Shown here piece after piece: positions 1 through 23,144 of a DNA stretch of 23,144 nt. Below the pieces are notes generated by a model. It saw only the letters and a program-made list of their open reading frames with translations, did not search any database and was not told the DNA's origin. The position numbers and the translations under genes were made by a program. This DNA comes from a virus. Position 1 is the stretch's first letter. The number at the start of each line of letters is the position of its first letter. The DNA lies in the IMG/VR virus record IMGVR_UViG_3300031974_000912, positions 1 through 23,144 of that record; one strand, written 5' to 3'.

Positions 1-305
1 AGTGAAGCAGCTTCCCAAATTGGGTAGAAGTGTAGTCCGATGGCATTGCTGCTCGGAACGACGGCTCCCGATATGATGTTGTTTCCATACAGCAGGGAGC
101 CTGCGACGGGTTCACGGATTCCATCAATGTCAACAGGAGGTGCTGCCACAAAGGCAAGGATAAAACAAATAGTAGCGGCTAGCAAACAAGGGATCATGAG
201 GACCCCAAACCAGCCTACATAAAGACGGTTATTAGTACTGGTTACCCAGTCACAGAATGTATCCCAAGCGTTAGGCTTGAGGGAAGAATTAGAAATTGCA
301 ACCAT
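1..305 (-). CDS. psbA: Photosystem II D1 protein, N-terminal part (cut by window edge)
   Basis: D1 is the reaction-centre subunit of photosystem II in the thylakoid membrane. It turns over rapidly, and cyanophages carry a copy to keep photosynthesis running during infection. The 101 visible codons begin with ATG at 305 and contain diagnostic D1 stretches: [18 protein letters not shown] (residues 22-39), [20 protein letters not shown] (55-74) and [20 protein letters not shown] (82-101). The first transmembrane helix lies at about 30-53. The extreme N-terminus ([20 protein letters not shown]) is the variable part of D1. The gene runs off the window, so its 3' end, intactness and any intron cannot be judged. 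It follows the scaffold gene, in the place where major capsid is expected next in T7-like phages. No clear Shine-Dalgarno sequence precedes the ATG. Identification is very secure. Confidence 0.97.
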
Positions 306-361
306 TAGTATTGATTAGGTGTGTGTGACAGTTGTACATTATTAACCCTTTCTTCCGATAG

Positions 362-381
362 CCCTATAACTACTCGCAAGA
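362..381 (-). promoter_or_regulatory. Candidate phage RNA polymerase promoter ahead of psbA
   Basis: The 93-nt gap between scaffold and psbA contains, on the minus strand, a sequence ending GCGAGTAGTTATAGGG. Aligned at the TATAGGG end, I count 13 of 20 positions identical to the classical T7 promoter, including CGA and the TATAGGG initiation core. Transcription would start near 364, about 59 nt before the psbA ATG. T7 also places a promoter just before its capsid gene. Promoter specificity differs between cyanophage polymerases, so this is an inference from one site with no second matching copy seen. Confidence 0.35.
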
Positions 382-398
382 AACAGGGCTCTACGTCA

Positions 399-1280
399 TC
401 ACACCTTGAGGTTAGATCGCTCAAGCTTCTGCATAACATCCATGCGATACGCCTCATCACGTTCATAACGAGGGTCTTGCATGTCACGTACAACCTCAGC
501 CATGCTCCGATAAGGAGCACCTTTAGTTGTCGATTTACCTGTCACCAGATCAGCGTCGCGTCCCATAGCATCTTCAAATTGTGAGATCAAAGCTTTTACA
601 GCAAACCTGACGGCAGCTTTGTTACCAGTGTTGATTACTTCATCAAAGGCTTCAATGTCAGTTTGGCTGAGGTTTTCACTAGCCCACTGAGTCACCTGAT
701 TGTAACCTTCTTCTCCACCAGCGAGGTTTTTAATCTCATTGATTTCTGAATCGTTCAGCACAGGTGCTTCAACTTGATCGACTTGACCTGCTTGAGCACG
801 AAGCCCGCCCAGGTAAGCGTCAATAACTGTGTCACTGAAACCTGCTTCATTGAGTTGATCGTACATCTCATTAGTAAGAGTACCCTCGTTCTCAATGAAG
901 TGATCGTTCATCACCCAAGGGTCAATGCCTGACTCTTGGAATACATCAGCAAGTTTGTCACCGTAAGCCTCTTTAACAGCTTCAAAGTTTACGTAGCCTT
1001 CATCGTCGTACCGTTCATAATCATATTGGTCAGACTCTTCTTCGTATTCTTCAGCAGACTCTTCTTCAGATTCTACTTCGGTGTCACCTCTACTGAACTT
1101 TTGCTGAAGTTCCATGTAAGCTTTTTCAAGCTCTTCAGCGTTCTTGTATTTACCAGCAAGTAGATCCTGCTGGTCTTGCATCATCTGTTCACCAAGTTCA
1201 AGAGACTCAGCATCTTCAGCCTCACGGGCTGCAATAGCTTCGGGATCGTCAGATGGATCGTAAGAAATGTTAATAGCCAT
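399..1280 (-). CDS. Capsid assembly scaffolding protein (T7 gp9-like)
   Basis: The scaffold directs procapsid assembly around the portal and leaves before or during DNA packaging. The 293-aa product is strongly acidic. Its N-terminus is rich in D/E, and residues about 66-98 are an almost continuous Glu/Asp/Ser/Tyr tract. The C-terminus turns mixed-charge and helical (MAEVVRDMQDPRYERDEAYR), as in T7 gp9, whose C-terminal helix binds coat protein. Length is close to gp9 (about 307 aa). It starts with ATG, 17 nt after the portal stop, and precedes psbA. The call rests on composition, size and synteny because scaffolds diverge quickly. Confidence 0.88.
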   Translation of the reverse strand: MAINISYDPSDDPEAIAAREAEDAESLELGEQMMQDQQDLLAGKYKNAEELEKAYMELQQKFSRGDTEVESEEESAEEYEEESDQYDYERYDDEGYVNFEAVKEAYGDKLADVFQESGIDPWVMNDHFIENEGTLTNEMYDQLNEAGFSDTVIDAYLGGLRAQAGQVDQVEAPVLNDSEINEIKNLAGGEEGYNQVTQWASENLSQTDIEAFDEVINTGNKAAVRFAVKALISQFEDAMGRDADLVTGKSTTKGAPYRSMAEVVRDMQDPRYERDEAYRMDVMQKLERSNLKV

Positions 1281-1297
1281 AAATGGTGCTAGTTAAT

Positions 1298-2959
1298 TTA
1301 ACCTGGGGGGATAGGAAAATCAGCTTGTGGTCCTGGTTGTTGTTGTTGCGGTTGACCGCCAGCAAGGTTTTGAATACCTTGTTGCAAAGCAGGGTTCTGC
1401 ATGGCAGCTTGTACAGCATCAACGGCTTGTGGATTCTTGGAAGGATCCATGAGCGGTGTGCCGAGCAGCTGACCGGTCTGATTAACCATAGACATTTGCA
1501 TCTGCTTCTGCATCCTTTCTTGACGCTCTTGCTTGACTTGCTCCATACCTTTGACAAGGTTAAGCATGTCAATGCCTTGAGCGGCAGCCAGACGCTTGAT
1601 CGCTTCAGAAGGATCAATGTATTGTTGCAGAGCTTCAGGACCCATGGTCTGAGCAATAGTCGTGACAAACTGAATCAAAGACTCACGATCTTGTCCACGA
1701 CCCAGAGCATTGATACCAGCAACGATCGTAGGATTCACAAGACCCTTAGGCAGGGCTGGAATCTGACGTGTTCTGGTAAGTTCATGCATCTTACGGTTGA
1801 GGTACGGAAGCAAGAACTCAGTAGTAAGCAGTGAGAACAAACCACCAAGCTGCTGCTCCAACTCCATTTGAGTCATCCTGACTTCTTCTGCAGTAGTCCG
1901 TTCAGACTGACGTACATTGAGAATCAGGAAGGCTTCAGAGATACGCTTCTCAAGAACGTTAGCAAGATCAAACGCAGTACGGAAGTCTGCTGTCTTACCA
2001 ACTTGAACAACCCCAATGTCATCAGGGCGTCCTTGAATGATAGCGCCGTTGTTTGCATTAGCAAGCGAAGCAGGCTTAGTAGTAGAGCTAGGAGATACAG
2101 TAAAGATCACCTTAGCAGCTGCAGCAGAGCCCTCTACAAGCGCCTGCATGAGGGCTTCAAGAGAGCGAAGGTCACCCAGGAACTCTTCAACCCTAGAGCG
2201 TCCATAGTCTTCTCCGTCAACAGTGACGAAGCGCAGAGGAAGCCAGGGGCTCTTGTCCTTGGGAGCTTTACCGTAGCTGTTGGGCAGCTGTTTGTCATCT
2301 GCTTCCTGGTACCAAGTCCAGCCTTTTTTAGTCAGCTTGATGCAGGTGTAGACATCTACATCTTTATCATAAGTCCCACCAACACTGTTGTCAACAGCGC
2401 TTTGTTGTTTGGGCTTTTCAAACTCAGGACCAAGCAGGTTTCTGTTTACCCTTTCACGGGTAACAATCTCAGTAACATTACCGTTACCATCCCTCTCCAC
2501 CACATAGCGATTAAGTGGATACATCTTCATACCTTCCTTACCCATGTAAAGAAGAGCGTTGCCTGTGACAACTAGATGCTTAATCGCTGAAAAGATTTGA
2601 ACACGATCAGTGGAAGCAGCAATGCTTTCCATAATCATACGTTCAATTTTAGCAAAGCTTAGATCCAACTCACTCCGTGCTTCAGCAGGGATCTGCACAC
2701 CCAGCTTGGAGTCATCCAGCTGAAGTTTAAAGAACGAAGTAGAAGGGGGCAGCAACCCCAGCATCAATTTAGATGCCAGAGTCACCACCCCCTTCGCGCC
2801 TACTGATTGCCAAGGAGTTTTAAACCGAGTGTAATCGGTTGTCGTCTCCTCATGCATAAGCAGAGTAGGAATAGTTAGCTTTGCACATTCCAGTGCAATG
2901 TCAAGAAATGCGGTACGGCCACTGGTTAATTCATGGTAACGTTGCCGTGCGCTTTTCAT
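1298..2959 (-). CDS. Portal (head-tail connector) protein, T7 gp8-like
   Basis: Portal subunits form the dodecameric ring at one capsid vertex through which DNA is packaged and ejected. The 553-aa product begins MKSARQRYHELTSGRTAFLD, typical of podoviral head-tail connectors, and matches the usual length (T7 gp8, 536 aa). Other family-like parts are the helical region VEEFLGDLRSLEALMQALVE, the segment ILNVRQSERTTAEEVRMTQM, and a Gln/Pro-rich C-terminus (GGQPQQQQPGPQ). The ATG overlaps the stop of the preceding 104-aa gene as TAATG, implying coupled translation, and the scaffold gene follows after 17 nt. Confidence 0.95.
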   Translation of the reverse strand: MKSARQRYHELTSGRTAFLDIALECAKLTIPTLLMHEETTTDYTRFKTPWQSVGAKGVVTLASKLMLGLLPPSTSFFKLQLDDSKLGVQIPAEARSELDLSFAKIERMIMESIAASTDRVQIFSAIKHLVVTGNALLYMGKEGMKMYPLNRYVVERDGNGNVTEIVTRERVNRNLLGPEFEKPKQQSAVDNSVGGTYDKDVDVYTCIKLTKKGWTWYQEADDKQLPNSYGKAPKDKSPWLPLRFVTVDGEDYGRSRVEEFLGDLRSLEALMQALVEGSAAAAKVIFTVSPSSTTKPASLANANNGAIIQGRPDDIGVVQVGKTADFRTAFDLANVLEKRISEAFLILNVRQSERTTAEEVRMTQMELEQQLGGLFSLLTTEFLLPYLNRKMHELTRTRQIPALPKGLVNPTIVAGINALGRGQDRESLIQFVTTIAQTMGPEALQQYIDPSEAIKRLAAAQGIDMLNLVKGMEQVKQERQERMQKQMQMSMVNQTGQLLGTPLMDPSKNPQAVDAVQAAMQNPALQQGIQNLAGGQPQQQQPGPQADFPIPPG

Positions 2960-3273
2960 TATTGTTTCTGAATATTAAGAGACATGCCGCTAGGAGTTGC
3001 ACTACCACTACCTTTGTAGTTAACACCAACGTTAGTACCAGTAGTAGTAGGTTCAGTCTTCTTCAAACGAGCAGTACCAGTACGAGCTTTTTCACCTTTA
3101 GCTGCAGCAACAGCAGGCTTCACAGCAGCTTGTTCAGCTTCTGGAGTAATGTTTGCTGCAGTAGTATCAGGCTGAGGAACTGGAGTAGTAATAGGTTCAC
3201 CTACAATAGGAGGCGGAGCAGGGATTTCTGGCATTTCAGATACCATTTGAGACGTAGTTCCACCAAAACACAT
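2959..3273 (-). CDS. Small Pro/Thr/Ala-rich protein in the T7 gene 7.3 position
   Basis: This 104-aa protein starts MCFGGTTSQM. A Pro-rich central part (IPAPPPIVGEPITTPVPQP) and an Ala/Lys/Thr-rich low-complexity region follow, and no enzymatic motif or membrane helix is visible. It sits directly upstream of the portal and overlaps it by one base, the position of T7 genes 7 and 7.3. T7 gp7.3 is a small virion protein linked to tail assembly and adsorption. A virion or tail-assembly role is therefore inferred from synteny and composition only. The start is the ATG at 3273. Confidence 0.75.
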   Translation of the reverse strand: MCFGGTTSQMVSEMPEIPAPPPIVGEPITTPVPQPDTTAANITPEAEQAAVKPAVAAAKGEKARTGTARLKKTEPTTTGTNVGVNYKGSGSATPSGMSLNIQKQ

Positions 3274-3275
3274 AA

Positions 3276-3443
3276 TTAATCCTCGGATAATTTTTTCTTT
3301 AGAAATCTAACCACATCCACTTGACCAGCTCGGAAAGCTATTTCCTTTTCAGATAAGGAGTAGTCTGGGTATGCGTCAGGAAATAGTTCATCTAGTTCGT
3401 TGAGTAGATGCTGGTATTCAGCCGTACTCAGGAAGATTGACAT
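3276..3443 (-). CDS. Conserved-looking 55-aa protein of unknown function
   Basis: The product reads MSIFLSTAEYQHLLNELDEL, then an acidic/aromatic middle (FPDAYPDYSLSEKE) and a basic amphipathic end (VVRFLKKKLSED). I do not recognise the family. I chose the ATG at 3443, which overlaps the end of the RNR beta gene by 26 nt. A longer version would only add residues encoded inside that gene. It is the last gene of the nucleotide-metabolism block and is followed 2 nt later by the 104-aa pre-portal gene. Coding is supported by position and protein-like composition. Confidence 0.7.
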   Translation of the reverse strand: MSIFLSTAEYQHLLNELDELFPDAYPDYSLSEKEIAFRAGQVDVVRFLKKKLSED

Positions 3444-4128
3444 TGGAGTGCTCGAAGAATGCAGGCATACGAGCACGGCGGGTAGCAATCAAACCCTCTG
3501 CCTTCCCACTGTAGAGAAGACTGTCAGATTGCTTAAGCCAGAACTCGCGGTCAAGGTAAGGGTTCTCAGTGTTAGAACCTAGGGGTTGCATGATCCAGGC
3601 TACAGTTGCCTTACGAAGTTTGTCAAGGTTCTGCGTGACAGTAAGACCAAGCTCTTTGCAGACGAGAGAGTTGCTTGCCACGTGGACTTGTTCGTCGCGG
3701 CTGATGTCTGCTGATACAGTTCGGCATCCTGCATCCCCATTCCATCTAAAGAAGGGTAGCAGCACGAAGAACACGGATCGCTCAAGCACCATTGCTTTGA
3801 GCACGGGGTGCTCGGGGGCTTCAATCCAGGCTTGCTGAATTTTTGAAGCTTCTGGAATGTCTTCCAGCTTATGAGCGCGAGCGATGTAATCAAGAGCGAG
3901 GTCGTGCTTTTCTTCATCCTTAATGTTGCTTTCAAGAAGTTCTTTGGCAGCAGCAGGATAATCTTTTTTGAGGGCGTTTTGAATAAAGTCGCCTACGGGA
4001 ATCTCAAGGTTACGAACCGAGAGCGCACGCAACATAGCTTCTTCAGAGCCAGGAGCAAAGGTGCCTGCTTCCACTTGGACAGGAGTCCAGTTACGTTTAC
4101 GGGAAAGAAGTTTCTGATAGGGGTTCAT
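3418..4128 (-). CDS. Class I ribonucleotide reductase beta subunit, Tyr-less
   Basis: The beta subunit generates the oxidant that starts catalysis in the alpha subunit. The 236-aa protein carries a ferritin-like dimetal signature: E72-x-x-H75 (DEEKHDLAL), E116 (MVLERSVFF) and E146-x-x-H149 (DEQVH), with E42 a reasonable first carboxylate. In E. coli NrdB the radical Tyr lies four residues after the first metal His. Here that residue is Leu79, so the classical tyrosyl radical is not predicted. At 236 aa it is short for NrdB (about 375 aa). An endonuclease gene separates it from alpha, and its ATG at 4128 overlaps that gene by 32 nt. Beta proteins like this have been described beside cyanopodovirus RNRs formerly called class II. 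Metal content and oxidant cannot be read from sequence. Confidence 0.85.
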   Translation of the reverse strand: MNPYQKLLSRKRNWTPVQVEAGTFAPGSEEAMLRALSVRNLEIPVGDFIQNALKKDYPAAAKELLESNIKDEEKHDLALDYIARAHKLEDIPEASKIQQAWIEAPEHPVLKAMVLERSVFFVLLPFFRWNGDAGCRTVSADISRDEQVHVASNSLVCKELGLTVTQNLDKLRKATVAWIMQPLGSNTENPYLDREFWLKQSDSLLYSGKAEGLIATRRARMPAFFEHSNVNLPEYG

Positions 4129-4447
4129 TTTTAAGATACTTAATAGCGTTCTCTAGCGAAGTAATGTTGTCTTCAAGTAGACCAATAGCTGTGTTACATT
4201 TCTGACACAACAAGCCACGTACTTTGTTTGTAATGTGACAGTGATCTACTGCAGGACGTTGGTTAACAAAAGGGTGTGTGCAAATAGCACAACAGCCCTG
4301 TTGATCCACAAACATTTTATCTAGATCTTCTTTGTCTAGATTAAAGCGTTTCTTCTGATTGTAATACCATTTGTATTCGGCATCACAATCCTTGCATCTA
4401 GTTTTTGAACCCTTTGCAATAGGCTGTTTACACTTACATAGTTTCAC
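4097..4447 (-). CDS. Endonuclease VII-like (HNH/beta-beta-alpha metal) endonuclease
   Basis: This 116-aa protein has the recombination endonuclease VII fold signature: C53-x-x-C56 (CAIC), then VDHCHITNKVRGLLCQKCN, with D68/H69 at the active site and C81-x-x-C84 completing the zinc site, then IGLLEDN and a helical tail. An extra Cys pair (CKCK, CKDC) lies in the first 22 residues. I place the start at the GTG at 4447, which overlaps the RNR alpha stop as TAGTG. A TTG further upstream is less likely. It could resolve branched DNA, but its place between RNR alpha and beta suggests a free-standing homing-type nuclease, which are common beside phage RNR genes. Confidence 0.88.
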   Translation of the reverse strand: MKLCKCKQPIAKGSKTRCKDCDAEYKWYYNQKKRFNLDKEDLDKMFVDQQGCCAICTHPFVNQRPAVDHCHITNKVRGLLCQKCNTAIGLLEDNITSLENAIKYLKNEPLSETSFP

Positions 4448-5829
4448 TATTCTGCGCAATCACATTGAGGTTCTTTAGTGAACGACTCATACTGCTTCCA
4501 GAACTCCTCATCAAACTCTTCCAGTGCAGCCATGGCATCACTCTTATCTTGAGTGTCAGGCATAACTTGAAGAGAATAGTAGAGTGAAGTCTGAGGGCTA
4601 GCGAGCCATTCTTCAATGAAGGATTGGTTGTAGTCCACAACGTCGCTCCAACTATTCATGGAATATCCATGCAACAAACCTGTCGAATCCAACAGGCGCA
4701 TAATATTATCGGCAACTTTACGATAAGTTTCCCAGCCAACAGTGCTGGCAATCTCTACCTTGCCGTAATCAAAGTGTTCAACACCAAAGGTGCCACTATC
4801 ACGATCAACCTCCGTAGAAATAGGAGGTGCAATCTCAGGACAGGTGGTGTAACCGTCAGGGTCTTGGTAGCGGTAACTGCAAGAGGCGGTAGGAGCAATA
4901 GCAAATGCTCGAACCATCTTATTAGCACGAGCAATCTGTGCTGCAATCTGTACGCCTTTGCGCAACTCATGAGCAAGCAGCGTAGCAGGAGTATGTTCGT
5001 GTGCTACCTGGGAGTTCATCACTTCAAGGGCATCACCAAACTCTGCATAGGTTACTCCATGACGTCGGAGTAGGTTTGCAAGTCCAAGCATTCCGAGACC
5101 GACTTGGCGATCTGTTTCAGGAGCGAGGTATTCTCCAGTTTCTCCAACGCCTGTTCGGGAATGGAGTTCGCACAGCTCGGACATTCCTTGGGTAAATGCA
5201 CGTTGAATGTCATCAAATTCGCATCCACCGAGGTTGACATGCTGCAGGAGACAAGTTCCTCGTGAGGGCAGATACACTTCCAAACATACATTCCCGTAAA
5301 TACGGTTGCCATTGTCATCAACTTTAGTTTTGTTTAGCCAGATGTCACCCTTTTTGATTCCTTGCAGAAGGGCTTCACGTACCGTGTCCGTCGCCTCTTC
5401 CCACCAGTAGTCATTAATGTCCACACAACGCTTAACCCAAGGAAGGTCGTTACGGTTAGCGGAAATAAAATCCAGGATATCAGGATGATTAAGGTCCAGA
5501 TGGATAACCACTGCACCATTTTTATAGACTCCACCACGACGGAGAGTTTCATTTAAGACCGAATAGATTTTTGCAAACGAGACTGGGCCAGAAGCAACCA
5601 AGCCTTTGCCATTCTCAGCTCCCTTGGCTCGGAGTTTGGAAAGATGAATCGCCACTCCTGCTCCATTTCGGAGAGCGTGACTAGCAAATCGCCAAGATGC
5701 TTCGATGCCCTCCGGTCCTTCCATGCTGTCTTCAACAACAAAAACAGTACACGAAACGGGAAGACGAGATTCTGGATCATCAATCCAAGATTGTACACGA
5801 CCGGTGCGAGCGATCAGATCAGTAGACAT
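4447..5829 (-). CDS. Ribonucleotide reductase catalytic (alpha) subunit, minimal class I type
   Basis: This enzyme reduces ribonucleotides to deoxyribonucleotides for phage DNA synthesis. In the 460-aa protein I see the redox Cys pair (C27 in SCTVF, C193 in GTCLLQ), the radical loop N180-V-C182-L-E184, the phosphate-binding APTASCSYR (312-320), the adjacent Tyr pair Y417-Y418 (SLYYSLQV), and C-terminal C456/C458 (QCDCAE) for re-reduction by a thiol partner. The double Tyr is a hallmark of class I, where it carries the radical from beta. The ATP-cone regulatory domain is absent, making it much shorter than E. coli NrdA (761 aa). The ATG at 5829 lies one base after the mazG stop. Such genes were long annotated as class II. 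The Tyr pair and the nearby beta gene argue for class I. Confidence 0.93.
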   Translation of the reverse strand: MSTDLIARTGRVQSWIDDPESRLPVSCTVFVVEDSMEGPEGIEASWRFASHALRNGAGVAIHLSKLRAKGAENGKGLVASGPVSFAKIYSVLNETLRRGGVYKNGAVVIHLDLNHPDILDFISANRNDLPWVKRCVDINDYWWEEATDTVREALLQGIKKGDIWLNKTKVDDNGNRIYGNVCLEVYLPSRGTCLLQHVNLGGCEFDDIQRAFTQGMSELCELHSRTGVGETGEYLAPETDRQVGLGMLGLANLLRRHGVTYAEFGDALEVMNSQVAHEHTPATLLAHELRKGVQIAAQIARANKMVRAFAIAPTASCSYRYQDPDGYTTCPEIAPPISTEVDRDSGTFGVEHFDYGKVEIASTVGWETYRKVADNIMRLLDSTGLLHGYSMNSWSDVVDYNQSFIEEWLASPQTSLYYSLQVMPDTQDKSDAMAALEEFDEEFWKQYESFTKEPQCDCAE

Positions 5830-5830
5830 A

Positions 5831-6211
5831 TTAAACGAGGTCAATCAGGTTGGGAAGAAAGTAGTTGGGTCCTTTGAGGATCTTACCATCCTCTCGGTAA
5901 ATTGGTTCACCGTTGTCGTCTAGCTTACTCATGTTGCTAGCATGAACACGGTTGTGTGCTGCGCAAATGTCCCAGTCAAAGGCCGCTGCCATCTGATGGA
6001 TAACATATAGCAGATCAGTCAGCTCTTTGAGCATGTGCTCACGAGCCCGTTTGTTGGTGATGTCTTTACAAACCTCTTTGTATGCCTCATTCAATTCAGC
6101 ATACTCTTCAGCGATCAAAGTCTGTTGAAGAGTCAAAGAGGTAGGCGTCAGATTCGTAGGCAGCTTGTATGCTTTGCGAAACTCGTTCGCGCTGTTTTCG
6201 TAATTCGTCAC
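5831..6211 (-). CDS. mazG: MazG-like nucleotide pyrophosphohydrolase
   Basis: MazG-family enzymes hydrolyse nucleoside triphosphates to monophosphates. The phage form is thought to act on dNTPs from degraded host DNA or to alter host physiology. The 126-aa protein has the E35-E36-x-x-E39 motif (AEEYAEL) and E63-x-x-D66 (KELTDLL), together forming the all-alpha NTP-PPase metal site. The C-terminus (DNGEPIYREDGKILKGPNYF) is typical of phage MazG. I chose the GTG at 6211, which gives the usual short N-terminus before the first conserved helix. It overlaps the DUF3310 gene by 104 nt, unusually long. RNR alpha starts one base downstream. Confidence 0.9.
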   Translation of the reverse strand: MTNYENSANEFRKAYKLPTNLTPTSLTLQQTLIAEEYAELNEAYKEVCKDITNKRAREHMLKELTDLLYVIHQMAAAFDWDICAAHNRVHASNMSKLDDNGEPIYREDGKILKGPNYFLPNLIDLV

Positions 6212-6392
6212 GCTCGTTGGTGAGGTAGTGGATAGCTTTGTCAAGATCTTTGAGAGGATCAGTAGTTTTGTAACCAGCTCGGCAGATGTATTTAACAGCA
6301 CAGCCGAGGTGATAATTCAATCCTTGGTCTCGGATGAAATCCCAAACTTCGATAGATCCTCTGGTGTAATAGTGTGGTGATTGGTCGGCCAT
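6108..6392 (-). CDS. DUF3310-family protein (SaV-like)
   Basis: This 94-aa protein shows the DUF3310 pattern: an N-terminal HYYTRGSIEVWDFIRDQGL (residues 7-25), then YHLGCAVKYICRAGYK (27-42) and DPLKDLDKAIHYLTNE (45-60). The family is frequent in tailed phages, often near nucleotide-metabolism genes. Its biochemical role is unknown, though the His/Arg/Lys-rich core suggests nucleotide binding. I chose the ATG at 6392 (MADQSPHYY) because the family begins about there. It overlaps the nblA-like gene by 76 nt upstream and mazG by 104 nt downstream. Residues about 61-94 are a charged tail that may exist only because the frame stays open over mazG. Confidence 0.85.
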   Translation of the reverse strand: MADQSPHYYTRGSIEVWDFIRDQGLNYHLGCAVKYICRAGYKTTDPLKDLDKAIHYLTNERDELRKQRERVSQSIQAAYESDAYLFDSSTDFDR

Positions 6393-6595
6393 TGTCTGAC
6401 AAGATTGGAAACGTTGTTGCACAGTGTGAAGCACTGACGTTGAAGTGCCATGAAGATTGTAATGATATCTTCTTTTGCTGTCTCTGGATTACGCAGAGCG
6501 TCTTCAATTTGTCGTAGCTTGAACTGCTGTTCGATTGTCAGCTCCAGGACTGGCGGTGGGGGTCCAAAGGATCGGGGCTTTTCCGATGAAGTCAT
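6317..6595 (-). CDS. nblA: NblA-like phycobilisome degradation adaptor
   Basis: NblA binds phycobilisome rods and presents them to Clp protease, releasing amino acids. Phage copies are known from Microcystis phage Ma-LMM01 and some marine cyanophages. The core LELTIEQQFKLRQIEDAL (residues 17-34) matches the NblA first helix (ELSxEQQFxxRxxE). Residues 45-69 (IITIFMALQRQCF, then NLVRQW) align without gaps to the second helix pattern FLxxLYxQMxxRExxYxxFLKxxW. At 92 aa it is longer than typical NblA (about 55-65 aa), with a Pro-rich 15-residue leader and a 22-residue C-terminal extension that overlaps the next gene. The ATG at 6595 overlaps the exonuclease gene by 92 nt. The second helix is divergent, so adaptor activity is an inference. 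Confidence 0.8.
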   Translation of the reverse strand: MTSSEKPRSFGPPPPVLELTIEQQFKLRQIEDALRNPETAKEDIITIFMALQRQCFTLCNNVSNLVRQWPTNHHTITPEDLSKFGISSETKD

Positions 6596-7274
6596 AGTCT
6601 TCGGCTTGTAGGATTTTAGCAAGCCGAGCGTTTAACAGAGCATCGTCGTCTGACAATCCTCGTTCACGATAGGCTTGGCACACAGCTTCCCATGGAAAGT
6701 CATGTTTGTCAACCAGATCAGCTGCACGTTTGATGCCAATACCAGGGCAGCCAGGGTACCCATCTGTTGGGTCTCCTGCCAGCGACTGTATCAGGTGCCA
6801 CCGATCACCTTCTTCTTTTGTAATTTCTTCAACATCGTCGCTGAGGTTCCATAGAACACCAGGGATCTGACGCATGTCTTTGTCAGGGCTGACAATGATT
6901 GGCTGGTCATCCAGCTCATGCATTGTAGCGTCAATGCCTAGGGCATCGTCTGCCTCTAGATCATCACGAACAACAGTGCTGTAGTTTTCTTTGCACCAGT
7001 TTACCAAACGTTTGTAACCCAAAGGCTTACGTCGGTTTCGATGCCCTTTGTAATCGGGATAAATTTCTTTCCGAAAATTTTTAGGACTAGAGAAGTAAAG
7101 AATTACTCTATCATCCATCATAGCGGTCGTGACCTTACGTAGTTCACGCTCAAAGATTTTAAGAACTTCACTGAAATTAGATTGAGTGATAATGACATCA
7201 TCACCAAAATCAATGCCTTCTTCACAGGCTTGAGCTGACTTATACGCAAGGTAGTCAGTGTCTAGTAATAGCAT
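6504..7274 (-). CDS. 5'-3' exonuclease / flap endonuclease, T7 gp6-like
   Basis: In T7 the gp6 exonuclease degrades host DNA, removes RNA primers and supports recombination. The 256-aa protein has FEN-superfamily carboxylate motifs in order: LLLDTDYLAYKSA at the N-terminus, KNFRKEIYPDYKGHRNRRKP, VRDDLEADDALGI, VSPDKDMRQI, and the helix-hairpin-helix-like GDPTDGYPGCPGIGIKRAADL. Length matches gp6-type enzymes. The ATG overlaps the DNA polymerase stop as TAATG, giving coupled translation. The C-terminal 30 residues overlap the nblA-like gene in another frame. Confidence 0.93.
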   Translation of the reverse strand: MLLLDTDYLAYKSAQACEEGIDFGDDVIITQSNFSEVLKIFERELRKVTTAMMDDRVILYFSSPKNFRKEIYPDYKGHRNRRKPLGYKRLVNWCKENYSTVVRDDLEADDALGIDATMHELDDQPIIVSPDKDMRQIPGVLWNLSDDVEEITKEEGDRWHLIQSLAGDPTDGYPGCPGIGIKRAADLVDKHDFPWEAVCQAYRERGLSDDDALLNARLAKILQAEDYDFIGKAPILWTPTASPGADNRTAVQATTN

Positions 7275-8539
7275 TAATGTACCTCAGCCCAATTCATTCC
7301 AACTTTTGCATCAGCATCAATGGGAATCCTGAGCTTGTAATATTCACCAGCCATAACAGCTGATGTGGTGCAGATTGATGCAACTTGTTCAGCTACATCA
7401 GGAGGACATCCTAAAGCTTGCTCGTCATGAACAAAGGCGTACCTTTCGTGTTCAATGCCTTGCAAACGTTCGGCTGTAATCAATAGCCAACGCTTCGCCA
7501 AACACCCGGCTGATGACTGCAAAAGGAAATTCAAAGCCTTGTGCGGCGAGTCAACGAGGATATGGCGACCGTCGATAGATTGTATATATCCATACCTCTT
7601 CGCCTTTTCCTTGACTGCTTCCACAAGACTTTCCAAGCCCGGAATTGCGTCAAGGTACGCTCTGCGAATCTCACCACCTTTCTGCTTAGCTTGCTGCTGA
7701 GACAGTTGCGAGTCATAACTAAGACCAATTTTAGTGTCCGAAGCCCCATATAGAAAGGCGTACGTAACAGTCTTGACCGCTCGGCGGCTGATGCCAATTT
7801 TGTCAGCATTAACTTGGTGGATGTCGTCATTGAGGAGGATGTCAGCATACCTGCCATTGTCAAACCTAGCAAGGTAATGGGCAAATATGCGCAACTCGAT
7901 CCCAGCAAGGTCGCTATCAACTAGCTTCCAGCCTGGACGAGTGATAAACAGGGAGCGGCAATCAGCATCGCTACTCACCTGAGCAAGGTTGGGACGTGCA
8001 TGCGCCATTCGATGCGTAGCAGCCCCAATAAAGCAGGAATGGTGAAGCCTGCCATTCTTGACCAACTTCAACCATGCGTTGTTGCCTTGCGACAGCATTC
8101 CGAGTTTCTTCTGTGTCTCAAGAATCCCCAGGAATAACAACGCTTCTTCCGAGCCGATCTCTTTGAGAACGACTTCATCAATAACAGCTTTGCCTGTTTC
8201 AGTCAGCTTCTGTGGCTTCCATTTGTGGAAGGTTCGGAAGTACCAGGCAATGTGCTCTCGGCTACTAGGGTTGAACTCCTTTAGCCGTTGCATTTCTGCT
8301 CCAGCTACATAGCCTTGAGTCTTGTTATCACGCTTTGGCGTGAATGTGTTACCAGGAACACACCAGCAAAGGCTCTGAGCCTTAGCTCTAAGCGCCTCTA
8401 CGCGGTTTAAAAGGGTGTTCTCTAGCTCTTGTGCCGCACGGACGTCAAAAGGCCATCCCACGGCTTCCTGGGCAGCCATCAGCTCCGCAATGCGATGCTC
8501 TAAGAGGACTGCTTCAGGTATTTTTGGAAGTGTTTCCAT
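7274..8539 (-). CDS. T7-like (family A) DNA polymerase, polymerase half of a split gene
   Basis: This 421-aa protein is the polymerase domain of the replicative enzyme. Motif A is SDLAGIELR (about 209-217). The O-helix motif B is RRAVKTVTYAFLYGA (252-266), with Tyr260 at the E. coli Pol I 762 position, as in T7. Motif C is FVHDEQALG (369-377). The end (KVGMNWAEVH) matches the T7 gp5 C-terminus. The exonuclease domain lies in a separate upstream frame. The two frames overlap by 40 nt, with this one at -1 relative to the first. The first ATG in frame is at 8539, with no evident ribosome-binding site. The N-terminal EAVLLEHR aligns with T7 gp5 EAVDIEHR, exactly where the exonuclease frame leaves off. 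Confidence 0.93.
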   Translation of the reverse strand: METLPKIPEAVLLEHRIAELMAAQEAVGWPFDVRAAQELENTLLNRVEALRAKAQSLCWCVPGNTFTPKRDNKTQGYVAGAEMQRLKEFNPSSREHIAWYFRTFHKWKPQKLTETGKAVIDEVVLKEIGSEEALLFLGILETQKKLGMLSQGNNAWLKLVKNGRLHHSCFIGAATHRMAHARPNLAQVSSDADCRSLFITRPGWKLVDSDLAGIELRIFAHYLARFDNGRYADILLNDDIHQVNADKIGISRRAVKTVTYAFLYGASDTKIGLSYDSQLSQQQAKQKGGEIRRAYLDAIPGLESLVEAVKEKAKRYGYIQSIDGRHILVDSPHKALNFLLQSSAGCLAKRWLLITAERLQGIEHERYAFVHDEQALGCPPDVAEQVASICTTSAVMAGEYYKLRIPIDADAKVGMNWAEVH

Positions 8540-9015
8540 AGTTTTACGAGAACAGCAACGTCTTGAACACAATAATCCTGCATTTCCTGAGACCACTCAC
8601 TCCAGTCAGTGTGCTTACCAAAGTCTTGTTTGTAGCACTTGAGTCGGTAGCCATAAGCTTCCAGGCTGTGTGATCCATAGAGTTTAGCGGGCATCATGTC
8701 CCACTTACGCTTCAGGTCAATGTCGAGCAGGTTGGTGTGGAAGAATCTGCTCAGGATTAGGGTGTCAAGCTGATGATGGTGGTCAAACCACGGGAAATGT
8801 TTCTTGATTTGGGGTGTGTCATAGCCTACACCATTGTGAGCAACGATGAGGTCGGCACACTCAAGGTACTTAATCCCTGTGATCACGGGCTCGTACTGAC
8901 CACCTTGATCATTGTACTGGCACACCTGGCCAGTGTCAAGATCTTGGGTTACGAGACAATGAATGACTGTGGAATCAAAACCATCAGTCTCAATGTCATA
9001 CGCTAGGCGATTCAT
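8500..9015 (-). CDS. T7-like DNA polymerase, 3'-5' exonuclease half of a split gene
   Basis: This is the proofreading domain of the family A polymerase, 171 aa. Exo I is AYDIETDGF (D7, E9), Exo II lies in LIVAHNGVGYDTP, and Exo III in QDYCVQDVAVL. YGSHSLEAYGYRL is nearly identical to the T7 gp5 sequence (YGSHALEAWGYRL). I chose the ATG at 9015 because GAGGTGG lies just upstream and the protein then begins directly before Exo I. The frame ends with TAG at 8500, inside the start of the polymerase frame. The pair could work as two subunits, be joined by -1 frameshifting, or reflect a 1-nt sequencing or assembly error. Confidence 0.92.
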   Translation of the reverse strand: MNRLAYDIETDGFDSTVIHCLVTQDLDTGQVCQYNDQGGQYEPVITGIKYLECADLIVAHNGVGYDTPQIKKHFPWFDHHHQLDTLILSRFFHTNLLDIDLKRKWDMMPAKLYGSHSLEAYGYRLKCYKQDFGKHTDWSEWSQEMQDYCVQDVAVLVKLWKHFQKYLKQSS

Positions 9016-9130
9016 GCCACCTCTCAACGTAATCATCAAAGCCCTCTTTGCCGCCACAAGGGCGGCTGTAACGGTCTTCAGGAGGATCGTTGGGCTTACG
9101 TTCCTCCTTGGTTTCTTTAGGCTGTGTCAT
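8996..9130 (-). CDS. 44-aa charged hypothetical protein
   Basis: The short reading frame begins with ATG at 9130 and encodes MTQPKETKEERKPNDPPEDR, then GGKEGFDDYVERWHE. It is highly charged, probably partly disordered at the N-terminus and helical at the end. It overlaps the exonuclease-domain gene by 20 nt and the upstream 42-aa membrane gene by 14 nt, fitting the tight packing of this block. I do not recognise it. Coding support is the packing, the composition, and the fact that its own 3' end carries the ribosome-binding site of the exonuclease gene. Confidence 0.65.
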   Translation of the reverse strand: MTQPKETKEERKPNDPPEDRYSRPCGGKEGFDDYVERWHESPSV

Positions 9131-9245
9131 TCCAGTGACGTATAACGCCAGCAACAATAAACAAGTTAGTTACAAAAATCAACCCATTAAAAAGTAAGTT
9201 ATAAGAAAGAAGCTTAAGCCTTCTTCTGTCGCTCCTTCCAGACAT
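9117..9245 (-). CDS. 42-aa single-helix membrane protein (hidden small ORF)
   Basis: The ATG at 9245 opens a frame encoding MSGRSDRRRLKLLSYNLLFN, then a hydrophobic helix (GLIFVTNLFIVAGVI) and a short polar end (RHWNDTA). The positively charged N-terminus before one membrane span predicts an inner-membrane protein with N-in orientation. It fills the otherwise empty space between the 55-aa gene and the 44-aa gene, overlapping them by 32 and 14 nt. No clear Shine-Dalgarno sequence is seen. Function unknown. Tiny membrane proteins are common in phage early and middle regions. Confidence 0.55.
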   Translation of the reverse strand: MSGRSDRRRLKLLSYNLLFNGLIFVTNLFIVAGVIRHWNDTA

Positions 9246-9381
9246 AGGTTTTATCAACAAACTTCGCTCGTTCAATCATCTCCTCAGTTGGAGCGTTAGG
9301 ACGGTTTACGTATTCATACCAGGGATGAACATATTCAGAAGTCTGAGGCTGGGTCGAAGTCTTCTTCAGGCTGGGTTTCAT
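9214..9381 (-). CDS. 55-aa basic hypothetical protein
   Basis: The product starts MKPSLKKTSTQPQTSEY, continues VHPWYEYVNRPNAPTEEMIE and ends in a basic KTYVWKERQKKA. The aromatic/proline pattern and helical end look like a genuine small folded protein, but I do not recognise the family. The ATG at 9381 overlaps the primase-helicase C-terminus by 47 nt. The next gene (42-aa membrane protein) begins inside its 3' end. Its position just after the helicase resembles the small 4.x genes of T7. Confidence 0.7.
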   Translation of the reverse strand: MKPSLKKTSTQPQTSEYVHPWYEYVNRPNAPTEEMIERAKFVDKTYVWKERQKKA

Positions 9382-10912
9382 TAAATTTACAGGTGTCAAG
9401 ATTATAGTCGAGATGGCAGGCTACACCTACTTCTCCAGAATAACGGTTTTTAAGGATTCGGACAGTCGTTCCAGATGCTCCTCTATCCGCCTGCTGGTCC
9501 CGTTCAAGTGCAATAACTGCATCTGACAATTGAGCAATAGCTGCCGAACCTCGTAGTTGTCCGAGGGTGACGCGGGCTCCTTCTTCGTGGTTGGTGTCAT
9601 TAGATGTGCGTCTCAAATGAGACACGAGAAACAGTGAAATACCGGTGCGTTCTACCAGTGACCGTAGCTTGGTCATGGTAGTATCGATCATCCTGCGCTC
9701 ATCCCCGTCAAGCCCGCTGAGCAGGATTGAGAGGTGATCAAGGAATACGCAACGCACCTCAAGCCCGGTGGCAAGGTACTCAATTCGGTTGTAGATGACA
9801 TCAGGATCAAAAGAACCAAAGCCATCAAAAAGATACAAGTTCCAATTAGCAAGAGTATCTTGATAAGCTTGGGTGAGAGTAGATCGGTCATGTTCTCCAA
9901 GGTGAAAAGACTTACCGCAGGCAGCGGACATCAGTCCAAGTGCAGTACGTCGATTGGACTCTTCAAGAGCCACGTAGCCGACCCGTTCTCCTTTGTTAAG
10001 AAGGTCAGTTGCAAGTTCACGACAGAATGAGGATTTTCCAATACCAGATCCTGCAGTAATCGTGACAAGCTCTCCGTATCGGATCCCGTGCAGTTTGTCT
10101 TGTATTCCTTGAAACGGATAGTCATGAGCACATGGTGGTAGCGGTTCAGAAACTAGGTCGAGTAGGGTTTTTGCATCAACAATGCCATCAGGTCGGTACG
10201 TTTTTGCATCCCAAACAGCACGGCGTATGGCTTCCGAGTCACAAGCTTGCAGGGCATCTGAAGCATCTTTGTACTTCTCCATGCGTGCAATCTTGACCTT
10301 ACCTGGCGGTAAGAGCTGAGCACACTCTTCGGCAGCTTTCCTGCCGGGCTCATCATTATCAAAGAATAGAACGATCTCTTCATAATTCTGCAGCAACGGC
10401 ATCACTCGTTGCAACGCACGCTTAGCGCTCTGTGCCCCATCAGGTAGGGACATGTGAGGCCAAGTAGGCATAGCAGAGTAGCCAGAAGCTGCGTCTAATT
10501 CTCCTTCATAAATAGTCAGACGGGTGCCTTTGTCTGGAAACAAGTGCTGACCAAACAGCTGGTGATCGGTATTCTTACCATCCCAGCGGAAGGTTTTGTC
10601 CTTGGTCTTGACCTTAGCCCCGCAGATCTGACCAGAAGAATCAAAATAATGAAACCGCAGCTCCTCTCCATCTTTGTGGATACGGAACTTGCGGCATATC
10701 TCTTCTGACAAACCACGCTTGGATAAGCGTACAGGGTCGCCTTTGATCATGGCACGGTAGGTAGGGGTGCTTGGTTGGTCGCAGTCGCCTTCTGCGTGCT
10801 CGTAGGCACCGCAGGAGAAGCAATACGCATGACCGTCAGTATACCTAGCGAGAGCATCACTACTCCCACAGCTAGGGCACGGCTCATGTCGTTGGAACTC
10901 ACTGTCCTCCAT
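9335..10912 (-). CDS. DNA primase-helicase, T7 gp4-like
   Basis: This replisome enzyme makes RNA primers and unwinds the fork as a hexamer. The 525-aa protein has an N-terminal zinc ribbon (C12, C15, C31, C34: CPSCGSSD and YCFSC), a Toprim primase core (YEGELDAASG at about 135-144 and FFDNDEPG at 183-190), and a RecA-like helicase domain. Walker A is AGSGIGKSS (287-295) and Walker B is FLDHLSIL (390-397). LRGSAAIAQLSDAVIALERD matches the T7 gp4 helicase motif nearly word for word. Length and order are those of gp4. It starts with ATG at 10912, 4 nt after the small basic gene. Confidence 0.96.
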   Translation of the reverse strand: MEDSEFQRHEPCPSCGSSDALARYTDGHAYCFSCGAYEHAEGDCDQPSTPTYRAMIKGDPVRLSKRGLSEEICRKFRIHKDGEELRFHYFDSSGQICGAKVKTKDKTFRWDGKNTDHQLFGQHLFPDKGTRLTIYEGELDAASGYSAMPTWPHMSLPDGAQSAKRALQRVMPLLQNYEEIVLFFDNDEPGRKAAEECAQLLPPGKVKIARMEKYKDASDALQACDSEAIRRAVWDAKTYRPDGIVDAKTLLDLVSEPLPPCAHDYPFQGIQDKLHGIRYGELVTITAGSGIGKSSFCRELATDLLNKGERVGYVALEESNRRTALGLMSAACGKSFHLGEHDRSTLTQAYQDTLANWNLYLFDGFGSFDPDVIYNRIEYLATGLEVRCVFLDHLSILLSGLDGDERRMIDTTMTKLRSLVERTGISLFLVSHLRRTSNDTNHEEGARVTLGQLRGSAAIAQLSDAVIALERDQQADRGASGTTVRILKNRYSGEVGVACHLDYNLDTCKFNETQPEEDFDPASDF

Positions 10913-10916
10913 TTAA

Positions 10917-11024
10917 TCATTTGCGACCTTGACCACGATAAGGCTTGGCACCTTTGGGTGGGCGGCGGCTTTTCTTTTTCTTACTGAGAAAGACTTTACC
11001 GCTTAGGCTTTTCTTTGGTTTCAT
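10917..11024 (-). CDS. 35-aa highly basic protein
   Basis: This tiny frame (ATG at 11024) encodes MKPKKSLSGKVFLSKKKKSR, then a Pro/Gly/Arg tail ending RGQGRK. About half of the residues are Lys or Arg, suggesting nucleic-acid or other polyanion binding. It overlaps the endonuclease I 3' end by 29 nt and stops 4 nt before the primase-helicase ATG, so it fills the gap exactly. I do not recognise the family. Such a Lys-rich frame could arise by chance, but the exact packing favours a real gene. Confidence 0.6.
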   Translation of the reverse strand: MKPKKSLSGKVFLSKKKKSRRPPKGAKPYRGQGRK

Positions 11025-11364
11025 TTAACCAATCACGAGGGATCTCATAGTAAGGGCACCACATGAACCCATTCTTTTCGGCCCACATGGCGTAGGTGGT
11101 CTTGGAGTTTTTACTGATCTTATTGTAAGGCGCTTGGAAGACCAGGCGAACATCAAGGTCAGGGTTAGATTTCTTAACAGCTAACATCTTACGACGATCA
11201 GCTGGTTTGAAGAAACCCTTTGTCTCAAGGTAAACGTCACCAACTTTAAAGTCGGGGGTATACGTTGCCTCAATGACATAGTTGAACTTGTCAGGCTCAT
11301 AGCCGTATTCAATGTTCAAACTATCCAACAACTCAGCCACCTGTTCTTCCAGGCGACTACGCAT
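10996..11364 (-). CDS. Endonuclease I (Holliday junction resolvase), T7 gp3-like
   Basis: In T7, gp3 cleaves branched DNA and breaks down host DNA for nucleotide salvage. The 122-aa protein begins MRSRLEEQVAELLDSL and carries the catalytic set of the family: a Glu in the first helix (E7/E8), D38 in TYTPDF, and E47-x-K49 in YLETKGFFKP, equivalent to T7 E20, D55, E65 and K67. Length is slightly below T7 gp3 (149 aa). The ATG overlaps the preceding stop as TGATG. It sits between SSB and primase-helicase as in T7. Confidence 0.93.
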   Translation of the reverse strand: MRSRLEEQVAELLDSLNIEYGYEPDKFNYVIEATYTPDFKVGDVYLETKGFFKPADRRKMLAVKKSNPDLDVRLVFQAPYNKISKNSKTTYAMWAEKNGFMWCPYYEIPRDWLNETKEKPKR

Positions 11365-11546
11365 CAGATCTCTCCTTCAATTACTTGCTCTACAACATCA
11401 GTGAATGCACGCTGAATGTCATAGCGGAAGTCACTCTTGTCCTTCTTAGAACGAGTGACAGTGATGGGAGGAAGAGTCAGAGTGGCGGTCATCTCAAAGA
11501 GACCCAGCTCTTCATTGTAAGTGGTCTTGGTGGAAAGAAGGGACAT
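11364..11546 (-). CDS. 60-aa hypothetical protein between SSB and endonuclease I
   Basis: The product starts MSLLSTKTTYNEELGLFEMT, continues through an amphipathic TLTLPPITVTRSKKDKSDFR and ends with an acidic helix (FTDVVEQVIEGEI). Alternating hydrophobic residues suggest beta strands followed by one helix. I do not recognise the family. The ATG at 11546 follows the SSB stop by 8 nt, and the stop overlaps the endonuclease I start by one base. The position invites comparison with T7 gp2.8, but I see no sequence reason to equate them. Confidence 0.7.
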   Translation of the reverse strand: MSLLSTKTTYNEELGLFEMTATLTLPPITVTRSKKDKSDFRYDIQRAFTDVVEQVIEGEI

Positions 11547-11554
11547 GGTGGTAA

Positions 11555-12121
11555 TCAGAAGTCGTCGTCTGCCACTGCGGGAGCGGCTTCAGGGTTAGGT
11601 TCAGAGGTCTTGAACCCTTTGGTAGTGCCAAACAGTGCAGCAGCTTCATCAGCCCCAAGGTCACCGCTGTCAACGACACCAGCGCCAGAGTTAAGGCTGA
11701 CAACCTGAATAGCTTTAAGCTTCAGGGAAGTGCCAATGTTACCCGAAGGCAGGCTGTAAGGCTTTTGAATGAAAGCAAGTTTGACCTTGCTCCCACTGTA
11801 GATGGGCAGGTTGGAATCAGTGATGACAGTACCTTCCGTATCAACTACGACAGGCTTAACTTTGTCTTCATTCTTCCAACGGAACTTGCATTGGTAAAGG
11901 TCACCGCTAACCTCCTCCCAAGGCTCAGGATTAACCGTAGCACGCTTGGGGTTCTTGGCTTTGCTGCGAGCCCAATCAAGCCCTCCCTGACGCTCCTCCT
12001 CAAGGGCATCAATGATGTCCTTAGGAAGCAGAGCAGACAGGCTGTAACCGTACTCAGACGGCTTCAGGATGGCTTGGTACCCTTCAAGGGTGACAGGCTC
12101 TTTAGTGACGTGGGTAGTCAT
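11555..12121 (-). CDS. Single-stranded DNA-binding protein, T7 gp2.5-like
   Basis: T7 gp2.5 coats ssDNA and couples polymerase and helicase through an acidic C-terminal tail ending in an aromatic residue. The 188-aa product has the same architecture: a compact basic/aromatic core (LDWARSKAKNPKRATVNPEP, YQCKFRWKNEDKVKPVVVD, VKLAFIQKPYSLPSG), then a flexible Ala/Pro/acidic tail ending ADDDF. The ATG at 12121 gives the natural N-terminus MTTHVTKEPVTLEG. The longer frame upstream would run through His-rich sequence and into the RNA polymerase gene. Position directly after RNA polymerase and before endonuclease I agrees. Confidence 0.88.
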   Translation of the reverse strand: MTTHVTKEPVTLEGYQAILKPSEYGYSLSALLPKDIIDALEEERQGGLDWARSKAKNPKRATVNPEPWEEVSGDLYQCKFRWKNEDKVKPVVVDTEGTVITDSNLPIYSGSKVKLAFIQKPYSLPSGNIGTSLKLKAIQVVSLNSGAGVVDSGDLGADEAAALFGTTKGFKTSEPNPEAAPAVADDDF

Positions 12122-12134
12122 GTGATGATGGTGG

Positions 12135-14465
12135 TTAACAGAAAAAGTAAGTGGAAGCTTCGACCACTTCCGGGTCAAGTGTACCGACTATAGGCGGTGG
12201 CTCAACAGCATTGATTGACTCACCAAACTTGGTAAGCCAACAGTCTCGTGTGAAGATGTCCGTGTAGGTCTCTCGCACAAGACGGTTGAGTGTTCCCATG
12301 TCAGTTGCTCTACAGAGTACTGAATCATGGATGACCGTGAATGGTCCTGAAAACTTTTGAAAGGTTTCATGGAGGATGGACGCATCCAGTGAATGGATGA
12401 GGTTGGGAGCAGTGCTGGACTTGTGACGGGTAGGACAAGGATCACCCTGACCAACAGTCAAGGATATCTTAGTCTCACCCAACAACTGAAGTTTAAGACG
12501 TTCTACTTCTTTCTTGTTTCGTTGTTGGTTGACAACAAAACCAGAAGGAGTGGTCCACTCAACTTCATGTGCACCATTTTTGATGTACTGACCAACATGT
12601 TGTTTGATCCAACGCATGACACGCATAGGACCAGGAACAATAGCATCCATACTATCGTAAACAGCTTTGACAACCAATGACACCTGTTCAGATGTTGGTT
12701 CAAACCCCTGCTCCTTAAGCGCCTCTCGTATGTAGACACGAGAACTAGCTTTAGTAGCATTGTATGGGATTGTCATCACTGTTCGCTTAGTCGTCTTTCT
12801 GGTCATCCATTCATGCATCTCCTTAGGGAGATACTTCTTCGCCTCTTCTGCTACTGCCTTGTATGCATCACTAGGTTTATCACCAGGAGACACATTGACA
12901 AGGGATGCAGTAGAAGCATCCTTAGCTAGACCAGCAAGGATTTGTAGACCAGAACAAGTTGCATCAACTGCAACCATAAGACCAGTGAACTGCTTATCAC
13001 ACGCAATACAACAATGATAAAACTCATGACATGCTGCCATGAATTGCCATGGTTCTTCGACCTCTTCCCATTCAGGAAGATTGTCAATGGGATCAGTAGC
13101 GATCTTTGTGATCAGGTCGTAGTTGTCATTGACCCAAGCTAGTCGCTCTTCCATCGTAGCTTTGTCCAACCCGTAGGTTGTTGCTACTTGAAAGGCTAAC
13201 CATTGCTCAGCTTCATCATCAACAAACGACTCGTCAGCAAACCTTATCAGGCTCTTACCAAAGTCAGTATCTTGTGGTGTTAAATAAGCAGGAATTGGAT
13301 AAGCTCTCCCTCTGTAATCAAATGACCAACAGAGATAGTAGATCTCATCCTTGAACTTCTCAGCTGCTTCCAACTGAGTTCTTGTTCTTACTGATCTTTT
13401 AAAGTTAAGACGATCAGCGTTATATCCTTCAGCCATCGCACGTTTCCATGCTTGATGTACTTCAGGATCTTCATCTGCTTCTGGTGGTCTAGAAGGTTTA
13501 AAGGATTCAGTAATAGGAATAAACTTCCCAATCTTAATTCCTCTTTCCTTAAAGTGTTTAGCCACCTCAAGCACATGAGTGTTGACACGGTACCTCACCT
13601 TCTGAAGTTTATTCAGAAATTGAATCGGTGTGTCCCCGTGTTTTACTGTCCCCTTACCGCGACGAGTCAGTTGATGACCCTTCATCAGTTCGTTGGTCAG
13701 ATACCCACCAAGCCTCTCATTGGTCCAGTCGTTAGGTTCCACAAGCATAGGCCATGGAATACCACTGAACATCTCAGCTTGGCTGATCAGTTGATCCCTG
13801 ATCTCCATGAAAGCAGGAGTAGGAACAATCCTACACAAGCTACGCTTACCAAGAGTCTCGGTCTGTTTCATGAACCATCCAGTCTCAGACAGGACAACAT
13901 TGAGACACCAACCACCTAAGGCAGCTTTGGTCTTGACTGACCATCGGTCCCAATAAATCTCATTCCTGTTGAAGATAATACTAGCCACTGCCTCCTTCTG
14001 GTGGGTACCGCAGGACTCGTGGAAGTATTTCTCTTGGATGTACTTGAACAAATCAGGTGCTTCGGTTCTGTACCACCTAAACTTACACTCAGCCTCAAGT
14101 GCTGAGCCCATGGACGTAAGGACGTTGGTCAATAGATCAGCGTTACGCTTACAACTAAACACCAAGTCAAAGGTAATCTTAAGAGCAATGGTAGCAATAG
14201 CTAACGGCTCAAGACCATCAAGGTGCTTAGCAATAGGCTTGTAATACTGTCCTGCCTGTCCCTTACGAAGTTTAGATAGCGAAACCTCTATGCCCTTTAT
14301 AACAGCCGGTAAGGCGGCTCTGATGCTCGCTGTGCCATAGACACTAGCTGAAGCATAGCTCCCCTCTTCCAGCTTGTTCAATGAGTCGTGTAGCTTCTCC
14401 TTCCCACACGAGATCGCTTCCTTCTCTAATTGGAATTGTTTGTTGATCTCGGAAGGTGTCGCCAT
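12135..14465 (-). CDS. Single-subunit DNA-dependent RNA polymerase, T7 gp1-like
   Basis: This polymerase transcribes the middle and late phage genes. The 776-aa protein retains all catalytic residues: motif A VAVDATCSG (D501), motif B KTTKRTVMTIPYNATKA (K560, Y568) and motif C FTVIHDSVLC (D714), equivalent to T7 D537, K631, Y639 and D812. It ends YFFC, comparable with the aromatic C-terminal foot of T7 RNAP (FAFA). It is about 100 residues shorter than T7 RNAP (883 aa). The ATG at 14465 is supported because the following helix matches the T7 N-terminal domain, although the first 122 nt also lie in the frame of an upstream small gene. Residues about 270-278 are encoded by one copy of an exact 25-bp repeat. 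Confidence 0.97.
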   Translation of the reverse strand: MATPSEINKQFQLEKEAISCGKEKLHDSLNKLEEGSYASASVYGTASIRAALPAVIKGIEVSLSKLRKGQAGQYYKPIAKHLDGLEPLAIATIALKITFDLVFSCKRNADLLTNVLTSMGSALEAECKFRWYRTEAPDLFKYIQEKYFHESCGTHQKEAVASIIFNRNEIYWDRWSVKTKAALGGWCLNVVLSETGWFMKQTETLGKRSLCRIVPTPAFMEIRDQLISQAEMFSGIPWPMLVEPNDWTNERLGGYLTNELMKGHQLTRRGKGTVKHGDTPIQFLNKLQKVRYRVNTHVLEVAKHFKERGIKIGKFIPITESFKPSRPPEADEDPEVHQAWKRAMAEGYNADRLNFKRSVRTRTQLEAAEKFKDEIYYLCWSFDYRGRAYPIPAYLTPQDTDFGKSLIRFADESFVDDEAEQWLAFQVATTYGLDKATMEERLAWVNDNYDLITKIATDPIDNLPEWEEVEEPWQFMAACHEFYHCCIACDKQFTGLMVAVDATCSGLQILAGLAKDASTASLVNVSPGDKPSDAYKAVAEEAKKYLPKEMHEWMTRKTTKRTVMTIPYNATKASSRVYIREALKEQGFEPTSEQVSLVVKAVYDSMDAIVPGPMRVMRWIKQHVGQYIKNGAHEVEWTTPSGFVVNQQRNKKEVERLKLQLLGETKISLTVGQGDPCPTRHKSSTAPNLIHSLDASILHETFQKFSGPFTVIHDSVLCRATDMGTLNRLVRETYTDIFTRDCWLTKFGESINAVEPPPIVGTLDPEVVEASTYFFC
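13633..13657 (-). repeat. 25-bp exact repeat, copy inside the RNA polymerase gene
   Basis: The minus-strand sequence begins GTAAGGGGACAG and ends AAAACACGGGGA. It is identical over all 25 bases, in the same orientation, to 18377-18401 downstream of the large terminase. Flanking bases differ at once on both sides. Here it encodes KGTVKHG in the polymerase N-terminal half. A chance match of this length in 23 kb is extremely unlikely. Confidence 0.9.
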
Positions 14466-14547
14466 AAGCTAGGAAAAGAGAGTATTCATGATCATTGAGA
14501 GATTCGATCTCTTGTTGAGACAAAAGAACATGGGTCTCAGACATCAT
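14344..14547 (-). CDS. 67-aa acidic protein overlapping the RNA polymerase start
   Basis: The frame opens with two consecutive ATGs (14547, 14544) and encodes MMSETHVLLSQQEIESLNDH, continues LFLAYGDTFRD and ends EGEATRLIEQAGRGELCFS. Composition is protein-like throughout. It overlaps the previous gene by 11 nt and the RNA polymerase gene by 122 nt in another frame, so about 60 percent of it would be dual-coding. The RNA polymerase start cannot easily be moved downstream because its N-terminal helix matches the family. I do not recognise the protein. A shorter true gene with a fortuitously open tail is impossible without another stop, so it is either real or entirely spurious. Confidence 0.55.
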   Translation of the reverse strand: MMSETHVLLSQQEIESLNDHEYSLFLAYGDTFRDQQTIPIREGSDLVWEGEATRLIEQAGRGELCFS

Positions 14548-14785
14548 AGATTCTGCAGGAAATGTCATCAGGAAAAGCCTCACAATATGTTTGCATGTCA
14601 CAAACATCAAGGTGAGGAATATAATACATCGGATCACCATCGATATCACGTCTGATATCAAGCTTACCCAATGCAGCAAGAATAATAAGAACATCGCCAG
14701 GATCCTCTGACGATACTTCCCCTGTGTCGTAATCGACATCAAAGCCTTCAAAGCGAAGGACATCTGCTAGGTCGTGTGGATTCAT
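14537..14785 (-). CDS. 82-aa acidic hypothetical protein
   Basis: The product starts MNPHDLADVLRFEGFDVDYD, followed by an acidic loop (TGEVSSEDPGDV), a hydrophobic helix (LIILAALGKLDIRRDID) and MYYIPHLDVCDMQTYCEAF. Three Cys residues lie in the last third. I do not recognise the family. Small acidic early proteins in T7-like phages often act as inhibitors or DNA mimics of host factors, but nothing here shows a target. The ATG at 14785 lies 3 nt after the previous stop, and the next gene overlaps its 3' end. Confidence 0.72.
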   Translation of the reverse strand: MNPHDLADVLRFEGFDVDYDTGEVSSEDPGDVLIILAALGKLDIRRDIDGDPMYYIPHLDVCDMQTYCEAFPDDISCRIYDV

Positions 14786-14788
14786 AAG

Positions 14789-15079
14789 TCAAAAGGTTGG
14801 CATGGAAATAGTCTCGTCAGTGAGAACCATAACTTCATCAGCATTAGCTTCCATCAACTTGAGTAGATGTTTGTGTGCTGCTGAAGGTGAACGGTAAGCC
14901 TTCTCAGTAATCTTACCATTCTTGTCAGTAGAACGAACGATGCATGCGAATGCCTCAGGTAGATCCCACATGGCAGCCGCATTCAATCCGTCTTCAATTG
15001 TGTACTCGGTGAGTTCATTAGAAGCATCCCACTCCATGACCTCATCAATGCGATTACCAAAGGGATCTGATCGAGCCAT
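14789..15079 (-). CDS. 96-aa hypothetical early protein
   Basis: The product starts MARSDPFGNRIDEVMEWDAS and continues through AAAMWDLPEAFACIVRSTDK to a C-terminal helix and strand (SAAHKHLLKLMEAN, then EVMVLTDETISMPTF). It looks like a folded alpha/beta protein without membrane segments. I do not recognise the family. The ATG at 15079 lies 2 nt after the stop of the 50-aa membrane-protein candidate. It belongs to the run of small early genes leading to the RNA polymerase. Confidence 0.75.
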   Translation of the reverse strand: MARSDPFGNRIDEVMEWDASNELTEYTIEDGLNAAAMWDLPEAFACIVRSTDKNGKITEKAYRSPSAAHKHLLKLMEANADEVMVLTDETISMPTF

Positions 15080-15081
15080 AA

Positions 15082-15234
15082 TTAGAACTGCTGTCGAACG
15101 TGTACAACTGGTGATGGTCGTGACTCATACTCACGGTGTAGTGAATATGCAACTAACCCCAGAAACAACCAAGCAATCAACACACCAACAAAAGGAGTGA
15201 TGATTGAATTAGGAATCGGTTTCGGAGGAGTCAA
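15082..15234 (-). CDS. 50-aa single-helix membrane protein (TTG start)
   Basis: This frame encodes (M)TPPKPIPNSIITPFVGVLI, then AWLFLGLVAYSLHREYESRP and a polar end (SPVVHVRQQF). One hydrophobic helix spans residues about 11-31. No in-frame ATG exists. The TTG at 15234 lies inside the 3' end of the 70-aa gene (26-nt overlap), and the frame ends 2 nt before the ATG of the next gene, filling the gap exactly. A rare start with no obvious ribosome-binding site lowers confidence. Translational coupling to the gene upstream is plausible. Function unknown. Confidence 0.5.
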   Translation of the reverse strand: MTPPKPIPNSIITPFVGVLIAWLFLGLVAYSLHREYESRPSPVVHVRQQF

Positions 15235-15421
15235 ATTGCGCTTGCGCATTAGCTACACGGTCAAGTAGGTTGTGATGTGGTTGAACGTTCTTCTCCACTT
15301 CTGGATTGTAACGTGACCACCATTGATTGCGTAGTGCATCGACAAGGATGCCTAACTCAATCTCATTGAAGTAAAGCTGTTTTCGTTTCAAAGGCAAGCG
15401 ATGGTAAAGAAAAGCCAGCAT
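15209..15421 (-). CDS. 70-aa hypothetical early protein
   Basis: The product starts MLAFLYHRLPLKRKQLYFNE, continues LGILVDALRNQWWSRYNPEV and ends in a polar tail (AQAQFDSSETDS). The region LYFNEIELGILVDALRNQ reads like an amphipathic helix with a Trp pair. I do not recognise the family. The ATG at 15421 lies 33 nt after the upstream stop, and the TTG start of the 50-aa membrane-protein candidate overlaps its 3' end. Coding support is amino-acid composition and operon packing. Confidence 0.7.
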   Translation of the reverse strand: MLAFLYHRLPLKRKQLYFNEIELGILVDALRNQWWSRYNPEVEKNVQPHHNLLDRVANAQAQFDSSETDS

Positions 15422-15454
15422 CCTTAAGCCCAGGCTGGTGTTGGGCTGAACTTG

Positions 15455-15613
15455 TCAAAGAATGTCCAGGTTGCTGAGCATGTCAGACACGGTGGACTCA
15501 AGCTGATCACAGCGGTCACTCCAGAAGGAACGAGAGCCAAGATCATCAGCTAAATCTAGCTGTTCTTTGGCATAGTCAAGCTGCTCAATGATGCTGTCAA
15601 AGTTACTTTGCAT
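15455..15613 (-). CDS. 52-aa acidic helical protein
   Basis: The product starts MQSNFDSIIEQLDYAKEQLD and continues LADDLGSRSFWSDRCDQLES to TVSDMLSNLDIL. Leu/Ile residues at heptad-like spacing and many acidic residues predict two helices, perhaps a coiled coil. The ATG at 15613 overlaps the stop of the 66-aa gene by 11 nt. An ATG at 15622 would add three residues. A much longer upstream reading is ruled out because the 66-aa gene occupies that DNA in another frame. I do not recognise the family. Confidence 0.65.
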   Translation of the reverse strand: MQSNFDSIIEQLDYAKEQLDLADDLGSRSFWSDRCDQLESTVSDMLSNLDIL

Positions 15614-15803
15614 GGCGACCATAGACGCGGCGGGAGTAGCGAGAAAGAACCATGGAAGACTTAGAACGATAGCCCAAAGCCTTCCACTTTTGGATCTGAT
15701 TGAATTCAACACGGTTAACCATGATAGTCTTGACACGGTAGACGCAGCCTGAGCCACGCTCACCAGGGACAAAGACACGGACACCGAGGCGTTGTGGTTT
15801 CAC
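15603..15803 (-). CDS. 66-aa basic hypothetical protein (GTG start)
   Basis: The product starts (M)KPQRLGVRVFVPGERGSGC, continues VYRVKTIMVNRVEFNQIQKW and ends in a basic tail (RYSRRVYGRHAK). The first half alternates hydrophobic and polar residues like a small beta barrel, which suggests an RNA/DNA-binding fold, but I do not recognise a family. The GTG at 15803 is the best start because the Val/Arg-rich N-terminus looks coding. It is the first gene after the large hairpin at 15841-15889. Confidence 0.62.
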   Translation of the reverse strand: MKPQRLGVRVFVPGERGSGCVYRVKTIMVNRVEFNQIQKWKALGYRSKSSMVLSRYSRRVYGRHAK

Positions 15804-15840
15804 GGCGGTGGTAGCGGTGATGATGGTGGTTTGAGAGAGA

Positions 15841-15889
15841 GAATCTCTCAGGGAAGGCTACAGTGTGTGCAGCCCTCCGGGAGAGAATC
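15841..15889 (-). terminator. Large hairpin at the end of the Cys-rich gene (terminator or RNase III-type site)
   Basis: Two 19-nt arms (15841-15859 and 15871-15889) pair at 15 of 19 positions around an 11-nt loop. On the transcript the arms read GATTCTCTCCCGGAGGGCT and AGCCTTCCCTGAGAGATTC. The upstream arm overlaps the stop codon of the Cys-rich gene. A TCTCTCTC tract follows rather than a clean T run, so intrinsic termination would be weak. T7 early messages are cut by RNase III at comparable hairpins between genes. Either partial termination or processing is plausible. Confidence 0.6.
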
Positions 15890-16550
15890 ATTCGGCAGAG
15901 GTGATGGAGCTGACATGCTTCTTAGCATTACCATGAGCACGAAACACAACGACACATTGGCGTTCTGCTTGTGAGCATAGCTTGCATTCAGAGCATGTAG
16001 TGCTCCTCACTTGTGCTGGACATTCTGTCACTGTTACACCATTGTGGGATGATGGGATGACAGCATCAGAAGGAACAACAGCAACGGCAGGTAACCCAGA
16101 CTGATGAGCAGACACAGCATCACTGATTGATTCGGTGCTAACATTGACAGTAAAGCCAGTGTTGTTGCACTTGTCAATGATGCTGAGATTGTGAGGGTTG
16201 AGCTTGTGGTGAGTGTAGGTGAATCCACGTTTGCCAGCATTGGCAACCACAAGATGAGCCATCATGCCGTAATCTATGTCCCCAAACGAATGGGGCAAGT
16301 CTCCGGCTTGATTGTGTCTCCAGACTTGTTTGTCTGGTAGTGACTGGATAAAGTCACAGAGACCCTGCCAATCAGTACCACGTTCACCTTCAGAGACTTT
16401 ACGCCAATGTAAGGCTAGCGGTCCTGATTTGGCGTAACAGCCTTTGCCGATGAACGGACATGATGGGGCACAGCTTGATTGTTCTGACGTTGTGACTGGT
16501 ATTGGGCCAGTTTTAGCGTTAGAGCTGCGTGGAGTGATGTGAACTCGCAT
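15888..16550 (-). CDS. Cys-rich putative metal-binding phage protein
   Basis: This 220-aa protein has two Cys clusters: C27-x3-C31-x6-C38 (SCAPSCPFIGKGCYAKSGP) and C177, C186-x2-C189-x2-C192-x6-C199 (TTCSECKLCSQAERQC). The middle contains RHNQAGDLPHSFGD, a His-rich FTYTHHKLNPHN and NVSTES, reminiscent of strand-end loops in a barrel. I recall similar uncharacterised phage proteins with the CPxxGxGCYA pattern, loosely resembling gp88-type proteins. An iron-sulfur or zinc site is likely, but no reaction can be assigned. The ATG at 16550 follows the 54-aa gene by 6 nt, and a strong hairpin sits at its stop. It is the largest early gene before the RNA polymerase. Confidence 0.85.
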   Translation of the reverse strand: MRVHITPRSSNAKTGPIPVTTSEQSSCAPSCPFIGKGCYAKSGPLALHWRKVSEGERGTDWQGLCDFIQSLPDKQVWRHNQAGDLPHSFGDIDYGMMAHLVVANAGKRGFTYTHHKLNPHNLSIIDKCNNTGFTVNVSTESISDAVSAHQSGLPAVAVVPSDAVIPSSHNGVTVTECPAQVRSTTCSECKLCSQAERQCVVVFRAHGNAKKHVSSITSAE

Positions 16551-16556
16551 GAGCGG

Positions 16557-16721
16557 TCAGAAAGGATTGGTCCAGTTGTCACGTTGTTTTTGAGTGATGA
16601 GATTGTCGGCATTCAATGTATCTATGAAGTTCAACCATGCTTCACGTTGGGCAATGGTGTCACCACGGTACATGTTGCCGACACACTCACGGAACTCCGC
16701 GATTGCTTGTGCTTTGGTCAT
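16557..16721 (-). CDS. 54-aa small phage protein with C-terminal TNPF motif
   Basis: The product starts MTKAQAIAEFRECVGNMYRG, continues TIAQREAWLNFIDTLNADNL and ends ITQKQRDNWTNPF. The ending (AWxxFxDxLxxxxxITxKQxxxWTNPF) is a pattern I recognise from many small phage proteins of unknown function. It is predicted all-helical. The ATG overlaps the stop of the 40-aa membrane gene as ATGA, so translation is probably coupled, and the Cys-rich gene follows 6 nt later. Confidence 0.82.
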   Translation of the reverse strand: MTKAQAIAEFRECVGNMYRGDTIAQREAWLNFIDTLNADNLITQKQRDNWTNPF

Positions 16722-16840
16722 ACGATGAACAGGTCAACTAGTAGGGCAGACATGCCAGCCACGCAGAGAAGCAGGCTGACTGAAGGCATCGTAACGGATG
16801 CAGCCAAGGTGAGGCAGAGCAGGGAAAGAAACAGGAACAT
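16718..16840 (-). CDS. 40-aa membrane mini-protein
   Basis: The ATG at 16840 opens MFLFLSLLCLTLAASVTMPS, followed by VSLLLCVAGMSALLVDLFIV and a stop. Nearly every residue is hydrophobic or small. It fits either two very short membrane helices or a signal-peptide-like first helix plus one span. AAGAA precedes the start. It lies 3 nt after the 58-aa gene and overlaps the 54-aa gene by 4 nt, which strongly supports coding. Function unknown; small early membrane peptides may act on the host envelope. Confidence 0.65.
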   Translation of the reverse strand: MFLFLSLLCLTLAASVTMPSVSLLLCVAGMSALLVDLFIV

Positions 16841-16843
16841 TTC

Positions 16844-17020
16844 TTAATATCCTAGGTAGTTGAGCAACTGTTGAGCATCGGTGGCACTGTCGCCAATGTC
16901 CAACCATGCATCCAATGCGGAGACGTTATGCTCCCTCAAGATGCGTTTGGCTTGGGATTGGGTCAGGTAGCCATACTCATCAGCTGCCTCAAGAACAGAC
17001 TGCTCGTATGAGTCAAACAT
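16844..17020 (-). CDS. 58-aa early protein, first gene after the early promoters
   Basis: The product starts MFDSYEQSVLEAADEYGYLT and continues SQAKRILREHNVSALDAWLD to a short end (QQLLNYLGY). The arrangement TQSQAKRILREHNVSALDAWLD reads like a helix-turn-helix or small helical bundle, but I do not recognise the family. The ATG at 17020 lies about 200 nt downstream of a predicted host-type promoter, so it is probably among the first genes expressed. There is no good Shine-Dalgarno sequence. The 40-aa membrane gene follows after 3 nt. Confidence 0.75.
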   Translation of the reverse strand: MFDSYEQSVLEAADEYGYLTQSQAKRILREHNVSALDAWLDIGDSATDAQQLLNYLGY

Positions 17021-17141
17021 GGTTTGGGTGTGGTTGGTGTGGCTGTAACCAGTGGGCGAGGCATTGGCTCAGCAGCTCTGGCTGGCTTGTCTCTCGCCTG
17101 TGGCTACATTAACGGGTCGCAAAGCAGCTGGTGTTTCTGTG

Positions 17142-17175
17142 GACCGATGTTGTCACATTCTGTAATGTGTCGGTC
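17142..17175 (-). promoter_or_regulatory. Stem-loop in the early leader transcript
   Basis: The outer arms GACCGA / TCGGTC (17170-17175 and 17142-17147 on the plus strand) and inner arms CACATT / AATGTG enclose a 4-nt loop, with a 6-nt one-sided bulge between the two stems. It begins about 45 nt downstream of the predicted start of the proximal promoter. No T tract follows, so a leader structure or processing site is likelier than a terminator. Confidence 0.5.
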
Positions 17176-17226
17176 GCTACATCAGCTGAATCCAGTCAGA
17201 GCCTAAGGTCTGGCTGAATTGATCAC

Positions 17227-17254
17227 ATATTACCGAGCATTTCCAGAGGGTCAA
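17227..17254 (-). promoter_or_regulatory. Sigma70-type promoter, proximal early promoter
   Basis: Minus strand: TTGACC (17254-17249), a 16-bp spacer, then TAATAT (17232-17227). Both boxes are one mismatch from consensus. Transcription would start near 17220 and reach the 58-aa gene after about 200 nt. Host polymerase would recognise it, as expected for early genes that must be read before phage RNA polymerase exists. Confidence 0.7.
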
Positions 17255-17403
17255 CCTTTTTTCAGAATCTCCACAGATTGTGAGAGATTGGGACGGCTGG
17301 GACAGGTCCAAAACCCTGTGCTGGCCTGGCTTCTCGATGATGTTTCGATCTGCTACTGAGACGGGCGGGACGGCATGGGGGGGATCGGCGCTGGTCACGC
17401 GCT

Positions 17404-17431
17404 AATATATGCCTTTGTAAATTTTTACCAA
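17404..17431 (-). promoter_or_regulatory. Sigma70-type promoter, distal early promoter
   Basis: Minus strand: TTGGTA (17431-17426), a 16-bp spacer, then TATATT (17409-17404). The surroundings are AT-rich upstream and GC-rich immediately downstream. It starts directly after the stop of the 30-aa membrane peptide and lies 177 bp upstream of the proximal promoter, giving a tandem arrangement comparable with the T7 A promoters. Confidence 0.5.
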
Positions 17432-17434
17432 ATT

Positions 17435-17527
17435 TTAGGGGATCCTGAGGATGTACACGATAATACCGAGCACACCCACAAGACCCAAACCTAACTCAAT
17501 CAACACTGACCACACAACTACGTCCAC
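17435..17527 (-). CDS. Possible 30-aa hydrophobic peptide after thyX
   Basis: The frame starts with GTG at 17527, overlapping the last ten bases of thyX, and encodes (M)DVVVWSVLIELGLGLVGVL followed by GIIVYILRIP. It is almost entirely aliphatic and would form one membrane helix with an Arg near the end. GAGG lies 4 nt before the GTG, a fair ribosome-binding site, and the start overlapping the upstream stop fits coupled translation. Its shortness and non-ATG start keep confidence moderate. Function unknown. Confidence 0.45.
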   Translation of the reverse strand: MDVVVWSVLIELGLGLVGVLGIIVYILRIP

Positions 17528-18156
17528 ATAGCCTCATAAATAGCAGGACAATTCTCTTCAATCAAATCCTTCACCCCTTCAGCAATCATACGATGCTCTC
17601 TCTGGGTCTCAGGAGCGGCTCTAACGTCGATGTAATGCAGCCAAGACCTCAGGGTACCATTCATGTACAAACGGCTTGGTATAGCCATAGGAAGGACGTC
17701 TCGTGCACATTCCTTAGCAACCCCTGCCATAATCAATTCACGATACACTTGTTCTGAATGTTTAAAGAGACAATCAATCTCCTTCTTCAAGAACAGGTCT
17801 TCTTCAGCTGGTTGAATGCTGTTCTGCCTATTCTTATGATCTTGGAGCCTTAGTTCAGGTCTAACAGGTTGACCAAGGTGTTCTACATCAGCATAACGTT
17901 GTGAGAACTCTTGAAAAGAGAAGCTTCTATGCCTTAGGATCTGTGCTGCTACTGCTCTAGTAGTATTAATTTCTACTACCATGTTAGCCATTTCAAAAGG
18001 AGACCAATGCCTGTGTTTAATCAGGTATTTAAGAAGCTTAGGAGCTGTGTCATGGTTATGCTGATTAGCAGGATTAGACACTCGTGCACAATAAGCTACG
18101 AGTTCTTCTGCATCAGGAGTAATGGAAATAAGACGAGCAGAGTGAATGGTTGTCAA
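17518..18156 (-). CDS. thyX: FAD-dependent thymidylate synthase
   Basis: ThyX makes dTMP from dUMP using FAD, NADPH and methylene-tetrahydrofolate, supplying thymidine for phage DNA. The 212-aa protein contains the diagnostic motif RHRSFSFQEFSQRY (residues 75-88, pattern RHRxxSxxxxSxRY) plus N-terminal VAYCARVSNP and C-terminal NGTLRSWLHYIDVR typical of the family. Length is normal. No in-frame ATG exists near the conserved N-terminus. The TTG at 18156 gives (M)TTIHSARLISITPD, a sensible start, although no Shine-Dalgarno sequence is visible. It stands alone between the terminator after the large terminase and the early promoters, away from the RNR-mazG block. Confidence 0.95.
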   Translation of the reverse strand: MTTIHSARLISITPDAEELVAYCARVSNPANQHNHDTAPKLLKYLIKHRHWSPFEMANMVVEINTTRAVAAQILRHRSFSFQEFSQRYADVEHLGQPVRPELRLQDHKNRQNSIQPAEEDLFLKKEIDCLFKHSEQVYRELIMAGVAKECARDVLPMAIPSRLYMNGTLRSWLHYIDVRAAPETQREHRMIAEGVKDLIEENCPAIYEAMWT

Positions 18157-18284
18157 GGTGGTTAAAGAAAGCGGTGGTGTTGGTGCTATGTACTGTATTA
18201 GTCTTAATAACAGTAATAATAAGAATAATAAGAGAAGATGGTTCAGTCACTCACTTCGTTCGTTCCTTCACCTCATCTTCATAT

Positions 18285-18290
18285 ATTATA
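18285..18290 (-). promoter_or_regulatory. Candidate -10 element upstream of thyX
   Basis: A perfect TATAAT on the minus strand sits in the AT-rich stretch ACATATAATATATG directly after the terminator T tract. No good -35 box lies 16-18 bp upstream. The nearby TTGACA is only 4 bp away and cannot pair with it. The remaining leader to thyX (18157-18284) is rich in short AT repeats and holds no gene I can support. Some cyanobacterial promoters lack a -35 box, so this is possible but weak. Confidence 0.3.
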
Positions 18291-18298
18291 TGTTTGTC

Positions 18299-18340
18299 AA
18301 AAAAGAGGAAGAAGGAAATGTTTGTCATCCTTTCTTCCTC
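18299..18340 (-). terminator. Intrinsic terminator after the large terminase
   Basis: On the transcript, GAGGAAGAAAGG and CCTTCTTCCTC form an 11-bp stem with one bulged A around a 13-nt loop, followed at once by six T residues. This is a textbook hairpin plus T tract. It lies about 70 nt after the terminase stop and ends the packaging operon. It probably marks the boundary of the right arm. Confidence 0.8.
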
Positions 18341-18376
18341 CGTTTTGACCGCTGTTTCCACACACGAGGGCACCAC

Positions 18377-18401
18377 TCCCCGTGTTTTACTGTCCCCTTA
18401 C
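18377..18401 (-). repeat. 25-bp exact repeat, copy downstream of the large terminase
   Basis: This copy is identical over 25 bases and in the same orientation as 13633-13657 inside the RNA polymerase gene. It begins 8 nt after the terminase stop. Its last part (ACACGGGG) forms a small hairpin with CCCTCGTGT just downstream (18362-18385). It lies between the stop codon and the intrinsic terminator, in DNA with no gene. Confidence 0.9.
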
Positions 18402-18409
18402 GGAGATTT

Positions 18410-20152
18410 TTAGAAAGAAACCCAGGTAGGGACTGAGTTTTTAGCTTTTCCTCTAGCTTCTTGTCTTTGAGCTAGTGTCATACCTAAAACCATGTGGTTT
18501 GCGGCTGATTCTGGGTCATCTATCCAAGCCTGTTGGAGGTCATTCCACTCTTCATTTTTACGTCGAATGATCTCTTGATTAGCGGAGATGCTCATGGCAT
18601 CTGTAAAATATTTTACACCTTGAGCAAGGGCGTCTAATCGGTCATCGTGTTTAACTGCACCTTTTTCACGACACATGCGACTCATCTGATAGAAGAGCAT
18701 GTATAGGAGTCGAGATTCAGGAGGAGCTTCTTGGTTAGAACGGTAATCCCATTCTACAATTTTAGGATCAATCACAAGCCGGTGTTGGTTCATGATTGGT
18801 TCTAGGGCATCAATGATCCTGTCTTCTTTACGGACAGTTGCCCGCACCTCTTCGATGTCTATTCCTTGTTTAGTTTGGATGATGTGTTTTTTAAACAGTT
18901 CTGCGACGATACCATCACCGAAGTTTGTTTCGATGATAAGCTTGGTGGCGTTGTACTTTTTACAACCTCTAAGGATATCCAAAAGAGTGTTGTCGCTATA
19001 ACCATCCCGATAGGCGCGTACCGCGTGGACATAAAGGAATCCGTTTAGTTGAGAGATGTAGACTGCTGCTGTTTCGTCTGTGCCCCTACCAGAAGGGTCA
19101 ACAGAGCAGATAGTTTCTTGGTATTCAGCCCACTCTCCCTGCGTCTGCATGGGGCTATAGAAGTAGTCTCCTGGCAATCCTACAGCAGGCAGACCTTTAA
19201 TGATGTTACGTGGATCAGAACACCAGATAATGTTTTCTGGACCTCTGGTTGGGTTAATAGGATAAACAATCAGGTCAGCAAACTTAAGAGGAAACTTCTC
19301 TGCGTCAGACAAGCTAGTGTCTAGCATGAACTGAAGCATGAAGTTGCTTCGACCCATTGCTGACTCACGTTCTAGCAAGTCGTTTTCATTAAAGCGACTA
19401 TCTGTTGGTTGCCAAACAAGCTTGTCTTTTTCTTCTAGATCATTAACCAACTGAGGGGCTAACAGCCCTTCATACATTTCTGTTTTGCGTGGGTACCTAG
19501 CAGGCCACACAAACGGTTTATAGTTACGTTCTCGTAGTTTATTGTAGATAGTAAATGTTGTCTGAGGTGTACCCAGAAACATAATACGACTTTCTTTTTT
19601 AGGAGTCAAGATAGACTCACATTCAGTAACCAACTGCAAAAGCTTTTCTCTTTGCAGTTCTGTCATACTGTTGTTTGGCACCTCTACGTCGTCTAGGACC
19701 ATCAGGTCAGCACGAGAACCAGTCAACTGACCTGTGATACCCACGGATTTAACAGAAGGGGCTTGGTGAGGCTTAGCGGGGCCAACATCAAAGCTAACAC
19801 GAGACCAACGTTGATCGTCGTTTTTAGGTTTAAGGTGTGACAACCATTCAACTTCTAGAATAAGTCGTTGACAAAAGATTGAGAATGAATCAGCCCTATC
19901 CTTAGAAGCTGACACCACCATAATCTTTTTATCAGCATCATTGTACAAAGTCCATAACACAAAAGCTGCTGTAATCCAACTTTTACCCACACCACGGAAC
20001 GCTTGGATCTGCAAACGTTTCGGTCCGTGTTGAAGGTATTCAGCAATACACAGCTGTGCTCTAGTGGGTGCAGGCAGGTTAAGGTGAGTCCAGATAGCTG
20101 TCAAGAAATATCTAAAATCATTCTTGAGTTGTGTCTCGATGCTTTGGGTCAT
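18410..20152 (-). CDS. Terminase large subunit, T7 gp19-like
   Basis: The packaging ATPase and nuclease translocates DNA into the prohead and cuts concatemers. The 580-aa protein has Walker A FRGVGKSW (about 52-59), Walker B LMVLDDVE (150-157) and the coupling segment MFLGTPQT. A C-terminal RNase H-like nuclease follows, with CSVDPSGRGTDETAAVYI, LIIETNFGDG and HDDRLDALAQGVKYF supplying the acidic residues. Length matches T7 gp19 (586 aa). I chose the ATG at 20152 (MTQSIETQLKND) over a rarer upstream codon. It overlaps the 99-aa gene by 35 nt and is followed by the 25-bp repeat and terminator. Confidence 0.95.
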   Translation of the reverse strand: MTQSIETQLKNDFRYFLTAIWTHLNLPAPTRAQLCIAEYLQHGPKRLQIQAFRGVGKSWITAAFVLWTLYNDADKKIMVVSASKDRADSFSIFCQRLILEVEWLSHLKPKNDDQRWSRVSFDVGPAKPHQAPSVKSVGITGQLTGSRADLMVLDDVEVPNNSMTELQREKLLQLVTECESILTPKKESRIMFLGTPQTTFTIYNKLRERNYKPFVWPARYPRKTEMYEGLLAPQLVNDLEEKDKLVWQPTDSRFNENDLLERESAMGRSNFMLQFMLDTSLSDAEKFPLKFADLIVYPINPTRGPENIIWCSDPRNIIKGLPAVGLPGDYFYSPMQTQGEWAEYQETICSVDPSGRGTDETAAVYISQLNGFLYVHAVRAYRDGYSDNTLLDILRGCKKYNATKLIIETNFGDGIVAELFKKHIIQTKQGIDIEEVRATVRKEDRIIDALEPIMNQHRLVIDPKIVEWDYRSNQEAPPESRLLYMLFYQMSRMCREKGAVKHDDRLDALAQGVKYFTDAMSISANQEIIRRKNEEWNDLQQAWIDDPESAANHMVLGMTLAQRQEARGKAKNSVPTWVSF

Positions 20153-20417
20153 AATAAATACGGAGGTCATCCAAGCCTTCTACCGTTTCAGAAGGCTTAG
20201 ACTCAATAGTGTAGGAAGGCAGCTCAAGAGCATCCATCTGTTTGTGGTACTCTTGAACTGCATTATCTACGGTATCACGAGTGACATATTTAATGTAGAT
20301 AGGCTCTACATATAACAGCACCCACACAACAATCCAACGATACTGTTTTGGAGCAGCATACGCTATCTTACGAAACTGCTCTAGAAGGAGCTGTGAGGGG
20401 CTTAAAATGTCATTCAT
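20118..20417 (-). CDS. 99-aa protein with hydrophobic segment, upstream of large terminase
   Basis: The product starts MNDILSPSQLLLEQFRKIAY, has a hydrophobic stretch at about 27-38 (RWIVVWVLLYVE), then a polar acidic C-terminal half. I do not recognise the family. In T7 the interval before gene 19 holds the spanin genes 18.5 and 18.7. A membrane or lysis role is possible, but the hydrophobic stretch is short and no lipobox or long coiled coil is visible. The ATG at 20417 is followed within 300 nt by the terminase start. Confidence 0.7.
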   Translation of the reverse strand: MNDILSPSQLLLEQFRKIAYAAPKQYRWIVVWVLLYVEPIYIKYVTRDTVDNAVQEYHKQMDALELPSYTIESKPSETVEGLDDLRIYYDPKHRDTTQE

Positions 20418-20462
20418 GATAGGATATACCTAAAACGGTTTAGAGGGGCCTTGTAGAGGCTT

Positions 20463-21401
20463 CTACTTGCTGTAGCGGCGCTTTTTCTTTTTATCAGCTT
20501 CTTGACGTTCACGAGAACGCTGCTGCATTGCGCGAAGGTCATCAGCCTGTTGTTGCATTACAGACTTACCAGTCTTTTGAACAGAATAAGTCCGACCACT
20601 TGCCACAGGACCCACACCAGAAGTTTGAGGCTTGGCAGGCTTTTTACCTGCAGGGGGTTTAGTTTGAGCCTTAACGCGAGGCTTAGAAGGCGTGACGTTT
20701 TGACGAGTAGGTTTAGGCTTACTAGCCGTAGTAGTGGTAGGCTTAGGTTTGGGTTTACTAGCCGTAGTAGTGGTAGGCTTAGGTTTGGGTTTAGAGCTTT
20801 GGTTAAGAGGTGTTTTATAAGTCGGTGCGTCTGCAGATTTAGTAGATTTGCCGGGACGCAGCCCCAGTTTAGACATTTGTGCTGCGCCAGGACGTCCTGC
20901 AGAACCTGCAATAGCACCTGCTACGGCTGCGCCGGGAGCTACCCGAATGCCCATAGCAGCAAGGCGTTTAATTGCTGCAGCCGCTGCCGGACCACCTTTA
21001 CGAGCAAGTCGCCTTAAAGCTTGAATGTCACTGGCGTAACCTGCGCCTGCGCCTTTAGGCTTAGGCTTCACACCACCACCTGCGCTAGGGTTAGGTTTGC
21101 CAGAAGTGTAAGGGTTGGGTTTAGACGATGTGGGTTTAGAATTTGCAGGCTGACCTACACGAGTGCTAGAGCCTTTAGTACCTTTAGCAGCTTCGGTTTG
21201 CTTTGCAAAAGCTCGGGTACGACGAGGATTGTCAGGTTTAGTCTGAGTAGTTTTAGCAAGTGCTCCGCCTTTTTCAGGTTTAGCAGCAGCTTGAGCTGCT
21301 TTAACTTGTTTTGCGTAGGTTCCTTTAGCGACGTACCTACCGTTTTTACCCATCACCATACCTTTTTTAGTAGGGTGAGGAGTGCCTGGTTTAATTGCCA
21401 T
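20463..21401 (-). CDS. 312-aa Lys/Pro/Ala-rich repetitive protein
   Basis: The protein is strongly basic and of low complexity. It starts MAIKPGTPHPTKKGMVMGKN, continues through KPNP/KPKP-type repeats and an Ala/Gly-rich helical core (about 125-180: LRRLARKGGPAAAAAIKRLA, VAGAIAGSAGRPG), and ends in a charged helix (MQQRSRERQEADKKKKRR). Residues about 212-235 are two identical copies of SKPKPKPTTTTA, encoded by a perfect 36-bp tandem repeat. A DNA-binding or packaged virion role is plausible from charge and position, but this is inference. The ATG overlaps the HNH stop as TAATG. Confidence 0.8.
   Translation of the reverse strand: MAIKPGTPHPTKKGMVMGKNGRYVAKGTYAKQVKAAQAAAKPEKGGALAKTTQTKPDNPRRTRAFAKQTEAAKGTKGSSTRVGQPANSKPTSSKPNPYTSGKPNPSAGGGVKPKPKGAGAGYASDIQALRRLARKGGPAAAAAIKRLAAMGIRVAPGAAVAGAIAGSAGRPGAAQMSKLGLRPGKSTKSADAPTYKTPLNQSSKPKPKPTTTTASKPKPKPTTTTASKPKPTRQNVTPSKPRVKAQTKPPAGKKPAKPQTSGVGPVASGRTYSVQKTGKSVMQQQADDLRAMQQRSRERQEADKKKKRRYSK
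20719..20790 (-). repeat. 36-bp perfect tandem repeat (two units)
   Basis: Units 20719-20754 and 20755-20790 are identical, beginning TTACTAGCCGTAGTAGTGGT on the plus strand. Each encodes the 12-residue block SKPKPKPTTTTA in the Lys/Pro-rich protein, followed by a third partial unit (SKPKPT). Because it is in frame, copy number can change without breaking the gene. Confidence 0.95.
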
Positions 21402-21730
21402 TATTTAATGTGCGAAAGAATTAGTTGTTCACGTTGGGGATGAAAGCCAAAAGTTTGCCTCATCCATGATAGCCAGTTATTTGTTCCTTTGTCCTGATTA
21501 CACTTACGACAGCTGGGTACAAGGTTACTTGTGAGATCTTCACCCCCAAAGCAGCGAGGACGAACATGGTCAAGTGTAAGTTCATGTAATTCATAATGTT
21601 CTCCACAATAAACGCATTGACAGTTGAAGTGCTCTTTGATGGCTTTACGCCACATCCGTTTGGCTTCTGGACTTGTCATGGTTATTAGGTTTTGAAGATA
21701 GTGATCAGGACTGGGGAGCAGAGGAGTCAT
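21401..21730 (-). CDS. HNH endonuclease
   Basis: The 109-aa protein has the HNH signature: C39-x-x-C42 (CQCVYCGEHY), LTLDHVRPRCFGGED with the catalytic His, then NLVPSCRKCNQDKGTNNW with the Asn/zinc Cys pair. Proteins like this either act as free-standing homing nucleases or assist terminase-dependent DNA packaging in phages that encode them near terminase genes. Its place between the small- and large-terminase genes fits either. The ATG at 21730 follows the basic 93-aa gene by 4 nt. A later ATG (MTSPEAKRMW) is also possible. Confidence 0.9.
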   Translation of the reverse strand: MTPLLPSPDHYLQNLITMTSPEAKRMWRKAIKEHFNCQCVYCGEHYELHELTLDHVRPRCFGGEDLTSNLVPSCRKCNQDKGTNNWLSWMRQTFGFHPQREQLILSHIK

Positions 21731-21734
21731 GGCA

Positions 21735-22016
21735 TTATTTGTTGATCCTTAACTTTCCTCGGTTTCTTGCCCGGTTTTTTTGTGCGTCTTCACGGACGAA
21801 CGAACCCGACGTGGTTTTGGAGTAGTCTTTACCTCCTTTACCGTAGTTTCCGTCTTCTCTGCGGACTCGGTTGTGTTCAGCGCGGTAGGTTTTTCGGTCT
21901 TCGCGTTTGTTAATTTTCCGATTCTCTGCGTTTTTATGACGCCGAGAGGCTGCATTGTCGCGGTAATTTTTCGCACTTTTAGACAGTTGATTGTATGGAA
22001 GTTTTTTAGGAGCCAT
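21735..22016 (-). CDS. 93-aa basic phage protein (SKSAKNYRDN type)
   Basis: The product starts MAPKKLPYNQLSKSAKNYRD and is packed with Lys, Arg and Asn (RREDGNYGKGGKDYSKTTSG, then NRARNRGKLRINK). The N-terminal pattern PYxxLSKSAKxYRDN is one I recognise from small phage proteins of unknown function often found near terminase or HNH genes. The high positive charge suggests nucleic-acid binding. The ATG overlaps the preceding stop as TAATG. Confidence 0.78.
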   Translation of the reverse strand: MAPKKLPYNQLSKSAKNYRDNAASRRHKNAENRKINKREDRKTYRAEHNRVRREDGNYGKGGKDYSKTTSGSFVREDAQKNRARNRGKLRINK

Positions 22017-22255
22017 TAGCGATTAACTGTTTTTTGTACTGCATCAAAATCAATAGTAGGCATTAGATTTGCAAGATTACTCAATGCAGAATCGTTAACA
22101 GCTACGCCAGTAATATCGTTTTTGGTAAGCCAATCAGCTGCTGCTTTCAAGTCAGCAGTAGTAGCTTCACCAGATTTAATACGCCCTAAAAACTCTGTAG
22201 TGATAAGCTGGTGAAGTTCATTAAATTGATCTTCATTTGCGCGTGATTTAGCCAT
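22016..22255 (-). CDS. Terminase small subunit candidate
   Basis: The small terminase recognises phage DNA and recruits the large subunit. The 79-aa product contains ELHQLITTEFLGRIKSGEAT followed by ADLKAAADWLTKNDITG, matching the pattern LHxLxxxxLxxRIxSGEAxxADLxAAxxFLxxNxI seen in small terminases of T7-like and related podoviruses. Length is close to T7 gp18 (89 aa), and position downstream of the lysis genes agrees. The ATG at 22255 overlaps the preceding gene by 8 nt. DNA-binding specificity cannot be read. Confidence 0.8.
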   Translation of the reverse strand: MAKSRANEDQFNELHQLITTEFLGRIKSGEATTADLKAAADWLTKNDITGVAVNDSALSNLANLMPTIDFDAVQKTVNR

Positions 22256-22502
22256 TTCGCATAATGATTTTATCTAGCTTTTCTTCCATACGATTCATGT
22301 GACCTTCAATCTTATTAATAATTGCTGAAAGGTCTGCTTTTTGAACGTAAGAAGAAGCTACACGGAGTTCAAAGTTGTCAACCCTACGGTCCATTTCCGT
22401 AATACGGTCATGTACTCGGTTGATTCTGTTATGTATTCTATTAGTAAGAGCAGCCGAGCCAGCCACAAGGGCAATTGCTGCTGAAACTAATGCTTCAGTC
22501 AT
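22248..22502 (-). CDS. 84-aa membrane-anchored coiled-coil protein, possible holin or spanin
   Basis: The N-terminus MTEALVSAAIALVAGSAALT is one hydrophobic helix. The rest is a charged coiled coil (RINRVHDRITEMDRRVDNFE, then IINKIEGHMNRMEEKLDKII). I have seen similar small proteins in cyanophage genomes without assigned function. It sits between the endolysin and small-terminase genes, exactly where T7 has its holin (17.5). A lysis role is inferred from topology and context. The ATG at 22502 overlaps the endolysin stop by 8 nt. Confidence 0.75.
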   Translation of the reverse strand: MTEALVSAAIALVAGSAALTNRIHNRINRVHDRITEMDRRVDNFELRVASSYVQKADLSAIINKIEGHMNRMEEKLDKIIMRNG

Positions 22503-23064
22503 GTTGGGTCATTAGACGGATCAGTTTTTCTGGATAGATTGGATCCGTTGCATACCCTTCTGCTTTTAGCAGATACGCACAATCCTCTCTTGTGGTAGCT
22601 CTATTAACACCTTTATAGCCTTTGTAATCTTTATACCACTGGTCAACAAGGTGTTTTACGCAGTCATAGGGTGTATTAAAATCTTTAAACACGGCTTGAA
22701 TGGTCACAGGACCATTACCGTAATCTTCCCAGGTTTTTTTAAGGGTACCAGGAGACCCTTTAATACCAAAATAATTGTTTTTACCGCTTGTAGCGGTTCC
22801 GTATGCAGACTCAAGTGCCCATTGGGCAGCTACTACTTCAGGAAATGCAGCTCCAGCAGCCGCTGCAGCCGCTTCAATACCATCCCACGTGTTGTCAAAC
22901 ACTTTAGTAGGAGCTGTAGGTGCAGGCAAACGCCATAATTGCACCCATTCTTGCAAATCAGAAAGGCCCTTATCGCCCAGGAGTTTCTCCAGAGCTTTAA
23001 GAGCCTTATCTTGATTAGGCAGACCTTTGTAATACTTGGCTACATCGGTAAGCCGAATAGTCAT
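22495..23064 (-). CDS. GH73-type endolysin (endo-beta-N-acetylglucosaminidase)
   Basis: This enzyme would cleave peptidoglycan glycan strands at lysis. In the 189-aa product the glucosaminidase fold begins near residue 54. The core AAQWALESAYGTATSGKNNY (catalytic Glu85) followed by FGIKGSPG is diagnostic of the FlgJ/GH73 family, with FNTPYDCVKHLVDQWYKDYK in the C-terminal half. Residues 1-45 form a separate helical unit (YYKGLPNQDKALKALEKLL), possibly wall-binding. No signal peptide is seen, so export would need a holin, and a candidate is the next gene. The ATG at 23064 follows the previous stop with no gap. Confidence 0.88.
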   Translation of the reverse strand: MTIRLTDVAKYYKGLPNQDKALKALEKLLGDKGLSDLQEWVQLWRLPAPTAPTKVFDNTWDGIEAAAAAAGAAFPEVVAAQWALESAYGTATSGKNNYFGIKGSPGTLKKTWEDYGNGPVTIQAVFKDFNTPYDCVKHLVDQWYKDYKGYKGVNRATTREDCAYLLKAEGYATDPIYPEKLIRLMTQHD

Positions 23065-23144
23065 TTACCACTCATATTCACTGATGTGCACGGTGCCGCT
23101 TGCACTTTGTGTTGTTTTAACGTGAATAGTAGACCCTTCAGGTA
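23065..23144 (-). CDS. C-terminal end of an unidentified gene (cut by window edge)
   Basis: The visible 25 codons end in SASGTVHISEYEW and a TAA that directly touches the endolysin ATG. The Thr/Ser/Val-rich, beta-like end preceding the lysis cassette would suit a tail or fibre protein, but too little is visible to assign it. The frame is open to the window edge. Confidence 0.6.
   Translation of the reverse strand, partial: PEGSTIHVKTTQSASGTVHISEYEW

Follow-up and report, generated by a model that had tools for sequence, protein, structure and literature searches.

A Syn5-type pair of putative phage RNA polymerase promoters, one within the polymerase gene and one behind the terminase gene

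Introduction

The promoters of the Syn5 RNA polymerase were reportedly described by Zhu et al. in 2013 in JBC, and phage T7 has 15 or more promoters for its own enzyme. Syn5 has only two promoters, one of which lies within the RNA polymerase (RNAP) gene, and the sequence ATTGGGCACCCGTAA is the promoter that was used with the purified Syn5 RNAP (PMC3950665). The promoters of most marine T7-like cyanophages are apparently unidentified. In a 2024 screen, with AAAATTCTTCAAGTTTACAA as the predicted promoter of P-SSP7 and CACTTCCACTCAACCAACCG as that of S-CBP42, most enzyme-promoter pairs of this sort proved inactive, which was put down to wrong promoter prediction (PMC11475235).

Here we analyse a 23,144-nucleotide stretch of DNA from an ocean cyanophage, IMG/VR record IMGVR_UViG_3300031974_000912 (the window), in which an earlier note had described a 25-bp repeat shared by the RNAP gene and the 3' flank of the large-terminase gene. 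Judging from its sequence, both copies are almost certainly T7/T3/SP6-type promoters of the phage-encoded T7-type single-subunit RNAP.

Results

Positions 13633-13657 and 18377-18401 are identical at 25/25 bases in the same orientation (TCCCCGTGTTTTACTGTCCCCTTAC on the plus strand), confirming the repeat, and the match ends as quickly as had been stated, with identity falling to 93% when the copies are widened to 30 nt. No other exact repeat in the window is as long, save for a degenerate coding repeat of 36 nt within a proline-rich ORF. By our own estimate (both orientations, ~5e8 comparisons) the chance expectation is ~5e-7, in agreement with the view that such a 25-mer is not expected by chance. 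The first copy comprises codons 270-278 of the gene for a 776-aa T7-type single-subunit RNAP (12135..14465; Pfam PF00940, E=2e-66, and PF14700), the presumed reader of both promoters, and the second starts 8 nt past the stop codon of the terminase large subunit gene (18410..20170; Pfam PF22530, E=5e-35). These genes, and all the elements located below, lie on the minus strand, on which the repeat reads GTAAGGGGACAGTAAA followed by ACACGGGGA. With up to 4 mismatches allowed in 18, the promoter word occurs at these two places only, a count that covers the half genome in the window; further promoters may lie in the missing structural region.

The exact 25-mer has no match among 2.9 million viral contigs because the letters differ in every lineage. 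The earlier note had advised looking for it in relatives, and had named as contrary evidence an RNAP copy without its terminase counterpart; what we see is the opposite, since a pair in the phage's own letters is present in nearly every cyanopodovirus tested that has both genes, and at the corresponding positions: one member falls within RNAP codons ~270-286 and the other usually 0-30 nt past the terminase stop. Pairs with different letters occur in P-SSP7, P-SSP2, P60, S-CBP1, S-CBP2, S-CBP3, S-CBP42, S-RIP2, SS120-1, S-TIP37, S-TIP28, 9515-10a and many IMG/VR contigs, and for Syn5 the same search returned its known promoter sequence, in the RNAP gene and 5 nt past the terminase stop. Exactly two copies (≤4 mismatches) were found in Syn5, P-SSP7, P-SSP2, S-RIP2, S-CBP3, SS120-1, S-TIP37 and 9515-10a. 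S-CBP2 has three, the third inside the RNR gene, and in one further genome (L076) the pair is weak. In non-cyanophage relatives a pair lies after the terminase gene and just behind the RNAP gene, the latter being the position of T7 phi1.1A. Post-terminase copies score a mean of 19.7 against the RNAP gene of their own genome vs 9.4 against foreign RNAP genes; the own-gene scores sum to 493, whereas the highest sum in permutations was 325, and 0/100,000 permutations reached the observed value. Taken alone, an exact 25-bp match would permit a recombination scar, a recent duplication or an assembly chimera, but isolates and contigs that were sequenced independently show the same layout in other letters, which excludes these for all practical purposes and makes them the least credible explanation that we considered. 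At the protein level, the site embedded in the RNAP ranked only 62 of 773 windows for hypervariability, and we do not claim hypervariability for it.

The variable promoter bases covary with the RNAP residues responsible for reading these positions in T7. By alignment with T7 RNAP, residues 659, 665 and 667, within the specificity-loop codons (12438..12518), correspond to T7 residues 748, 754 and 756, and codon 210 (13836..13838) to T7 residue 240 in the intercalating hairpin. Among 502 variable RNAP columns, residue 748 (T7 numbering) ranked first for base -10 (z 9.0; the next column, 3.5) and residue 240 first for base -5 (z 15.6), scores that ignore phylogeny and for which the all-column and close-relative comparisons are a partial control. 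The code at 748 pairs K with G, N or Q with A, and D or E with C, and both T7 (N748, A-10) and T3 (D748, C-10) fit it. For base -9, residue 754 ranked first of 502, with R754 accompanied by C in 15/15 cases, and residue 756 ranked second; at bases -4 and -8 the lineage signal dominates. The code also holds among close relatives: the window has K748 with G-10, a 91% identical polymerase (L091) has N748 with A, and an 88% identical one (L094) has E748 with C. Among pairs that are 75-97% identical, the same residue was never found with a different base, either for 748/-10 (59 vs 0) or for 240/-5 (88 vs 0).

That a structured non-coding region matches the RNAP gene almost perfectly, and covaries with it, might also suggest an RNA-level element, in which a decoy, antisense or guide RNA from the post-terminase region would act on the RNAP mRNA or gene. 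However, such an element does not predict covariation with base-reading RNAP residues, the two copies cannot pair because both have the same sense, and tRNA and Rfam searches gave no hit. We consider it extremely improbable; the decoy proposed in the earlier note is without support, and a guide or antisense RNA was dropped because the variable part follows the RNAP loop. The interpretation of the repeat as a phage RNAP recognition site, which had also been raised, is by contrast strongly supported.

Read as promoters, the internal copy would span about -16 to -1 at 13642..13657, with +1 taken from an alignment with Syn5 and P60 and uncertain by about 1 nt. What would be its initially transcribed part (13633..13641) likewise consists of RNAP codons. 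The right-end promoter (18386..18401) is identical to the internal one. Behind it comes a conserved hairpin in the transcript leader, whose loop AGUGGUGC is invariant: the first 24 nt of the predicted transcript (18362..18385) can form an 8-bp stem, ACACGGGG-AGTGGTGC-CCTCGTGT. Across 19 distinct arm pairs, 99.2% of cells are paired, vs a mean of 71% for arms dealt anew, a level reached by 0/2000 of these. Folding of the leader is significant in Syn5 (z -2.7) and not in the window (z about 0), and thus the case for the hairpin rests on compensatory changes. Alignment of the loci shows a conserved stretch, GTGGAAACAGCGGTCAAA, past the hairpin (18344..18361), and beyond it lies a tentative terminator-like hairpin with a T-run (GGAGGAAGAAAGGA / TTCCTTCTTCCTCT + TTTTT; 18299..18341). 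A lax terminator scan was positive for 58/63 elements but also for 262/400 control windows, and therefore proves nothing. In a stricter stem test, a stem in this stretch beats 95% of shuffles in 25/52 relatives, and in that test the perfect stem of the window itself is only 5 bp.

The terminal repeats of Syn5 and P-SSP7 are the last 237 bp and the last 206 bp of their genomes, respectively (PMC3350473). In both, the right-end promoter lies ~1.15 kb upstream of the repeat, so that in these relatives the second copy is not in the terminal repeat, where the earlier note had placed it. A pac or concatemer-junction signal bound by terminase, the RNAP copy being incidental, would agree with a copy 8 nt past the terminase gene and near the right end, and the strongly conserved leader hairpin and GTGGAAACAGCGGTC behind the promoter could serve packaging. 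Nevertheless, such a role is unsupported for the repeated part, because the RNAP gene invariably contains the word too, in letters that vary with the RNAP specificity loop; moreover, the Syn5 copy is a proven promoter. A packaging signal is thus very improbable as an explanation of the repeat.

Discussion

The sequence, position and conservation of the two copies, their own-genome matching, the residue-base covariation and the leader hairpin together argue for a pair of phage promoters. We infer that transcription starts at both sites in vivo, and the gene classes that the promoters serve, like any part in replication, are inferred as well. On the gene strand, bases ~-12 to -8 (GGGGA) would be contacted by the RNAP specificity loop, CAGTAAA would be the melting region, and transcription would start at or beside the A of ACACGGGGA. 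The autoregulatory element that had been suggested fails in its simple form, because an internal start ~275 codons into the gene could not yield full-length RNAP mRNA. We hypothesize that the host RNAP first makes the full-length mRNA and that the internal promoter acts afterwards, driving transcription toward lower coordinates through the rest of the RNAP gene, SSB, endonuclease, primase-helicase and onward, and so serving the DNA-replication, metabolism and structural genes. The right-end promoter would drive transcription through thyX (flavin-dependent thymidylate synthase; 17518..18156; Pfam PF02511, E=6e-46), the first gene downstream, in the direction of the genome end; in a concatemer, the transcript might continue into the early region that follows. 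Like T7 phi-OR, this promoter may contribute to the start of replication as well. More doubtful is the idea that it makes a conserved, structured, short non-coding RNA with a role of its own in right-end replication start or packaging; this would consist of the 5' hairpin, the conserved GUGGAAACAGCGGUCAAA and the terminator-like hairpin, ending at about +70 to +85.

A promoter embedded in the polymerase gene is passed on with the enzyme that reads it, and drift in specificity then needs a change at only one other site. This may explain the fast change of promoter letters between polymerases that are 88-91% identical. If the promoter is simply taken to be the word that the RNAP gene shares with the 3' flank of the terminase gene, the prediction is AACCCCTACGTAT followed by ACAGGGG for P-SSP7, with starts expected near 6866 and 43833 of NC_006882.2, and CATCTGGCCCATGTAA followed by GCAGGG for S-CBP42. 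Both are quite unlike the 2024 predictions and are testable candidate promoters for the two enzymes. Likewise, the covariation among dozens of RNAPs amounts to a natural residue-base code, testable by single swaps.

In the aligned register, the window promoter agrees with that of SP6 at 12/16 positions (GGTGACACTATA against GGGGACAGTAAA), and a T3-like TTAACCC is present in one relative (L009). SP6 and T3 belong to other phage lineages; the likeness is in the promoter only. T7 phi1.1A and phi-OR resemble the two putative window promoters in being read by a phage RNAP and in lying close to gene 1 and to the right end, and T7 promoters share the AT-rich -4 to -1 region, but phi1.1A follows gene 1 (at position 5848 of the record) whereas the window copy is inside the RNAP gene. 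Syn5 is closer, with two copies in the same orientation, one in the RNAP gene and one past the terminase, and a transcript-leader hairpin with the loop AGTGGTGC. It differs in its letters (ATTGGGCACCCGTAA vs GTAAGGGGACAGTAAA), in starting with G where the window's clade apparently starts with A, and in that its promoter is proven in vitro whereas that of the window is predicted from sequence. The window almost certainly holds a new Syn5-type promoter pair, a kind already known; the clade-wide pair rule and the residue-base code appear to be unreported in the literature consulted.

Identity of the repeat as a promoter pair

The earlier note had described an exact 25-bp direct repeat at 13633–13657 and 18377–18401, and we confirmed both its identity and its positions in the window, a virus record of 23,144 bases. 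All genes of the window lie on the minus strand and the copies therefore read as GTAAGGGGACAGTAAAACACGGGGA. One lies within the gene for a T7-type RNA polymerase (RNAP; 12135–14465, minus strand) at codons 270–278, while the other starts 8 nt past the stop codon of the gene for the large terminase subunit (18410–20170, minus strand). As a calibrator we used the cyanophage Syn5, whose two promoters, one inside the RNAP gene, are known biochemically (PMC3950665). The same procedure, run blind, found the Syn5 pair, ATTGGGCACCCGTAA, at 4929 in the RNAP gene and at 44797, 5 nt past the terminase. The window repeat is the same feature as this promoter pair, in different letters.

Wherever a contig or genome carried both genes, the post-terminase stretch was compared with the RNAP gene without gaps, and in all but a few the best match fell at the same RNAP codon (~270–286). 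One relative (L007) had an 18-letter pair with its terminase stop as annotated, the pair was weak in another (L076), and a third contig (L117) had no usable terminase end. The letters are genome-specific: AACCCCTACGTATACAGGGG in P-SSP7, AATTGGTGACAGTAAGCAGGG in P60, CATCTGGCCCATGTAAGCAGGGAGA in S-CBP42, TCATTACAGGGATGTAAACAG in SS120-1 and CAAAGGGGGCCCACTACGCTGGG in S-TIP28. Most complete genomes contain exactly two sites at ≤4 mismatches, and the pairs are exact in P-SSP7 (6853 and 43820) and S-CBP42 (18406 and 11719); S-CBP2 carries a third promoter-like copy with 1 mismatch (16389–16410) within its ribonucleotide reductase gene. When each post-terminase stretch was scored on each RNAP gene of 25 genomes, own pairs averaged 19.7 and foreign pairs 9.4, and the own-pair sum of 493 compared with a maximum of 325 among 100,000 permutations. 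This test is conservative because near-duplicates in the set raise the foreign scores.

Covariation of RNAP residues and promoter bases

RNAPs were aligned with T7 RNAP, embedded promoters were registered by their ACA[CG]GG start, and 39 distinct proteins were retained. The variable protein columns, 502 once the embedded site was set aside, were then ranked for each promoter position by their association with it, irrespective of kinship; because lineage effects prevail at some positions, −4 and −8 among them, we claim only the top-ranked residue-base pairs. For base −10, residue 748 (T7 numbering) ranked first (z 9.0, runner-up 3.5), with K paired with G, N or Q with A, and D or E with C. Residue 754 ranked first for base −9 (R with C in 15 of 15), followed by 756, and residue 240 ranked first for base −5 (z 15.6). 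In T7 RNAP, residues 748, 756 and 758 read bases, residue 240 sits in a hairpin that melts DNA near −5, and N748D switches the enzyme to T3 specificity. The 748/−10 switch occurs among near relatives, being K/G in the window, N/A in L091 (91% identity) and E/C in L094 (88%).

Our literature search, which reached few subscription papers and did not extend to the 2013 JBC Syn5 paper, found no report of the pair rule or a residue-base code for cyanopodoviruses. The promoters predicted for P-SSP7 and S-CBP42 in PMC11475235 are quite unlike our pairs, and the words predicted for P-SSP7 land among its late tail genes. That paper reports 18 of 26 enzymes as inactive, naming wrong promoters as a likely cause; in the text consulted, neither phage's enzyme appears among those named as active, and neither is listed individually.

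The right-end promoter and its leader

A distant search of a phage collection matched the post-terminase region in NATL2A-133, P-SSP10, P-SSP6, 9515-10a, P60 and, weakly, S-CBP2, in every case close to the terminase stop, where no gene is annotated. Across 80 IMG/VR loci retrieved with related terminases, the post-terminase elements have a constant part in common, ACACGGGG[A]AGTGGTGC...GTGTGGAAACAGCGGTC; ahead of it stand ~16 variable letters that resemble T7, T3 or SP6 promoters. Only the post-terminase copy extends into a hairpin of 7–9 bp, from ~+1 (the predicted transcript start), with the 8-nt loop AGTGGTGC, whose invariance comes partly from our gathering loci by this loop. Of the base-pair cells in 19 distinct pairs of arms, 99.2% were standard, against 71% with arms dealt anew (0 of 2000 reached it), and GC, CG and AT interchange at several pairs. 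The leader is different in the P-SSP7 lineage, for example ACAGGGG-AAGGGTGGA-CCCTTGT.

Moderate evidence points to a second, terminator-like hairpin finishing at ~+70 to +85 in many relatives. The T7 terminator tested was ignored by the Syn5 enzyme (PMC3950665), and thus this hairpin may serve the host RNAP or nothing. In the window, three features follow the right-end promoter within ~85 nt (18299–18385, minus strand): the leader hairpin with its loop AGUGGUGC, a single-stranded segment that is conserved, and a hairpin resembling a terminator, accompanied by a run of T. Together they could encode a short structured RNA.

The earlier note had also remarked that the second copy lies where T7-like phages have the concatemer junction and terminal repeat. 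The direct terminal repeat is the final 237 bp in Syn5 and the final 206 bp in P-SSP7 (the latter also given in PMC3350473), and in both the right-end promoter lies ~1.15 kb ahead of it. The right-end copy is therefore near the terminal repeat but not inside it. The window runs from terminase to thyX and then early genes, as expected of a contig assembled over a collapsed terminal repeat. G+C in the early region (15500–17500) is ~0.49–0.52, versus 0.39–0.47 in the profiled flanks, and 15888–16550 (minus strand) encodes a 220-aa protein with a strong Pfam DUF7227 match. Elsewhere, at 7274–9057 (minus strand), the DNA polymerase is split over two overlapping ORFs in different frames (185-aa exonuclease part, 440-aa polymerase part); the P-SSP7 and S-TIP37 records likewise give a split gene or frameshift.

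Proposed use of the promoters and comparison with other phages

Transcription from the internal promoter would begin ~275 codons inside the gene, too late for a full-length RNAP mRNA, so the first such mRNA would be produced by host RNAP from early promoters. Judging from position and from Syn5, the phage enzyme would next initiate at the internal copy, leading into replication, metabolic and structural genes, and the right-end copy would serve thyX and the terminus.

The same comparison found no pair in HTVC019P. In the non-cyanophage relatives RHEph01 and CRP-125, one copy again follows the terminase, but the other lies just downstream of the RNAP gene rather than inside it, and the RHEph01 repeat, ATTACCCCTCCCTTAAG, is the start of the promoter predicted in PMC11475235. 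Thus, in this sample, a promoter embedded within the RNAP gene is a cyanopodovirus trait, whereas the RHEph01 and CRP-125 copies resemble T7 phi1.1A, which also sits just downstream of the RNAP gene.
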